Shown here: positions 1 through 64,000 of the stretch, one piece after another
Layout of the letters: every line of letters starts with the position of its first letter
Position numbering within the stretch: position 1 is the stretch's first letter
DNA from: Xylanibacter rodentium
GTDB lineage: Bacteria; Bacteroidota; Bacteroidia; Bacteroidales; Bacteroidaceae
DNA: 64,000 nucleotides
Assembly: GCF_013166575.1 (NCBI RefSeq)
Contig: NZ_JABKKE010000001.1
Span: forward strand, 310,001-374,000
Direction: 5' to 3'
The notes under the pieces: generated by a model
What the model was told of the DNA's origin: nothing
The model's input: only the letters and a program-made list of their open reading frames with translations
Database searches by the model: none
Translations under genes and position numbers: made by a program

Positions 1-249
1 CCCGCGTACGGTGTTCACGTCAAACAGCGTCCCCACTTGTTTTCCGGTCCGGAACGAGTACTTAACAATCTGTTTCCCGTCGCTGCTCAACCGCGCATAT
101 GTCTCTCCGTCGTCGAGAGGTTTCACGCCGGTGATATGCCTGCCGCTGAATTCGCCGCCGGTAATGCTCTTCAAATCGAGCCTGTCGCCGGCAAAAACGT
201 GAACGGCAGCCGTGAGTAATACAGCACACATAAATGCAATTTTCTTCAT
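1..249 (-). CDS. Dipeptidyl peptidase IV (S9B family), N-terminal fragment
   Basis: The reverse strand reads from ATG at 249 off the window edge without a stop, giving 83 residues. It opens with a signal peptide (MKKIAFMCAVLLTAAVHVFA) and continues LDLKSITGGEFSGRHITGVK and then DGETYARLSSDGKQIVKYSF. This is the usual start of Bacteroidales dipeptidyl peptidase IV, a periplasmic serine exopeptidase that removes X-Pro or X-Ala dipeptides; the segment belongs to the first blades of its beta-propeller. The catalytic domain lies outside the window. The call rests on recognition of the N-terminal pattern only. Confidence 0.85.
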   Translation of the reverse strand, partial: MKKIAFMCAVLLTAAVHVFAGDRLDLKSITGGEFSGRHITGVKPLDDGETYARLSSDGKQIVKYSFRTGKQVGTLFDVNTVRG

Positions 250-753
250 TATAATACAATTATTATATCGTTATTAGTTTTATTTCCTGTATCTATATAT
301 TCGGCAAAGTTACAAATAAAATATGAAATGAGACAATTACAGCGCAAGGATATGGTGGCAGAATGACAGAAATGTGATTTTTCAGCAATGACAAGCACGA
401 AGCGGAATTGCGTTTTTCCACCACTCAGATTATCCCATACGCCCAATATCCCCCTTGGGAGACTATAGCAGTCCGTCCTCTTTTTTCTTAATTTTCCGTA
501 CTTTCTTTCTCTCATTCTGGAAGAACAGAAAGGCCTTTTCAGCGCTCTTGACACACGTTTCCAGCACCATTTTCTTGCCGTAAGGGCCTTTTTATCTCCC
601 AAAACGGCCATTTTGTCTTCCCAAAGCGGCCGTTCGGTCTTCCCGAAGCGGCTCCGTTGCAATGCGAAACGGCCGTTATCGCAACCCGAAAGCGGTCTCT
701 CTGCTTTCTTTACATGGCCTTACGAAAGCGGTGCAAGCGTAACCCGCTGACTG
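250..753. repeat. Intergenic region with degenerate ~22-bp periodic array (array A)
   Basis: No convincing gene lies between the DPP IV start and the AraC remnant. The last part holds an imperfect tandem array: the GGCC or GGC core recurs at about 585, 606, 628, 650, 671, 694 and 716, a spacing of 21 to 23 bp, usually preceded by AAAnC or AAGC. Similar period and core are seen near 17.77 kb and 52.13 kb. A 137-codon reverse reading frame across this stretch has repeat-derived composition and is not called as a gene. Confidence 0.7.
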
Positions 754-1273
754 TCAGCACATCCTGTTTTGGCACAAATTTGCGATATTTCGGGCCCAAT
801 GGTGGCAAAACACGATTTTGTGACGGCCGACGAAGTGTTTTGTAAAGTAAATTACCACTTTACGGACACACAGTCTGTCGGCACAATACTGCACCGACGG
901 CAGGCCGTACTTCAGCTGCCGGCCCTCGTCGAAATAGGCATGCAGCAGATTGTCAAACCGCATCAGCAGGGACAGATTGTCGTGCTAGTCATCGGTCATC
1001 ACCTCTTCACCGTTGTCTTTCCAGCCCCCCTATCTGCCCCGGGGCCACGCATATCACCTTACCTTTCTTATAGTCGTACTTGCCGCAGCCGTAAGACAAA
1101 TCCACTTCAGCCTCATCGTGAAAGAAAATGCCGTATACACTGTAGTTGTTAAGGCTGTGCCGCACGGGCGACACAGAGGCATAGTCGATTATACTCACCA
1201 GAGGATGCTGCTCCAATTGCCCCAGATAGCGGCTGTAATCGTTGGGATTTCTTATTTTCAGAATATTGTTCAT
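754..1273 (-). pseudogene. Decayed AraC-family transcriptional regulator
   Basis: The frame from ATG at 1273 starts MNNILKIRNPNDYSRYLGQL and continues to APGQIGG, the conserved N-terminus of Bacteroidales AraC regulators. It then hits a stop near 1007. In a shifted frame downstream the reverse strand encodes MRFDNLLHAYFDEGRQLKYG and LPSVQYCADRLCV, which is the linker and start of the AraC helix-turn-helix domain. The cupin-like middle and most of the DNA-binding domain are missing, so this is a remnant with an internal deletion, a frameshift and stop codons. It lies head to head with the flavodoxin gene at 1436, the usual position for a regulator of such genes, so local control has probably been lost. 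Confidence 0.8.
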
Positions 1274-1435
1274 AAGGCCAGTTTATTGCTATTCTGTGAC
1301 AAAGATATTTATTTTTACCGTCAAAACGGCATAAACGGCACAATAAAATCAGTAAAAATGGTACAAATACACCGTTTTTCGTTACATAGATTACGCTGGA
1401 TTATACATAAATTTGCACCATAAAACTATTGGAAT

Positions 1436-2536
1436 ATGAAAAGAACAATTATGACAATGGCACTGGTCGCCGCAACTAACATGGCGCTGTATGCCAAGAC
1501 TTTGGTGGTGTATTACAGCTATACGAACAATGTACACAACATCGTAACGGCACTTTGCGGGCAGATTGACGCCGACGTGATACGCATAGAACCGGCCGAA
1601 AAAGGCCTCGACTATGCGGCAAACAACTATGCCATAGGCAGCGAGCAGATAGCCGCGATACGCAACAAGCCAGACGATGCGGCGGCGTATCCCGCCATCG
1701 ACCCCGTTACGGTAAATCCAGACGAGTACGACACGGTGATAATAGGAGCCCCGCTATGGTGGAGCGACATGGCATCGCCGTTGCAGACGTTCCTGTTCCA
1801 TTACGGCAAACAGCTGGCCGGCAAGCGCATCGGCCTGATTGTGTCGAGCGCAAGCAGCGGCATATCGGGGGTGGAAGCCGACGCGAGGCGCCTTGTGCCC
1901 GGCGGAGTGTTCCTGTCACCGTCGCTATGGATACGGTCGTCACAGACGTCGTCGGCCCCCACGCTCGTGGCCGAATGGCTGAAAACGATAGACTATAAAA
2001 ACATAACAGACAACAATATGAACAACAAACTATCCATCAGCGCCAACGGACACACGCTGACCGCCACCCTCGACGACAACAGTTCGGCACGCGCCTTGCA
2101 GGAGATGCTGGCCTCGGCAGGGCCTGTCACCATCCACATGTCAGACTACGGAGACATGGAAAAGGTGGGTATACTACCGCAATCGCTGCCCACCAACGAC
2201 GAGCACATCAACACCGTGGCCGGCGACCTGATACTGTATCAGGGCCGGAACTTCGTTATCTACTACGATAGCAACTCGTGGAACTTCACCCGTCTTGGGA
2301 AAATAGACAATGTGACATCCGGTAACGAACTGAAAAACATACTCGGCAGCGGCGACGTGGACGTGACACTGACACTGTCTGGCACAGCGGGGATAAGCAG
2401 CACCACGGCCGACAGCGGCAAGGCCACGACCATGTACGACCTGCGCGGGATGCACACGGCACATCGCAGCAACGGCCCTGAGGGCATGCCCAAAGGGGTG
2501 TATATAGTAAACGGAAAGAAAACGACGGGCAGATAA
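1436..2536 (+). CDS. Secreted flavodoxin fused to a cyclophilin-like domain, with a type IX-like tail
   Basis: A 366-residue protein. Residues 1-20 are a signal peptide. Residues 21-185 are a flavodoxin-4 type fold, with the phosphate-binding loop YYSYTNNVHNI and the second flavin loop GAPLWWSDMASPLQTF. From about residue 195 a second domain begins (KLSISANGHTLTATLDDNSS), matching the cyclophilin-like fold often encoded as a separate gene beside such flavodoxins. The last 35 residues (MYDLRG, then PKGVYIVNGKK) resemble the Bacteroidota secretion or cell-surface tail. The likely role is a periplasmic or surface electron-transfer or quinone/nitro-reductase-like protein; the substrate is unknown. 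It stands beside a decayed AraC gene upstream and a decayed lipoprotein downstream. Confidence 0.8.
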   Translation: MKRTIMTMALVAATNMALYAKTLVVYYSYTNNVHNIVTALCGQIDADVIRIEPAEKGLDYAANNYAIGSEQIAAIRNKPDDAAAYPAIDPVTVNPDEYDTVIIGAPLWWSDMASPLQTFLFHYGKQLAGKRIGLIVSSASSGISGVEADARRLVPGGVFLSPSLWIRSSQTSSAPTLVAEWLKTIDYKNITDNNMNNKLSISANGHTLTATLDDNSSARALQEMLASAGPVTIHMSDYGDMEKVGILPQSLPTNDEHINTVAGDLILYQGRNFVIYYDSNSWNFTRLGKIDNVTSGNELKNILGSGDVDVTLTLSGTAGISSTTADSGKATTMYDLRGMHTAHRSNGPEGMPKGVYIVNGKKTTGR

Positions 2537-2569
2537 ACGCCGTATCACAAAACACAGACAGCAAGAATA

Positions 2570-2670
2570 TGATGAAACAATTTACATTCGCCATTATGTT
2601 GCTGGCCGCGTTGAGTGCCAATCGGACAATAAGGAAAAGACAGACCATATAGACCGGCGGTCCAAGTCAG
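2570..2670 (+). pseudogene. Truncated, frameshifted lipoprotein remnant
   Basis: An ATG at 2570 opens a signal peptide, MMKQFTFAIMLLAALS. The frame then runs off, but shifting it by one base restores a lipobox Cys followed by QSDNKEKTDHIDRRSKSVY, the normal look of a lipoprotein just after processing. The reading then runs into the 3' end of the convergent DUF5715 gene. It is 33 bp downstream of the flavodoxin gene and was probably in its operon. Only about 30 codons remain, so the original function cannot be told. Confidence 0.5.
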
Positions 2671-3530
2671 TTTACCGTCATATGAAAGCAGCCTTGCTTT
2701 ACTTCATACTTTACATAACAGCGGCCTTGTTCACGGAAATCGCGCAGCACTTCGCTCAGCACCCACTTCAGCGTGTCGTTGCGCACCATCCGTCGGGCCG
2801 GCCCGTCAGGGTCCTCCACAGTCTTGTAACGGTTGTAGCAAATGTCAAAGGTGGTTCCATATAGATGGCAACTGTTTTCTGTGGCGTTGCCGTTACGGTT
2901 GCGCAGCTTGGCAACATCGTCACGTGTGCGGAGCACGCTTGTCACTATCAGCTTGTGCAATGGAATGCCTTTGACCTGCAGGCTGTCGAAATACGCCCGG
3001 CCTATGTCCTGCAACAGCACTGCGGCACGTGGCACGAGATATGGTATGCTGCTGTTGAGCTTGTCTACATGATAATAAGGATTGCTGCCCATATACACAA
3101 GTTCTTTCATGCGGTGCTCCGCCTCTGTACGGTCATTCACCGGAGAAACTCCGTAGCGTCGGGCAGCAGCCATCTGCACGCTGTTGCTGTCGGGAAAGAC
3201 TCCCTTAAAAGAACTTACACTGTAAATGCGGCTCTTGCGCGGTGTCCCGTCGGCATTGAAAAAGGTAGCCAAAGCAGTGGACGGCTGTATCCCGCCACCG
3301 CCACACGCAGGCTGTCCATCGCGACAACCGCCCGATGCTACGTTACCACGACCGCCGGCACATACCGGCTTGACATCTGTTCCACCTTCACCTACAGCCT
3401 TGTCTGCTGCGGTGGAGGCCGAGGCTTCCCGCCGAACATCCGCCACGCCCGGAAAAACACACCTGACAAGCGCCAGCAATACCACCACGGCAAAGAATCC
3501 CTGAAGATATCTTTTCTTCGTAATTATCAT
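2667..3530 (-). CDS. DUF5715 family protein, membrane-anchored, M15-peptidase-like
   Basis: From ATG at 3530 (chosen over a GTG at 3554) the protein has 287 residues. The N-terminus is a short basic stretch followed by a hydrophobic segment (GFFAVVVLLALVRC), then a Gly/Ala-rich low-complexity linker, then the conserved domain from about residue 130. The domain contains SCHLYGTTFD, which fits the SxHxxGxxxD zinc-binding pattern of M15 D,D- or L,D-carboxypeptidases. A peptidoglycan-related role is therefore inferred, not shown. A promoter-like TAATTTTGC lies near 3570. The gene is convergent with the lipoprotein remnant. Confidence 0.8.
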   Translation of the reverse strand: MIITKKRYLQGFFAVVVLLALVRCVFPGVADVRREASASTAADKAVGEGGTDVKPVCAGGRGNVASGGCRDGQPACGGGGIQPSTALATFFNADGTPRKSRIYSVSSFKGVFPDSNSVQMAAARRYGVSPVNDRTEAEHRMKELVYMGSNPYYHVDKLNSSIPYLVPRAAVLLQDIGRAYFDSLQVKGIPLHKLIVTSVLRTRDDVAKLRNRNGNATENSCHLYGTTFDICYNRYKTVEDPDGPARRMVRNDTLKWVLSEVLRDFREQGRCYVKYEVKQGCFHMTVN

Positions 3531-3717
3531 ATTCTTAATAAACCGAATAAACACTATTTTGCAAAATTAAATGCAAAATTACAAATAAATCCCGAATAAA
3601 GTACAATTACAATCACGTAAAAAAGAGATAAAGAAAGAAATCAAAAAGATAATGAAAGATGACGGTATATTGAAAAGTTTCTGTAATTTTGCATACGAAT
3701 ATTAAACAGGAATCACA

Positions 3718-4707
3718 TTGATAGAGAAACATATCGTACTGGAAGACATTGATCCCGTAGTATTCTACGGAGTGAACAATGCTCATCTGCAAATGATAAA
3801 AGCGCTTTATCCCAAACTTAGGATTGTGGCGCGCGACAACGTAATACGCATATTGGGCGACGAGGAGCAGATGTGTGCCATGGAGGAAAGCACCGAAAAG
3901 ATGCGCCGGCACATAATGAAATTCAACACGCTGACAGAAGAAGACATACTGAGTATAGTAAAAGGCGAACGCACCAATGACGAATATCCCGACGGAGTTG
4001 TCGTATACAATATATCCGGACGCCCCATCAAGGCACGCGGAGAGAATCAGCAGAGGCTGATAGATTCGTACAATGCCAACGATATGATATTTGCCGTGGG
4101 CCCGGCCGGAACCGGAAAGACATATCTGAGCATCGCACTGGCGGTGAAAGCGCTGAAAGAAAAGAAGATAAGAAAAATAATATTGAGCCGTCCGGCTGTG
4201 GAAGCAGGAGAGAAACTCGGATTTCTTCCCGGAGACATGAAGGACAAAATCGACCCTTATCTGCAACCGCTGTACGACGCATTGGAGGATATGCTGCCGG
4301 CCGTAAAACTGCAGGACATGATGGACAAGCACGTAATACAGATTGCCCCGTTGGCTTTCATGCGCGGACGGACATTGAGCGACGCAACCGTCATACTTGA
4401 CGAGGCCCAGAACACCACACCGGCGCAGATACGCATGTTCCTAACCCGCATGGGATGGAACACAAAGATGATAATCACCGGCGACATGACACAGATTGAC
4501 CTGCCGCGCGAACAGAAGAGCGGACTGGTGGAAGCACTCAAGATACTGGAAGGAATTGAAGGGATTGGAGTGGTGAAACTTAACAAAAAGGACATCGTCC
4601 GTCACAAGCTCGTCACTAGAATAGTCAATGCATACGAGGCCTTTGACAAGAAAACGAAAAGTGAAGACGGAAAAGAGAAAGAAGAAACACCCAAAAGCGA
4701 GATTTAA
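3718..4707 (+). CDS. PhoH family ATPase
   Basis: 329 residues starting at TTG 3718 (TTGATAGAG), which matches the MIEKHIVLEDIDPVVFYGV start typical of the family; no ATG fits nearby. Residues 1-110 form the N-terminal RNA-binding-like portion. The P-loop is GPAGTGKTYLS near residue 124, and the Walker B region is VILDEAQN. PhoH proteins are cytoplasmic ATPases linked to RNA metabolism and phosphate starvation. The C-terminus is a charged Lys/Glu tail. It is the first gene of the phoH-purC-ubiE-aroE-purM run and has a promoter-like TAATTTTGC near 3684. Confidence 0.93.
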   Translation: MIEKHIVLEDIDPVVFYGVNNAHLQMIKALYPKLRIVARDNVIRILGDEEQMCAMEESTEKMRRHIMKFNTLTEEDILSIVKGERTNDEYPDGVVVYNISGRPIKARGENQQRLIDSYNANDMIFAVGPAGTGKTYLSIALAVKALKEKKIRKIILSRPAVEAGEKLGFLPGDMKDKIDPYLQPLYDALEDMLPAVKLQDMMDKHVIQIAPLAFMRGRTLSDATVILDEAQNTTPAQIRMFLTRMGWNTKMIITGDMTQIDLPREQKSGLVEALKILEGIEGIGVVKLNKKDIVRHKLVTRIVNAYEAFDKKTKSEDGKEKEETPKSEI

Positions 4708-4734
4708 GGAACAAAGATTCAAAACAGCATAACA

Positions 4735-5685
4735 ATGAAAGCATTAACAAGAACCGATTTCAACTTCGAAGGACAAAAGAGCGTATACCACGGAAAGGTG
4801 CGCGACGTGTACGACATCAATGACGATCTGATGGTGATGGTGGCCACCGACAGAATTTCGGCATTTGATGTGATTCTGCCCAAAGGCATACCTTTTAAGG
4901 GACAGGTACTGAACCAGATTGCAGCAAAATTCCTTGATGCGACAGCCGACATCTGCCCCAACTGGAAGCTGGCCACCCCCGACCCCATGGTGACCGTGGG
5001 CCTGAAGTGTGAAGGATTCCGCGTGGAAATGATTATACGTTCCATTCTCACCGGTTCGGCATGGCGCGACTATCAGAAGGGATGCCGGGAGATATGCGGT
5101 GTAAAATTGCCCGACGGCATGAAAGAGAACGAACGCTTCGCTGAACCCATCATCACTCCTACTACCAAAGCCGATGAAGGCCATGACCTGAACATATCGA
5201 AAGAGGAAATAATACGGCAGGGGATTGTAAGTGCCGAGGACTACGAAGTGATGGAAGACTACACAAGAAAGCTCTTCAAGCGTGGACAGGAAATCGCTGC
5301 CCGACAAGGGCTTATCCTCGTAGATACGAAATATGAATTCGGCAAGCGCGACGGCAAGGTCTACCTTATTGACGAGATACATACACCGGATTCGAGCCGA
5401 TATTTCTATGCTGAAGGCTATGAAGAGAAGCTGGCCAAGAGCGAACCGCAGAAACAACTGTCGAAAGAGTTTGTACGTCAGTGGCTGATAGAGCACGACT
5501 TCATGAACGAACCGGGACAGACCATGCCCGAAATCACCGACGAATATGCAGAAAGCGTCAGCGACCGATATATAGAACTCTACGAACACATCACTGGCGA
5601 GAAGTTTGACAAGGCTGCCGAAGACGGCGACATCGCCGCACGCATAGAAAAGAACGTGAGCGGATATCTGGCAAGCAGACAATAA
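4735..5685 (+). CDS. purC: Phosphoribosylaminoimidazole-succinocarboxamide synthase (SAICAR synthase)
   Basis: 316 residues. It joins CAIR and aspartate using ATP in de novo purine synthesis. The N-terminal [13 protein letters not shown] loop binds nucleotide, and SGLI-type signatures follow in the body ([45 protein letters not shown]). The length suits the longer SAICAR synthase form found in Bacteroidota. It starts 27 bp after phoH and stops 6 bp before ubiE, so the genes are very probably co-transcribed. A long open frame on the opposite strand (4744-5934) is a codon-composition shadow. Confidence 0.96.
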
Positions 5686-5691
5686 CACAAT

Positions 5692-6426
5692 ATGTACAAA
5701 CAAGAGGGTATAAAGCCTTACGGGCAAGATACGGAGAAAGGTGAGCAGGTGGAACGGATGTTCGACAACATCGCGCCCACCTATGACACCCTGAACCACC
5801 GTCTGTCGTGGAACATAGACAAGGGATGGAGGCGCAAGGCCATCAAACAACTGGCACCATACTGTCCGAAGAATATCCTCGACATTGCCACCGGCACGGG
5901 CGACTTTGCCATCATGCTCGCAGAAATGTTGCATCCTGAAAAAGTAACCGGTGCGGACATCAGCACGGGTATGATGGAGATAGGACGGCAGAAAGTGGAA
6001 CGGTGCGGACTGGCTGGTACGGTTTCATTCGCACGTGAAGACTGTATGCACCTGTCGTTCGGTGACAATACGTTCGATGCCGTCACGGCCGCTTTCGGCA
6101 TACGAAACTTCCAGAATCTTGACCTCGGTCTGAAAGAGATGTACAGAGTGCTACGCCCCGGCGGTCATCTGAGCATTGTCGAACTTACCACTCCCATCGG
6201 CTTCCCCATGAAACAACTGTTTCGCATATATTCACACACTATCCTACCGGTCTACGGACGTATCATCTCCAAGGATACCAATGCCTACAGTTATCTCACG
6301 GCAACCATCGAAGCCTTCCCGCAAGGAGAACGCATGGTGGAGATACTAAAGAATGCCGGATTCGGCAAAGCGGAATTCAAACGTCTTACGTTCGGCATCT
6401 GTACGATGTATTTTGCAACCAAATAA
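5692..6426 (+). CDS. ubiE: Demethylmenaquinone methyltransferase
   Basis: 244 residues, class I SAM-dependent methyltransferase also called MenG. It performs the C-methylation that completes menaquinone, the respiratory quinone of this group. The family signatures [19 protein letters not shown] at the N-terminus and [15 protein letters not shown] (SAM-binding motif I) are present, followed by [20 protein letters not shown] and LRPGG. It lies 6 bp after purC and 18 bp before aroE. Length and motifs are normal. Confidence 0.95.
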
Positions 6427-6444
6427 CAGACAACAACTTTATTT

Positions 6445-7191
6445 ATGGATACATACGGTTTAATTGGATACCCCCTTGGCCACTCGTTTTCGATAAGCTA
6501 TTTCAATCAGAAATTTGCCGACGAGAACATTGACGCCAAGTATGAGAACTTTGAGATACCGGCCATCGACTCACTGATTGAAGTGATTGACACGAATCCC
6601 AATCTGCGCGGGCTTAACGTCACAATACCGTACAAACAGAAAGTCATGCCGTTTCTTGACACAATAAGCCCGGAAGCAATGGCTATAGGAGCCGTTAATG
6701 TGATACGTGTGGTCCACGAAGGCAACAAAACCATACTTAAAGGCTATAACTCTGACGTGATTGGATTCACACAAAGCATAGAGCCTATGCTTGAGAAGAT
6801 ACACAGGAAAGCGCTTATACTGGGGACGGGAGGCGCTTCGAAAGCCGTAGCCTACGGACTGAAAGCACTCGGACTCGAAACTGTTTTCGTAAGCCGGTAC
6901 CAACGTCCCGGGACAATACAGTACAGCGATGTGACACCGGATGTGATAAAAGAATACAACGTCATCGTCAACTGCACGCCATGCGGAATGTATCCAAATG
7001 TGGACGAGTATCCCGAACTGCCGTATGAAGCTATGGACAACCACACCATACTCTACGACCTTATATATAATCCGGACGAAACTCTCTTCATGAAGAAAGG
7101 AGCGGCGTACGGAGCAAACACCAAAAACGGACTCGAAATGTTGCTCCTGCAGGCATTCGCAAGCTGGAACTTCTGGAACGGCAAAGAGTAA
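6445..7191 (+). CDS. aroE: Shikimate dehydrogenase
   Basis: 248 residues. It reduces 3-dehydroshikimate to shikimate with NADPH in aromatic amino acid synthesis. The N-terminal substrate domain begins YGLIGYPLGHSFSISYFNQK and includes GLNVTIPYKQKVMPFLD with the catalytic Lys. The NADP-binding domain has the glycine-rich LILGTGGASKAVAYGLK near residue 125 and the later LIYNPDETLFM. The protein is slightly shorter than the E. coli enzyme, as is usual for Bacteroidota. Its neighbours supply purine and menaquinone functions. Confidence 0.95.
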   Translation: MDTYGLIGYPLGHSFSISYFNQKFADENIDAKYENFEIPAIDSLIEVIDTNPNLRGLNVTIPYKQKVMPFLDTISPEAMAIGAVNVIRVVHEGNKTILKGYNSDVIGFTQSIEPMLEKIHRKALILGTGGASKAVAYGLKALGLETVFVSRYQRPGTIQYSDVTPDVIKEYNVIVNCTPCGMYPNVDEYPELPYEAMDNHTILYDLIYNPDETLFMKKGAAYGANTKNGLEMLLLQAFASWNFWNGKE

Positions 7192-7275
7192 TAAGAACAA
7201 ACCAAATAATAACAACGGCCTTGCTACACCACAGGCCCTCCCCGATATGGGGAGATGAGGGTGAGCTTCACTACA

Positions 7276-8445
7276 ATGGACAACAGCAACCGCTATATGA
7301 TGCGCGGCGTAAGTGCCGCCAAAGAAGATGTGCACAACGCCATCAAGAACATCGACAAAGGCATTTATCCGCAGGCTTTCTGCAAAATCATACCCGACAT
7401 ACTGGGCGGCGACCCTGAATACTGCAACATAATGCATGCTGACGGAGCCGGCACAAAATCGTCTCTGGCATACATGTACTGGCGTGAGACAGGCGACCTG
7501 AGCGTATGGAAAGGCATCGCACAGGATGCACTCATCATGAACACCGACGATTTGCTTTGTGTGGGTGCCGTAGACAACATCCTCGTATCAAGTACAATCG
7601 GGCGCAACAAGATGCTCGTGCCGGGAGAAGTAATATCGGCCATCATCAACGGAACAGACGAACTGCTGGCACGCATGAGGGAAATGGGTGTGGGCATATA
7701 TGCTACCGGCGGCGAGACTGCGGACGTTGGTGATCTCGTACGCACTATCATCGTTGACTCCACCGTGACATGCCGCATGAAGCGCAGCGACGTAATCAAC
7801 AATGCCAACATACGTCCGGGAGACATTATCGTGGGACTATCGTCATCCGGACAGGCAACATACGAAGACTGTTACAATGGAGGTATGGGCAGCAACGGAC
7901 TTACAAGTGCGCGCCATGATGTGTTCGCAAAGTACCTTGCAGAGAAATATCCCGAAAGCTACGACCATACCGTGCCTGACGAACTCGTATACAGCGGACA
8001 CTATCACCTTGACGACACTGTCGAAGGGGCTCCCGTAACAGCAGGACGCCTTGTACTCTCTCCCACCCGAACTTATGCCCCAGTCATCAAGCGCATACTT
8101 GATGAACTTCGTCCTGAGATACACGGAATGGTACACTGCACTGGAGGAGCCCAAACCAAAGTGCTCCACTTTGTCGGAAACAACTGTCATGTCGTTAAGG
8201 ACAATATGTTCCCAGTTCCTCCTCTCTTCCGGATCATAAGTGAAGAGAGTGGCACAGACTGGAAAGAAATGTACAAGGTATTCAACATGGGCCATCGTAT
8301 GGAGATATACGTAAGCCCCAAGCATGCAGAAAAGATTGTCGAAATAAGCCGCAGCTTCAACATCGACGCACGTATTGTCGGACGCATAGAAGAAGGGAAA
8401 AAGAGCCTGACGATAAAGTCTGAGTTCGGCACATTCGAGTATTGA
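7276..8445 (+). CDS. purM: Phosphoribosylformylglycinamidine cyclo-ligase (AIR synthase)
   Basis: 389 residues from ATG 7276, which gives the family start MDNSNRYMMRGVSAAKEDVH; an ATG at 7255 would add seven residues without family support. The enzyme closes the imidazole ring of AIR in purine synthesis. Visible signatures are YCNIMHADGAGTKSSLAYMY, TDDLLCVGAVDNILVSSTIG and ATGGETADVGDLV, the ATP-binding pattern of the PurM fold. This is the longer Bacteroidota form, about 390 residues rather than 345. It is the last gene of the operon, with a clear hairpin downstream. Confidence 0.92.
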   Translation: MDNSNRYMMRGVSAAKEDVHNAIKNIDKGIYPQAFCKIIPDILGGDPEYCNIMHADGAGTKSSLAYMYWRETGDLSVWKGIAQDALIMNTDDLLCVGAVDNILVSSTIGRNKMLVPGEVISAIINGTDELLARMREMGVGIYATGGETADVGDLVRTIIVDSTVTCRMKRSDVINNANIRPGDIIVGLSSSGQATYEDCYNGGMGSNGLTSARHDVFAKYLAEKYPESYDHTVPDELVYSGHYHLDDTVEGAPVTAGRLVLSPTRTYAPVIKRILDELRPEIHGMVHCTGGAQTKVLHFVGNNCHVVKDNMFPVPPLFRIISEESGTDWKEMYKVFNMGHRMEIYVSPKHAEKIVEISRSFNIDARIVGRIEEGKKSLTIKSEFGTFEY

Positions 8446-8501
8446 TGGGCAAATATAACTTCTTTCAATAAGTTCCACAATCACTTATGCACTGATAGTA
8501 C

Positions 8502-8550
8502 AACGGTGTGTCGATATGCAACACATATTGATACACCGTTATAGTTTTTT
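8502..8550 (+). terminator. Rho-independent terminator after purM
   Basis: AACGGTGTGTC pairs with GATACACCGTT across a short loop and is followed by ATAGTTTTTT. It ends the phoH-purM operon and separates it from the tRNA promoter near 8606. Confidence 0.75.
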
Positions 8551-8625
8551 AGTTAAAAACAGATAAAACGATATTGAATATTTGCATATATTACAAATTA
8601 TTCATACCTTTGCACCCGATTTAAG

Positions 8626-8700
8626 GGTTCCGTAGCTCAGTTGGATTAGAGCAACGCCCTTCTAAGGCGTGGGTCTAGGGTTCGAATCCCTACGGAATCA
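8626..8700 (+). tRNA. tRNA-Arg (anticodon TCT)
   Basis: The acceptor stem GGTTCCG pairs with CGGAATC. The anticodon arm is ACGCC-CTTCTAA-GGCGT, giving anticodon TCT, and the T-arm contains GGGTTCGAATCCC. A Bacteroidota promoter lies just upstream, with TACCTTTGC near 8606 and a TTTGC -33 element near 8580. No CCA is encoded. Confidence 0.96.
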
Positions 8701-8704
8701 CGGA

Positions 8705-8731
8705 AGGAGCACTCAAAAAGTGCTCCTTTTC
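8705..8731 (+). terminator. Terminator of tRNA-Arg(TCT)
   Basis: AGGAGCACT pairs with AGTGCTCCT around a short A-rich loop and is followed by a T-rich stretch. It directly follows the tRNA. Confidence 0.8.
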
Positions 8732-8782
8732 CATTGAAATACAAGCAGTTACAAATAAAGCATCACACTAAACCATAAAATA

Positions 8783-8845
8783 CGGTATCAAAAAAGGTGG
8801 CGGTTATTGTCCGTTATTGTCCGTTTTTATCCGTTTGTGATACCG
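8783..8845. repeat. Three 10-bp direct repeats inside an inverted repeat, downstream of tRNA-Arg
   Basis: Two exact and one diverged copy of TTATTGTCCG (8804-8833) are enclosed by CGGTATCA (8783-8790) and its complement TGATACCG (8838-8845). No reading frame covers it. The layout, next to a tRNA 3' end, recalls recombinase-binding sites, but no integrase gene or second tRNA end is visible in the window. Confidence 0.45.
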
Positions 8846-8941
8846 AATTGATTATGCTTAATCCCCCTATACTTGTCGTGTTGGCCGAAAAAATCCATGT
8901 CCCCTAATTAAACTAAATAATAATGATGGAGTATATACATA

Positions 8942-8973
8942 CAAAAAGAGAGACTTTTAAGTCTCTCTTTTTG
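8942..8973 (-). terminator. Terminator of tRNA-Arg(ACG)
   Basis: AAAAAGAGAGACTT and AAGTCTCTCTTTTT form a near-perfect stem. T-tracts occur on both strands, so it could also stop read-through from the opposite direction. Confidence 0.8.
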
Positions 8974-9047
8974 TGACTCCTGCAGGATTCAAACCTGCAA
9001 CCTTCTGATCCGTAGTCAGATGCTCTATTCAGTTGAGCTAAGGAGCC
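8974..9047 (-). tRNA. tRNA-Arg (anticodon ACG)
   Basis: On the reverse strand the acceptor stem GGCTCCT pairs with AGGAGTC. The anticodon arm TCTGA-CTACGGA-TCAGA gives ACG, and the T-arm reads GCAGGTTTGAATCCTGC. A TACCTTTGC promoter box lies on the reverse strand at about 9083-9075. It is convergent with the other tRNA-Arg 270 bp away. Confidence 0.96.
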
Positions 9048-9200
9048 CCGATTGCTTTCATTTCCGAATTGCGAGTGCAAAGGTAGAAATTTATTTTCAT
9101 TCAACCAAATATTTTTTAGGAAAACTTTTGAAAAGTATTAAACTTATGCATTCATTATAAGTTAACCCTAACAAAGAACCCCCAAAAATATGATAACAAT

Positions 9201-9830
9201 TTATCTTGCTTTCATCATTCTTCTGCGCCAAGCATAGTAGCCATAAACAGCTATGACTGTATAAACAGCATAAAGAAATGCACGAGCATATATACCTTTA
9301 TATATATACAATGACGAAGACACGGCATCTACCACAAGCCACACCCACCATTGCTCGATATATTTACGCGAAAGCATCCACAATCCTATAATAGACAATG
9401 ATGTCGTGAAAGCATCAAGCACCGGCACATTGCTATCGGTACAGAAATTAAGAAAAGCCCACAGAGCAAACCAAAGACCAAAAGTAATAGGAACAAGAAC
9501 ATATACGACAGACACAGGAATATGGCTGATAGCAAGACCAAAAACCTTATCCTCCCCACCCTGCCGTGAACCACCGGAAAAACTACTGACGTCTACGGCA
9601 CGGCGCCGGCTCCACATCCAGAAGCCGTAAACGGCGGCAAGAAAATAGTAAAACTCCATTCCGCAGTCGGCATAGAGCCCCGCGCGATACAGCACAACGG
9701 TGTATACAACGGGCATGATGGCGCCCGTTATCCACATCAGTATGTTTTCTTTCAGTTCAAGATATAGATAGAGCAGCCCCAGTGCGGTGCCGAGCACATC
9801 CATCCAGTTGTTTACCAAATATTCTGTCAT
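9201..9830 (-). CDS. pnuT: PnuC-family transporter, predicted thiamine uptake (PnuT)
   Basis: 209 residues with about seven hydrophobic segments. The family pattern NNWMDVLGTALGLLYLYLEL opens the protein, followed by W-rich motifs (YGFWMWSRR, IEQWWVWLVVDAVSSSLYIY). PnuC proteins carry nicotinamide riboside or, in the PnuT branch, thiamine by facilitated diffusion across the inner membrane. Thiamine is inferred because the gene starts 33 bp after a TonB-dependent receptor led by a TPP riboswitch. A thiamine pyrophosphokinase gene, often the third member of this operon in Bacteroides, does not follow. Confidence 0.88.
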   Translation of the reverse strand: MTEYLVNNWMDVLGTALGLLYLYLELKENILMWITGAIMPVVYTVVLYRAGLYADCGMEFYYFLAAVYGFWMWSRRRAVDVSSFSGGSRQGGEDKVFGLAISHIPVSVVYVLVPITFGLWFALWAFLNFCTDSNVPVLDAFTTSLSIIGLWMLSRKYIEQWWVWLVVDAVSSSLYIYKGIYARAFLYAVYTVIAVYGYYAWRRRMMKAR

Positions 9831-9863
9831 TATCTGTCGTTGTATGTTATATGGTGGTCACGT

Positions 9864-12233
9864 TCAGAACTTCAGCGTCACATTGCCCATCATGGTGAAT
9901 CCCGCCATAGGTATATAGCCTATCTGATAGTAGCGGTCGGAGTTGAGAAAGTCGTCGCCCGATATGGCCGAATACACCCATCCGCCGGCAGCGTAACGGC
10001 GGTTGAAGATGTTGTTGAAGTTGAGGCCAACGACGGCCTCCTTCACTCCTATCTTCATCTTCCGCGTGTTGAAGGCGTACTTCAACGTGACGTTGGTGGC
10101 CGAATAGCACGGCAGCGAGCGGTCGGCGTTCTCGGAGTTGTCGAGATACTGGCGGCTCACGAAGTTGGTGTGCCACACTCCCTGGAAGCCTTTGTAGTGA
10201 ACATCGACGAAACCGTTGAGTATTACCGATGGCGAGAACGACAGCGTAGAGTTGTCGTAGTGAGTCACGGTGGGCCCGTCGGCCTCCCAGTTCTCCACAT
10301 ACTCGTCGAAGTTCTTAATCTTGTTCCTGCTCAGCGCGGCGTTACCCTCGATGGAGAGCCATGTGAGGGGCGACACGCCGGCGCTCAGCTCCACTCCCAT
10401 ACGGTACGAATCCTTGATGTTAGTAGTGAGATTCTCGCCTATGTCCGACTGCGCTCCCGTCTGTACAAACTGGTTTTCGTAGTCCATGTAGTACAGGTTG
10501 AGGTTGACAAACCACTTGCGGGCCTGATAGCCGTAGCCCAGTTCGAAGTCGTTGAGCGACTCGGCCTTGGGTGCGGGATACGAGCCGTTGTCGGTAAAGT
10601 TATTGCGCTCGGGCTCGCGGTTGCTTCGCGCGTAGGATGCGTAGGCGTTGTGGCCGTCCTTATGGAAACTGACACCCACCTTGGGATTGAAGAAATTGTA
10701 GCTCTCGTCGATGTCGAGACGCTGGTTGGTGAACGAGCCGTCCTCGTTTTCGTAGAACTTGTCGTTCACTCCGTCGGTGGTGTACTTCACATATCGGTAC
10801 TGCACGTCGGCAAAGGCATCGAGGAAGGACGTGATGTGATAGGTAGCTTTGGCAAAAGCACTCACATCAGTTTTGTCGGCATCAGAGTCGTAATACTTGT
10901 ACTCACCCTTGTCGCCTATATAATAGTTGCGCACGTCCTCATCGGCAATGTATGTTAGATAGCCGTAATGATTGCCGGTGAACTGCTGCGCCGATATGTT
11001 TCCGAGCACGTCCCAGCGGCCGGCCTTGTAGTTGGCATTGAATATGGCACCGTAGAAATCCTGCGTCATACCTTTCTTGCGCACAAAGTCGGTACGCTTG
11101 ACAAAACTGTGGTAGGCATCTGGCGTACGTGACAGACCGAATTTAGACAGTTTGTTGTCGTATCTGAACTCGTCATAAAAGCCGTGGCCATGCGTATAGT
11201 GCAGCGTGGCCGAGGTGCTCCACCTGTCATTCATCTGCCATGCCATGGAGAGGATGTTGTGATTGTACCAGAAGTTATCGGTGGTCTTCTCCCACAACGA
11301 GCCGTCGGCCATCTTGTAGCGAGACACGATGTATTGACCGTCACCGTCTATCGTAAGGCTCTCGTACAAACTATTGTACCTGCCGAGGCCCAGGCGGTGC
11401 ATGTCCTTGTAGGTCTTCACGCCGTCGTAGCTGTTCAGACTGTAGTCGTCGTTACCTGCGGTGACGCCGCTCCACGCCTGTCCGGTCGACTCGAAGCTGC
11501 CTATGTTCTTGTAACTCAGCCTGAAGTTCTGCCTGTCGTTGATGAATATAGCGCCACCGTAGTAGTTGCCCGAGCGTCCGTCGGTGCCGTGAATGTAGCC
11601 GTCGGTAGCGGTCTGATGATAGGCACCTTCGAGCACAAGATAGTGGCGGGGCAGGCGTATGCCGGTGAGGCCGGTGGAGAACTGCGCCCCGAGGTTCAGC
11701 GTGTTGTACGAACCGAACGATGCCGACAGTTCAGCCGACGGGACGTACTGCGGCTGTGCCGTCATAAGAGAAATGGTGCCGCCGAAAGCACCGTCGCCAT
11801 TCGACGAAGTGCCCACACCACGCTGTATCTGAGCACTGCCGAGCAGAGCACCGAAACTATTCATATTGGCCCAAAAGACGCACTGGTCTTCAGGCGAATT
11901 GAGGGCCACGCCATCGAGGGTGACGTTGACACGCGAGCCTGCCGCGCCACGTATGCGCATGTAGGTGGTACCGGTGCCCACTCCGTTCTCGCTCCATGCC
12001 AGCACACCGGGCGTACGGGCGAAGAGGAACGGCAGTTCCCGGCCTGTCTTGGCGAACTCCTGAAGTTGTTGTTTCTTGATGTTTGTCACGGCAAAAGGTG
12101 CGTCTTTGGCTGCACGCACACCCTTCACCGTCACCTCTCCGAGATTCTGTATGCGGAGAGAGTCGTTGTTGTCTGCCTTTACATTGCCGTTGGCGGCAAG
12201 TGCCGACAGGGTGACAAAGAGTATTTTCTTCAT
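9864..12233 (-). CDS. TonB-dependent outer-membrane receptor, predicted thiamine uptake
   Basis: 789 residues from ATG 12233, where the signal peptide MKKILFVTLSALAANGNVKA begins; an upstream in-frame ATG at 12287 lies within the leader and is unlikely. The plug domain follows (LGEVTVKGVRAAKDAPFAVT, MRIRGAAGSRVNVTLDGVAL, QIQRGVGTSSNGDGAFGG). The rest is a 22-strand type barrel with a C-terminal Phe, as outer-membrane barrels require. Regulation by the TPP riboswitch and coupling to pnuT indicate that it imports thiamine or a phosphorylated form, powered by TonB. Confidence 0.93.
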   Translation of the reverse strand: MKKILFVTLSALAANGNVKADNNDSLRIQNLGEVTVKGVRAAKDAPFAVTNIKKQQLQEFAKTGRELPFLFARTPGVLAWSENGVGTGTTYMRIRGAAGSRVNVTLDGVALNSPEDQCVFWANMNSFGALLGSAQIQRGVGTSSNGDGAFGGTISLMTAQPQYVPSAELSASFGSYNTLNLGAQFSTGLTGIRLPRHYLVLEGAYHQTATDGYIHGTDGRSGNYYGGAIFINDRQNFRLSYKNIGSFESTGQAWSGVTAGNDDYSLNSYDGVKTYKDMHRLGLGRYNSLYESLTIDGDGQYIVSRYKMADGSLWEKTTDNFWYNHNILSMAWQMNDRWSTSATLHYTHGHGFYDEFRYDNKLSKFGLSRTPDAYHSFVKRTDFVRKKGMTQDFYGAIFNANYKAGRWDVLGNISAQQFTGNHYGYLTYIADEDVRNYYIGDKGEYKYYDSDADKTDVSAFAKATYHITSFLDAFADVQYRYVKYTTDGVNDKFYENEDGSFTNQRLDIDESYNFFNPKVGVSFHKDGHNAYASYARSNREPERNNFTDNGSYPAPKAESLNDFELGYGYQARKWFVNLNLYYMDYENQFVQTGAQSDIGENLTTNIKDSYRMGVELSAGVSPLTWLSIEGNAALSRNKIKNFDEYVENWEADGPTVTHYDNSTLSFSPSVILNGFVDVHYKGFQGVWHTNFVSRQYLDNSENADRSLPCYSATNVTLKYAFNTRKMKIGVKEAVVGLNFNNIFNRRYAAGGWVYSAISGDDFLNSDRYYQIGYIPMAGFTMMGNVTLKF

Positions 12234-12310
12234 CTGTTTTACCCATTTATAATTAAATAAAAAGGGAGAGAAACCTTTTATCGGCATTTACTCCACACTC
12301 TCGCACGCAA

Positions 12311-12399
12311 AAAGAGCATGGTGTCGTTCCCTACGCTGGCATTATCCAGATCAGGTTGAGGGTTTGATCTCAGCACCACCAAAAGGCGGGCACCCCTTA
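12311..12399 (-). promoter_or_regulatory. TPP riboswitch (THI element)
   Basis: The reverse strand carries AGGGGTGCCCGCC, GGTGCTGAGATC, then ACCTGATCTGGATAATGCC and AGCGTAGGGAA, the conserved sections of the TPP aptamer in order. It lies about 80 bp before the receptor start. A promoter TATACCTTTGC lies just upstream near 12430. Thiamine pyrophosphate binding should reduce expression of the receptor and pnuT. Confidence 0.97.
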
Positions 12400-12570
12400 A
12401 AAAGCATTTTGCTTTTCATTTGCAAAGGTATAAATAATATCCTGAACTTTAAAATACAATAACAAGTAATCGATAAAAATTAACACTTATCAAAAAAGAG
12501 AGAAAGCCTCATCACCTTTCTCCCTTCCCATTCTCTTTGCTCCAACAATCCGACCTTAAGGATTGTCCAT

Positions 12571-13458
12571 CTAAATCTTGAGTTCTTTCATTATCTCGCT
12601 CATCTTCTGCAGTGTAGATATCCGAGTAGGAACAAGCGGCAAACGCAGTATATTCTTTACCATCCCCATCTCATATAACATGGCTTTAACACCGGCCGGA
12701 TTACCATCGACAAAAAGCAGACTGAACAAGTCTGTAAACTTGTGATGTATCTTTCGCGCACTGTCATATTCACCTTTAAACTGCAGACGTATCATTTTTG
12801 AGAATTCGCGCGGCAGGGCGTTGCCAATAACGCTGATAACTCCCACTGCGCCACATGATATCATTGGAAACGTAAGGGCATCGTCACCACTTATAACATC
12901 AAAATCTTTGGGCTTATTCTTTATTATCTCATCACATTGCTCCAAGTTTCCGCTTGCCTCCTTTATCGCCACGATATTCTTGCAGTCACGGGCCAGACGA
13001 ACGGTTGTCTCTGCTTTCAAGTTCACACCGGTACGCCCAGGAACATTGTAAAGCACAACAGGCAACGGACTTGCATCTGCAATGGCCCTGAAATGCTGGT
13101 AAAGTCCTTCCTGCGAAGGTTTGTTGTAGTATGGGCAGATACTCAATATACCATCTATACCATGGAAATCTTCTGTACGCAACTCATTCACCACTGCTGC
13201 TGTATTGTTTCCACCACATCCCAACAATATCGGCAACCGGCCATTGACATAAGACACCACCAGATTCTTTATCTTCCGTTTCTCATCAGCAGTGAGGCAT
13301 GGAGTTTCACCAGTAGTTCCCAATATACAAAGAAAATCCGCTCCATTATTAATCTGGTAATCCACCAACCGTTTCAATGATTCGTAATCAACTGATCCGT
13401 CTTCGTTAAATGGTGTAACCAAAGCAATACCCAAACCTTTGAAAATATTATGTGCCAT
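12571..13458 (-). CDS. dapA: 4-hydroxy-tetrahydrodipicolinate synthase
   Basis: 295 residues from ATG 13458; the longer frame from 13500 is rejected because a TAATTTTGC promoter box lies inside it. The enzyme condenses pyruvate with aspartate semialdehyde in lysine and diaminopimelate synthesis. The start FKGLGIALVTPFNEDGSVDY, the LGTTGETPCLT motif, the catalytic Tyr in VVLYNVPGRTG and the Schiff-base Lys in NIVAIKEASGNL are all present. Length is normal. It is transcribed alone here. Confidence 0.96.
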   Translation of the reverse strand: MAHNIFKGLGIALVTPFNEDGSVDYESLKRLVDYQINNGADFLCILGTTGETPCLTADEKRKIKNLVVSYVNGRLPILLGCGGNNTAAVVNELRTEDFHGIDGILSICPYYNKPSQEGLYQHFRAIADASPLPVVLYNVPGRTGVNLKAETTVRLARDCKNIVAIKEASGNLEQCDEIIKNKPKDFDVISGDDALTFPMISCGAVGVISVIGNALPREFSKMIRLQFKGEYDSARKIHHKFTDLFSLLFVDGNPAGVKAMLYEMGMVKNILRLPLVPTRISTLQKMSEIMKELKI

Positions 13459-13500
13459 AAGATTTCTTATATTCTGATTTCCGACCGCAAAATTACACAA

Positions 13501-13912
13501 ATTAATTGTAATTTGTTACTTCATGCCCGTTTTTTTCACATTTCTGAAACTTTTATGAAATAAATTATATCACAGGTAAACATATTTTATAACATTCCAT
13601 GAAAACCAAGTCAACTATCATTAACCAAATACCGGATATATATTACAAATGCCCAAATGCATCATAGTAAACAAAAACCGTTGGATTTCATCCCACGGTT
13701 TCTCGCCATGACAAGGTTTGAACAGGTTTCACTCTGCTCGTTTGGCTTGACGAAAACGTTCATATTCATGCACATTTTCTCGCCATGGCAGAGCTGAAAC
13801 AAGTTTCACTCTGCCCATCTGGCTTAACGAAAACGTTCAAAAAAAGAAAGAGGATGCCATATTTGACACCCTCTAATACACATGATTATAAATATAATAT
13901 CAGCACTACAGC
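13501..13912. other. Intergenic region holding two copies of the ~65-bp palindromic element
   Basis: No gene is visible in this 412-bp gap between dapA and the SPFH gene. Copies of the dispersed palindromic element lie at 13698-13759 and 13774-13837, both in reverse orientation and separated by a short linker. A-rich sequence follows up to the SPFH stop. Confidence 0.7.
13698..13837 (-). repeat. Dispersed palindromic element, two tandem copies
   Basis: Each copy on the reverse strand runs GTTTTCGT(C/T)AAGCC, GCAGAGTGAAAC, GTTTCA, CTGCCATGGCGAGAAA. The inner part CAGAGTGAAAC / GTTTCAGCTCTG is a hairpin and the ends GTTTTCG / CGAGAAAA are nearly complementary. The same pair arrangement recurs at 25946-26088. 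Confidence 0.85.
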
Positions 13913-14857
13913 CTATTCAGCCTTGAACAATTCCTTTATACCGCCTATGCTGCCCATAAGATTTGTTGCCTCGTATGGCAGATATACGGTCTTTGTCTTG
14001 TCGCCTTCGGCCAATTGCTGCAACATCTGTATATATTTCTGGGCAAGCAGATAGTTGGCAGGATTGGTGCTCTGCCCTACAGCGGCGGCCACTTTCTCTA
14101 TTGCTATTGCTTCGGCTTCGGCTCTACGAATACGTGCCTGAGCCTCACCTTCGGCTTTCAATATGGCTTGCTGCTTCTCTGCCTCGGCACGGTTTATCAT
14201 GGCGGCCTTCTCACCTTCCGACTGAAGGATGTCCGAAGCCTTCTTACCCTCACTCGTAAGTATGGTGGCACGCTTGTTACGCTCAGCCTGCATCTGCTTC
14301 TCCATCGCCGTGAGCACGCTCTCGGGAGGTGTGATGTCCTGCAATTCCACTCGGTTTACTTTTACGCCCCATTTGTCTGTCGCATCGTCAAGCACGGCAC
14401 GCAACTTGGTGTTGATTGTGTCACGGCTTGTCAGTGTCTCGTCAAGCTCCAGTTCGCCGATGATATTACGAAGTGTGGTCTGGGTGAGTTTCTCTATGGC
14501 ATTGGGCAAATTGTTGATTTCATAAACCGCCTTGAAAGGGTCGACTATCTGAAAATACAACAGTGCATCTATCTCCGTCTGAACATTGTCTTTCGTTATC
14601 ACGTTCTGCTTCGGGAAATCATAAACCTGTTCACGCAGATCGATATTGCTGGAATATCTGTAACGGCCGCGCTCCAACACTACAATCTCCTTTGCCTTGT
14701 CAATAAACGGAATGATGATAGCGATACCGGGGTCGAGCGTTCCATGGTATCTACCCAACCGTTCAATGATTTTCGTTTCAGACTGAGGAATGATTACAAG
14801 TGCCATTTTTGCGAATATCAATACGCAGACTACACAAACGATTAAAAAGTACATCAT
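13913..14857 (-). CDS. SPFH/band 7 domain membrane protein (stomatin/QmcA type)
   Basis: 314 residues. One N-terminal membrane segment (YFLIVCVVCVLIFAKMALVI) is followed by the SPFH domain from VIIPQSETKIIERLGRYHGT to about residue 180, with GVKVNRVELQDITPPESVL typical of the family. A long Ala/Glu-rich coiled coil follows (about 185-260). Such proteins oligomerise into membrane scaffolds tied to membrane quality control. The gene upstream in the same direction is NfeD, its standard partner, only 21 bp away. The start could be the first or second Met. Confidence 0.93.
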   Translation of the reverse strand: MMYFLIVCVVCVLIFAKMALVIIPQSETKIIERLGRYHGTLDPGIAIIIPFIDKAKEIVVLERGRYRYSSNIDLREQVYDFPKQNVITKDNVQTEIDALLYFQIVDPFKAVYEINNLPNAIEKLTQTTLRNIIGELELDETLTSRDTINTKLRAVLDDATDKWGVKVNRVELQDITPPESVLTAMEKQMQAERNKRATILTSEGKKASDILQSEGEKAAMINRAEAEKQQAILKAEGEAQARIRRAEAEAIAIEKVAAAVGQSTNPANYLLAQKYIQMLQQLAEGDKTKTVYLPYEATNLMGSIGGIKELFKAE

Positions 14858-14878
14858 AATTAAAATCTTGTTTTATTG

Positions 14879-15328
14879 TTAAACATCAATTATTACTTTT
14901 ATTATTACGCTTTCGCGCCCCACTACCCTGACACGCGTGCCGACAGGAATGGATACGGAACCTTCGGATTCGGCTTTCCAGTCGTCACCTCCTATTGCCA
15001 CACGCCCGTAACCTCCGGCCTCTATCCTGCTGCTAACAGTGCCAACGGCACCTATCAGAGCGTCGGCATTACTCTTGCGATGGCTTTCTTCACGATGTAG
15101 ATAGCGCAAGGCAAACGGCCGAACTAGAAATATGCTTATGGCTGAAAAAGCGACAAACACACCAAGCTGCAAATACAGACCACCGAGAAACGAAGCCACC
15201 ATCGCAGCAAGACTGCCCACAGCAAAACATATAATGAAGAATCCGCCGGTAGACAATTCTACAATAAGACACAGAACAGCCATCACCGCCCATATCTGCC
15301 AAAGGTTGTCACTAAGGTAATCTATCAT
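14879..15328 (-). CDS. NfeD family membrane protein
   Basis: 149 residues from ATG 15328, where the family start MIDYLSDNLWQIWAVMAVLC begins; an ATG at 15337 adds three residues. Two to three hydrophobic segments are followed by a C-terminal OB-fold-like NfeD domain (ADALIGAVGTVSSRIEAGGY, GDDWKAESEG, VGTRVRVVGRESVII). NfeD proteins pair with SPFH proteins, and the gene is directly upstream of one. A TTATCTTTAC promoter-like box lies about 40 bp before the start. Confidence 0.9.
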   Translation of the reverse strand: MIDYLSDNLWQIWAVMAVLCLIVELSTGGFFIICFAVGSLAAMVASFLGGLYLQLGVFVAFSAISIFLVRPFALRYLHREESHRKSNADALIGAVGTVSSRIEAGGYGRVAIGGDDWKAESEGSVSIPVGTRVRVVGRESVIIKVIIDV

Positions 15329-15457
15329 ATAGCACAAAACTCTTTATTGGTTTAACGAGTGTAAAGATAATCATTTTTTATTGAAACATACAAGTATTCT
15401 GATGATTTTTTACATTTACAGACATTTTTTCATCAAACGGGAATAAACATCGCCACG

Positions 15458-16375
15458 TCATCGTGAGCCTATATAAAGGAATATCATTCCGAGAAGTACC
15501 AAGGCAAGGTCAATGAACTTAGACTTGAGATTCTTCTCATGAAAAGCTACGGCACCGAACAGGAAACTCACCACCACGCTGCCGCGGCGTATCATCGACA
15601 CAATGCTTATCATTGCCCCGGACAGACTGAGCGAATAAAAATATACGAAATCGGCCGTACACAGGAACAGACTGACAAGGATGATGCCCCAATCCCAACG
15701 GAAAGGAGTGGAGGCATGGCGATGGGGCCACCACAACACCAAGAGCATCACACCCATCATGAAACACTGATATATGTTGTACCAGCTCTGAACCATCATC
15801 TTGTCGAGCCCCACACCGCCATCCTCGGGCGAAGCCATGAGGTACTTGTCGTACAACCCGCTCACCGCTCCGAGGGCCGCAGCAGCGACAATCATCCATA
15901 TCCAATGGTCGTGTCTGAAGTCTATGCCCTCTTTCCTTCCGCTGCGGCTCAGCATGAAAAACGATGCGACGGCAAGCAAAACACCCACCCACTGCCACAC
16001 ATTGAGCCGCTCGCCAAACACAAGAAAAGCCCCGACAAGCACCATCACCGGTCTCGTGGCATTGATCGGACCTACGATAGTAAGCGGGAGATGCTTCATG
16101 CCGAAATATCCGAACACCCAACTGCTCAGCACTATACAGCTCTTCAACAATATAAACTTATGCATCTCCCATCCTCCGCTGCCAACATGAAAGATAGAAC
16201 CGTCAAGAAAAGATGTGTGCATGCTGAGCACGACAAACGGCAAGAAGATGAGCGAAGAAAACAATGTGTTGAGAAACAACACCGGTATCACGGCGTTGCC
16301 GCCAAGCGCCTTTTTCTTAAACGAATCGTAGAAGCCGAGCAACGCCGCCGACATAAATGCTAACAATAGCCACAT
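15458..16375 (-). CDS. EamA-family (drug/metabolite transporter superfamily) permease
   Basis: 305 residues with about ten hydrophobic segments and two EamA repeats. The first repeat holds GPINATRPVMVLVGAFLVFG, typical of DMT exporters, and the second AMISIVSMIRRGSVVVSFLF. The substrate cannot be predicted. It lies 26 bp downstream of truA on the same strand and is probably co-transcribed. The chain ends with a hydrophobic segment and a short Ser-Arg tail. Confidence 0.88.
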   Translation of the reverse strand: MWLLLAFMSAALLGFYDSFKKKALGGNAVIPVLFLNTLFSSLIFLPFVVLSMHTSFLDGSIFHVGSGGWEMHKFILLKSCIVLSSWVFGYFGMKHLPLTIVGPINATRPVMVLVGAFLVFGERLNVWQWVGVLLAVASFFMLSRSGRKEGIDFRHDHWIWMIVAAAALGAVSGLYDKYLMASPEDGGVGLDKMMVQSWYNIYQCFMMGVMLLVLWWPHRHASTPFRWDWGIILVSLFLCTADFVYFYSLSLSGAMISIVSMIRRGSVVVSFLFGAVAFHEKNLKSKFIDLALVLLGMIFLYIGSR

Positions 16376-16401
16376 AACATGTTTATTTTAATATTCCTTT
16401 T

Positions 16402-17130
16402 TCAATATTTCACATCTTCAAGAAACAGGGCATGGCCAGGCATTGACTCACCCGCCGCCGTGCGCCGCCCGCTCTCTATCACACCACGGAATCCGTCTAC
16501 GGTAAGACGATGTCGTCCCACTTCAATGAGTGTGCCCACCACCGCCCGTACCATGTTGCGCAGAAAACGGTTGGCCGTGATTTCAAAGTACCAACTCACA
16601 GGCGACAGACGGTGCCAACGGGCTGTAGTGACGGTACACAGAGTTGTCTTCACGTCGACATGACTCTTGCAAAAAGCCGCGAAGTCATCATATTCCATCA
16701 GAACTGCCGCTGCCTCGTTCATCAAGTCAAAATCGAGCTGATAGTGAAGTTCACACGAATAAGCCCTCAAAAACGGTTCCTTGACCGTATGTACATAATA
16801 ATGGTACGTGCGCGAAGTGGCACTGAAACGTGCATGCATATCGTCGGCAACCGGTTTCATACAACTCACGGAGATGTCGCGCGGCAAAAAACGGTTGAGT
16901 TTATATACCAGCTGTCCGCAATCAACGGCAGCATCCGTATCAAAATGTGCCACCATACGGCGGGCATGCACCCCTGCATCGGTACGTCCGGCCCCTACCA
17001 CCTCAGTCGGCCGGTGCAAAAGCACGGACAATGCTGTCTGCAATTCTTCCTGCACGGAGATACCGTTGGGCTGAATCTGCCACCCATGATAGCGCGTGCC
17101 GTCGTAACTGAATGTTATAAAATAACGCAT
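16402..17130 (-). CDS. truA: tRNA pseudouridine(38-40) synthase
   Basis: 242 residues from ATG 17130 (MRYFITFSYDGTRYHGWQIQ), preferred over an upstream ATG at 17166 that adds twelve non-conserved residues. The catalytic Asp sits in GAGRTDAGVHARRMVAHFD. TruA modifies the anticodon stem-loop of many tRNAs. The C-terminal RFLRNMVRAVVGTLIEVGR is also conserved. It precedes an EamA transporter. Size and motifs are normal. Confidence 0.95.
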   Translation of the reverse strand: MRYFITFSYDGTRYHGWQIQPNGISVQEELQTALSVLLHRPTEVVGAGRTDAGVHARRMVAHFDTDAAVDCGQLVYKLNRFLPRDISVSCMKPVADDMHARFSATSRTYHYYVHTVKEPFLRAYSCELHYQLDFDLMNEAAAVLMEYDDFAAFCKSHVDVKTTLCTVTTARWHRLSPVSWYFEITANRFLRNMVRAVVGTLIEVGRHRLTVDGFRGVIESGRRTAAGESMPGHALFLEDVKY

Positions 17131-17389
17131 TATATATAAGGTATCGTTTAAATATTCTGAATACACTAATGATGAAAATCAGGTACAAAGGTAGATGTTT
17201 TTTCTGAATAAGCCGATTCCGCATACATTTTTATCATAAAAAACCACTACTTAATACTATAAAATAAACCGTCAAACGCATTTTCACTCCGAAAAATTTG
17301 CCGGAACAAAATAAAACCACTACCTTTGCATCGCCTTTCGGAGGAAAGGTCTTACGGACAACGATTCGTCAGTAAGGCAAATAAATCAA

Positions 17390-17461
17390 GGTCGATTCAT
17401 CTAATGGTTAGGATACAAGATTCTCAATCTTGGCATAGGGGTTCGATTCCCCTATCGACTA
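17390..17461 (+). tRNA. tRNA-Glu (anticodon CTC)
   Basis: The acceptor stem GGTCGAT pairs with ATCGACT through one G-U pair. The anticodon arm CAAGA-TTCTCAA-TCTTG gives CTC, and the T-arm is GGGGTTCGATTCCCC. A TACCTTTGC promoter box lies at about 17327, leaving a leader of roughly 50 nt. Confidence 0.95.
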
Positions 17462-17464
17462 CAA

Positions 17465-17498
17465 AGAGTTTTAAGGAATGTCCTTGAAACTCTTTTTT
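17465..17498 (+). terminator. Terminator of tRNA-Glu
   Basis: AGAGTTTTAAGGA pairs imperfectly with TCCTTGAAACTCT, followed by a run of six T. Confidence 0.8.
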
Positions 17499-18151
17499 AG
17501 TATAATCAAGATAACAATGCCGGCATTCAATTACCCATATGTCATTGCCATACGCCAAAAACATGATTCGCCATAATACCCCATGACACGACAGAGCAAA
17601 AACATTGACCGGCAGATTTATATAATCCAAAATTTCCTTACTTTAACGTATGTTAAACGATATCAGAAATGCAAAAATCGACCAACGCCCCGAAAAAGGC
17701 CCGTTTTTGTCAAAACAGGAAGTGCTGACTATCAATGCATTACGATAAAAGAGCTTTGTAATAAAAGCAGAGAGGCCCATATCGCACTGCAAAACAGGCC
17801 ATATTACACTTCAAAACAGCCCATATTGCAACATGAAACGACCCAAACAGAAGAGCAATAAGGCCCAAACGGCAAAGATTCAGCATCTCAAACGGGCCAA
17901 AACTGAACCGGAACAGTATTACGACTTTTCTATTTCGAGAAAAAACAAATATGTTTTTTTCGGAATAATATATACAAATCGCCAACGCAGAACAGTATCA
18001 GTCACACATTACATAGTCATCCGTCAAAAACCGTAAATGGCCGCATATATATATTTTCCCCAACCGTTTTATTGCCTGTTACAAATATTTTGAGTAAGTT
18101 TGCACGTCATTTACAATACAACGCCATTCATTGAAAGCCCATAACGACAGC
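17499..18151. repeat. Gene-poor region with degenerate ~22-bp periodic array (array B)
   Basis: No supported gene lies here. Between about 17698 and 17900 a core GGCC or GCC preceded by AAAnC or AAnAG recurs at 17774, 17797, 17819, 17840, 17862 and 17895, mostly 21-23 bp apart. Reading frames over it are short and of repeat composition. A promoter-like TTGCACGTCA lies near 18100 ahead of the radical SAM gene. Confidence 0.6.
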
Positions 18152-19072
18152 ATGAGCAGCTTGCCATACAACGACTACGGCACATGGATACGCTCACAAT
18201 TTCCATTCAGAGTGCAGAAAATATCTATAGATGCCGGCTTTTCCTGCCCCAACCGCGACGGACGGGCCGGACTCGGAGGGTGTATATACTGTGACAACCG
18301 CACTTTCAATCCGTCATACTGCAACAGAAAACGCAGCATAACGGAACAGCTCGAGGATGGCAAACGGTTCTTTGCCAGGAAATATCCCGACATGAAGTAT
18401 CTTGCATATTTCCAAGCCTATACAAATACATACGCCTCTGTTGAAACGCTGAAAGAGATGTACGAAGAGGCACTTGGCGTGGACGGAATCGTGGGAATAG
18501 TGATTGGAACAAGACCCGACTGCATGCCGGACGAACTGCTTGACTATCTGACGGAACTGAACAGACAGACATTCCTCATTGTGGAATATGGCATTGAGTC
18601 GGCCAACGACAATACCCTGCGGCTAATCAACCGCGGACACACTTTCGAATGTTCGCGACAAACCGTGGAACGCACATCGGAACGCGGAATCATCACCGGC
18701 GGACACATCATCGTCGGACTGCCGGGAGAGGATGCCGAAGAGACTGTCAGACAAGCAAAAGCCATGTCGGGAATGAAGCTCGACATTCTGAAAATACATC
18801 AGATGCAGATAATCAAAGGTACAGAACTTGCACGGATGTATATAGAGAAGCCATTTCATATATACACAGTCGACGAATATATGTCCACCATTGCCGAATA
18901 CATACAATGGATAAGGGAAGATATTGTGATAGAACGATTTGTGTCACAGTCGCCAAAAGACATGCTCATTGCACCGCAATGGGGACTGAAGAACTATGAA
19001 TTTACCAATCTGCTCACCAATCATCTGAGAAAAACGGGAACAAGGCAGGGCTGCAAAATCATTACGGAATAA
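18152..19072 (+). CDS. TIGR01212-type radical SAM protein (YhcC family)
   Basis: 306 residues from ATG 18152 (MSSLPYNDYGTWIRSQFPFR). The family Cys cluster is CPNRDG then GCIYCDN, a radical SAM site with wider spacing of the first Cys, as is normal in this family. Later motifs are YFQAYTNTYA, IGTRPDC and GHIIVGLPGED. The biochemical role of the family is not firmly established, though sulfur or RNA modification has been suggested. It stands alone with the GldB gene convergent to it. Confidence 0.88.
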   Translation: MSSLPYNDYGTWIRSQFPFRVQKISIDAGFSCPNRDGRAGLGGCIYCDNRTFNPSYCNRKRSITEQLEDGKRFFARKYPDMKYLAYFQAYTNTYASVETLKEMYEEALGVDGIVGIVIGTRPDCMPDELLDYLTELNRQTFLIVEYGIESANDNTLRLINRGHTFECSRQTVERTSERGIITGGHIIVGLPGEDAEETVRQAKAMSGMKLDILKIHQMQIIKGTELARMYIEKPFHIYTVDEYMSTIAEYIQWIREDIVIERFVSQSPKDMLIAPQWGLKNYEFTNLLTNHLRKTGTRQGCKIITE

Positions 19073-19128
19073 AAAAACAGGATACAGGCAGACGTTTATG
19101 GTACGGTAATACACACCGCGGCACAATA

Positions 19129-19935
19129 TCACCGGACTAAGAATACACTATAATCATTGTTCTTGAGCAACTTCTCTACACCGACATGCTTGTTGCTCTT
19201 CATGTATTTGTCCACCGAAGTTACATATTTGTTGAAAAATACGGGCTTGTGCATGGCCTTGTTGACAACCCACTGTATCTTCCCCATGTGTATGTCGCGC
19301 TCCGGTTGCGACAGTTCCCTGTCATAAGCCATGGGATAGAGACTGAGCAGATAGAACATCAGACAGTCGGGAACTATCATCGAACGTATCATCGACCGGC
19401 GCTGCGATACACTGTAAAACTTGAGATACAGAGGATATTCAAATCCAAGATACTTGTCAAGACATATTCCGAGCGTATTGTTGCCCACGATAATGCTTTG
19501 ATCGAGCGAACCTATCTGGGCGTAAACCAACGGTATTTCGATATCCGGAACGGCGTCGGTGAGACGGGCGAACGCTTCCGTAAGGTCACGGTCGACATCG
19601 TCCATATTTGCATACTGATACTCCACATCCCTTATCAGGCTCTGTAATACAGTGTCCTGATAAAAGTTAAGAAATTTTGAATTAATCTGAGGATCGTTCA
19701 CACGGCCTATTTTCAGCACGTCCTCGATAAGTGTACGGGTCTGAATCGGATAGTCAATATTCATATGCTTAAGCGCAGAAAAATCACCGGTGGTCAGATA
19801 CAGACTTTCTATACGGTCGTAGCGCTCCACCCGAATGGCTGACGAGGATTTCCCTGCAACATCCAGTTTCAGATTCCATTCGCACCCCATGCAGAACAGA
19901 ACTGACATCATTAATATATAATGTAGATTACGCAA
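19129..19935 (-). CDS. GldB-like gliding motility lipoprotein
   Basis: 268 residues with a signal peptide ending in a lipobox-like FCMGC. The body fits the GldB pattern: VERYDRIESLY near the start, then FYQDTVLQSLIRDVEYQYAN, a segment on the closing half containing IVGNNTLGICLDKYLGFEYP, and MIVPDCLMFYLLSLYP. GldB is a gliding lipoprotein in Flavobacteria; in non-gliding Bacteroidales homologues are common and their task is unclear. An envelope role is inferred. Confidence 0.75.
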   Translation of the reverse strand: MRNLHYILMMSVLFCMGCEWNLKLDVAGKSSSAIRVERYDRIESLYLTTGDFSALKHMNIDYPIQTRTLIEDVLKIGRVNDPQINSKFLNFYQDTVLQSLIRDVEYQYANMDDVDRDLTEAFARLTDAVPDIEIPLVYAQIGSLDQSIIVGNNTLGICLDKYLGFEYPLYLKFYSVSQRRSMIRSMIVPDCLMFYLLSLYPMAYDRELSQPERDIHMGKIQWVVNKAMHKPVFFNKYVTSVDKYMKSNKHVGVEKLLKNNDYSVFLVR

Positions 19936-20130
19936 CTATTTATTGAATATTGTTAATATCAACTGCAAATATACTAAAAATTATTGAACAAACCGGCTTT
20001 TAACCTAAAAAAAGATAAAATACACACTGAAAATCCGACAATATGACTTTATTTCTATTAAAAACATACCGTATTCGGGCTATTTTATGTAATTTTGTAG
20101 TATTGAAAACTAATTAAAACAATTCCTGAT

Positions 20131-21354
20131 ATGAAAAAGAAAATGGTCTCGACGTTGTTTCTCGCTGCTGTCAGTTCGATAAGCATGGCGCAAAAGACGT
20201 TTGACGTAAATGTGACAAACAAATCAAAAAACGATCGCAAAGCCACACCTGTTGTATTGCAACTGAAACAGTATGGAGTGGATGTGAAATCGGCCGTCGT
20301 GACAAAAGACGGAACCGAAGTGCCCTGCCAACTTGATGATTTCAACAACGACGGCATATACGACGAACTGTGTTTCATGACGGATATGACGAAAAAGAGT
20401 ACTCAGACATTCAACATACAACTGTTACCTACAGGAAAACCACGCGAATACAAACCACAGGTATATGCAGAAATGCTGATGTCAAACAAGAAAATCAAAA
20501 GTTCGAACAAACAGGATTTATATATAAGCAGTCTCACCGTAGACAACGGTACCAACCCATATTGGATGCTCCATCACCATGGTCCGGCATTCGAGAACGA
20601 AATGGTGGCTTATCGCATATACTTTGACCACCGCCAGACGGTTGACACTTACGGAAAGTATCGCAAAGGACTTGAAATAAAGGAAACACAGTTTTATCCC
20701 GACAAGAATCAAAAGGCTGCCGGATATGGCGACGATGTGTTGTGGGTTGGTGAGACATTCGGTCTCGGAGCGCTGCGCGGATGGGACGGCACGGCTCCGC
20801 AAATGCTGAAAGATGTAGACCACCGCACACTGCGCATCGTTTCGCGCGGTCCGTTGCGTACCATTGTCGAGGTTATAGATGAAGGTTGGAACACAATGAA
20901 TGCCGGCAAGGAGAAGATAGACATGACAGCACGCTACACTCTATACGCCGGTCGCCGCGACTGTTTCGTAGATGTCAGGTTCAGTAAGCCCGTTCCTGAA
21001 TACCGGTTCGCTACAGGCATCATCAACGTAAAGAACTCTGAAGAGATGTCTGACAAGAAAGGGCTGCGCGGATGCTGGGGCACCGACTGGCCCGTGTCAG
21101 CGAAAGATTCGGCCGGCCACAAGCGCGAAACAGTCGGTCTGGGTATCTGCATACCGGCAAAGAACGTAGTGAAAGAACTTCCGGCAAATAAGGACAACTA
21201 TCCTTATGTCATAGGCAATGCTACTGACGAATTGCACTACAACATAACATTCGGTTCTGACAATGAAGAGTTTGGCTACCATAGTGCCAAGGAATGGTTT
21301 GAGTATCTGAAGGAATGGAAAGAAGAACTGAACAATGCCGTGGAAGTGAAATAA
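20131..21354 (+). CDS. Secreted DUF4861 family protein
   Basis: 407 residues with a clear signal peptide (MKKKMVSTLFLAAVSSISMA). The body matches DUF4861: GTEVPCQLDDFNNDGIYDEL, WMLHHHGPAFENEMVAYRIY, FDHRQTVDTYGK, and later RGWDG and GRRDCFVDVRF. DUF4861 proteins are often encoded with polysaccharide degradation genes, but here no such genes lie nearby. A Bacteroidota promoter (TAATTTTG near 20090) sits about 35 bp before the start. Function is unknown. Confidence 0.85.
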   Translation: MKKKMVSTLFLAAVSSISMAQKTFDVNVTNKSKNDRKATPVVLQLKQYGVDVKSAVVTKDGTEVPCQLDDFNNDGIYDELCFMTDMTKKSTQTFNIQLLPTGKPREYKPQVYAEMLMSNKKIKSSNKQDLYISSLTVDNGTNPYWMLHHHGPAFENEMVAYRIYFDHRQTVDTYGKYRKGLEIKETQFYPDKNQKAAGYGDDVLWVGETFGLGALRGWDGTAPQMLKDVDHRTLRIVSRGPLRTIVEVIDEGWNTMNAGKEKIDMTARYTLYAGRRDCFVDVRFSKPVPEYRFATGIINVKNSEEMSDKKGLRGCWGTDWPVSAKDSAGHKRETVGLGICIPAKNVVKELPANKDNYPYVIGNATDELHYNITFGSDNEEFGYHSAKEWFEYLKEWKEELNNAVEVK

Positions 21355-21424
21355 TATCAATATACCGGTAAAACAACAATACAAGAAACAGCTTGTACGT
21401 AGATAAAAAGAGCGTGCATTCTTC

Positions 21425-22447
21425 TCAGAAATCCAACTCTGAGAAGAATGCACGCTTCTTTATATAATATTGCCAAAGCAGAGAACGGCCGAAAACTTCG
21501 GGAATGGCGTCTGAGACGCGGTTGCTCTGTATACGTTCGCGGTCAGACCTAAACTCGTGCTTCCATTTATGGAAAGCCCTGCGGGCACGCACTACAGCCT
21601 TGAAGTCACCCCAACTGCGTTTCAATATCAGCATTTCAAAAGCGGCAAGATAATCGAGCAACCGTCTCACGCGCATCACATGCTTCAGTTCTTTTTCAGG
21701 CAGACATTTATAAAGCATGGTCAGGTTGTTTCGGAAATTAAGAAATGTCTTCATCGGATTGCTCTTTGGCAGCGTCCCTCCACCTACATGATACACCACA
21801 CTGTCCGGCAGGCAATAAACCTTCCGACCGAGGATACGCAGACGCCAACACAAATCTATCTCTTCGTTGTGAGCAAAGAAACGTCCGTCAAGCCCGCCAG
21901 CCATACGGTAATCGGCTGAACGTATCATCAAAACGGCACCGGTGGCCCAAAGAATCTCCTGAGCATAATCATACTGACCGTCATCACGCTCCACCGTATC
22001 GAATATTCTGCCACGACAGAAAGGATAGCCGTATCTGTCAATGAATCCCCCACTCGCCCCTGCATATTCAAAACTGTCCCTATCGAAGACGGAAAGCAAC
22101 TTCGGCTGACATGCCGCCACTTCCTCATGAGTGTCCATAAACTCTAAAAGCGGAGTAAGCCAATGGTGGGTAACCTCGATGTCAGAATTAAGCAATACAT
22201 AATATTCAGCCTCTATCCGGCTGAGAGCTTTGTTATATCCGTCAGCAAACCCCCAATTCTTATCAAGCCGTATGACACGACAGTCACCAAACTCTTCGGA
22301 CAATACGGATAGAGAATCGTCTGTAGAAGCATTGTCTGCAACATAAACAACAGCCTCCTCACACGAGTAGCGCAACACTGACGGCAAATATCGGCGCAAC
22401 ATAGGTGCACCGTTCCAATTGAGAATTACTATCGCTACCTTATCCAT
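21425..22447 (-). CDS. Family 2 glycosyltransferase
   Basis: 340 residues. The GT-A fold starts VAIVILNWNGAPMLRRYLPS, with NASTDDS and LLNSDIEVTHHWLTPLLEF containing the DxD-like site. Later AHNEEIDLCWRLRILGRKVY is typical of rhamnosyl- or mannosyl-transferases of family 2. A C-terminal region of basic character follows and could be membrane-associated. It overlaps mtaB by 8 bp, so the two are translationally coupled. The acceptor is unknown, probably a cell-surface glycan. Confidence 0.9.
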   Translation of the reverse strand: MDKVAIVILNWNGAPMLRRYLPSVLRYSCEEAVVYVADNASTDDSLSVLSEEFGDCRVIRLDKNWGFADGYNKALSRIEAEYYVLLNSDIEVTHHWLTPLLEFMDTHEEVAACQPKLLSVFDRDSFEYAGASGGFIDRYGYPFCRGRIFDTVERDDGQYDYAQEILWATGAVLMIRSADYRMAGGLDGRFFAHNEEIDLCWRLRILGRKVYCLPDSVVYHVGGGTLPKSNPMKTFLNFRNNLTMLYKCLPEKELKHVMRVRRLLDYLAAFEMLILKRSWGDFKAVVRARRAFHKWKHEFRSDRERIQSNRVSDAIPEVFGRSLLWQYYIKKRAFFSELDF

Positions 22448-23801
22448 GACATATTATATCAGCCTTTAATGCTGTTCTATCGTGATTGAAACATCCTAAA
22501 CGAACTTTCATCAACTTGTTGTCGTACTCCTCACGCGCTTCATCGGCAGAAAGTTCTACACGGATATAGTTTGAGGTGAAACCGTGCATGGACTTGCCAC
22601 GTGGAGCCTTTTCAAACAAGACCTCTGTCTCGGCACCTATAAAACGTTCGTAAAAAGCCTTAGTCTTTTTCTCTGATAATTCCAAAAGGCGCTTGCTGCG
22701 CTGCTTCTTCGTTTTGTCGTCTACAATATACGGTATCTTCAAAGCTGATGTCCCAGGACGTTCTGAGTATGGAAAAACGTGCAACTGTGTAACATCGAGA
22801 CCGTCAAGAAAAGCAAATGTTTCTTCAAAACACTCGGGAGTTTCACCACGACATCCTACCATCACATCAACACCGATAAAGGCATCGGGCATAAATTGCC
22901 TGATCTTGAATATCTTTTCGGCAAACAACCGACTGTCGTAATGTCTGTGCATAAGCCGCAACACAGTATCACTTCCACTTTGCAGCGGTATATGAAAATG
23001 TGGCATGAATGCACGACTGTGCGAACAGTAAGCTATGAGCTCGTCACTGAGCAAATCCGGCTCAAGACTGCTTATACGATAACGCCTGATTGCCTCTATA
23101 TCATCAAGCGCCTTAACCAAATCCATAAAACTCTCGCCGGTGGTCTTGCCGAAGTCACCTATATTGACACCTGTCAACACTATCTCCCTGGCTCCTTCGT
23201 CAGCAGCCTTACGGACCTGATTCACAAGAGACTCTATAGTCGGGTTACGACTGAAACCACGGGCATACGGTATGGTACAATACGTGCAAAAATAATCGCA
23301 ACCATCCTGCACTTTCAGAAAATAACGTGTACGATTGCCACGCGAACAACTCGGAGCAAACGTTTTTATATCCTTTGTCTTTACTCTATGCACTATGCAA
23401 CTGTCATTGTTCTTCCCATTGACAGACATAGTACCGCTCCATGCATCTGAAAGGAACTGTATCAAATTGGCTTTCTCATTAGAACCCAATACAAGGTCGA
23501 CACCTTCTATCTTACTGACTGCCTCTGACTCCAACTGAGCATAACAGCCTGTAACAACAACAAAGGCATTGGGATTGTTGCGTACAAGTCGGTGAATAGC
23601 CTGACGACATTTATGATCGGCCACTTCTGTTACTGAACATGTATTTATAATGCATAAATCTGCCTCCTCGCCTTTTCCGGCCGTACATACACCCATATCA
23701 TGCAACATCTTGCCAAATGTTGAGGTCTCTGAGAAGTTCAACTTGCAGCCAAGTGTAAAATAAGCAGCTTTCTTTCCATGAAAGGCTGATGAATCTATCA
23801 T
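22440..23801 (-). CDS. mtaB: tRNA N6-threonylcarbamoyladenosine(37) methylthiotransferase
   Basis: 453 residues. MtaB adds a methylthio group to t6A37 of tRNAs reading ANN codons. The N-terminal domain holds YFTLGCKLNFSETSTFGK, CIINTCSVTEVADHKC and VVTGCYAQLES. The radical SAM cluster is GCDYFCTYCTIPYARG. The C-terminal TRAM domain starts about residue 385. Its ATG is the first of a two-gene unit with the glycosyltransferase. Confidence 0.93.
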   Translation of the reverse strand: MIDSSAFHGKKAAYFTLGCKLNFSETSTFGKMLHDMGVCTAGKGEEADLCIINTCSVTEVADHKCRQAIHRLVRNNPNAFVVVTGCYAQLESEAVSKIEGVDLVLGSNEKANLIQFLSDAWSGTMSVNGKNNDSCIVHRVKTKDIKTFAPSCSRGNRTRYFLKVQDGCDYFCTYCTIPYARGFSRNPTIESLVNQVRKAADEGAREIVLTGVNIGDFGKTTGESFMDLVKALDDIEAIRRYRISSLEPDLLSDELIAYCSHSRAFMPHFHIPLQSGSDTVLRLMHRHYDSRLFAEKIFKIRQFMPDAFIGVDVMVGCRGETPECFEETFAFLDGLDVTQLHVFPYSERPGTSALKIPYIVDDKTKKQRSKRLLELSEKKTKAFYERFIGAETEVLFEKAPRGKSMHGFTSNYIRVELSADEAREEYDNKLMKVRLGCFNHDRTALKADIICHG

Positions 23802-24072
23802 ATAATTGTATTAAATATATAGTCTTTAACGCTGCAAAGATACACATTTTTTGCCATTCACCATTGCTAAACGTATTTATTAATCATAACGTCAACTGTA
23901 AACTATATTTTAACACTTTGTAACAAGCTGATTATCAACACATTGCTAAAAAGTTACAAAAACACTCTAAAAAAAGTCTTAAAAAAAAGAACAACCTATC
24001 AAAAAAATGTATACCTTTGCAATGTTTTAATAAACAAATGATTGTTTTACAGATTTAAAAAGCAAAGAAAAA

Positions 24073-24249
24073 ATGAAAACATTAGTATTTATGTTCGTAG
24101 CTGTTGTAGCTATTTCATTCGCATCATGTGGTGGTAACAAGACAGAGCAGGCTGCTCCCGTAGATTCTGACACTGTTGTTGTTGACAGCGTTGTTGCTGA
24201 TTCAGCTGTTGTTGACTCTGCCGCTATTGACAGCGTTGTTACTGATTAA
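24073..24249 (+). CDS. Small Asp/Ser/Val-repeat lipoprotein
   Basis: A 58-residue lipoprotein with signal peptide MKTLVFMFVAVVAISFASC ending in a lipobox Cys. The mature part is a low-complexity run of Val, Asp and Ser (VVDS/ADS repeats) with no folded domain. A strong promoter (TATACCTTTGC near 24008) and a strong terminator (24281-24314) bracket it, so it is probably a well-expressed single-gene unit. Similar tiny lipoproteins are seen in Bacteroidales but have no known function. Confidence 0.8.
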   Translation: MKTLVFMFVAVVAISFASCGGNKTEQAAPVDSDTVVVDSVVADSAVVDSAAIDSVVTD

Positions 24250-24280
24250 TTAGTTGCAACCTCGACGTAAAGAGAGAGAA

Positions 24281-24314
24281 AAAATCCCCCGAACTTAGTT
24301 CGGGGGATTTTTTT
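24281..24314 (+). terminator. Strong terminator after the small lipoprotein
   Basis: AAATCCCCCGAACT pairs with AGTTCGGGGGATTT and is followed by further T residues. Confidence 0.9.
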
Positions 24315-24423
24315 GTGCATACTAAAATAAAAATCCATTGCCTGCACTAATAATAAACATTGTGCACATATCCACAATGCTATATAAACATTTTATTTCA
24401 CAGCAAACATATCAACCAAAGGA

Positions 24424-24459
24424 CAAAAAAAATCCCGACTATATTACATAATCGGGATT
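24424..24459 (-). terminator. Terminator of the rpsF-rpsR-rplI operon
   Basis: On the reverse strand AATCCCGATTATG pairs with the ATAGTCGGGATT arm and is followed by eight T. It lies 39 bp past the rplI stop. Confidence 0.85.
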
Positions 24460-24497
24460 CTCATTGTATAATAAATATGATTTGCTTTACAGCGAGA

Positions 24498-25016
24498 TTA
24501 CTCTTCTACAGGAGCCTCTGTTTCAGACTCAACTGGAGCTGCCACTTCCTCAACCGGAACTTCAATCTGCTCTGCACCTTCAGCAACAACCTTTACAGGT
24601 ATCTCAACAGTCACTTCCTTATGGAAATGGATTGTTGCGATAAAGTCGCCTACAGTCTTTATGTCACGCATAACAATAAGCTTGCGGTCAATCTCATGAC
24701 CGAGTTTCTTCAACTCCTCTGAAACATGAGCAGCATTTACCGAACCGTAAGTAACTCCTGTTGTACTAACTTTAGCCATTATTACAAGAGCAACATCTTT
24801 CAGAGCCTCAGCCTTCTTCTCTGCCTCAGCTTTCATGGCTGCAATCTTATGAGCCTGCTGTTTCAAGTTCTCTGCAAGAACTTTCTTTGCCGACGGGGAA
24901 GCAATAACACCCTTACCTTTCGGTATTAGGTAGTTACGACCATAGCCAGCCTTCACATTCACGATATCGTTCTTGAATCCCAGACCGATAATATCTTCTT
25001 TCAGTATTATTTCCAT
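24498..25016 (-). CDS. rplI: 50S ribosomal protein L9
   Basis: 172 residues. The start MEIILKEDIIGLGFKNDIVN and YGRNYLIPKGKGVIASPSAK are the conserved L9 N-terminal domain, joined by a long helix to the C-terminal domain. The C-terminus carries an extra acidic Glu/Val-rich tail (about 20 residues), as in other Bacteroidales. It is the last gene of rpsF-rpsR-rplI. Confidence 0.97.
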   Translation of the reverse strand: MEIILKEDIIGLGFKNDIVNVKAGYGRNYLIPKGKGVIASPSAKKVLAENLKQQAHKIAAMKAEAEKKAEALKDVALVIMAKVSTTGVTYGSVNAAHVSEELKKLGHEIDRKLIVMRDIKTVGDFIATIHFHKEVTVEIPVKVVAEGAEQIEVPVEEVAAPVESETEAPVEE

Positions 25017-25033
25017 ATCTGTTCTCCTCCTTA

Positions 25034-25300
25034 TTATTTCATCAAGTCAGTTACATAAGGCAGCAGAGCTATCTGACGTGCGCGCTTTACAGCCTGAGCA
25101 ACACGACGCTGATATTTCAGTGAAGTTCCAGTGATACGACGTGGAAGAATCTTACCCTGCTCGTTGAGAAACTTCTTCAAGAACTCAGGATCCTTGTAGT
25201 CGATATATTTTATACCGCTTTTCTTGAAACGGCAATACTTCTTCTTCTTTGTATCCACTGAAGGTGGAGTCAAATATCTGATTTCTGATTCTTGTGCCAT
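25034..25300 (-). CDS. rpsR: 30S ribosomal protein S18
   Basis: 88 residues. The S18 core is [20 protein letters not shown] followed by [21 protein letters not shown]18 binds S6 in the platform of the small subunit. The gene lies 3 bp after rpsF and 17 bp before rplI, and both partners of the S6-S18 pair are co-transcribed. Confidence 0.98.
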
Positions 25301-25303
25301 TGC

Positions 25304-25648
25304 TTAAGCCTCCTCTTTTTTACCTAATTTGTTTCTTCTCTTCTCTGCATACTGAACAGCATACTTATCCAACTTCACTGTCATGTAGCGGATTACTTTC
25401 TCATCACGACGATAAGCCACGTCAAGAGTCTTAATTACCGAAGGCTCTGCCTTGAACTCTACCAGACAATAAAAGCCTGTAGACTTCTTCTGGATAGCAT
25501 AAGCCATCTTCTTCAGTCCCCAAGCCTCTTCGTTCAGAATCTCTGCACCTTTATCGGTCAGAACCTTCTTGAACTTAGCGACCGTTTCCTTCATCTGTTC
25601 ATCAGACAAAACGGGAGTCAAAATGAAAACGGTTTCGTATTGATTCAT
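25304..25648 (-). CDS. rpsF: 30S ribosomal protein S6
   Basis: 114 residues starting [20 protein letters not shown]; the S6 fold includes [20 protein letters not shown] and the final basic region [17 protein letters not shown]. It heads the S6-S18-L9 operon. A TAACTTTGC promoter box on the reverse strand near 25695 faces away from the small membrane protein promoter, so the two transcripts diverge. Confidence 0.97.
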
Positions 25649-25759
25649 ACCTTTAAATAATATAAAATGTTAATTTGCAAAATTGCGGTGCAAAGTTACT
25701 CTTTTTTCTCCACTCTACAAAATATTTTTTGTACTTTTGCCCGCAAATTAACGATTAAG

Positions 25760-25939
25760 ATGAAAAAATACTTCAAATATTCCTCTTTCATGCTCACCGT
25801 CATAGGCGTGTTGCTTCAAGTGATATGTTACTTCATGCCTGAAGGAAACCATAACACACTGCTTCTCATATCCTTTTTACTTGTCATGGCAGGCATGTTC
25901 CTTTACATCTATACGGCAAAAAAAGACAGCAGATACTAA
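25760..25939 (+). CDS. Small two-pass membrane protein
   Basis: 59 residues from ATG 25760 (MKKYFKYSSFMLTVIGVLLQ). Two hydrophobic segments (about 10-26 and 35-52) are separated by a short polar loop containing PEGNHN, and the C-terminus is charged (TAKKDSRY). A TACTTTTGC promoter box lies about 25 bp upstream. No family is recognised. A palindromic element begins 6 bp after the stop codon. Confidence 0.7.
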   Translation: MKKYFKYSSFMLTVIGVLLQVICYFMPEGNHNTLLLISFLLVMAGMFLYIYTAKKDSRY

Positions 25940-25945
25940 AAAAAG

Positions 25946-26088
25946 AACGTTTTCGTCAAGCCAAATGAGCAGAGTGAAACTTGTTTCAAGTCTGCCATGA
26001 CGAGAAAAACGCAGGATGAAATCCAACGTTTTCGTTAAACCAGATGGGCTGAGGGAAACTTGTTTCAGCTCTGCCATGGCGAGAAAAT
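25946..26088 (+). repeat. Dispersed palindromic element, two tandem copies
   Basis: Copies at 25946-26012 and 26025-26088 share AACGTTTTCGT, the GAAACTTGTTTCA hairpin core and CTGCCATG(A/G)CGAGAAAA. The linker between them contains GGATGAAATCC. The pair is the inverted counterpart of 13698-13837 and ends with the same GTGCATGAATATGAA linker. Confidence 0.85.
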
Positions 26089-26169
26089 GTGCATGAATAT
26101 GAAGATAGTTTTTCAAGCAAAACACCATTGGCACTTAATCCAATGACAATAAGCAGGTATTCAGAATTA

Positions 26170-26215
26170 TAAAGAAATACAGATGCTAACCTCCCGGCCG
26201 GCATCTGTATTCCTT
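26170..26215 (-). terminator. Possible terminator after rprY
   Basis: ACAGATGC pairs with GCATCTGT around a GC-rich loop, with T-rich sequence on the reverse strand beyond it. It lies some 60 bp past the rprY stop. Confidence 0.4.
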
Positions 26216-26268
26216 TTGTCTATACGACTTAACTTATGCTTAATCTGTCCTAATTACATTCAATATTC

Positions 26269-26979
26269 TCAATCTTCCTCAGGAGTAATGAGCTTATATC
26301 CCTTACCATGAATATTGATTATTTCAATCTGATCGTCATCTTTAAGATGCTTGCGTAGTTTGGTGATATATACGTCCATCGAACGAGCGTTGAAATAATT
26401 GTCATCAATCCATATTGTCTTAAGGGCAAAATCACGCTGAAGTATTTCATTGGCATGACTGCACAGCAGAGCAAGAAGTTCGTTTTCCTTTGTTGTCAGC
26501 TTGGTCTGCTTGTCACCTATACTCAGAAGTTGCTTCTGTGTATCAAACGTGAAGCGGCCTATATGGTACAGGGTACTTTCCTTATTCTTCTTTCCACGCA
26601 CCCGACGGAGAATAGCCTCTATACGAAATACAAGTTCTTCCATAGAGAAAGGCTTGGTTATATAGTCATCCGCACCAATCTTGAATCCCTCAAGTATATC
26701 CTCCTTCAATGTCTTTGCTGTAAGGAATATAATAGGAATATCCGCATTTGCAGAACGTATTTCCTGTGCAAGTGTGAAACCGTCTTTCTTAGGCATCATA
26801 ACGTCGAGCACGCAGATGTCAAACTTGCTTTTCAGAAATGCCTTGTAACCAGCTTCTCCATCCGGGCAAAGCTCTGCTGTATAACCTTTGGCTGCGAGGT
26901 ATTCGCGAAGCAACATACCCAAATTCTCGTCATCTTCACAAAGAAGGATCTTCAAATTCTCATCCATAATCGTAGTCAT
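26269..26979 (-). CDS. rprY: Response regulator RprY (OmpR family)
   Basis: 236 residues; the start could also be the ATG at 26967, which matches the common family start MDENLKILL. The receiver domain has the acidic pair CEDDEN, the phosphorylated Asp in VCVLDVMMPKKDG-type context (here CVLDVMMPKKDG) and the Lys of DDYITKPFSMEEL. The C-terminal winged helix ends RSMDVYITKLRKHLKDD and INIHGKGYKLI. It lies 41 bp after rprX. RprXY is the envelope-linked two-component system first described in Bacteroides fragilis. Confidence 0.93.
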   Translation of the reverse strand: MTTIMDENLKILLCEDDENLGMLLREYLAAKGYTAELCPDGEAGYKAFLKSKFDICVLDVMMPKKDGFTLAQEIRSANADIPIIFLTAKTLKEDILEGFKIGADDYITKPFSMEELVFRIEAILRRVRGKKNKESTLYHIGRFTFDTQKQLLSIGDKQTKLTTKENELLALLCSHANEILQRDFALKTIWIDDNYFNARSMDVYITKLRKHLKDDDQIEIINIHGKGYKLITPEED

Positions 26980-27020
26980 TTAAATTGTTAATACTCGTTG
27001 TTTATTTTATTTTCTTATTT

Positions 27021-28580
27021 TCAGTTTTTTATTACCGGTAACGATATTATGAAACGTGTACCCTTGCCGTATTCACTCTCTACATGAATCTCGCCTTTGT
27101 GAAGGTCAACAATCTTCTTCACATATGCCAGACCGAGTCCGAATCCTTTCACATCGTGCTGATTTCCGGTATGAACACGATAGAACTTATCGAAAACTTT
27201 CTTCAAATTGTCTTTCTTTATACCGATACCGGTGTCACGGATTGACAGATAGAGACGCTCATCGTCGTTCCATGTCTTCATATAGATATCAAGCGGCTTG
27301 TCCGGATTACGATACTTCACAGCATTGTCCATCAGGTTGAACACTACGTTCTGGAAGTGCATCTCATCCACATATATGGTAGAGTCAATAGCTTCGATGT
27401 CCGTAAAAATCTTTCCTCCTGTGTGTTCCACACGCAGTGCAAACGAGTTGGCTGTATTCTCCACAAGTTCATTCAAGTCAATTTCTTTTTTCTTGAACAC
27501 AGCCTTCTTGCGGTCGAACATCGACATCTGCAGTACCTTCTCCACCAAGAAGCGCAAACGTTTCGACTCATCATTGATCACCCCACCAAGGTGTTTCATC
27601 ATTGTCGGACTCTTCGTGACACTCTCGTCATTGAGCATCTGTGCGGCAAGCGATATGCTGGCAATAGGCGTCTTGAGTTCGTGTGTCATATTGTTTATAA
27701 AATCATTCTTTATCTCGGTATACCTTTTCTGACGGAATATCACTACTATTGTGAAAACGAATGTCACGAGAAGTACAAACGTGAATACCACCGAAGGTAT
27801 CATAAAGCGAATACTCGAGAATATATATCCGTTTATATCAGGAAAGTGTATACTAACCACACCCATCTTCGGCGACGGATCGTTACGGAAAAGCACCTGC
27901 GAATAGGTATGTTCGTCACCTTCTTCAGTATAGTCCGGACATCTGTATACCTCTCGACCGTCGGATGTTGCCACCGTAAGATGATAAGGTATGCTTATAC
28001 CGTTATTCAGCAGCTCGGCCCTGATATCCTGATCAAGCAACTTGAAGTTGACCCGTTCGTTAAGCGGTTTGTCACTTGCCGTGTACAGTATGTTATAGAC
28101 CACTTCGTCAAGCAACGCTTTCTGATAAACATAGCGGTTGCGTACTATCTCCTGCAACGATTTCGATGCCGCACTGATGGAGTTTTTGTCAGAGCGAAGA
28201 ATCATCGCCTTTGGAATGGTTGAAGGTTTGGTAGTGATGGTCTTCAACTGAAACGAAGAATAAACCGTACCGTCCTTTCCTGTTACCGAATACTGATGCG
28301 AATGCTGAATCACATCATTAAGTTTTCCCGAACGGCTCATCACTGAATCCTGACGGAATGCACGACGTTCTGTTTCATTAACGTCTTTTTCCAAATAGCG
28401 CAACGTCTCGTTCAGCTCCAGATTACGCGATGCCTGATAGAGACTGCGATTAACGGACTCGTCAAACTGTTCCTTCTTCATCTTTGCCATATCCTCGATA
28501 TACGAAAGCTGCAAGAAGAGAAGCCCGAGGAACGATAGTCCCATCACTATTGCTATTGTCCAAATCGTTGATTTCTTCAT
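27021..28580 (-). CDS. rprX: Sensor histidine kinase RprX
   Basis: 519 residues. A first membrane helix (TIWTIAIVMGLSFLGLLFLQ) and a second around 260-280 (PSVVFTFVLLVTFVFTIVVI) enclose a periplasmic sensor domain. The dimerisation domain contains the phospho-His in NNMTHELKTPIASIS. The ATPase domain has the N box (FNLMDNAVKY), G1 (DTGIGIK), F (KFYRV) and G2 (GFGLGLAYVK). A -7 box TATCTTTG ends only 5 nt before the ATG, so the mRNA may be leaderless. Confidence 0.95.
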   Translation of the reverse strand: MKKSTIWTIAIVMGLSFLGLLFLQLSYIEDMAKMKKEQFDESVNRSLYQASRNLELNETLRYLEKDVNETERRAFRQDSVMSRSGKLNDVIQHSHQYSVTGKDGTVYSSFQLKTITTKPSTIPKAMILRSDKNSISAASKSLQEIVRNRYVYQKALLDEVVYNILYTASDKPLNERVNFKLLDQDIRAELLNNGISIPYHLTVATSDGREVYRCPDYTEEGDEHTYSQVLFRNDPSPKMGVVSIHFPDINGYIFSSIRFMIPSVVFTFVLLVTFVFTIVVIFRQKRYTEIKNDFINNMTHELKTPIASISLAAQMLNDESVTKSPTMMKHLGGVINDESKRLRFLVEKVLQMSMFDRKKAVFKKKEIDLNELVENTANSFALRVEHTGGKIFTDIEAIDSTIYVDEMHFQNVVFNLMDNAVKYRNPDKPLDIYMKTWNDDERLYLSIRDTGIGIKKDNLKKVFDKFYRVHTGNQHDVKGFGLGLAYVKKIVDLHKGEIHVESEYGKGTRFIISLPVIKN

Positions 28581-28910
28581 GGTTGCAAAGATAATGTGAT
28601 ATATTATATAAACAAAATATTTAGTTAATCTATTTTGTTAAATTTACCCATGTTAACCAAAATATTACGATATAATTACATATATACAATTACATTACCT
28701 TATTCTTAACAAACCTTATTCCGAAAACACCCGAATGTCATCAGCTACAGAACAATCATCCTGCTGTCGAAACAGAAAATGCCACATCACAAATCTTTGC
28801 CTGTCGGGAAAAGCACGGCTTTCCTGCCGTTCTCATGTCCTCGTCAGAACCGTGACATCCGGCAACGGCACTGCACCGCAACCACCATAAAGACATGCAG
28901 TGAACGTGAA
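28581..28910. other. Intergenic region with no visible gene
   Basis: Beyond the rprX promoter this stretch is AT-rich and then holds about 150 bp of higher GC content (near 28740-28890) without a credible reading frame. Nothing else is recognised before the tandem array. Confidence 0.5.
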
Positions 28911-29020
28911 GTCATTGACTTTAGACAGTAAAATCATTAACTTTACACAATAATATCATTAACTTTACACAGTAATATCATTAACTTTACACAGTAATAT
29001 CATTAACTTTACACAGTAAT
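28911..29020. repeat. 22-bp tandem array, five units (array D)
   Basis: Five head-to-tail units: a diverged first copy (28911-28932), a one-base variant (28933-28954) and three identical units of the form ATCATTAACTTTACACAGTAAT (28955-29020 in two 22-bp steps plus one). There are no spacers between units, so it is not a CRISPR array. The period equals that of the degenerate arrays elsewhere in the window. Confidence 0.95.
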
Positions 29021-29243
29021 CTTAATAACATCTTTTTACGGCAGCAGCCTTGCAGATGTCCGATAAGACACGACTTAAAAGCCGGTTAGTCCGGAATTAC
29101 ATTGGTTCACACTTGAGAGTGCTGCTCAAAGCTGATTAACATCAAATTACACCACCGCGTAGGCAGAGGGTGCTGCTGAGAACTCCCTCTACCTACAGCG
29201 GTATAGATTTTCCTTTTGCTACAGCCCCCGAAAACTCCGGCAT

Positions 29244-29372
29244 CTACTTCTTGGGCTTCATCTTGAAATTGTAGACCACGCTTAGCATAATATAACGGCT
29301 AAGACGCTCCGTTCTGTTTATTACATACCCTTTCTCTAAGTTTACAGAAGATTGCGTGGAATATGAATAACT
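29244..29372 (-). pseudogene. 3' remnant of an outer-membrane beta-barrel protein gene
   Basis: The reverse strand encodes SYSYSTQSSVNLEKG, then YVINRTERLSRYIMLSVVYNF and a KMKPKK end before a stop at 29244. A closing strand with alternating hydrophobic residues ending VVYNF and a short basic tail is typical of the last strand of TonB-linked outer-membrane beta-barrel proteins. No start or upstream barrel is present; only about 43 codons remain. The rest must have been lost by deletion. Confidence 0.55.
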
Positions 29373-29420
29373 AAAAAAAAGAAACAGGAATGAAGTGTCA
29401 TGTAATCCTCTTCCTGTTTC
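29372..29420 (-). terminator. Terminator of the fusA2 gene
   Basis: On the reverse strand GAAACAGGAAGAGG pairs with CATTCCTGTTTC, followed by a run of eight T. It lies about 50 bp past the fusA2 stop. Confidence 0.85.
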
Positions 29421-29471
29421 TCTTTATACTAATTATATTTCCTTTATATCAATATGCAAAGAGTCTTTTCC

Positions 29472-31628
29472 TTAATCCTCTTCGCCATCGGCCTCGTGCT
29501 CCTTGATAAGCTGCTGCTGTATATCGTTGGGCACAAGTTCGTAGCTGGCAAACTTTGTTGTGAACGAAGCACGGCCTCCGGTGATTGAGCTGAGTGCAAT
29601 ACTGTAATTGGACAGTTCCTTCAGCGGAATCTTGGCCTGAAGTTTCTGATAACCGGCCTCGCTGTCCATACCCATGATGAGTGCACGCCGGCCCTGCAGA
29701 TCGCTCATAACGTCGCCCATAAAATCAGCAGGCACATATACCTCGAGGTCATAGATAGGCTCGAGAATCTTCGGTCCGGCCTCCTTGAACGCAGCCGAAA
29801 ACGCATTGCGTGCAGCGAGCATAAATGAAAGTTCGTTGGAATCTACAGGGTGCATCTTTCCGTCATATACTATCACACGAACGTCACGGGCATAGCTGCC
29901 TGTGAGCGGACCGCGCTCCATACGCTCCATCACACCTTTCAATATGGCCGGCATAAAGCGTGCATCGATAGCACCTCCCACCACAGAGTTGATGAATACG
30001 AGTTTGCCACCCCATTCCAAGTCTATCTCTTCCTTGCCCTTGATGTTCATACGGTACTCCTGACCGCCGAACTTGAACACCGTCGGGTCGGGCATTCCTT
30101 CTGCATACGGCTCCACAATGAGATGAACTTCGCCAAACTGCCCGGCACCACCCGACTGTTTCTTATGACGATAGTCTGCCCGTGCAGACTTGGTCAGTGT
30201 CTCACGATACGGTATCTTAGGCTCTTCAAACTTCACCTGTATCTTCTCGTTGTTCTCCATACGCCACTTCAACGTTCGCAGATGGAACTCGCCCTGACCA
30301 TGAATTATAATCTGACGCAACTCCTTGCTTTGCTCAACCACCCACGTCGGGTCTTCCTGGCGCATCTTTATCAGTGCCGCCATCATCTTCTCCGTATCGG
30401 CCTCATTGACAGCCTTGATGGCACGTGAGAACTTGGAATTGGGGTATTTGATAAAATCAAACCGGTTTTCACAGTCTTTGCCGTTGAGTGTATTGCCAGT
30501 CTTCACGTCTTTCAACTTCACGGCACAACCTATATCCCCCGCGTTCAGACGCTCCACTGGCTGGCGATTTGCTCCTGCACATACATAGATCTGTCCAAGG
30601 CGTTCTTTCGAACCTCGGTCAGAATTGGTAAGTTCGTCACCGGTCTTCACACTTCCGCTCATTACCTTGAAGTAGCAGACCTCACCGATATGCGGTTCAA
30701 CTCCTGTCTTGAAGAAATACAACGATGTAGGTCCGTCGGCAGTAACTGTGATTTCCTCACCGCGTGTATTGTGCACCTTAGGCATCTCGTCAACGAACGG
30801 CACCACATTTCCGAGGAACTCCATCAACCGGCGCACACCCATATCCTTGCCTGCACACACACAGAACACCGGGAATATGCTACGCGTGACGAGTCCCTTG
30901 CGTATTCCCTCGCGCATCTCGTCCTCGGTCAGTTTCTCCTCCTCGAAAAACTTCTCCATAAGAGTCTCGTCGTTCTCGGCTGCAGCTTCCACGAGTGCCT
31001 TGTGCATTTCCATGGCACGGTCCATCTCCTCTGCGGGGATATCCTCTATTGTAGGGGCACCGCCATCCGGGCCCCACGAATACTTCTTCATCAAAAGCAC
31101 GTCAATTAGAGCGTTGAATCCGGGTCCCTCATTCAGCGGATATTGCACCGGCACCACCTTCGGGCCGTAAATCTCCGTCAGTCGTTCCAGTACATTGTGA
31201 TAGTCACATTTGTCGGAATCAAGCTGGTTGACAAGGAATATCACGGGCTTTTTCAGTTTTTCAGTATAGCGGAAATGGTTCTGAGTGCCTACCTCCGGGC
31301 CATACTGTCCGTTCAACAGAAGTACTGCCGTGTCTGTAACGTTTAGAGCTGTCATGGCCGCACCCACAAAATCATCCGAACCCGGACAGTCAATAATATT
31401 CAGTTTCTTGTTGTTCCACTCCACATGATATACGGTGGAGAAAACAGAATATCCGTATTCCTGCTCTACGGGGAAATAGTCACTCACGGTATTTTTTGCC
31501 GTGATACGTCCGCGACGTTGTATGATACCTGCCTCGTAGAGCAATGATTCCGTGAGGGTGGTCTTACCCGAACCGTCGTTGCCAAGCAACGCTATGTTCT
31601 TAATCTCGTTTGTCTGATATACTTTCAT
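29472..31628 (-). CDS. fusA2: Elongation factor G2 (FusA2), variant translocase
   Basis: 718 residues with the EF-G domain order (G, II, III, IV, V). The P-loop GNDGSGKTT (16-24) is intact, but the switch II motif, DTPGH in EF-G, reads DCPGS (80-84), so the catalytic His is replaced by Ser. The NKxD motif is NQLD (134-137), and the switch I RGITI signature is missing (EYGYSV). This matches EF-G2 of Bacteroides thetaiotaomicron, reported to support translocation without GTP hydrolysis and to be needed during carbon limitation. It is distinct from ribosome-protection proteins of the TetM type. It is divergent from hemW. Confidence 0.9.
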   Translation of the reverse strand: MKVYQTNEIKNIALLGNDGSGKTTLTESLLYEAGIIQRRGRITAKNTVSDYFPVEQEYGYSVFSTVYHVEWNNKKLNIIDCPGSDDFVGAAMTALNVTDTAVLLLNGQYGPEVGTQNHFRYTEKLKKPVIFLVNQLDSDKCDYHNVLERLTEIYGPKVVPVQYPLNEGPGFNALIDVLLMKKYSWGPDGGAPTIEDIPAEEMDRAMEMHKALVEAAAENDETLMEKFFEEEKLTEDEMREGIRKGLVTRSIFPVFCVCAGKDMGVRRLMEFLGNVVPFVDEMPKVHNTRGEEITVTADGPTSLYFFKTGVEPHIGEVCYFKVMSGSVKTGDELTNSDRGSKERLGQIYVCAGANRQPVERLNAGDIGCAVKLKDVKTGNTLNGKDCENRFDFIKYPNSKFSRAIKAVNEADTEKMMAALIKMRQEDPTWVVEQSKELRQIIIHGQGEFHLRTLKWRMENNEKIQVKFEEPKIPYRETLTKSARADYRHKKQSGGAGQFGEVHLIVEPYAEGMPDPTVFKFGGQEYRMNIKGKEEIDLEWGGKLVFINSVVGGAIDARFMPAILKGVMERMERGPLTGSYARDVRVIVYDGKMHPVDSNELSFMLAARNAFSAAFKEAGPKILEPIYDLEVYVPADFMGDVMSDLQGRRALIMGMDSEAGYQKLQAKIPLKELSNYSIALSSITGGRASFTTKFASYELVPNDIQQQLIKEHEADGEED

Positions 31629-31774
31629 ATCGTCAGTAGATTTAAGTTGATACTAATTGGTCATGTTATTCTCGGCCTCTAAATTATTAATTTTATCTGA
31701 GAAAAGCAAAATATTAAAGCATCAATACAACCTTTGTTAAACAATATTAGTATTTTTGCATTAAAATTCATAAT

Positions 31775-32890
31775 ATGGCAGGACTATACATACATATCCC
31801 TTTCTGTGCAAGCCGATGCATATACTGCGGTTTTTATTCCACTACGCGCCACTCGATGCGCCGTAAATATATAGAAACCCTTTGCCGCGAGATAGCCATG
31901 CGCCACGACTATCTTCACGAACCTATACATACTATATATATAGGTGGAGGTACTCCGAGCCTGCTCGACGAAGAACAGCTCACACTGCTTTTCACAAATA
32001 TCGACTATACTGCGGCCACAGAGATAACGATAGAATGCAACCCCGACGACATAACACCTCAATATGCGTCAATGATAAACCGTCTTCCGATAAACCGAGT
32101 GAGCATGGGAGCACAGACTTTCAACGACAGCAGGCTGCGTTTCATCCGTCGCAGACACAGTTCCAACGACATTGAACTGGCTGTAAAACTGCTTCGCGAT
32201 GCAGGAACAGCCAACATAAGCATAGACCTTATGTACAGTTTTCCTGGAGAAACGATGGACGAGTGGCAAAACGATATCGACCATGCACTCGCTCTCGGAG
32301 TGGAACATCTCTCGGCATACAGTCTGATGTTTGAGGAAAACACCCCACTCCACCTCATGCTCACCGAAGGAAGAATAAAAGAGACAGAAGAGGAACTGAG
32401 CGCCGCGATGTACTACGCACTTATCGACCGGCTCACATCAGCCGGCTACGAACATTATGAGATAAGCAACTTCGCGCTATCCGGCTACCGCTCACAACAC
32501 AACAGCAGCTACTGGAATGCCACACCATATATGGGTATCGGTGCCGCTGCACACTCATTCGACATAACAAGCCGCCAATGGAACGTACCGGATATCGACA
32601 GCTATATGGCTGCCGTCAGCCGTGGCGAACTGCCAATGGAACATGAAGAGCTCGACATGGACACACGTTATAACGACACGGTGATGCTCCGTCTGCGCAC
32701 ATGCGAGGGCATCAATCTGAATGCTCTCGCCGACGACTTCGGAAATAAATACCGCAATGCCTGCCTCAATTCTGCCCGACGATACATTGACGACGGCATG
32801 TTGAAACATACCGACGACGGTCGGTTGCGCCTGACGCGCCGAGGTCTTTTTGTAAGCGACATGATAATGAGTGACATGATGATGGTATAA
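31775..32890 (+). CDS. hemW: HemW-type radical SAM protein (coproporphyrinogen III oxidase-like)
   Basis: 371 residues. The radical SAM cluster is FCASRCIYCGFY (CX3CX2C) close to the N-terminus, followed by IYIGGGTPSLL and RVSMGAQTFND, which are signatures of the HemN/HemW family. The N-terminal extension of true HemN is missing, so the heme chaperone HemW is the better call. A Bacteroidota promoter (TATTTTTGC near 31750) lies just upstream. A GC-rich hairpin follows at 32899. Confidence 0.9.
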   Translation: MAGLYIHIPFCASRCIYCGFYSTTRHSMRRKYIETLCREIAMRHDYLHEPIHTIYIGGGTPSLLDEEQLTLLFTNIDYTAATEITIECNPDDITPQYASMINRLPINRVSMGAQTFNDSRLRFIRRRHSSNDIELAVKLLRDAGTANISIDLMYSFPGETMDEWQNDIDHALALGVEHLSAYSLMFEENTPLHLMLTEGRIKETEEELSAAMYYALIDRLTSAGYEHYEISNFALSGYRSQHNSSYWNATPYMGIGAAAHSFDITSRQWNVPDIDSYMAAVSRGELPMEHEELDMDTRYNDTVMLRLRTCEGINLNALADDFGNKYRNACLNSARRYIDDGMLKHTDDGRLRLTRRGLFVSDMIMSDMMMV

Positions 32891-32898
32891 ACAAAAGT

Positions 32899-32932
32899 AA
32901 CGCGCCGCAATCACTATGATTACGGCGCGTTT
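32899..32932. terminator. Bidirectional hairpin between hemW and rplT
   Basis: ACGCGCCG pairs with CGGCGCGT and A/T residues flank both ends. It separates the convergent hemW and thrS-infC-rpmI-rplT transcripts. Confidence 0.8.
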
Positions 32933-32956
32933 GTCTGTATCTATTCTGACGGATTT

Positions 32957-33301
32957 TTACTTTACCTTCTCTACAATAGCCTTGAAAGCCTCAGGATTGT
33001 TTACAGCGAGATCGGCAAGAACCTTGCGGTTAATCTCAATACCGGCCTTGCTCAAAGCACCCATAAGTGCAGAATAGCTCATACCTTCCAAACGTGCAGC
33101 GGCATTGATACGCTGAATCCACAGTGAACGGAAGTTGCGCTTCTTGGCACGACGGTCACGATATGCATATGTAAGGCCTTTCTCCCAAGTGTTCTTGGCT
33201 ACTGTCCAAACATTCTTGCGGGCACCGAAGTAACCGCGTGTAAGCTTTAAAATTCTCTTTCTCTTTGCTCTTGAAGCAACATGATTGACTGATCTTGGCA
33301 T
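32957..33301 (-). CDS. rplT: 50S ribosomal protein L20
   Basis: 114 residues starting [20 protein letters not shown]. The conserved [20 protein letters not shown] and the C-terminal globular part are present. L20 binds 23S rRNA early in assembly. It is the last gene of thrS-infC-rpmI-rplT and lies 35 bp after rpmI. Confidence 0.98.
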
Positions 33302-33336
33302 AGTTTCTTCTTACTTTAAATGTTTGACAATGGTAA

Positions 33337-33534
33337 TTAACGGAGACACAACAAATCACGAACCTGCCTCACATCACTGTGGTCTACCATAGTCTGGTGC
33401 AACAAGTTGCGCTTCTGTTTCTTTGTTTTCTTAGTCAGAATGTGATTGTGGTAAGCATGATGTCTCTTAATCTTACCTGTACCGGTGAAACGGAATCTCT
33501 TCTTTGCGCCGGAATTTGTCTTTACTTTTGGCAT
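33337..33534 (-). CDS. rpmI: 50S ribosomal protein L35
   Basis: 65 residues, [20 protein letters not shown], then [20 protein letters not shown] and an acidic-free basic end. Size and sequence match L35 of Bacteroidota. It stands between infC and rplT in the standard order. Confidence 0.98.
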
Positions 33535-33613
33535 TGTTTTAATGTTTTAATTAATTATTATTATTAATTGTGGCAACGCATATACCGGGCGTTACGCACT
33601 TTTCATTCATTGT

Positions 33614-34306
33614 TTATTCTTGATTCTTCAACTTCTCCAAGGCATCGGCACTAATCTTTGCATTTGCAAACATACCACCGTTTGCCGGTATCTTCGCTTC
33701 TGCTTCGGGCTGCTGTATCCTTGCGTCCTTGCTTTCCGCAACTTTCTTCTCACGGTCCATAGCCTGCTGGCTCTTCTTAGCCACTCCGGCTTTCTTGGGA
33801 GCGAGATAGATAAACATTTTCTTTCCCTCAAGCGACGGCATCGACTCAACCTTGCCATATTCCTCCAAATCGTTGGCAAAACGCAACAGCAGCACCTCAC
33901 CCTGCTCTTTGAAAAGGATGGAGCGTCCGCGGAAGAACACGTATGCACGCACCTTGTTACCATCCTCGAGAAACTCCTTGGCATGCTTCAGTTTAAACTG
34001 ATAATCATGCTCATCGGTCTGCGGGCCGAATCTGATTTCTTTCACCTCTACTTTCACCTGCTTGGCTTTCATCTCCTTGGCACGTTTCTTCTGCTGATAG
34101 AGGAACTTCGAATAGTCGATGATACGACAAACAGGCGGATTGGCATTGGGAGATATTTCGACAAGGTCAACACCCTGCTCACGGGCCATATCCAAAGCCT
34201 GACGTGTGGGAACTACAGTCGATCCGCTATCTCCTACGATGCGGACTTCACGTACTCGTATCTGTTCATTGACACGATACTGATTCTTTATTTTGTCATT
34301 CTTCAT
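33614..34306 (-). CDS. infC: Translation initiation factor IF-3
   Basis: 230 residues starting at ATG 34306. The N-domain begins [20 protein letters not shown] and continues to [19 protein letters not shown]; the C-domain includes [22 protein letters not shown]-terminal extension of some 40 residues ([20 protein letters not shown] onwards) is longer than in enterobacteria and common in Bacteroidota. A separate TACCTTTGC promoter on the reverse strand near 34340 suggests infC-rpmI-rplT can be transcribed without thrS. Confidence 0.96.
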
Positions 34307-34621
34307 TCAACTATTTTATAGAAATCGGATGCAAAGGTACGACAATTCAGACAATTAACAAAATATTTTTTCTGTTTTTTTACCTGAATTATGCTCGTTG
34401 GTCAAATAAATATCACGTAAATTTTCATCCCATCATCATCCTTTCTCGTTTCCTATTGTCAATTAGGAACAAAACAACTACGCATGTCCATCTTTGCCGA
34501 CCGAAACATTATCGAAATTATGCTGAATGACGGACAACGAAAAAACATAAAAAACGGAGAAGCAAGCCATAAACAAGACTTTCTTCTCCGCTCTTATTAT
34601 ATCGATATGTTTATTCTTATC
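34307..34621. other. Intergenic region with infC promoter and thrS terminator
   Basis: This 315-bp gap contains a reverse-strand TACCTTTGC box near 34340 and a hairpin with a U-tract at 34549-34591. No gene is seen. Confidence 0.6.
34549..34591 (-). terminator. Terminator after thrS
   Basis: On the reverse strand GCGGAGAAG pairs with CTTCTCCGT and is followed by a run of T. It lies about 30 bp past the thrS stop. Confidence 0.75.
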
Positions 34622-36589
34622 TTACTCCGGACGTATGTCGGTGGCTTTCAGTTGTTCAGCCACTTCACCGTTAATCTTGGCAGCGAACTCGGCTATTGTC
34701 ATCACACCGCGTTCCTCCGAGCCTTGCTTGCGCACACTGACAGTAGCATCGGCCTGCTCTTTCTCGCCTACAATGACCATATAAGGTATACGCTTCAGCT
34801 CGTTGTCGCGCACCTTACGGCCAATCTTCTCGTTACGCTTGTCAACCGTTGCACGCACTCCGGCCCTGTCAAGCTCGGAAGCCACACGGGCCGCATAGTC
34901 ATTAAACTTCTCAGATATTGGCAGGATGGCAACCTGGTCCGGCGTGAGCCACAAGGGGAAATGACCGGCTGTGTGCTCGATAAGCACAGCACAGAAACGC
35001 TCCATCGAACCGAACGGCGCACGGTGAATCATCACCGGAGTCTTCTTCTGGTTGTCCTCGTCCGTATACTCCAGTTTGAAACGCTGCGGGAGATTGTAAT
35101 CCACCTGAATCGTACCCAACTGCCAACGGCGGCCAATAGCATCTTTCACCATGAAGTCGAGCTTGGGACCATAGAAAGCAGCCTCGCCATACTCAACCTT
35201 AGCCTTCAAGCCTTTCTCCTGACAAGCCTCGATAATGGCCTGCTCTGCAGAAGCCCAAACCTCGTCGCTTCCGATATACTTCTCGTGGTCTTCAGGATCG
35301 CGTAGCGAAATCTGCACCTCTACATTATCGTCGGAGAAGTTAAACGTTGAGAACACCGTCTGAATGATGTCCATCACACGCAAAAACTCACTCTTCACCT
35401 GATCGGGACGACAGAATATATGAGCATCGTCCTGAGTGAACGAGCGCACACGTGTAAGTCCGTGAAGCTCACCGCTCTGCTCGTAGCGATATACCGTTCC
35501 AAACTCTGCGATGCGCAACGGCAGATCCTTGTACGAACGCGGCTTCCAGGCGAACACCTCACAGTGATGAGGACAGTTCATCGGCTTGAGCATATATTCC
35601 TCGCCCTCTTCCGGAGTATGTATCGGCTGAAACGAATCCTTGCCATAATGTGCATAGTGACCGCTGGTAACATAGAGATTCTTCGAACCTATGTGCGGTG
35701 TTATCACCTCCTGATATCCGTAACGCTTCTGTATCTTTCGCAGCATATCCTGCAGGCGCAGACGCAACTCGGTGCCTTTTGGAAGCCAAATGGGCAGCCC
35801 CTTACCGACACGCTCGGAGAACATGAACAGTTCCATCTCCTTGCCTATCTTACGGTGGTCACGCTTCTTGGCCTCCTCTATCATCACGAGATACTCGTCA
35901 AGCATTTTCTTCTTTGGGAACGTGATGCCGTATAGACGCTGCATCTGCTCACGCGTAGCGTCACCACGCCAGAATGCTCCTGCAACGCTTGTCAGCTTGA
36001 CAGCCTTGATAGCACCGGTATTCATAAGATGCGGACCACGGCAAAGGTCGGTAAAGGCTCCCTGAGTATAAGTGGTTATTGTGCCGTCCTCAAGATCCTG
36101 CTCGATGTGCTCACACTTATATGTCTGTCCGGCAGCGCCAAACTCGGCAAGCGCATCGGCCTTGGCCACTTCCTTACGCACTACGGGCTCCTTCTTTCCG
36201 GCCAGTTCTTTCATCTTGGCCTCAATCTTCGGGAAGTCGGATTCCTTGATCGACTCGCCGTCCTTCAACAATACGTCATAGAAGAATCCGTTCTCGATAG
36301 CCGGTCCGAATCCGAACTGTATGCCAGGATAGAGTTCCTGCAGCGCCTCGGCAAGCAAGTGGGCCGAGGTGTGCCAAAAAGCATGACGGCCTTCATCGTC
36401 GTCCCACTTGTAGAGTGCGATACTCGAGTCCTCTGTTATCGGACGATTAAGTTCTACTGTCTCACCATTCACTCCGCAAGCCAATACGTCGCGTGCCAAA
36501 GCCGGTGATATGCTTTCGGCGATCTGCAATCCCGTTACGCCCTGCTCATACGAGCGAACAGAACCGTCAGGAAATTTAATGTCAATCAT
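34622..36589 (-). CDS. thrS: Threonine-tRNA ligase
   Basis: 655 residues from ATG 36589 ([20 protein letters not shown]); an ATG at 36625 adds twelve residues not conserved in the family. The chain holds the N-terminal TGS and editing domains, the class II core with the CPHHCEVF zinc-binding region and [20 protein letters not shown] (motif 2), then motif 3 (APFGSMERF) and the anticodon domain. It is followed by infC, rpmI and rplT in the conserved order. Length is standard for ThrS. Confidence 0.97.
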
Positions 36590-36714
36590 ATCTACAATAT
36601 ATGTTTTAGTTTTAATCAGTGGCAAAGTTAACTATTTTTCCCAAAACAAGTGCATTTTCACTATGTTTTTTATTCGTTGGCCCTCATTTGGCAAGCCTTG
36701 TCAATATAGCAAGA

Positions 36715-36780
36715 AACGTTTTCGTCAAGCCGGATGAGCAAAGTGAAACTTGTTTCAACTCTGCCATGACGAGAAAACGC
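36715..36780 (+). repeat. Dispersed palindromic element
   Basis: Single copy: AACGTTTTCGTCAAGCC, AAGTGAAACTTGTTTCA, CTCTGCCATGACGAGAAAACGC. It lies between the thrS start and the 201-residue secreted protein. Confidence 0.85.
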
Positions 36781-36796
36781 AGGATAAAAATCCGAA

Positions 36797-37402
36797 CTAA
36801 GAACGGCCCTTGACTCCGGCAACCTCTTTCTTCATATGCTTTATTGCCATACGCCCGGCATCGTCAAGCCCATAAAAGGCGGCCTGTGCTCCACCCTTTT
36901 TCTTCTCAGCCGCCTTAACTTGCCTGTCCGTATCTTCCAAAAACGCCAATATCTCCTCAATCTTATTGACGGCTATATTTATAACAGACGAGTACCGGGC
37001 ATGTTCGTCACGCAACGCCTTGTGCACCTTGGAGAGATAAGCCAGTTTCTTCACCTTGCTGAGCTTGTTGTACTTTTCCTCGTCAAATGCAGTCATAGTA
37101 TATCCACTGTACGACAACGGAGGCTCGGTGCCTATCCGTACGTCGATGGTTATGCCACAAGCGGCAGCCCTGCGCTTTATCGCCTCTATAGAATCCGGAA
37201 GAAACGGATAGCCTGCATTTATGGCATTGAGAATCTCCACATCTTTCCCGACATCGGATGTCAGAGCTACCACCTCACCATGTATCTCTTCAAGTCCGGC
37301 ATCAGGTATTGCCAAAGATGCAAGTCCCTTCAAAGCCTGAATCTGCGCAACGGCCGGAACACTGAAGAACAATAAAACTGACAATACTATATTCTTTCTC
37401 AT
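36797..37402 (-). CDS. Secreted protein of unknown function
   Basis: 201 residues with a signal peptide (MRKNIVLSVLLFFSVPAVAQ). The mature chain is helical and mostly charged, with a middle part (AFDEEKYNKLSKVKKLAYLS) and a likely coiled-coil end (about 140-175). No recognised domain. It lies directly downstream of the TPR protein, 58 bp from its stop, in the same direction. A half copy of the palindromic element sits in that gap. No function is claimed. Confidence 0.65.
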   Translation of the reverse strand: MRKNIVLSVLLFFSVPAVAQIQALKGLASLAIPDAGLEEIHGEVVALTSDVGKDVEILNAINAGYPFLPDSIEAIKRRAAACGITIDVRIGTEPPLSYSGYTMTAFDEEKYNKLSKVKKLAYLSKVHKALRDEHARYSSVINIAVNKIEEILAFLEDTDRQVKAAEKKKGGAQAAFYGLDDAGRMAIKHMKKEVAGVKGRS

Positions 37403-37427
37403 AATATAAAAAACACTTATATCACAT

Positions 37428-37456
37428 TTTCTCGCTATGGCAAAGTCTGGACAAGA
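37428..37456 (-). repeat. Half copy of the dispersed palindromic element
   Basis: The reverse strand reads CTTGTCCAGACTTTGCC then ATAGCGAGAAAATGT, the right half of the element. The left half is absent, so the copy is truncated. Confidence 0.55.
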
Positions 37457-37460
37457 TATC

Positions 37461-39422
37461 TTACTTCTTGCTATATTTCTTTATCACGCTATAGGCTGTA
37501 TAGAGTCCCAACTCTCCGGCTTTGCTCAGATCGTTGATACCTTCCGACAGACGATCCGATTTCAGACAGACAAGCCCACGGTTATAGTATGCCTCAGCCA
37601 GATTCTCATCGAGAACAAGCGCCCTGTTGTAATCTTCTATTGCATTGACATAATCCTTGCACGAAGCATAGACATTGCCACGGTTATAGTAAAGATAAGC
37701 ACAGCGCGGGTTATGCCTTATAGCTGCTGAAAAATCGGCAATTACCGTTGCCGATGCTATTTCCGATGTACCGATGCCCTGCGATGCTTCGAATGTCTCC
37801 ATCTTCGACCGGCACACGGCACGTTGCCAATAAGCCATTGACGAAGTGCTGTCGGCAAGTATGACTGCCGAAAGGTCCTCTATTGCACTCTCGAAATTCT
37901 GTATCACAGAATAGGCAACGGCCCTTCTCAACAATGACGACCGGCGAGATTCGCCGCTATCATGAGCCAATACGGACGAAAGACTGTCGATGCGCGAAAA
38001 ATACACGGCTGAGCGTCTTTCATCGAGCTTTGCCGGAACACAGTTTATATACAGTCTGTCTGACATACGCACCTTACTGTTGAAAGCCTCAACTTGACTG
38101 TCGAAAGCCATGAAAGGCTTCACCTCGGTACGGTGCTGTTCATAAGACAATTCATACATAGGCATGAAAGCCATGTCCACACGACGATTCTGAACCCGTC
38201 CGCGATAGTCGTTCTCGTATTCGTGCTCTACCTCATGTTCGTCGGCCACAACAAGCTGATTGTATTTGTCAAGGTCCTCGTCGCTGCGCTTGCGCATCTG
38301 ATCCTTATTAAGACGCGGTTGCTTGCCATAGAGAGACTTATACAAACGTGCCTTGTATATACGGAACTCATCCGTCTCAGCCTGACGTGTCATACCAAGA
38401 CGACGGTAACAGCCGGCACGGTAGTGCAGGCCGGTCCAGAAATTGGGATAACGGTCGATTACTTTCGAATAGTCCCGAATGGCACCGTGCAAATCACCTG
38501 TTTTGTCCAACAGAAGCCCGCGGTTGAACAATGCCATCATATTGTCAGGCTCAAGCCCCAGCACAAAGTCGAAATCGGTAATGGCCCGGTTGTCGTCGCC
38601 TACCTGGGCACGCAGCAGACCGCGATTATAATGACCAAGAAAATTGTTCGGGTCGAGATCAAGCGCTGTGTCATAATCGGACATAGCACCACGCAAGTTG
38701 TTTCTGTTCACACGGGCCAAAGCACGGTTGATGTAATTGCCGGCCTGGTTCGGAACAAGATGAATAGCCTTGTCCAGACGTTTTTCAGCTTCCTGCCATT
38801 CACTGCGTGAAAGACTTATTACAGCTGCCGCTGCCCATGTACTGCCATCATAAGGGTCAAGCTCAAGACTGCGGTCAAGAGCCTCAACAGCACGTGCCGT
38901 ATCTTTCTGCAACATGTATACTTCGGCTCTCATGGAATATCCGCGTGCATACTTGCTCCAACGTGCAAGCATGGTATCCAAGTCAAGATGAGCCTGTTCA
39001 AAGTTCTTCTGCTGTATACGACAAAGCACACGGTTGTGCCACAAACTCTGATTGTCCGGAGAGTATTTCAATGCCCGTATGTAGTCATCGGCAGCCTCGT
39101 CAAACTTGTTCTGTCTGATGCGTGACAACCCGCGCAATTCATAGATACCTACAACATAAGGATTGCGTTCGATAGCTTGTGTACAGTCGTTTTCGGCTCC
39201 GACATAATCATCGAGGTAATATTTTGCCACACCACGAAAATACCATGGTTCGTAAAGATGTGGCTTGGCACTGATGGCCTGGTTGAAATACTGTATCGAA
39301 AGTACATAGTCTTCATAATAAAGCGCACTGCGCCCTATCGTCACCAATCTGTCGGTATTGAACTGGGCCATACCGACCAAAGGCACATACATTGCTATGA
39401 TGAAAACAATCTTTCTATACAT
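37461..39422 (-). CDS. Secreted TPR-repeat protein
   Basis: 653 residues with a signal peptide (IVFIIAMYVPLVGMAQ). About twelve TPR units are visible in two blocks, residues 30-350 and 520-640, with motifs such as YYNRG, AIEDYNRAL and AYYNRGLVCLKSDRLSEGIN. The two blocks are separated by a low-homology region (about 380-500) with Asp/Glu-rich stretches. TPR arrays bind peptides or assemble complexes; the partner is unknown. It follows def at 12 bp and is probably in the same operon as SPOR, ruvX and def. Confidence 0.85.
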   Translation of the reverse strand: MYRKIVFIIAMYVPLVGMAQFNTDRLVTIGRSALYYEDYVLSIQYFNQAISAKPHLYEPWYFRGVAKYYLDDYVGAENDCTQAIERNPYVVGIYELRGLSRIRQNKFDEAADDYIRALKYSPDNQSLWHNRVLCRIQQKNFEQAHLDLDTMLARWSKYARGYSMRAEVYMLQKDTARAVEALDRSLELDPYDGSTWAAAAVISLSRSEWQEAEKRLDKAIHLVPNQAGNYINRALARVNRNNLRGAMSDYDTALDLDPNNFLGHYNRGLLRAQVGDDNRAITDFDFVLGLEPDNMMALFNRGLLLDKTGDLHGAIRDYSKVIDRYPNFWTGLHYRAGCYRRLGMTRQAETDEFRIYKARLYKSLYGKQPRLNKDQMRKRSDEDLDKYNQLVVADEHEVEHEYENDYRGRVQNRRVDMAFMPMYELSYEQHRTEVKPFMAFDSQVEAFNSKVRMSDRLYINCVPAKLDERRSAVYFSRIDSLSSVLAHDSGESRRSSLLRRAVAYSVIQNFESAIEDLSAVILADSTSSMAYWQRAVCRSKMETFEASQGIGTSEIASATVIADFSAAIRHNPRCAYLYYNRGNVYASCKDYVNAIEDYNRALVLDENLAEAYYNRGLVCLKSDRLSEGINDLSKAGELGLYTAYSVIKKYSKK

Positions 39423-39434
39423 GAAAAAACCATA

Positions 39435-39998
39435 TCACCGCTTCACCGCAGCCTTGGTCTTATATCCGCAGCGATAACGGCCCTGAAGGAGCGAGCGGAG
39501 TTTGTTCTTTATAAGTTGCTTACGCAAAGATGATATGCGGTCTATGAACATTTTTCCGTCAAGATGGTCAAACTCGTGCTGCATCACACGTGCGAGATAA
39601 CCGTCCACCCACTCGTCATGAGGCTGCATGTCCTCGTCAAGATAGCTTACGCGTATACGTGTCGGACGGACCACTTTCTCGTGTATTGCCGGCAGACTGA
39701 GACAGCCTTCCTCCATAGCCTCCGTTTCGCTGTCGTCATATTCTACAATATGCGGATTAATGTATGCCTTTCGAAAATCCTTATACTCAGGAAAATCATC
39801 CGAAAGCACATCAAGATCGATAACCGCCAGACGTATGGCCTTGCCTATCTGAGGAGCTGCCAGTCCGACACCGTCGGACTCGGTCAACGTTTCAAACATA
39901 TCCTTGATCAAATCGTTCAATCCCGGAAAATCCTCGGGTATATCCTCTGCAACCTTTCTCAATACCGGTTGCCCGTATATATATATTGGTAATATCAC
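39435..39998 (-). CDS. def: Peptide deformylase
   Basis: 187 residues. The three active-site motifs are GVGLAAPQIG (motif 1), EEGCLSLPA (motif 2, with the metal Cys) and MQHEFDHLDGKMF (motif 3, HExxH). The enzyme removes the formyl group from nascent proteins. It starts 61 bp after the ruvX stop and ends 12 bp before the TPR gene start. Confidence 0.96.
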   Translation of the reverse strand: MILPIYIYGQPVLRKVAEDIPEDFPGLNDLIKDMFETLTESDGVGLAAPQIGKAIRLAVIDLDVLSDDFPEYKDFRKAYINPHIVEYDDSETEAMEEGCLSLPAIHEKVVRPTRIRVSYLDEDMQPHDEWVDGYLARVMQHEFDHLDGKMFIDRISSLRKQLIKNKLRSLLQGRYRCGYKTKAAVKR

Positions 39999-40059
39999 TG
40001 TTTGATAATTATATTATACTTCATATTAAACGCGTCTTATCGTCATGCCTATAAGCGTA

Positions 40060-40479
40060 TCACACACGCGGATGTCCCCGCATATAGTCTTGCAGGATTA
40101 TAGTAGCGCTGATTTCATCCACAAGCGCCTTGTCGCGACGCGCCTTACGCCTCAGGCCACCGTCAATCATAGCACGATGGGCAAGCACGGAAGTGAAACG
40201 TTCGTCATAATACTCTATTGGTATGCCCGACATAGCCTTGCGCCATCTGTTGACAAACTGCTGCACACGCGCCATATTCTCACTTGGCTCACCGTTCGGC
40301 TGAACCGGCCTGCCTATAACAATCCGTTCCACCGGCTCATGCGACACATAGTCGCATAAATAATCATAAAGGGCTGATGTAGGAACAGTCGCCAATCCTC
40401 CGGCTATAATCTGAAGAGGATCGGTGACTGCCAGCCCTGTACGTTTCTTTCCGTAATCAATCGAAAGTATACGTGCCAC
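40060..40479 (-). CDS. ruvX: Holliday junction resolvase RuvX (YqgF)
   Basis: 139 residues from GTG 40479 (VARILSIDYGKKRTGLAVTD), which gives the family length; an upstream ATG at 40599 would add 40 residues overlapping the SPOR gene. The RNase H-like fold starts at SIDYG, and YDERFTSVLA and the closing IILQDYM are conserved. The family has been linked to 16S rRNA processing and to Holliday junctions. It sits between the SPOR gene and def. Confidence 0.88.
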   Translation of the reverse strand: MARILSIDYGKKRTGLAVTDPLQIIAGGLATVPTSALYDYLCDYVSHEPVERIVIGRPVQPNGEPSENMARVQQFVNRWRKAMSGIPIEYYDERFTSVLAHRAMIDGGLRRKARRDKALVDEISATIILQDYMRGHPRV

Positions 40480-40501
40480 TATATTTAAGCGTACTCTATG
40501 C

Positions 40502-40999
40502 TTATTGTCCGTTGAAAAGCAACCATGCATCAGGATACTTCGCACGGAATTCATTGCGGCTTGCCGCTGCATCAGACTTGCTGTCAAACGTTGCGGCAAT
40601 CACACGATACATATTCCTTTCGTCATTCTTTGCAATCTGCGCATCGTATCCTGCATCCTTAAGACGCTGATACAGGCCCTCAGCATTGGCTATTACTGAA
40701 AACGAACCGACAACGACACTGAAACTCTTCAGTCCGCTACCACTGATAACCGATACACGCTCCTGACGCACCTGTACATTGTCGGTGTTATCAACGACCT
40801 TAGTTTCTGTCGCAGGTTTCTCCACAATAGGAGTGACAACATTGACTTCTTCCGGCTGGGTCTGGTCTATAGGCTGTTGTGCCGTCTCCTGTGCTTTGGC
40901 TTTCTCATATGCTTTCTTGTAAGCGCTCTCACTCGACTTACATCCTGTAAAAGCTACAGATGCAAACAATCCTGCGCATAATACCATGTACTTCTTCAT
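40502..40999 (-). CDS. SPOR-domain lipoprotein
   Basis: 165 residues with a lipobox-type signal (MKKYMVLCAGLFASVAFTGC). A Gln/Glu-rich linker leads to a C-terminal SPOR domain (FSVVVGSFSVIANAEGLYQR, IAKNDERNMYRVIAATF). SPOR domains bind denuded peptidoglycan at the division site, so a cell-division or envelope role is inferred. It heads the ruvX-def-TPR run, 22 bp before the ruvX start. Confidence 0.88.
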   Translation of the reverse strand: MKKYMVLCAGLFASVAFTGCKSSESAYKKAYEKAKAQETAQQPIDQTQPEEVNVVTPIVEKPATETKVVDNTDNVQVRQERVSVISGSGLKSFSVVVGSFSVIANAEGLYQRLKDAGYDAQIAKNDERNMYRVIAATFDSKSDAAASRNEFRAKYPDAWLLFNGQ

Positions 41000-41296
41000 T
41001 TTTAAATACCTTATTTAATTAGACTTTACGTTTCAAAAAATATTTGTGCGAAGTTACAAAATATAGTCCAAAAGTAAAGACTGTAGTCGCATAAAGTTTG
41101 TTAAATGTCGAAAATACAAGTGTTTTAACAAAAAATGATAGTCCGAAGAGTATTGTTTCAGAAAATATTGCGTACATTTGCCTAACGAATTCGTCGAAGC
41201 ACTGCAATACAAGCCACATAAGGCAACACTCGTCGGACAGGCTGTTTACAGCAGGCTTCGTATAAAAAAATGTTTAACTAATAAATTATCTGAATT
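41000..41296. promoter_or_regulatory. Divergent intergenic region with promoter of the YtxH operon
   Basis: A -7 box TACATTTG lies at 41173-41180, leaving a long leader of about 110 nt before the YtxH start. No gene is seen in this gap. Confidence 0.45.
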
Positions 41297-41509
41297 ATGA
41301 AAACTTTAGGTTACATTGGCGCATTCTTGGGCGGAGCCATCGCCGGCGCCGCAGTGGGATTGCTACTTGCCCCCGAAAAGGGTAAAGACACACGTGAGAA
41401 GATTACAGACGCTGTTGACGATTTTCTCAAAAAACACAATATCAAGCTGACACGTAAAGAAGTGGGCGACTTGGTGGACGACATAAAGGATGCTGCTCCG
41501 GCCTTGTAA
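41297..41509 (+). CDS. YtxH-domain protein
   Basis: 70 residues. A Gly/Ala-rich membrane segment (IGAFLGGAIAGAAVGLLLAP) is followed by EKGKDTREKITDAVDDFLKK, the YtxH pattern. YtxH proteins are small, often stress-induced membrane proteins. It starts a three-gene run with the holin-like gene (43 bp later) and a small charged protein. Long leader; see promoter entry. Confidence 0.88.
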   Translation: MKTLGYIGAFLGGAIAGAAVGLLLAPEKGKDTREKITDAVDDFLKKHNIKLTRKEVGDLVDDIKDAAPAL

Positions 41510-41552
41510 GCCGTCGGCAAAATAAGTAAAAGCAGAGCATAAGATATAAGTT

Positions 41553-41900
41553 ATGTTATCAAGCGACAAAAATGTTGAGTCTGTAGCACAACTGATAGAA
41601 GTGCTCAAAGATTATATCGGACTTCAGAAAGAATATCTGAAGTTCGATGTAATTGACAAGATGGTAAGGATGCTCACCGCACTTACCATCTCGATTATAT
41701 TGTTTGTGCTGACAATAGCCATATTGTTCTACCTTTCTTTTGCCGCCGTATATTGGATGGCCCCTGTCACAGGAATTGCCGGAGCATATGCCATTGTATC
41801 GGCTTTCTTCCTTCTGCTGATTGTGCTTATAGTGATATTCCGAAGAATACTTATAGAAAGACCGTTAATAAGATTTTTAACCAAAGTATTATTGAACTGA
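41553..41900 (+). CDS. Holin-X-like (DUF1469 type) membrane protein
   Basis: 115 residues. An N-terminal amphipathic part (VAQLIEVLKDYIGLQKEYLK) precedes two membrane helices (ALTISIILFVLTIAILFYLS and TGIAGAYAIVSAFFLLLIVL). This fits the Actinobacterial Holin-X/DUF1469 family, which is mostly not phage-related; no lysin or phage genes lie nearby. It is the middle gene of the YtxH operon. A palindromic element begins next to its stop codon. Confidence 0.82.
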   Translation: MLSSDKNVESVAQLIEVLKDYIGLQKEYLKFDVIDKMVRMLTALTISIILFVLTIAILFYLSFAAVYWMAPVTGIAGAYAIVSAFFLLLIVLIVIFRRILIERPLIRFLTKVLLN

Positions 41901-41967
41901 GCGTTTTCGTAAAGCCCCATACGAAAAGAACGAAACTTGTCCAAACTTCGCCGTGGCGAGAAAACGC
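41901..41967 (+). repeat. Dispersed palindromic element (diverged copy)
   Basis: GCGTTTTCGTAAAGCC, GAACGAAACTTG and CGCCGTGGCGAGAAAACGC are recognisable but the central hairpin is poorer than in other copies. It directly follows the holin-like stop codon. Confidence 0.75.
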
Positions 41968-42012
41968 GCATGAACATGAACGTTATATTACATATAAAAA
42001 TATAAGACAGCC

Positions 42013-42273
42013 ATGACAACAGATAACAACAACAGATTCAATACACGCGAAGAACTGGAAGTACGCAAGAACGAACTGCTGACAGAAATTCGCAGCAAAT
42101 CAGAATCTATAGAAAACATATGGCACAGTTTGTTTTCAGAGAAAAAAGAAAACAACAGGAGCGAACTCGTTGCAGGTATAGTGAGCAAAGGAATTATGGC
42201 TTTTGACGCATTTATGCTTGTACGCAAACTGATGAAGCAATACAACAGGATTTTCAGAAGAAAAAAGAGATGA
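42013..42273 (+). CDS. Small charged protein of the YtxH/holin operon
   Basis: 86 residues. The first half is highly charged and helical (EELEVRKNELLTEIRSKSES), the second half has a moderately hydrophobic stretch (SELVAGIVSKGIMAFDAFML) and a basic end (NRIFRRKKR). No domain is recognised. A 112-bp gap with a palindromic element separates it from the holin-like gene, so co-transcription is probable but not certain. Confidence 0.65.
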   Translation: MTTDNNNRFNTREELEVRKNELLTEIRSKSESIENIWHSLFSEKKENNRSELVAGIVSKGIMAFDAFMLVRKLMKQYNRIFRRKKR

Positions 42274-42317
42274 AAACAATACTGTGACACCATTGTAAGC
42301 CAATACCAGAATATCAC

Positions 42318-43079
42318 TCACACGAGCAACGTCTGTCCGTCGTAAGCCAGCTCCACACCATCGGGCAACATTCTGTTCACATCTTCATGAAGTCCTATAT
42401 GATGACTGGAATGTATCAGTAATGTACGCTGTGAACCTATACGACGTGCAAAGTCAACGGCATCATCCACAAGTTGATGGGAATGATGTTCTTTGACAAA
42501 ACGCAGGGCATTGACCACAAGCACATCCACACCGTCAAGATACGGGAGTTCCTCGTCACCGATGCTTTTCATGTCGGTAATATAGGCGAACCTGCCGAAA
42601 CGGTATCCGAGAATAGGCATGCTGCCATGCATCACTTCGACCGGCATCACAGTTATGTCACCTACTGTCAACGGTACATGAGGCGATATCACATGAAGAC
42701 TTATATCCGGAATATTAGGATATTTGTTTTCTGCAAAACAATAAGGCATAGCCTGCCGGAGAGCCTTTGCTGCACAGACATCCGCATATACATCAATATC
42801 TCCGAATGTACAGAAAGGACGCACATCGTCTATTCCACCCACATGGTCATAATGCGCATGAGTGACAAGTATGCCGTCAATACGACGAAATGACTGCATG
42901 AGCATCTGCTGACGAAAATCTGGTCCGCAGTCAATGAGTATACGCGTAGTATCTGTTTCAACAAGTGCCGAACAGCGCATACGACGATTGTGAGGGTCAC
43001 CACTCGTGCATACATCACAACAGCAGCCTATCGTAGGCACCCCACTGCTTGTACCCGTACCGAGCAATGTCACTTTCAT
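42318..43079 (-). CDS. MBL-fold metallohydrolase (PhnP-like)
   Basis: 253 residues. The metallo-beta-lactamase HxHxDH motif reads THAHYDHVGGIDDVRPF, and a Cys-rich start (GCCCDVCTSGDPHNRRMRCS) binds structural metal as in PhnP, a cyclic phosphodiesterase. Later HSSHH supplies a further ligand. The substrate here is not known. It overlaps murB by 4 bp, so it is translated right after it. Confidence 0.88.
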   Translation of the reverse strand: MKVTLLGTGTSSGVPTIGCCCDVCTSGDPHNRRMRCSALVETDTTRILIDCGPDFRQQMLMQSFRRIDGILVTHAHYDHVGGIDDVRPFCTFGDIDVYADVCAAKALRQAMPYCFAENKYPNIPDISLHVISPHVPLTVGDITVMPVEVMHGSMPILGYRFGRFAYITDMKSIGDEELPYLDGVDVLVVNALRFVKEHHSHQLVDDAVDFARRIGSQRTLLIHSSHHIGLHEDVNRMLPDGVELAYDGQTLLV

Positions 43080-44107
43080 ACGATATTGACCTCCGGATTC
43101 ATTTCTATTCCGAACCTTGCCTTCACATCGCTTCTCACGGCTTCACACAATGCCAGTATGTCATTTCCCGTAGCACCGCCGCGGTTGACGAGCACAAGCG
43201 CCTGGCGTGAATGCACACCCGCACGACCGAGCGAACGCCCTTTCCATCCGCATTTCTCTATCAGCCATCCGGCCGGAATCTTCTCGTGTCCGTTGTCTGT
43301 AGCATAATGTGGCACATATCCCGCACCATACTCCGCTACTATCTCTTCATACTTTTCACGCGTCACTACCGGGTTCATGAAAAAACTGCCGGCATTTCCC
43401 TCTTTAGTATAATCGGGCAACTTGGCCTGTCTCATATCTATAATCACACGGCGCACCTGTTCGGCTGTCGGTACGACAATATCCCGGCGTTCGAGTTCGG
43501 CACGTATATTGCCGTAATCCAAACGAGGAACAAACGTCTTGCTCAGACGATAAGTGACATAGGTTATCACATAGCGTCCTTTCCACTCGTTCTTGAAACG
43601 GCTCTGCCTGTATCCATAGCCACACTCTTCTGCTGCAAACGTCACCACACTGCCGGAACTGACATCCACCGCCTCAACCTTATGTATTATATCCTTTGCC
43701 TCAACGCCATAGGCACCGATGTTCTGCACGGCACTCGCCCCCACATCGCCAGGTATGAGCGAAAGATTCTCAGCGCCATACCAACCGTTTGACACGCATA
43801 ATTCAACAAATTCGTCCCACGTCTCACCACTGCCGGCACGCACCTCCACCCAACCGCCATCGGTCGTTTCGTTGACAGATATTCCATGTATAGCCGAATG
43901 GAGCACAGTACCAGCATAGTCTTTGGTAAGAAGCAGATTACTCCCGCCTCCCAAAACGAGCAGCGGCCTGTCAGCATCGGTAAGCATGGCCGACACGTCC
44001 CTCAGCCCATCCACTGTGTCAAACTCAATGAAACGTCGGCAACGGGCCTTTATGCCGAATGTGTTGTTCGCAGTGAGATCATAGTCTCTGACATCTTTCA
44101 TAATCAT
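43076..44107 (-). CDS. murB: UDP-N-acetylenolpyruvoylglucosamine reductase
   Basis: 343 residues. The FAD-binding domain begins NTFGIKARCRRFIEFDTVDG, with LVLGGGSNLLL and IPGDVGASAVQNIGAYGVE. The catalytic Ser lies in EGNAGSFFMNPVV and the closing Glu in the NPEVNIV end. It makes UDP-MurNAc for peptidoglycan. The length is that of the long, E. coli-like type. An ATG six bases later is an equal start candidate. Confidence 0.95.
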   Translation of the reverse strand: MIMKDVRDYDLTANNTFGIKARCRRFIEFDTVDGLRDVSAMLTDADRPLLVLGGGSNLLLTKDYAGTVLHSAIHGISVNETTDGGWVEVRAGSGETWDEFVELCVSNGWYGAENLSLIPGDVGASAVQNIGAYGVEAKDIIHKVEAVDVSSGSVVTFAAEECGYGYRQSRFKNEWKGRYVITYVTYRLSKTFVPRLDYGNIRAELERRDIVVPTAEQVRRVIIDMRQAKLPDYTKEGNAGSFFMNPVVTREKYEEIVAEYGAGYVPHYATDNGHEKIPAGWLIEKCGWKGRSLGRAGVHSRQALVLVNRGGATGNDILALCEAVRSDVKARFGIEMNPEVNIV

Positions 44108-44111
44108 CCCC

Positions 44112-44951
44112 TTAAGTTGTCATTTTCACAAGCTGCCATTTGGACCCCTCGCGCTTGAACGTAAGTTCCATCTCAAGGCCGTTTGATATCCCTCTTATCA
44201 TGAATATCACCTGGTTGCTTTTCCTGCATGTCTGTCCGTAATTAATGTTGTATATCATCGTTTGCGGCAATTCGGGTGCAAAGGCCGGCCATGTGTCAGG
44301 ACTGATTACGCCTTCCATCTGACTGAAGTCATCGTCCGGATCAGGACCGACAAACTGTACCGGATCATAAAGACTTTCCGTCTGAAATACAGAGTCATTG
44401 GCAAACTGATGATAGAATTTCAGGAAAGAGGCATTATCGTTTTTATAAAGAGGAATGATATTGATTTTCCTGAGCATCCACAGGCCGCCGGTACGGTTGA
44501 ATATATATTGCCTTACTGTCTTGATGGCAAAGTCTATCTTCTCTACCGTCACATTGCTGACGGCGGTATCCTTCACAAGCTCCATCTGACTGCGGTTGGG
44601 AAACATCAGCGTATAGTAGCCCTGATGCATGAAGAAATGCTCCGTCTTCCATGCATGCTTGGTTATTGTGTCCGTACGTTCACCGATAACTAAAGGAAGT
44701 GGGAAAACAGTCCGCTCCAACTGCAATTTGCGGTTGGCTGCATAATTGAAGAAGAAGTCGTCAAAGAGCTCATCGGCCGCTTTCGGCATAGGAGTGTCGG
44801 AAATGAGCTGTTCCATGGTGTCGACCGACGCTGTATCGACTATCTCCACCGAGTCCGACGGTGCTTCGCCATCGTCACCCGCCATCTTGCCGCCTTTACA
44901 TGAAAGCATAAGCAAAAACGATGCAGAAATCGCAATCAAAAACTTTCTCAT
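44112..44951 (-). CDS. DUF4348 lipoprotein
   Basis: 279 residues with a lipobox signal peptide (FLIAISASFLLMLSC). An Asp/Ser/Val-rich linker is followed by the DUF4348 domain (FFFNYAANRKLQLERTVFPL, HAWKTEHFFMHQGYYTLMFP). The family is restricted to Bacteroidales and of unknown function. It lies 4 bp before murB on the same strand, so the genes form a unit. A divergent promoter region separates it from pheS. Confidence 0.85.
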   Translation of the reverse strand: MRKFLIAISASFLLMLSCKGGKMAGDDGEAPSDSVEIVDTASVDTMEQLISDTPMPKAADELFDDFFFNYAANRKLQLERTVFPLPLVIGERTDTITKHAWKTEHFFMHQGYYTLMFPNRSQMELVKDTAVSNVTVEKIDFAIKTVRQYIFNRTGGLWMLRKINIIPLYKNDNASFLKFYHQFANDSVFQTESLYDPVQFVGPDPDDDFSQMEGVISPDTWPAFAPELPQTMIYNINYGQTCRKSNQVIFMIRGISNGLEMELTFKREGSKWQLVKMTT

Positions 44952-45073
44952 TTATAAACCGGAATTGATTCCGCCTCTCAAATTTGCGCAAAAGTACAAC
45001 TTTATTTTGATTTATGACCAATATTCGGTACAAAAATATTACCTTTGCAGCAAATTTATAATTCATAGCAACA

Positions 45074-46114
45074 ATGATACTCGACAAAATAGAAAAACTT
45101 CTCGATGAAGTGCAGAACCTTAACGCACACAACGCTGAAGAAATAGAGGCTCTGCGACTGAAATATCTTAGCAAAAAAGGTGAAATAACAACACTCATGG
45201 CCGACTTCCGCAATGTACCGGCAGAACAGAAAAAGGAAGTGGGAATGAGAATAAACGAACTGAAGCAGACAGCCATAGAGCGGATCAACGCCCTTAAAGA
45301 GCAGTTCGAAACAACCGAGGGTGACGGTCCGGCCATGGACCTTACGCGCTCGCCCTACCCTATACGCCTCGGCACACGCCACCCGCTGACCATCGTCACC
45401 AACGAAATTATAGACATATTCTCGCGCATGGGCTTCGTACTGGCCGACGGACCGGAAGTGGAGGACGACCTGCACGTGTTCACGAAGATGAACTTTGCGG
45501 CCGACCATCCGGCACGCGACATGCAGGACACATTCTTTGTGGAGCAGAGCCAGACTGGCGACGTGACCAAGAACATGGTGCTGCGCAGCCACACAAGTTC
45601 CGTACAGGCACGTTTCATGGAAAACTCGCAGCCTCCAATACGCATCATAGCCCCAGGCCGCGTATATCGTAACGAAGCCATCACGGCACGCGCCCACTGC
45701 TTCTTCCATCAGGTGGAAGGCCTCTATGTCGACAAGAACGTATCGTTCACCGACCTCAAGCAAGTACTCCTGTCGTTTGCACGCGAAATGTTCGGTACCG
45801 ACACCAAGATACGACTGCGCCCGAGCTACTTCCCCTTCACTGAGCCGAGTGCCGAGATGGACATATCATGCCATATATGCGGCGGCAAGGGATGCGGATT
45901 CTGCAAGCACACCGGATGGGTGGAGATATTGGGATGCGGCATGGTCGACCCCAACGTGCTCGAGCAATGCGGAATAGACAGCAAGGTATACAGCGGCTAT
46001 GCGTTCGGCATGGGTGTAGAGCGCATCACCAACCTGAAGTATCAGGTGAGCGACCTGCGCATGTTCTCGGAAAACGACACCCGATTCCTCAAGGAGTTTG
46101 AAGCCGCAAACTGA
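45074..46114 (+). CDS. pheS: Phenylalanine-tRNA ligase, alpha subunit
   Basis: 346 residues. An N-terminal coiled coil is followed by the class II core with TSSVQARFM, RVYRNEAITARAHCFFHQVE (motif 2) and GCGMVDPNVL, then GYAFGMGVERITNLKYQV (motif 3). A four-Cys CHICGGKGCGFC insert is seen, as in other Bacteroidota PheS. A TACCTTTGC promoter box lies about 30 bp before the start. The beta-subunit gene is not adjacent. Confidence 0.96.
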   Translation: MILDKIEKLLDEVQNLNAHNAEEIEALRLKYLSKKGEITTLMADFRNVPAEQKKEVGMRINELKQTAIERINALKEQFETTEGDGPAMDLTRSPYPIRLGTRHPLTIVTNEIIDIFSRMGFVLADGPEVEDDLHVFTKMNFAADHPARDMQDTFFVEQSQTGDVTKNMVLRSHTSSVQARFMENSQPPIRIIAPGRVYRNEAITARAHCFFHQVEGLYVDKNVSFTDLKQVLLSFAREMFGTDTKIRLRPSYFPFTEPSAEMDISCHICGGKGCGFCKHTGWVEILGCGMVDPNVLEQCGIDSKVYSGYAFGMGVERITNLKYQVSDLRMFSENDTRFLKEFEAAN

Positions 46115-46148
46115 GAAGCACCTTCAAGCATACATACACACTACACAC

Positions 46149-46198
46149 GCGGAGCCACAAAGAACCTCTTACCCGAAACTTTGTGGCTCCGCATTTTT
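46149..46198 (+). terminator. Terminator after pheS
   Basis: GCGGAGCCACAAAG pairs perfectly with CTTTGTGGCTCCGC around a 16-nt loop and is followed by a T-run. Confidence 0.9.
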
Positions 46199-46219
46199 GC
46201 ATTGTAAACACGACAATCA

Positions 46220-47497
46220 ATGACAAAAGACAGACTTTTCACACCCGGTTATATCTGTATCCTGGCAGCCAACTTCCTCTTCTTCTTCGGCTTCTGGCTG
46301 CTCGTGCCGGTGCTGCCGTTCTATCTTAGAGAGACATACGCCTGCCATACTGCCGCCATCGGCATCATACTGAGCTGCTACACTGTGAGCTGCCTCTGTG
46401 TGCGCCCTTTCTCCGGATTTCTCATGGACAGATTTCCGCGCAAGCCCATATACATATCATGCTATGTGGCCTGCATGGCAATGTTTCTCGGATACATGTC
46501 CGACACCACCCTTACCGCCTTTATCCTCCTGCGCGCCATTCATGGGGTGGCATTCGGCGGCGTCACCGTTGGAGGCAACACACTTTGTGTTGACATCATG
46601 CCGAGCAGCAGACGCGGCGAGGGACTGGGCTATTACGGACTGACCAACAACATTGCCATGGCTCTCGGACCGATGGCCGGACTTTTGCTCCACGGACAGA
46701 TCAGCTATAACAGTATCTTCCTTGCCGGAATGACGGCCAGCGCCATAGGACTGCTCTGCGCCATATCCGTCAAAGCACGCACTCCTGAATCGCTGAGAAA
46801 GCCGCAACATCCCGTCCGCAATACAGCGGGCGGCAAACGCCAAGACGACAATGTTACACCAGCCAACCGCACCGTCAGAAGCCACGGAATATCCCTCGAC
46901 CGCTTCATACTGCTGAAAGGGATACCGGTAAGCATATCACTGCTCATGCTGTCGATACCCTACGGTGCCACCACCAATTTCGTGGCTATGTATGCCCGAG
47001 AGATAAATCTTGACGTGCCCACAGGATTCTTCTTCACGCTGATGGCCGCAGGCATGGGCGCATCAAGACTCGTGGCCGGCAAGAAAGTCGACCGCGGCTA
47101 CATCACCCAATGCATCCGCTTCGGCTACTATCCTGTCATCGCCGCATTCCTGTTGCTCAGCCTTTGCCGTCAGGCGGTATCCGTAAGTCCGGCCGCCGCC
47201 ACAACGATGTTCTTCACCGTTCCGCTACTTCTCGGCACTGGGTTCGGCGTAATGTTCCCCGCCATGAACTCACTGTACATCAATCTCGCACCCAACAACC
47301 AGCGCGCCACTGCCACAAGCACCTATCTCACGGCATGGGACGTCGGCATAGGTATCGGAATAGTGAGCAGCGGCATAATAGCCCAGCACTTCACCTTTTA
47401 TATGGTATATCTCACCGGGGCGGCACTCTGTACGCTTTCGCTGCTGTTTTTCGTGCACCGTGTCACGCCACACTATAACCGCAACAAGCTCAGATAA
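46220..47497 (+). CDS. MFS transporter
   Basis: 425 residues with twelve hydrophobic segments. The MFS motif A between helices 2 and 3 reads FSGFLMDRFPRKPIYI; the N-terminal half contains GVAFGGVTVGGNTL and the second half MGASRLVAGKKVDRGYITQC. Helices 6-7 are joined by a charged loop (about 190-215). Substrate is unknown. It is convergent with the zinc-ribbon/membrane gene pair and lies 2-3 kb from the radical SAM locus, but a functional link is not established. Confidence 0.9.
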   Translation: MTKDRLFTPGYICILAANFLFFFGFWLLVPVLPFYLRETYACHTAAIGIILSCYTVSCLCVRPFSGFLMDRFPRKPIYISCYVACMAMFLGYMSDTTLTAFILLRAIHGVAFGGVTVGGNTLCVDIMPSSRRGEGLGYYGLTNNIAMALGPMAGLLLHGQISYNSIFLAGMTASAIGLLCAISVKARTPESLRKPQHPVRNTAGGKRQDDNVTPANRTVRSHGISLDRFILLKGIPVSISLLMLSIPYGATTNFVAMYAREINLDVPTGFFFTLMAAGMGASRLVAGKKVDRGYITQCIRFGYYPVIAAFLLLSLCRQAVSVSPAAATTMFFTVPLLLGTGFGVMFPAMNSLYINLAPNNQRATATSTYLTAWDVGIGIGIVSSGIIAQHFTFYMVYLTGAALCTLSLLFFVHRVTPHYNRNKLR

Positions 47498-47572
47498 CAT
47501 CACTATATCAAAATAAATGCTGCCGTAAAAATTGTTTTACGATTAGAATCAAATAGAGTACTACTTATTCTA

Positions 47573-47884
47573 TCAGATTCTTTTAACTCCGCCAACGACA
47601 GCTGAAACAATTACCGTCACCACCCATCCCCAAACAAAAGGCATCCAGGAAACAGATGACATAAGCATCCCGAATATAGATCCGGCAGATATCCACATAA
47701 AGACTATTCCTATTACTATGCCAAGAAATATGCCTACAAAAAATCCAGATACAATACCCGAAGCAACTTCTGCGCTAAAGAATATACGGGTCAATACATA
47801 CAAAACAGACAACACCACAACAAGTATAATCAAAATAGCGACAGGAGCTGCAACAGGAAGCAACGATATTAAATATTGAATCAT
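47573..47884 (-). CDS. Small multi-pass membrane protein, or membrane tail of a frameshifted zinc-ribbon protein
   Basis: From ATG 47884 the chain is 103 residues (MIQYLISLLPVAAPVAILII) with three to four Gly/Ile/Val-rich membrane segments. The same frame extends upstream to a GTG at 47959 as PKCTYCGHIYDADEKGWVKC, a second half of a zinc ribbon. That part is out of frame with the preceding zinc-ribbon gene. The simplest reading is one original protein with a four-CxxC zinc ribbon and a membrane domain, now broken by a frameshift near 47960-47990; two separate genes are also possible. Confidence 0.55.
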   Translation of the reverse strand: MIQYLISLLPVAAPVAILIILVVVLSVLYVLTRIFFSAEVASGIVSGFFVGIFLGIVIGIVFMWISAGSIFGMLMSSVSWMPFVWGWVVTVIVSAVVGGVKRI

Positions 47885-47901
47885 AATCTTTAGTTTACAT
47901 T

Positions 47902-48165
47902 TTACCCAACCTTTCTCATCAGCGTCATAAATATGTCCGCAATAAGTACATTTAGGCACAATAGTCCCATAATGATTGTATGTTGTGCCTCTCTCATTAC
48001 TCTATTACAAACTGCACAAATTGGAACCTTATCATATATGTGAACTTTGCTACAATTATAGCATGCTTTCAATTCGCATGGGCCGTACTGGACCACCAGT
48101 TTGAGACGTGTTGAGCCACAATTGCGACAGGTGTCGCATGAAAACAAATCAGAAAAGAATCCCAT
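47902..48165 (-). CDS. Zinc-ribbon protein, 3' end apparently frameshifted
   Basis: 87 residues. CxxC pairs occur at CDTCRNCG, ACYNCSK and ICAVCNR, typical zinc ribbons. The end (IIMGLLCLNVLIADIFMTLM) replaces the second CxxC of the last ribbon, which exists in the other frame (PKCTYCGHIY). Translating through a single-base shift gives a complete four-pair zinc-ribbon domain and joins it to the membrane protein. It lies downstream of the RiPP precursor on the same strand. Confidence 0.55.
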   Translation of the reverse strand: MGFFSDLFSCDTCRNCGSTRLKLVVQYGPCELKACYNCSKVHIYDKVPICAVCNRVMREAQHTIIMGLLCLNVLIADIFMTLMRKVG

Positions 48166-48340
48166 AAGTTTTTATAATTTTGAATTTAGTGAAAAATCCG
48201 ATACTATCAACCCTTCGAAGAATTTATCACATGCGAAATTAATTCTCACAAAGGGTTGATTTAAGGTTTTACGATGAATAACATCGAGAATCACAAGAAA
48301 AACAAATTATAGTTTCCCTTATTTCAACAATAGAACCGTC
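48166..48340. other. Intergenic region after the RiPP precursor
   Basis: An imperfect inverted repeat ATCAACCCTT / AAAGGGTTGAT (about 48207-48262) could be a hairpin. No further short peptide of the precursor type is found here. Confidence 0.4.
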
Positions 48341-48484
48341 TTAACTGCGCATCCAGTTTGAACCGCAATCGCCACTGCATCCACAACAATTGGCACTTAC
48401 GTGCCATGTTGTCTCATTCATCTTTGCCATCTTCTTTCCATACATTTGATTGATGGCATCAATGTTCGTCAACTTAAAATTCAT
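48341..48484 (-). CDS. Candidate RiPP precursor peptide, Cys-rich core
   Basis: A 47-residue peptide read from ATG 48484. The N-terminal two-thirds look like a leader (MNFKLTNIDAINQMYGKKMA, KMNETTWHVSA) and the C-terminal part is NCCGCSGDCGSNWMRS with four Cys, Gly, Ser and Trp. It lies 47 bp after the radical SAM gene on the same strand. Leader-plus-Cys-core next to a SPASM radical SAM enzyme is the layout of sactipeptides and ranthipeptides, in which Cys thioethers are made. It is too short for routine gene calling. The product and its role are unknown. Confidence 0.7.
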   Translation of the reverse strand: MNFKLTNIDAINQMYGKKMAKMNETTWHVSANCCGCSGDCGSNWMRS

Positions 48485-48531
48485 GACTTAACTGTAATTT
48501 TGTGATTTGCCCTGTTTGATGGTAAGGACAA

Positions 48532-49779
48532 TTAACCATTAGATAATTCTCTTATAAATCCACTCTCTTCCAAGAAAGTCTGGGTCATGATTACCCCTTT
48601 GGCTATCATAGCAAGTTCATCATTGTCAAAATCCCGCAAAGCCGCATAATCACAAGGCTTTTCAAGCATATGGCCAATCATCCATGAACCGGCCAACACA
48701 CGTATCTTGGTTATGACGCATGTGTAAGGATCACGTCTCGACACGTCACCGTAAGTTATATAATTACCACCATAACAAGTGGGACAGACTGTTTCAAGAA
48801 TACAACCGCGGCAGCGTTCATCAGACAATCTGTCTGGAGAGGAGAAATCAAACTCTCCCAGTTTTTCGCCTTTTTCCTTACTTACCTCATAAAACAAGTG
48901 ACAAGGAAGGCATTGTCCGTCAGGAGTCCAGCAACGCATTATACTACCTGCTCCGCACAATTTATCTGTCATTCCACCCTTACCTGCTGCAACAGCTATG
49001 AATTTTATATTCAACAAATCCACCGGAATTATGTCTGGATGTTTCAAATAGTACATTGCAAGAATCATCAACTGTTCCTGTAATATTTTCTTATAGTCCA
49101 CACTGTTACCATGTTCGTCCTTATCCCAATCGATACCTGTCGCAAAAGTACAATTATTACGACAGAAGCCCAATTCATGTATATGGATTATCCCATCTGA
49201 CAATGATGCCAATGTACCAGGAGATGGTGTCATCTTCACTCCCTGCACGGGCCAATTGTCTCTGAAAAAAGCTATATCTATTTTTTCATAAGAGTTTGAC
49301 CGGTTACGGTTGTGCATATCACGTGTTCCGTCCAAACTCAATCCAAGGCAAAAACGATGCTTGTTTTTTAACAGCCATTCTTTTATTTCACCATGTATAA
49401 GTGTGCCGTTTGTTGTAGCATAGCAAATATAATTAACCGGCCATTCTCTTGCCCAAAGCCATTCACATATTTCTCTGATACGCTTGTACGCCATAAAAGG
49501 CTCTCCACCATGAAACAAAATCTCCACATATTCTATATTTTCCGACACAGCACGCTCAAAAGTAGAAACTATGCCTTTCTTAGCTATATCCAAAGACATC
49601 ACAGCTTTACCTTTCAAATGCTCATAGCAATATACACAATTAAGATTGCAATTCTCTGTCACATAGAGAGTACAAGTACATCTCTTGAACTTATCATATT
49701 TAAAAGTCCTTTCCTTCACCATCGTTTCAAACAATGCCTGCCGCGACCTCCATGCATCAGCTATTTCATTAATATACAA
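48532..49779 (-). CDS. Radical SAM/SPASM peptide maturase
   Basis: 415 residues if started at TTG 49779; ATG 49722 (396 residues) is an alternative, as the only upstream in-frame codon is a stop 9 bp away. The radical SAM cluster is ENCNLNCVYCYEH (Cys 44, 48, 51), followed by FHGGEPFM (91-94) and SLDGTRDMHNRNR. The C-terminal SPASM-type region has C275, C283, C290, C293, then CRGCILETVCPTC (C323-C335) and C354, able to hold two auxiliary iron-sulfur clusters. It resembles anSME/peptide-modifying enzymes. The precursor peptide lies just downstream and a structured leader just upstream. Confidence 0.88.
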   Translation of the reverse strand: MYINEIADAWRSRQALFETMVKERTFKYDKFKRCTCTLYVTENCNLNCVYCYEHLKGKAVMSLDIAKKGIVSTFERAVSENIEYVEILFHGGEPFMAYKRIREICEWLWAREWPVNYICYATTNGTLIHGEIKEWLLKNKHRFCLGLSLDGTRDMHNRNRSNSYEKIDIAFFRDNWPVQGVKMTPSPGTLASLSDGIIHIHELGFCRNNCTFATGIDWDKDEHGNSVDYKKILQEQLMILAMYYLKHPDIIPVDLLNIKFIAVAAGKGGMTDKLCGAGSIMRCWTPDGQCLPCHLFYEVSKEKGEKLGEFDFSSPDRLSDERCRGCILETVCPTCYGGNYITYGDVSRRDPYTCVITKIRVLAGSWMIGHMLEKPCDYAALRDFDNDELAMIAKGVIMTQTFLEESGFIRELSNG

Positions 49780-49790
49780 ATGGAACTATA

Positions 49791-49892
49791 CAAAAAAGCG
49801 TGGAGATCGTACCTGTTACCCGTTCCACGATTAGAGGCTCTGGCATTGGCCCATTCAGTCAGAACGAGCAACGCCAGAACCCACGCCGATGA
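49791..49892 (-). promoter_or_regulatory. Structured leader, attenuator-like, upstream of the radical SAM gene
   Basis: In the reverse-strand RNA a perfect 10-bp stem UCUGGCGUUG / CAAUGCCAGA forms a hairpin. Downstream CGUGGA pairs with UCCACG, directly followed by UUUUUU, which is a terminator-like hairpin. An earlier GCGUGG can compete for the same CCACGC, giving a second structure. The U-tract ends about 10 nt before the TTG at 49779. No known riboswitch class is recognised. Confidence 0.45.
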
Positions 49893-50610
49893 ATTTATAT
49901 AATTATCCCTCTATCACATACCGCATACACCATCTGCTGAATACATACAACAATGGTATATACAATATAGACAGAAAGATGCCTATAAAAACATCCCATG
50001 AGCATCTACCGCTGCTATGTTCCATGACTGAATGTTGAAACTGCCAGATTTCTAATCGTCAAGAACAAAGCGTCAAGCAAACGCCTTTTTATAATAGTGA
50101 CTCTCTTTCCCCAACCCCTTTGCCGCTGTCAGCGTATTTACCGTCACGGACATTTTCCCGTCCGCCATCAGTCTCCTCTTGTACGGCGTGAGTAAGATAT
50201 ACTGTCTCTATGTGCAGAAATCAACGGACACGTCCGCCTATATCCCACGAAACAGAATATTCAGAGAATCATCTGCAAAAATAACAAATATTTCTCAAAA
50301 ACAAAACAAATATGAATTATTTTTCAAAAACATATTCAAAAACAAACGAAATTATCACGACATCCTTTACACACATTCCTGATTGACGAAACTGACATAA
50401 AAACAGTGGTATATACAATAAACAGACATAAGTCTCCCGCACATCCGGTTCATACCAAATACTGAATGGACATCTTACCGGACTTTTCCATTCAAATATT
50501 ATGGTTTATCGGAAAAACAGATTATCTTTGTAACCCGTTTTACTACAAACACACCGTACATGCCGCACATCGGACCGGTGAAGTATACAGACACGAATAA
50601 ATAAAAACAT
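49893..50610. other. Gene-poor region with two very short reverse-strand frames
   Basis: Two small frames occur on the reverse strand: 49903-50025 (40 residues, with a hydrophobic stretch VFIGIFLSILYIPLLYVF) and 50073-50168 (31 residues, preceded by AGAGGAGA, starting MADGKMSVTVNTLTAAKGLG). Neither matches a family I know. They could be remnants. The rest, 50200-50610, is AT-rich with no gene. Confidence 0.35.
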
Positions 50611-50988
50611 ATGCGTATAATAGGAAATCTATTGTGGTGGCTCTTCGGAGGCCTCGAAGCAGCCATAGGATATTTTACAGGCAGTCTGGCAATGGCAATC
50701 ACCATCATAGGCATACCCGTAGCCTTGCAGACGTTCAAGATCGGCTTGCTCTGCCTATGGCCTTTCGGGGCTGAAGTGAAGGAAACGGACAGCCCCTCTG
50801 GATGCATACGTATACCGCTGAATATCCTTTGGATTGTCTTCGGAGGCTTGTGGGCATGGCTTATACACATAGTTTTCGGTGTGTTGCTGTTTGTTACGAT
50901 TATCGGCATCCCCTTTGCAAAACAGCATTTCAAGATGGCGGGACTTTCGCTTGCACCGTTCGGGAAAGATGTAAAACTACACATATAG
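50611..50988 (+). CDS. YccF-family inner-membrane protein
   Basis: 125 residues with two YccF-type halves, each with a hydrophobic segment and the motif IGIPVALQTFKIGLLCLWPF or IGIPFAKQHFKMAGLSLAPF. YccF proteins are small inner-membrane proteins of unknown function. The stop is 6 bp before the thioredoxin start, so both are in one transcript. Confidence 0.9.
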   Translation: MRIIGNLLWWLFGGLEAAIGYFTGSLAMAITIIGIPVALQTFKIGLLCLWPFGAEVKETDSPSGCIRIPLNILWIVFGGLWAWLIHIVFGVLLFVTIIGIPFAKQHFKMAGLSLAPFGKDVKLHI

Positions 50989-50994
50989 ACAACA

Positions 50995-51294
50995 ATGGAG
51001 ACATTCAAAGACGTTATATCATCCGACAGACTCGTATTGGTAGATTTCTTCGCCACATGGTGTCAGCCGTGCAAGATGATGCACCCGATACTGGAACAGG
51101 TGAAAGATGTGCTTGGTGACAGGATCCGCATCATCAAAGTCGATGTAGACAAACACAGTGCAACAGCAGTGCAGCATCAGGTGCGGTCTGTGCCTACGCT
51201 GATGCTGTTCAGGCATGGCGAGATGCTTTGGAGAACGAGCGGCGTAGTGCCTGAAAAGGATTTGCTGGACACAATAAAAAAATTTGTCAGATGA
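50995..51294 (+). CDS. trxA: Thioredoxin
   Basis: 99 residues. The thioredoxin active site is ATWCQPCKMM (CxxC with QP instead of the usual GP). The cis-Pro segment is VRSVPTLMLFRHGE. It lacks a signal peptide, so it is cytoplasmic. It overlaps the FKBP gene by 4 bp and follows YccF by 6 bp, suggesting a redox and folding operon. Confidence 0.93.
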   Translation: METFKDVISSDRLVLVDFFATWCQPCKMMHPILEQVKDVLGDRIRIIKVDVDKHSATAVQHQVRSVPTLMLFRHGEMLWRTSGVVPEKDLLDTIKKFVR

Positions 51295-51689
51295 ACAAAA
51301 GACAATACGCTCAGGCAAACAAGGATTGGCTGCAGACCAAAGTCCGGGAAGACGGGGTGAAAGCTCTTTCAAAAGGTATATATTACAAAGTATTGGCGGA
51401 AGGAAACGGCGATGGCATACATCCTTCGCCGCGAAGCATTGTGACGGCCCATTATACCGGCCGCACCATAGACGGAAGGCAGTTTGACAGCAGCCGTGGA
51501 GGGGCTCCGCTTGCCATAAGGCTCTGCGACCTCATAGAGGGATGGATCATTGCCATGCAGCAAATGTGCATAGGAGACAAATGGGAAGTATATATCCCCG
51601 CCGAGATGGGTTATGGAAAATATTCACAGCCGGGCATACCCGCCGGCTCTACCCTGATATTCGAAATAGAACTGATGGGCATAGCATAA
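51291..51689 (+). CDS. FKBP-type peptidyl-prolyl isomerase
   Basis: 132 residues. The FKBP domain is complete: GDGIHPSPRSIVTAHYTGRT, DSSRGGAPLAIRLCDLIEGW, VYIPAEMGYGKYSQPGIPAG and STLIFEIELMGI. It has no signal peptide. Coupled to thioredoxin through a 4-bp overlap. A palindromic element begins right after its stop. Confidence 0.93.
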   Translation: MNKRQYAQANKDWLQTKVREDGVKALSKGIYYKVLAEGNGDGIHPSPRSIVTAHYTGRTIDGRQFDSSRGGAPLAIRLCDLIEGWIIAMQQMCIGDKWEVYIPAEMGYGKYSQPGIPAGSTLIFEIELMGIA

Positions 51690-51754
51690 AAGTCTTCGTC
51701 AAACCAGATGAGTTGAACGGAACTTGTCTTCATCAAGCCATGGCGAAAAAACGC
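51690..51754 (+). repeat. Dispersed palindromic element (diverged copy)
   Basis: AAGTCTTCGTCAAACCAGAT, GAACGGAACTTG and AGCCATGGCGAAAAAACGC. It abuts the FKBP stop codon. Confidence 0.75.
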
Positions 51755-51806
51755 GGGATTAGAATCCGACATCAGAAGACAACAACAATGCACGAAAGGA
51801 TATTAT

Positions 51807-52085
51807 ATGACTGACTATCATCTATTTATTGCCATTTACATAATCGCTGTCAACCTTGTCACCTTCGTTACATATGGCATTGACAAATACAAATCCATAA
51901 AAAGAAAATGGCGGATATCCGAAGCTACGCTGCTGACAATGGCTGTCATAGGAGGAAGCATCGGGGCATGGACAGGCATGAAAGTGTGGCGCCATAAAAC
52001 AATGCACAAGAAATTCACCATAGGAATACCGATTGTGTTTGTCATACATCTGTTTATTGTGATATATCTCCATACCATTACATGA
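51807..52085 (+). CDS. DUF1294 membrane protein
   Basis: 92 residues. DUF1294 signatures are present: NLVTFVTYGIDKYKSIKRKW, RISEATLLTMAVIGGSIGAW and the C-terminal hydrophobic helix (GIPIVFVIHLFIVIYLHTI). Members are small membrane proteins, sometimes found fused to cold-shock domains; the role is unknown. It ends the YccF-thioredoxin-FKBP run, separated by the palindromic element. Confidence 0.9.
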   Translation: MTDYHLFIAIYIIAVNLVTFVTYGIDKYKSIKRKWRISEATLLTMAVIGGSIGAWTGMKVWRHKTMHKKFTIGIPIVFVIHLFIVIYLHTIT

Positions 52086-52103
52086 CTTTTCACTGCGTTG
52101 AAA

Positions 52104-52225
52104 AAACGGCCAATCGCAACCGATATTGCAAAAGCGGCACTTTTGCAGTGTGAAAGTGGCACTTTGGGAATGCGAAAGCGGCACTTTGGGGATGCGAAAT
52201 CAGCACTTTAAGAACCCGAAAGCAC
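52104..52225. repeat. ~22-bp tandem array (array C)
   Basis: Five consecutive units of exactly 22 bp or nearly so start at 52131, 52153, 52175, 52197 and 52219; each begins AAA and has GGCACTTT or a variant (AAAGCGGCACTTTGGGGATG). Two of them differ at two positions only. A further unit precedes them. It is the best preserved of the three GGC-type arrays. Confidence 0.9.
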
Positions 52226-52300
52226 GTTTTTTCACACTTTTGCTCCACATGCCCAACCTATGATCGGAGAGAAAACTCGCTGAAAAACGGGCGGGACTGA

Positions 52301-52959
52301 TTCTCCAAAACGGAGATTTCGGTATGAAAAACGTGGTTTGAATTCTCCGTTTTGCCATTTCATGTGTTAAAAACGCGATTTTGGTATGTTAAAATAGCAT
52401 TTTTCAGTGTTAATTCTCCGAGTTTTCTGCGGACGAAATGTTTCTGAATATTTACATTTTCAGATAGTGGAATGTCGTTGTATGCTGTATAGACAGGTTT
52501 GACGAGTGATGCATGGAGATTGTTTTTATTTACAATCGGTGTTGCGATTTATTACGGAGAATTCGGAGAATCTCCGAAAACAGGGTGTGTGCATCATGTT
52601 ATAATCCGTAAGTAAATATTTTATATAATAATCTATTATTTAAATACATATATATGTATTTAAATAATAGATTATTATATACCCTGTAAAATCATATGCA
52701 GCGCATATTCTGTTTTCGGAGATTCTCCGAATTCTCCGTTTTGAAAACACACCAACCAATCTTACACAATTGTCCTTTCTTTATTCTCAAATATCTGTAT
52801 GTCAATGTTCCGGCTACGATACCGCCGACAATAAAACGCTACACACGTTGTAAATAATATCGAAAAAAGTCATTACCAAAACCGCGTTTTTAACACATGA
52901 AATGGCAAAACGGAGAATTCAAATCGCATTTTTCATACCGAAATCTCCGTTTTGGAGAA
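52301..52959. repeat. Nested inverted-repeat segment with a 60-bp perfect palindrome
   Basis: Outer arms 52301-52386 and 52874-52959 are inverted copies of 86 bp with 82 matches. Inner arms 52555-52583 and 52710-52738 are 29 bp with no mismatch. The centre, 52622-52681, is a perfect 60-bp palindrome of A and T. The motif CGGAGAAT or its complement ATTCTCCG recurs about a dozen times through the region. No gene is present between 52086 and 53088. Confidence 0.95.
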
Positions 52960-53088
52960 CCATCTACGCCTTTTGGAGAATTTGTCCGTGATATGCAGAT
53001 TTGCATTTTCAGGCAAGTGCTTTCAAACTGTAAGCAACCGGATCGGATTCACTTTATCTGCATATGCCCCTTATTAGGCGCCAGTCTT

Positions 53089-53631
53089 TCAATAGTTCTC
53101 GGACTTTATCTCAAAGTAACTCTGTGCGTGGTCACATACGGGACATACCTCCGGAGCTTTCGTTCCTACTACAATATGCCCGCAGTTGCGGCACTGCCAT
53201 ACCATATCGCCCTCGCGCGAGAACACAATCCCCTCCTCTATGTTGCGCAGCAATCGGCGATAGCGCTCTTCGTGGGCCTTCTCGATGGCGGCCACACCAC
53301 GCATTCTGGCGGCAATCTCGGGAAACCCCTCTTCCTCTGCCTCGCGGGCCATGCGGTCGTACATGTCGGTCCACTCATAGTTCTCGCCTTCTGCAGCCGC
53401 CTTCAGATTGGTCATTGTGTCTTGAATAGCTCCGCCCTCAAGATATTTGAACCACATCTTGGCATGTTCTTTCTCGTTGTCGGCCGTTTCTTCAAACAGG
53501 GCGGCTATCTGCATATAGCCGTCTTTCTTTGCCTTGGATGCAAAATACGAATACTTGTTGCGTGCCTGCGACTCTCCGGCAAAAGCCTCGAGAAGATTCT
53601 TTTCTGTCTTCGTTCCTTTCAATGTTTTCAT
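53089..53631 (-). CDS. Rubrerythrin
   Basis: 180 residues from ATG 53631 ([20 protein letters not shown]); an earlier ATG at 53778 is not conserved. The N-terminal ferritin-like diiron domain has [20 protein letters not shown] and [12 protein letters not shown]. The C-terminal rubredoxin-like site is [20 protein letters not shown]. Rubrerythrins reduce hydrogen peroxide in anaerobes. It faces the oxyR gene, so OxyR control is plausible. Confidence 0.95.
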
Positions 53632-53914
53632 AAATCCATTTATTTTTTGTTTGTTATTATAATTCACGATATTATCGTCAAATATCCTTAATTGGCTGCA
53701 AATATACAGTGAAAGCGCAACAGCACCAATAAAAAACCGATAGAATTGGCATTTCGCATCATAGAAAATATCTATCATACCTATGCTTGCCGGCTATTTT
53801 TTCGTATCTTTGCAGAAGATAAGCTGCATCTCGGCATAACTTCCAAACAAGTTTGGAGATTCTGCTCTCGATTTGCATTATCTTTGCACCATAAATGTTT
53901 TTCTTGACCGCAAC
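53632..53914. promoter_or_regulatory. Divergent region between rubrerythrin and oxyR
   Basis: A TTATCTTTGC box (about 53878-53887) on the plus strand should drive oxyR from the 53915 ATG, leaving a short leader. OxyR binding here would control both genes, but no operator is certain from sequence alone. Confidence 0.45.
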
Positions 53915-54841
53915 ATGACATTACAACAGATGCAATACGTCACGGCCGTATGCCGTATGCAACACTTCGCCAAGGCTGCAAAAGAATGCGGAGTGACACA
54001 GCCCACACTCAGCGCCATGATACGCAAACTTGAAGACGAGCTTGGCGTAAGCCTGTTCGAACGTTCGTCGCAGCGGGTGGAACCGACACGAGCCGGCCGG
54101 CTCGTGGCAGAACAGGCTCAGGCCATGCTGAAATGCGAAAGACGGATAAAAGAGATAATAGCCGAAGAACAGCACTCGCTGACAGGCACGTTCCGGCTTG
54201 GCATACTGCCCACAATAGCGCCTTATCTGTTGCCACGCTTCATGCCCAGACTGTACTACAGCCATCCGGGAATAAACCTGCAAGTGACTGAGATGAAGAC
54301 GGCCCAAATCACGGAAGCACTCGTTCACGGCGATATTGACGCCGGCATAGCCGTGAACATCGACGGTCTGCACAACCTGAGACACAGAGTCCTGTTCTAC
54401 GAGCAGTTCATCGCCTACGTATCACGCGGAAGCCTGCTGTTCGACCGCTCACGCATAGTAGCATCGGATTTGAGGCACGAACAACTGTGGCTGCTCGACG
54501 AAGGGCATTGCTTCAGGGACCAACTGGTAAAATTCTGCAATCTGAAATCTGCCGGAATGAGCAAGACCAACTACCTGTTGGGCAGTATCGAGACATTCAT
54601 GCGCATGGTTGAAAGCGGACAGGGCATAACATTCATACCCGAACTGGCACTGGAACAGCTCACCGGGCAGCAGAAAGAGCTGGCACGGCCGTTCGGCCTG
54701 CCCATACCGGTACGCGAAGTGGTGATGCTCACGGCAAAGAACTTTCTGCGCAAGTCTCTGCTTGACGTCATCACAAGCGCCATCATCGGAAACATCCCCG
54801 AACGCATGTTGAGAATGAACAATACCGAACAACGCATATAA
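53915..54841 (+). CDS. oxyR: Hydrogen peroxide-sensing LysR-type regulator OxyR
   Basis: 308 residues from ATG 53915; an earlier ATG at 53873 is upstream of the promoter box. The helix-turn-helix is HFAKAAKECGVTQPTLSAMI. The redox pair GHCFRDQLVKFC falls at Cys199 and Cys208, the same numbering as in E. coli OxyR. The family senses peroxide by forming this disulfide. It is divergent from rubrerythrin and lies 12 bp before a NUDIX gene. Confidence 0.94.
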   Translation: MTLQQMQYVTAVCRMQHFAKAAKECGVTQPTLSAMIRKLEDELGVSLFERSSQRVEPTRAGRLVAEQAQAMLKCERRIKEIIAEEQHSLTGTFRLGILPTIAPYLLPRFMPRLYYSHPGINLQVTEMKTAQITEALVHGDIDAGIAVNIDGLHNLRHRVLFYEQFIAYVSRGSLLFDRSRIVASDLRHEQLWLLDEGHCFRDQLVKFCNLKSAGMSKTNYLLGSIETFMRMVESGQGITFIPELALEQLTGQQKELARPFGLPIPVREVVMLTAKNFLRKSLLDVITSAIIGNIPERMLRMNNTEQRI

Positions 54842-54853
54842 CCGAAATATCGT

Positions 54854-55264
54854 ATGGAAAAAGAAACAACGAAAAAGAAACACTCGCGCGTGGTGGCGGC
54901 AGTCATAATGCGCAACGACCGATACCTGTGCATGCAACGTTGCAGAAGCAAATATGAATATATATCGGAACGGTGGGAGTTTCCCGGCGGAAAAGTGGAA
55001 GATGGAGAAAGCGACCACGAGGCACTGCTCAGAGAGATACGCGAGGAAATGGACTGGGATGTATACGTAGGCCGGAGAATAGGCACAATAGACCACGAAT
55101 ACCCTGATTTCAGCATCACCGTTGCGGCATATCTGTGTCGCGGCGGCGACACAGACGATTTCAAGCTGCTGGAACATCTGGGCTACAAATGGCTGACGCG
55201 CGACGAGCTGGGACAGCTGGCATGGACGGCGGCCGACGAGAGACTGATAGAAACGATGGAATAA
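54854..55264 (+). CDS. NUDIX hydrolase, MutT-like
   Basis: 136 residues. The NUDIX box runs from GGKVEDGESDHEALLREIRE into EMDWD, with the usual GX5EX7REUXEE spacing; the following Gly is replaced by Asp. The start VVAAVIMRNDRYLCMQRCRS is typical of 8-oxo-dGTP diphosphatases. A role in cleaning oxidised nucleotides fits the oxyR/rubrerythrin context but is inferred. Confidence 0.88.
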   Translation: MEKETTKKKHSRVVAAVIMRNDRYLCMQRCRSKYEYISERWEFPGGKVEDGESDHEALLREIREEMDWDVYVGRRIGTIDHEYPDFSITVAAYLCRGGDTDDFKLLEHLGYKWLTRDELGQLAWTAADERLIETME

Positions 55265-55341
55265 TCCGGAGGCGACTGCCATAACAGAATAAGCCATATG
55301 CTGAAAAAGCAAAACACGAAACCAATTACTGAAATCCGATT

Positions 55342-56220
55342 ATGAAAATAGGACTGGTGCTCGAAGGCGGAGCCATGCGCGGACTGTTCACCGCCGGCAT
55401 ACTCGACGTGATGATGGAACACGACATCACCCCCGACGGGCTGATAGGAGTGTCGGCAGGAGCCGCTTTCGGCTGCAACTACAAATCGCGGCAGCCCGGA
55501 CGAGCCATAAGATACAATATGCGCTTTGCACGCGACAAGCGCTACAGCGGCATTGGCTCGCTATTGAAGACGGGCGACATATTCAACGCAGAATTCGCCT
55601 ATCATGTGGTGCCGACGCAATACGACATCTTCGACAACGAGACCTTCGGGCACAACCCGATGGAGTATTATCTCGTATGCACCGATGCACTGACGGGACG
55701 GGCCGTATACAAAAGATGCGACCACGGCGGCCACGGATTCTTCGAATGGGTACGCGCATCGGCATCGATGCCGATAGTATCGCGGGTGGTGGACATCAAC
55801 GGACGCAAACTGCTCGACGGCGGCGTGGCCGACTCTATACCGCTCGAATATTTCGAAAGCATCGGGTATGAAAGGAATGTGGTGATACTGACCCAACCCG
55901 ACGGTTACATCAAACGCCCGATGAGAATGATGCCGCTCGTGCGCATGTGGATGCGGAGATATCCGAAGATGGCCGAGGCCATGGCACGACGTCACACGAT
56001 GTACAACGCACAGCTCGACTATGTGCGGCGGGCAGAGCTGGCGGGCCGGTGCCTCGTGATACGCCCCGACACCCATCTGCCCATCGGCCACATTTCGCAT
56101 GATGCGAAGGAGATGGAACGTGTCTACGACATCGGACGAAAGACAGGCACACGATATATCAGTGATATTTTTAGATTTATTAAACCACACGAGCAATGTT
56201 CTTTAACAAAGTTTCAGTAA
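55342..56220 (+). CDS. Patatin-like phospholipase (paralogue 1)
   Basis: 292 residues. The patatin oxyanion region is [20 protein letters not shown], the nucleophile motif is GVSAG and the catalytic Asp lies in [11 protein letters not shown]. No signal peptide. It acts on membrane lipids by family precedent. Its stop codon TAA is the first part of the TAATTTTG box that seems to drive trmD. A second patatin gene stands at 59.5 kb. Confidence 0.92.
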
Positions 56221-56230
56221 TTTTGCAGCT

Positions 56231-56908
56231 ATGAGAATAGACATCATTACCGTATTGCCCGAGATGCTCGAAGGATTCGTAAACGAGTCGATACTGGCAC
56301 GGGCACAGAAAAAGGGCCTCGCGGAAATACACCTGCACAACCTGCGCGACTATACCAACGACAAATGGCGACGAGTGGACGACTATCCTTACGGCGGATT
56401 CGCCGGTATGGTGATGCAGTGCGAACCGATAGACCGGGCCATATCGGCACTCAAGGCCGAACGCGACTACGACGAAGTGATATACACATCGCCCGACGGT
56501 GAACGGTTTGACCAGCACGTGGCCAACGAACTGTCGATGAAAGGCAACATCATCATACTCTGCGGTCACTATAAGGGGATAGACCAGCGTGTGCGCGACA
56601 ATCTGATAACGCGCGAAATAAGCATCGGCGACTATGTGCTGACGGGCGGCGAACTGGCCGCCGCCGTGATGGCCGATGCAATAGTGAGGATAGTGCCTGG
56701 AGTGATCGGCGACGAACAGAGCGCTCTGTCCGACTGTTTTCAGGACGACATGCTTTCGGCACCGATATACACACGTCCCGCCGACTACAAGGGTTGGAAA
56801 GTGCCGGAGGTTCTGCTGAGCGGACACGAGGCAAAGATAAAGGCATGGGAGATGGAGCAGGCCATGGAACGCACCCGACGTCTGCGGCCCGACTTGCTGA
56901 AAGACTGA
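56231..56908 (+). CDS. trmD: tRNA (guanine-N1-)-methyltransferase
   Basis: 225 residues, [20 protein letters not shown], with the deep-knot SAM site containing [20 protein letters not shown] and [15 protein letters not shown]. It makes m1G37 in tRNA. A TAATTTTG box (56218-56225) ends 5 nt before the ATG, so the mRNA may be leaderless. It is followed by a palindromic element. Confidence 0.95.
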
Positions 56909-56914
56909 TACGAC

Positions 56915-56979
56915 AGTTTTCGTCAAGCCAAATGCGCAAAATTGAACTCGTTCAAACTTTGCCATGGCGAGAAAACACG
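56915..56979 (+). repeat. Dispersed palindromic element
   Basis: AGTTTTCGTCAAGCCAAATG, the ATTGAACTCGTTCAAACTTT core and GCCATGGCGAGAAAACACG. It begins 7 bp after the trmD stop codon. Confidence 0.82.
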
Positions 56980-57032
56980 GGATGAAACGACTGTCACATA
57001 TATTTAATCAATAACAAAAACATTTCAAACAC

Positions 57033-57584
57033 ATGAATGAAGTAAAGAAAATGCCGGAGCTTGGCTTTGGTGAAGCCTTGAAACAGGCTATGGACAAACT
57101 CACACAGTTCAGCGGACGCTCGCGCCGTTCTGAATTCTGGTGGTGCATGCTGGCTGTAATCATAGCCAATGTGGTATTAAGTTTTATACCTTTCATCGGC
57201 AGCATCAGAAGTCTGCTGCTTTCTTTGGCCGTGATTCCCCTGACATTCCGCCGGCTGCACGACACAGGACGTAGCGGATGGTGGTGCGGCATCGGAGTCA
57301 TAGGCACAATAATAGGCTATGGTGTCATAGCATACAATCTGGTAGACGTCATAGGCTCCGACATGCTTATGGAAATAGCCAAAGGCGAGGTAAGCGATCC
57401 TACGGAGATTGCAGACACGATAACGAATTCGTCTGCCGGTTTTCTTCCTATGACTATAAGTTATCTCATCGGTATGGCATACAATATAATGATGATTGTC
57501 TTCATGTGTCTTGACAGTCAGGTGGGTACCAACAAGTACGGCCCGTCGCCAAAATACATGGAACAAGGGGAAATCAATAATTAA
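57033..57584 (+). CDS. DUF805 membrane protein
   Basis: 183 residues. The DUF805 pattern is FSGRSRRSEFWWCMLAVIIA, then FRRLHDTGRSGWWCGIGVIG, with several hydrophobic helices. Members are small inner-membrane proteins of unknown function. An insert of about 45 residues (KGEVSDPTEIADTITNSSAG) separates the last helices. Confidence 0.88.
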   Translation: MNEVKKMPELGFGEALKQAMDKLTQFSGRSRRSEFWWCMLAVIIANVVLSFIPFIGSIRSLLLSLAVIPLTFRRLHDTGRSGWWCGIGVIGTIIGYGVIAYNLVDVIGSDMLMEIAKGEVSDPTEIADTITNSSAGFLPMTISYLIGMAYNIMMIVFMCLDSQVGTNKYGPSPKYMEQGEINN

Positions 57585-57597
57585 GAGTAAAAAGTTT

Positions 57598-57690
57598 TAA
57601 GTCAGTCAGCAAAATCAAACTGCATTATCCTTCGGAGCGCATCCATCTTTGTCCGGACGATAATGCAGTTTGATTTTGCCGACTGACTTA
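57598..57690. terminator. Very long hairpin between convergent genes
   Basis: Arms 57598-57629 and 57659-57690 are complementary over 32 bp with one mismatch, around a 29-nt loop. It lies between the convergent DUF805 and alpha-amylase genes and could end both transcripts. The length is well beyond a usual terminator stem. Confidence 0.9.
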
Positions 57691-57709
57691 CTTTAATTTT
57701 CTACTTACT

Positions 57710-59167
57710 CTATACCTCAGGGGTCCATACGGCCACCTTACCGGCCGAGACAGGAAAGACGCCATTGCCGTCGTCGCCGATGACAATCGTTTCATCACGG
57801 TTGCCGGTCACCTCACGCCACGTTTCACCTGCATGCGTCTCACCGACATTCATAAGTTTCTCTGCATCATCACCATTGGATATCAGCACAGCCAGACCGG
57901 ATCCGGGCTTGTCATCGACACCGCAGCGCGTGAAACCCACTACCGACGGATAGTCAAAATAGTCGGTCTGCTTTCCGTAGGCACAACGCCGCCGCACTTC
58001 AAGCAACGTGTCTATAACCGTCCTATGAGGTGACGGCTCACCCTTTACACCGTAGTAGTCGCCATAGAACAGACAAGGATATCCATGCTCCATGAGCAGA
58101 ATCAGAGCATAGGCCGACGGCTTGAACCAGTCTTCGACTTGCGACTCAAGTGAACTTCCGAGCTGCGAGTCGTGGTTGTCCACAAAAGTCACGGCAAGCG
58201 TTGGATGTGAAGCCACGAGCGTGCCGTCGAGCAAATGGCTCAGATCGTAGTCGCGGCCGCTCTTCGACGCAGCACACAGGTTGTAATGCAGGGCCACGTC
58301 GAACAGGTCCATCTCGTAATTTATATTTGCCAGATACTCCTCAAGCGTATTTATATCTTCGACCCAATACTCTCCCACTGCATAAAACTTATCACCGGCA
58401 TCGGCACGTACCGCCTCGAGAAATTTTTGCAGGAAACGGTCGTGCATATGCTTGACGGCATCAAGGCGCATACCGTCAAGATTAAACTCACGCACAACCC
58501 ATATTCCCCATCGCTGCAACTCTGCCACCACCTCGGGATGGTCAAGATCGATGTCGGAGAACATCAGATAATCGTAGTTGCCGTTCTCTCCGTCCACGCC
58601 TATGCTCCAGGCCTTGCCCTCACTGACTATCTGATAAATGCCGGTTTTCTTGTCGCGCTCGTTATAGTCTGTACCGGAAAAATGGAACCAGTGCCACTTG
58701 AAGTCCGAATAAGTGTCACCGCGACCTGGGAAATCAAATCCCGTCCAACAGTCTATCTCGTATGGCTCGCTGATAGGCTGGTCGCGATTGTCAGGATCAA
58801 CGAGCTGTGCCATGCAAGTCTCCACACGGTCGGCTCCGGCCTTGTGGTTCATCACGGCGTCAAGATATACCGATATGGAGTGTGCGTGCAAGGCATCTAT
58901 AGCCTGCTCGAGTTCCTCGCGTGTGCCGTATTTGGTACGCACGGTTCCCTTCTGGTCGAACTCTCCAAGGTCGTAAAGGTCGTACACACCATATCCCACA
59001 TCACTGCTTCCGCATCCCTTGTATGCCGGCGGAATCCACACTGCCGTCACTCCGATGTCGTGCAGATGTTCAGCGTCTTCTTTCAACTGTTCCCAAAGTT
59101 TACCGTCGTCAGGCAGATTCCATTCGAAATACTGCATCATAACTCCATTCTTCATACCTTCTTTCAT
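57710..59167 (-). CDS. Cytoplasmic alpha-amylase (GH13)
   Basis: 485 residues from ATG 59167 (MKEGMKNGVMMQYFEWNLPD); the frame continues upstream to 59290 without family support. Family GH13 regions are visible: DAVMNHKAGAD (I), GMRLDAVKHMH (II, nucleophile Asp), YAVGEYWVED (III, Glu) and FVDNHDSQ (IV). No signal peptide, so it acts on internal glycogen or imported maltodextrins. It has no glycan-utilisation neighbours here. Confidence 0.94.
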   Translation of the reverse strand: MKEGMKNGVMMQYFEWNLPDDGKLWEQLKEDAEHLHDIGVTAVWIPPAYKGCGSSDVGYGVYDLYDLGEFDQKGTVRTKYGTREELEQAIDALHAHSISVYLDAVMNHKAGADRVETCMAQLVDPDNRDQPISEPYEIDCWTGFDFPGRGDTYSDFKWHWFHFSGTDYNERDKKTGIYQIVSEGKAWSIGVDGENGNYDYLMFSDIDLDHPEVVAELQRWGIWVVREFNLDGMRLDAVKHMHDRFLQKFLEAVRADAGDKFYAVGEYWVEDINTLEEYLANINYEMDLFDVALHYNLCAASKSGRDYDLSHLLDGTLVASHPTLAVTFVDNHDSQLGSSLESQVEDWFKPSAYALILLMEHGYPCLFYGDYYGVKGEPSPHRTVIDTLLEVRRRCAYGKQTDYFDYPSVVGFTRCGVDDKPGSGLAVLISNGDDAEKLMNVGETHAGETWREVTGNRDETIVIGDDGNGVFPVSAGKVAVWTPEV

Positions 59168-59460
59168 TTTTATTGTTATACAATCTTTATACCTTATTCT
59201 CAACTCCACAAAGGAGAAAAGCACGGTATCCACCGCCTTTTTCCAATGGCAAATGTATAACAATATCACGGAATGGCACACACCGGACATCGTAAAAAAG
59301 CATAACGAATATTACGGGTTAACCTATTTTCAGAAGAAACAACATTACACCTGCCTGTTTTTCAGAGAAAGAAAGATTGCTTAACGCTACGACAACAGAG
59401 TACCAAAAATAAAACACCTACAGAGAAACAACTTAGGAACAGACCCAGACATACAACATC

Positions 59461-60303
59461 TCACCCGTATTTCTCACAGAAGTCACACCCCAACCGGAAA
59501 CCTTCTTCGTACAGTGCTTCCAGCTTCGCGGCATCTTTGGTCATACGGTCTACATCCATCGGGCGTTGCGGACGGATGCAAATGATGCGGCCCTCATCTT
59601 CCATACGCTCCACCATGGCCAGCTGCTCATTATATACGGCTATACGGCGGCTCAAAGCAACACGCAGACGCGGATAGTTACGGTAGATGAAAGAAGGTAT
59701 CTTCCGGTCGTGCCCACTATTGCGGTAACCACGGTTTCGCGTACACACGACAACATTGAACGGATGGCCCTGCCCAACAGCCCTCAATACTGGTATGCTG
59801 TCCACAATACCACCGTCAAGCATCGGAGTGCCGTCCACTTCTATCATTTTACAGACATACGGCAAACTGCTGCTGGCATGAGCAATGTCGATAGCCCTAC
59901 AACGGTCGGACTGTTCCGAAAGATATTCTGCACGTCCGGTGAGACAATTAGTAGTAACCACCTCAAATGTTCCGGCATTGCTGAAATATGTATCGTAGTC
60001 AAAAGGCACAAGTTCGTTTGGAAAACGGTCATAGAGAAGTTCAGGATCGTATATACAACCGTGAGTGACAAGCCTGCGCACACCAAGATAATCGTACTTC
60101 ACAAGCATGTCTATGTTCGATATGCGGGCACGGCGCGGCTGACGGCTGATGTAAGACATGCCGTTGCAGGCTCCGGCCGACACTGCCACCACATATCTGA
60201 AGTAACGCTCGTTCTTCATGAACGCATCAAGCACACCACTGGTAAACACTCCCCGCATGCCTCCTCCCTCGAGCACAAGCCCTGTATTCCTGTCTACTTG
60301 CAT
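59461..60303 (-). CDS. Patatin-like phospholipase (paralogue 2)
   Basis: 280 residues. The patatin motifs are TGLVLEGGGMRGVFTSGVLD, AVSAG (Ala in the first position of GxSxG) and MLDGGIVDSIP with the catalytic Asp. No signal peptide. It shares overall layout with the 55.3-kb patatin, including SRQP after the nucleophile, so the two are probably paralogues. It is divergent from pepP. Confidence 0.9.
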   Translation of the reverse strand: MQVDRNTGLVLEGGGMRGVFTSGVLDAFMKNERYFRYVVAVSAGACNGMSYISRQPRRARISNIDMLVKYDYLGVRRLVTHGCIYDPELLYDRFPNELVPFDYDTYFSNAGTFEVVTTNCLTGRAEYLSEQSDRCRAIDIAHASSSLPYVCKMIEVDGTPMLDGGIVDSIPVLRAVGQGHPFNVVVCTRNRGYRNSGHDRKIPSFIYRNYPRLRVALSRRIAVYNEQLAMVERMEDEGRIICIRPQRPMDVDRMTKDAAKLEALYEEGFRLGCDFCEKYG

Positions 60304-60396
60304 TATTTTAGCTTAAAAATCGTGCAAAGATACTTATTTTCGATAAAAATAATATATCTTTGCAAGATATTATGATACAAAAAACTGTTTTTGCTC

Positions 60397-61800
60397 ATGT
60401 TTGACAAAGAAACTTATGTAAAACGACGCAATGAACTCAAAAGACTTGTAGGCAAAGGTATTGTTATATTGTTCGGCAACAACGAGTCGCCGGCCAACTA
60501 TCCGACCAATGCCTACTACCCGTTCCGTCAGGACTCCGCATTCATATACTATTTCGGAATGCACCGCGACGGACTGGTGGGAATCATTGACATTGACAAC
60601 GACCGCGACACTCTCGTCGGCAACGACATTGACATAGAAGACATCGTATGGTTCGGCTCCGTTGACAGCGTAGGCGACATGGCTTCGAAAGTCGGTGTGG
60701 AGCATACCGCACCAATGAAAGAACTGAAAGCCATCTGCGACAAGGCCGTATCCGAAAACCGCCGGATACACTTCCTGCCACCATATCGTCACGACACGAT
60801 GGTTCTGATAATGGACTTGCTGGCCATTCATCCTTCGCAACAACGGAAGTCTGCATCAATTGAACTGATAAACGCAGTAGTGAAGATGCGCTCGACAAAA
60901 GAGCCACAGGAGATTGAGGCCATCGAACGTGCCTGCGAAGTGGGATACAGAATGCACACCACGGCCATGCGCCTGACACGCCCGGGGGTGACGGAACGAT
61001 ATGTAGGCGGACAAGTGGACGGCACGGCCGCGTCGTATTCGTCGAAAGTCAGCTTTGCAACGATATTCACACAACACGGCGAAGTGATGCACGGAGGTCC
61101 GTCGGACTGCCTGCTCGAACCGGGAAGACTCGCATTGTGCGACGCCGGGTGTGAGCTTGACGACTATTGCTCGGACCATACACGCACATATCCCGTATCA
61201 GGCAAGTTCACACAACGCCAGTTGGACATCTACCGCATTGTCGAGGAATGCCACGACTATACTCTTGAAGTGGCACGTCCGGGCGTACGGTGGTATGATG
61301 TGCATATGAATGTGTGCCGCCTGATGACAGAACGCCTGAAGGAAATAGGCCTGATGAAGGGCGATACGGAAGAAGCCGTAAGAGCCGGCGCCCACGCCAT
61401 GTTCCTGCCTCACGGCCTCGGACACATGATGGGTATGGACGTGCATGACATGGAGGGCCTCGGACAGCAGTACGTGGGCTTCGACGACGAGACACAGCCG
61501 TCAGAACAATTCGGAACCAACTGCCTGCGCATGGGACGCCGGCTGGAAGAGAACTTCGTAATGACCGACGAACCGGGCATATACTTCATACCGGCACTCA
61601 TCGACGACTGGCGTAAAAGCGGACACTGCAAGGAATGGATAAACTTTGAACTGCTCGAAACCTACAAGGACTTCGGAGGAATACGCATTGAAGACGACAT
61701 CCTGATAACGAAAGACGGCTGTCGTTTCCTTGGCGAAAGCCGCATACCATACCATCCTCAGGATGTGGAGGAATTCATGAAAATGAATAATGACAAGTAA
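60397..61800 (+). CDS. pepP: Xaa-Pro aminopeptidase (M24B family)
   Basis: 467 residues from ATG 60397; a TTG at 60391 is less likely. The N-terminal domain starts MFDKETYVKRRNELKRLVGK. The metal site of the pita-bread fold is seen in order: CDAGCELDDYCSDHTRTYPV, HGLGHMMGMDVHDM, TDEPGIYF and IRIEDDILIT. It releases the first residue before proline. A TATATCTTTGC box lies about 40 bp before the start. Confidence 0.94.
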   Translation: MFDKETYVKRRNELKRLVGKGIVILFGNNESPANYPTNAYYPFRQDSAFIYYFGMHRDGLVGIIDIDNDRDTLVGNDIDIEDIVWFGSVDSVGDMASKVGVEHTAPMKELKAICDKAVSENRRIHFLPPYRHDTMVLIMDLLAIHPSQQRKSASIELINAVVKMRSTKEPQEIEAIERACEVGYRMHTTAMRLTRPGVTERYVGGQVDGTAASYSSKVSFATIFTQHGEVMHGGPSDCLLEPGRLALCDAGCELDDYCSDHTRTYPVSGKFTQRQLDIYRIVEECHDYTLEVARPGVRWYDVHMNVCRLMTERLKEIGLMKGDTEEAVRAGAHAMFLPHGLGHMMGMDVHDMEGLGQQYVGFDDETQPSEQFGTNCLRMGRRLEENFVMTDEPGIYFIPALIDDWRKSGHCKEWINFELLETYKDFGGIRIEDDILITKDGCRFLGESRIPYHPQDVEEFMKMNNDK

Positions 61801-61837
61801 ACAACAGAGAATCAACAAAACAACAAACAAAACCAAT

Positions 61838-63040
61838 ATGAAGAAAATTTTGACATTGTCGCTCATCGCACTGATGTCGGTAGGAGCGAACGCACAAGAG
61901 AAGAAAGATTCTGTAAACAAAAACAAACCGGTGTTCACAACAATCAAGGAGAACCCCATAACAAGCATCAAAGACCAGAACCGCAGCGGCACATGCTGGG
62001 CATACTCGACGCTGTCGTATTTCGAGAGCGAGATACTGAAAAAAACAGGAAAGACATACGACCTCTGCGAATCGTTCGTTGCCAACAAGAACTACATGGA
62101 CCGTGCTATACAGGTGGTAAGACTGCATGGCGACTGTCAGTTCTCACAAGGCGGTTCGGCATATGATGTGCTCTATGTTCTCAAAAACTACGGTATATGT
62201 CCGGAAGATGCCATGCCGTTCCCGGGAAGCCTGTATGGCGACTCGCTGAACAACTTCAACGAGTTCTTCGAAGTGATGACTCCTTATGTGACAACCATTG
62301 CCAAGAGCGAGGCTAAAAAGATTTCAGGACAGTGGAAAGTCGGATTGCAGGGCATACTCGACGCATACCTCGGACAGTGTCCCACATCGTTCAAATATGA
62401 AGGAAAGACATACACTCCGAAAGAGTTTGCATCGAGTCTCGGTCTCGACTGGAACGACTATGTGACCATAACAAGCTATACACACCATCCGTTTTGGACA
62501 GCATTCCCCGTTGAGGTGCAGGACAACTGGCGCAATCCTCTGTCATGGAACGTACCGATGGAAGACATGATGCGCATCATCGACAACGCCGTTGACAACG
62601 GGTATACCATAGCATGGGGCGGTGACGTATCGGAAGATGGATTCACCCGCAAAGGTACTGCATATGCTTATGATATGAAACAGGTACAGAGCCTGACCGG
62701 AAGTGACGCTGCACGCTGGCTCCGACTGACAACCACCAAAAAGACCGCGATGTTTGACTCGCTGGGATGCACCGCTCCCGAAATTGTCCCCACACAGGAA
62801 ATGCGTCAGGAACGATACGACAACTGGCAGTTGACCGACGACCATGGTATGCTTATCTACGGTGTAGCCAAAGACCAGAACGGCAAAGAATATTACATGG
62901 TGAAGAACTCATGGGGAGAATACGGCGACTACAAAGGTATATGGTATATGACCAAAACTTTCATTGCCGCAAACACCATGGATTTCATGGTCAACAAGAA
63001 TGCCATTCCGAAGGACATACGCAAGAAGCTCGGCATATAA
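61838..63040 (+). CDS. Secreted C1-family cysteine peptidase (aminopeptidase C/bleomycin hydrolase type)
   Basis: 400 residues from ATG 61838, where a signal peptide begins (MKKILTLSLIALMSVGANAQ); an in-frame ATG at 61790 overlaps pepP and is unlikely. The catalytic Cys is in QNRSGTCWAYS, His in TDDHGMLIYG and Asn in VKNSWGEYG. The family in Bacteroidales is often exported. The gene follows pepP and could share its transcript. Confidence 0.92.
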   Translation: MKKILTLSLIALMSVGANAQEKKDSVNKNKPVFTTIKENPITSIKDQNRSGTCWAYSTLSYFESEILKKTGKTYDLCESFVANKNYMDRAIQVVRLHGDCQFSQGGSAYDVLYVLKNYGICPEDAMPFPGSLYGDSLNNFNEFFEVMTPYVTTIAKSEAKKISGQWKVGLQGILDAYLGQCPTSFKYEGKTYTPKEFASSLGLDWNDYVTITSYTHHPFWTAFPVEVQDNWRNPLSWNVPMEDMMRIIDNAVDNGYTIAWGGDVSEDGFTRKGTAYAYDMKQVQSLTGSDAARWLRLTTTKKTAMFDSLGCTAPEIVPTQEMRQERYDNWQLTDDHGMLIYGVAKDQNGKEYYMVKNSWGEYGDYKGIWYMTKTFIAANTMDFMVNKNAIPKDIRKKLGI

Positions 63041-63062
63041 GAGAACTAACTTTGCAAACTGT

Positions 63063-63110
63063 GAAGTTCACACCAGAAGCGTTGTATATAACTTTTGGTG
63101 TGAACTTTAA
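63063..63110 (+). terminator. Hairpin after the C1 peptidase
   Basis: AAGTTCACACCAGAAG pairs with CTTTTGGTGTGAACTT with one mismatch. T-tract is weak, so termination strength is uncertain. Confidence 0.65.
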
Positions 63111-63199
63111 AACAAGCGCAGATTTATAAAATCCAATAACATAACCTTACAAGCCAGTGACTACCAACTACTTACGTAAAAAAAACGGGGGGGGTAAAA

Positions 63200-63352
63200 A
63201 TGAGAAGAGGTGACGATGCAAGCGAATTTAAAAGACAAAGTATGAACGCAATAAAACGCAGGACTATATTGAAGAAAGTCACTTTTATCTCCATGATGAT
63301 AATAGCATTCTTCATGGCAATTGCTGTTGTACTTGCATATACTATCGAATGA
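63200..63352 (+). CDS. Small single-pass membrane protein
   Basis: 50 residues from ATG 63200 (MRRGDDASEFKRQSMNAIKR). A basic N-terminal part is followed by one membrane helix (FISMMIIAFFMAIAVVLAYT). A run of eight G (63187-63194) lies 6 bp before the start; it might act as a G-rich ribosome site, though a homopolymer this long is unusual. A terminator follows at 63378. No family is recognised. Confidence 0.65.
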   Translation: MRRGDDASEFKRQSMNAIKRRTILKKVTFISMMIIAFFMAIAVVLAYTIE

Positions 63353-63377
63353 ATATGCTCTATATTAATATGAAATG

Positions 63378-63418
63378 AAGTGTCGCACCGGCCAAAAAGT
63401 GCGGCACTTGGTTTTTTA
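63378..63418 (+). terminator. Terminator after the small membrane protein
   Basis: AAGTGTCGCAC pairs with GTGCGGCACTT, followed by GGTTTTTT. Confidence 0.85.
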
Positions 63419-63771
63419 TGTCAATAACAACTCCGAGACCAATGGTGTATTCGGGAATGTCATAATGATATATAAAAGATACATCTTCATAATAATTACA
63501 TCTGTCCGTACAATCCTTAAAAACTCAAAAACTTACAAACCATTTCTACATTTTCTTATTTTTTATTAGTAATTTTACACGCTATATCATATCGTAGATA
63601 CACAGACCGACACCACATCAATCCAAAAGAAGAAGACAATGTGACAAATACGGAAGACTGTGTGACAGCGATACGGCACCACTATCCTATCCTCAACCAC
63701 TTTTAAATACATATGAGGAAATACTGTGGGATTCGTAACATAAAGAAAGAAGAAAATAAAAAACAATATAA
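63419..63771. other. Intergenic region upstream of recJ
   Basis: This 353-bp stretch is AT-rich. A TAATTTTAC box (about 63570) could be a weak promoter. No gene is visible. Confidence 0.4.
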
Positions 63772-64000
63772 ATGCAATTTAAATGGAATTACGAACCACC
63801 GACACCTGAAAGACAGAAAGCAGCCAAGGAACTGGGAGAGAAAATCGGAATGAGCCCGATACTGGCCAATCTCCTTATCCAACGAGGCATCAAGACGGAG
63901 TCGGCGGCAAAACGCTTTTTCAGACCGATGCTCAACGAGTTGATTGACCCTTTCCTGATGAACGACATGGACGTGGCTGTGGATCGGCTCAATGATGCCA
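63772..64000 (+). CDS. recJ: Single-stranded-DNA-specific exonuclease RecJ, N-terminal fragment
   Basis: The frame from ATG 63772 runs off the window with 76 residues. The start MQFKWNYEPPTPERQKAAKE, then SPILANLLIQRGIKTESAAK and FFRPMLNELIDPFLMNDMDV is the usual N-terminal pattern of RecJ in Bacteroidota. The DHH catalytic motifs lie beyond the window. Confidence 0.85.
   Translation, partial: MQFKWNYEPPTPERQKAAKELGEKIGMSPILANLLIQRGIKTESAAKRFFRPMLNELIDPFLMNDMDVAVDRLNDA

Follow-up and report, generated by a model that had tools for sequence, protein, structure and literature searches.

A radical SAM maturase and its 47-residue Cys-rich peptide in Xylanibacter rodentium and other Bacteroidales: probably a new family within a known general type of peptide

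Described radical SAM peptide maturation systems with the closest resemblance to the locus studied here include PapB/PapA of the ranthipeptide freyrasin (NF047865), in which CX3D is the natural motif of PapB and, in vitro, PapB links Cys and Asp that are 0-6 residues apart (PMC9413430), and CteB/CteA of the SCIFF ranthipeptides (5WGG, 5WHY; TIGR03974), in which CteB is a Cys-Thr thioether synthase with a described RRE (PMC8172795). The CXXX-repeat radical SAM systems (TIGR04115/TIGR04114) also have Cys-rich targets, the GG-Bacteroidales system (TIGR04148) has a radical SAM peptide maturase from the order Bacteroidales, and ChlB (PDB 9GM3), solved in complex with its leader, has a compact radical SAM-SPASM fold and forms cyclophanes.

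The locus compared with these systems is on the minus strand of a 64,000-nucleotide stretch of the Xylanibacter rodentium genome (contig NZ_JABKKE010000001.1, positions 310,001 to 374,000; hereafter the window, to which all coordinates refer). Its features are as follows, with the basis of each in brackets.

48532..49722, minus strand: radical SAM/SPASM peptide maturase, 396 aa, without N-terminal RRE (homology, family models, predicted structure)
48341..48484, minus strand: precursor peptide, 47 aa, MNFKLTNIDAINQMYGKKMAKMNETTWHVSANCCGCSGDCGSNWMRS (conservation, precursor profile, pN/pS)
48386..48484, minus strand: leader part, residues 1-33 (alignment; boundary set by conservation)
48344..48385, minus strand: conserved core, residues 34-47, CGCSGDCGSNWMRS (alignment, pN/pS, core signature)
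47902..48165, minus strand: possible accessory zinc-ribbon protein, 87 aa (weak similarity)
47573..47959, minus strand: possible accessory membrane protein, 128 aa, overlapping the zinc-ribbon ORF (weak similarity)

Maturase and peptide had both been proposed in a sequence-only reading of the window. The peptide is an ATG ORF at 48341-48484 (-), as described there, and is separated from the maturase stop by 47 bp. The maturase ORF at 48532-49779 (-) is present as well, and its TTG start at 49779 is probably wrong: all close relatives begin near the Met that aligns with 49722, and the protein is accordingly taken as 396 aa from ATG 49722. TTG 49779 is located at the edge of a dispersed repeat (49777-50288), just upstream of the maturase, of which further copies were found in the same genome at 76% and 74%, many genomes of the same genus holding shorter pieces of it; an Rfam search of 46000-52500, repeat included, gave no match. 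Numbered from Met 49722, the reported CX3CX2C motif is C25/C29/C32, and the nine Cys assigned to a SPASM-like region are found at 256, 264, 271, 274, 304, 307, 313, 316 and 335. Seven of these are invariant across 18 aligned maturase relatives, in the pattern CX2CX5CX2C with flanking Cys, which is the SPASM-type auxiliary-cluster arrangement expected of a ranthipeptide maturase.

Searches against NCBIfam placed the PapB model first (119 bits, cut-off 340), matching over the whole catalytic and SPASM region, and the CXXX-repeat model second (TIGR04115; 97 bits, or 96.7 before rounding, cut-off 350), and both also match all 18 aligned relatives. Since these cut-offs are missed, the maturase belongs to neither named family; no NCBIfam model claims it, and every curated cut-off is missed by a wide margin, including those for SCIFF/CteB (70.5 bits against 425) and GG-Bacteroidales (38.6 against 300). 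The window precursor is Cys-rich like PapA but lacks CX3D/E motifs and repeats, its core being one short motif; it is unrelated to CteA, carries four Cys against the six in 45 residues of SCIFF peptides, and has neither a CXXX repeat nor the double-Gly (GG) of the GG-Bacteroidales leaders, and neither a pseudo-rSAM protein nor a C39 transporter was seen in the window system.

An AlphaFold model of the maturase was built from 18 family sequences (mean pLDDT 90.5), and this predicted fold was closest in the PDB to CteB (E 2.4e-17), also the top PDB sequence match, followed by anSME and ChlB; sequence similarity to ChlB is, however, confined to the radical SAM core. In the sequence alignment, maturase residues 16-348 pair with CteB 99-448. 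Because the alignment begins at CteB 99, the N-terminal leader-binding domain of CteB, the RRE held in its residues before about 99, is missing from the window maturase. The two enzymes have a common SPASM cysteine layout, with most of the seven invariant Cys aligning with those of CteB, and differ in the extra C264 and C271 of the window maturase. As to the earlier assignment to "sactipeptide or ranthipeptide" pathways, either may apply: the nearest enzymes, PapB and CteB, are ranthipeptide maturases, but no family cut-off is reached.

Maturases 68-76% identical to that of the window were found in Bacteroides faecis, Bacteroides sp. GM023, Phocaeicola massiliensis, an uncultured Prevotella and Proteiniphilum. 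In all six intact close loci (the window, two Bacteroides, Phocaeicola, the uncultured Prevotella and Proteiniphilum), the precursor directly follows the maturase on the same strand, at a distance of 44-70 bp, so that a precursor with leader and core adjoins a dedicated modifying enzyme, as in a RiPP system. The peptide frame, whose loss beside related maturases had been named in advance as grounds for rejecting the claim, is conserved there. Alignment of ten precursor copies gave M1, F3-L5, I11, Y15 and W27 as leader invariants and the core CGC[ST]GDCGSNWM[RQ]S, in which 2 of 14 positions vary, S37 (T once) and R46 (Q). The core had been thought to begin NCCGC; C33 is variable in the alignment, and the conserved part starts at C34. 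Synonymous changes in the precursor codons are near saturation and amino-acid changes few, with pN/pS of 0.12 for the core and 0.25 for the leader, from compared pairs that are not independent. In the family survey, strong matches to the precursor profile (E < 1e-29) were obtained in only three genomes, that of the window included, all of which also carry the maturase (one copy decayed); 393 genomes of the order yielded no additional strong match, the family- and order-level surveys together amounting to ~790 genome searches. Neither maturase nor precursor relatives were found in the viral contigs searched, and phage records gave weak radical SAM similarity at most (<=35%). Gene order and core in the six intact loci, purifying selection and genome co-occurrence together uphold the proposed pairing, and on these comparisons the pair is real and probably represents a peptide family that is new, although its general type is known.

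The Cys-richness reported for the ORF is real and by itself unremarkable: four or more Cys occur among the last 20 residues of seven ATG ORFs in the window with lengths of 25-80 aa. Such ORFs being frequent by chance, conservation alone can support the claim of a real peptide. That this ORF is itself a chance or untranslated frame, as the abundance of similar ones might suggest, is very improbable, given that frame, length, position and core are kept across several genera and that synonymous changes dominate. The peptide had also been called too short for standard gene callers, which is doubtful for an ORF of 144 nt: this length exceeds the usual gene-caller limits. The related notion of a missed annotation finds some support, a pipeline having overlooked the precursor in a related decayed locus and fused it into an "aspartyl aminopeptidase" fragment. 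In that locus (L032 4464-6144, Bacteroides finegoldii, and L017), the maturase has lost the CX3CX2C cysteines and the M18 aminopeptidase gene is broken, while the precursor frame is intact within the annotated aspartyl aminopeptidase. No NCBIfam or Pfam model matches the window precursor above cut-off; the core sequence occurs in none of the papers searched, and the GDCG motif is absent from a survey of Bacteroidales RiPPs (PMC10352776).

More distant maturases in other Bacteroidota (27-43% identical) adjoin, in most loci, different small Cys-rich ORFs. Precursors beside the maturases of L007, L008, L010 and L011 contain the pattern C-X-C-X3-C-G-X-N-[YF] two to three times, in agreement with the window core, and L068 has the L008-type precursor. 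In the compared locus DNA, as constituted before L068 was added, the signature C-X-C-X3-C-G-X-N-[WYF] occurred nowhere but in such precursors; larger stretches around L012, L013 and L016 were inspected and gave no convincing precursor. The maturase tree recovers the window clade (100/100) and a clade with GSNY-type cores (98/96), deep branches being unsure. C264, the eighth SPASM Cys, is present in these two clades and absent from the others (alignment), it has no counterpart in CteB (sequence alignment), and in the maturases compared it is tracked by the longer signature C-X-C-X3-C-G-X-N. The shorter CXC was dropped as a predictor of C264, since the cores of L071-L073 also contain it.

We consider it probable that this RiPP maturase, lacking an RRE, cross-links the Cys-rich tip of the peptide, most likely through ranthipeptide-like thioethers, after which the leader would be removed. 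In this two-gene unit, the 396-aa enzyme would bind the 47-aa peptide at its conserved leader although it lacks an N-terminal RRE domain, its CX3CX2C cluster would generate the 5'-deoxyadenosyl radical, and Cys thiols of CGC[ST]GDCGSNWM[RQ]S would form carbon-sulfur cross-links with a non-Cys residue close by, the likeliest bond being a ranthipeptide-like thioether onto a beta or gamma carbon. Two points favor this type of bond: it is the one made by the nearest enzymes, and conserved Asp39 and Asn43, the leading acceptor candidates, are each at Cys+3. In place of CX3D/E motifs, the core offers only C36-S-G-D39 and C40-G-S-N43. Counting against ranthipeptide chemistry are the absence of CX3D and the failure to reach any family cut-off. 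In CteB, a substrate Cys is held at an open site of the cluster; C264 could close this site, and the chemistry may accordingly differ from that of CteB.

Bonding of the same Cys sulfurs to alpha carbons, which would make the product a sactipeptide, is compatible with a SPASM maturase and a Cys-rich core, and most relatives give low-scoring matches to the RumMC and GggB sactisynthase models; it is nonetheless unlikely, as the PapB-type model and the CteB fold score best and the core is without the classic layout of separated Cys and acceptor halves. The W-M-[RQ] tip also fits a cyclophane motif, which counts against the thioether. A triceptide-like enzyme would join invariant W44 to the side chain two residues on, leaving the Cys for metal binding, disulfides or the like, and such a reading draws on the presence among the best folds of the multiple-cyclophane synthase ChlB, whose structure was solved with its leader, and on the aromatic residue kept at the W44 place in both core types (W-M-R/Q in the window type; Y-H-K, Y-N-R and Y-S-K in relatives). 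We judge it unlikely, because the aromatic residue is equalled in conservation by three Cys, one Gly and one Asn, some related repeats lack a basic or amide residue at +2 (Y-S-F in L007), and the cyclophane models YhhB (60 bits against a cut-off of 445), XyeB (53 against 450) and AmcB all score below PapB.

Returning to thioether formation and the leader removal that would follow it, a candidate peptidase is encoded in some of the loci. In Bacteroides and Phocaeicola, a small HTH regulator and one or more membrane and zinc-ribbon proteins are encoded upstream of the maturase, which is followed by a precursor (tip WMQS), an M18 aminopeptidase (PF02127, 343 bits; metal-site regions apparently intact in alignment) and a second precursor (tip WMRS). 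The M18 enzyme would probably remove the leader in these hosts; this family is unmentioned in a review of RiPP leader proteases (PMC10885120). Neither HTH nor M18 gene was found at the window locus, and M18 is absent from the entire window genome, so the aminopeptidase cannot belong to the window's own version, in which some other peptidase would act. Precursor paralogues flank M18 in L018, L019 and L021, the first always ending in WMQS and the second in WMRS; this constancy suggests that a system of two peptides is being maintained. The HTH gene is likewise found with the distant maturases L013, L015 and L069, and the membrane/zinc-ribbon protein, at 66% identity, with L071. In the window, the first 18 residues of the 87-aa ORF show weak similarity to the zinc-ribbon protein whose gene lies upstream of the maturase in Bacteroides loci, and the 128-aa ORF has weak similarity only, to membrane/zinc-ribbon proteins of related loci. 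The two ORFs overlap in different frames (47573-48165) and may represent either a single frameshifted gene or two genes that are coupled.

No product export or immunity genes were recognized within ~5 kb of the close loci by ORF inspection; a putative MFS transporter-like gene in the window (46220-47497) is not common to related loci. Because the core barely varies and no export genes were recognized, we would guess at a regulatory or signalling role for the peptide. The family is patchily distributed across gut, rumen and digester Bacteroidales with its peptide tip nearly unchanged, and conservation this strong in so short a product is more suggestive of a constant molecular target or signal than of an arms-race toxin. 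It would represent an unnamed radical SAM RiPP family without RRE, marked by a core signature of its own and, in certain hosts, by an M18 aminopeptidase; the missing RRE, the presence of C264 wherever the C-X-C-X3-C-G-X-N core occurs and the M18 link bear on substrate recognition and finishing. A bolder and doubtful proposal, which we advance tentatively, is that a distinct Bacteroidota RiPP class, defined by a C-X-C-X3-C-G-X-N-aromatic core and RRE-less maturases with the extra C264, makes an undescribed cross-link pattern, and that the Bacteroides M18 enzyme trims the leader to the first cross-link, giving a pair of related peptides, with the tips WMQS and WMRS, that act jointly.

In L007, L010, L011 and L014, distant maturases whose precursors are GSNY-type or related adjoin a MORN-repeat protein and a HEGRH-motif protein (by eye; SprT-like at E 0.055), and in L007, L010 and L011 an ATPase-like protein too (by eye, no Pfam match); this neighbourhood is a different, larger island. 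Precursors of L006 and L009 have unrelated cores and, in common with the window peptide, the leader motif [IL]xx[KM][YF]G, which is perhaps the part recognized by the RRE-less maturase.
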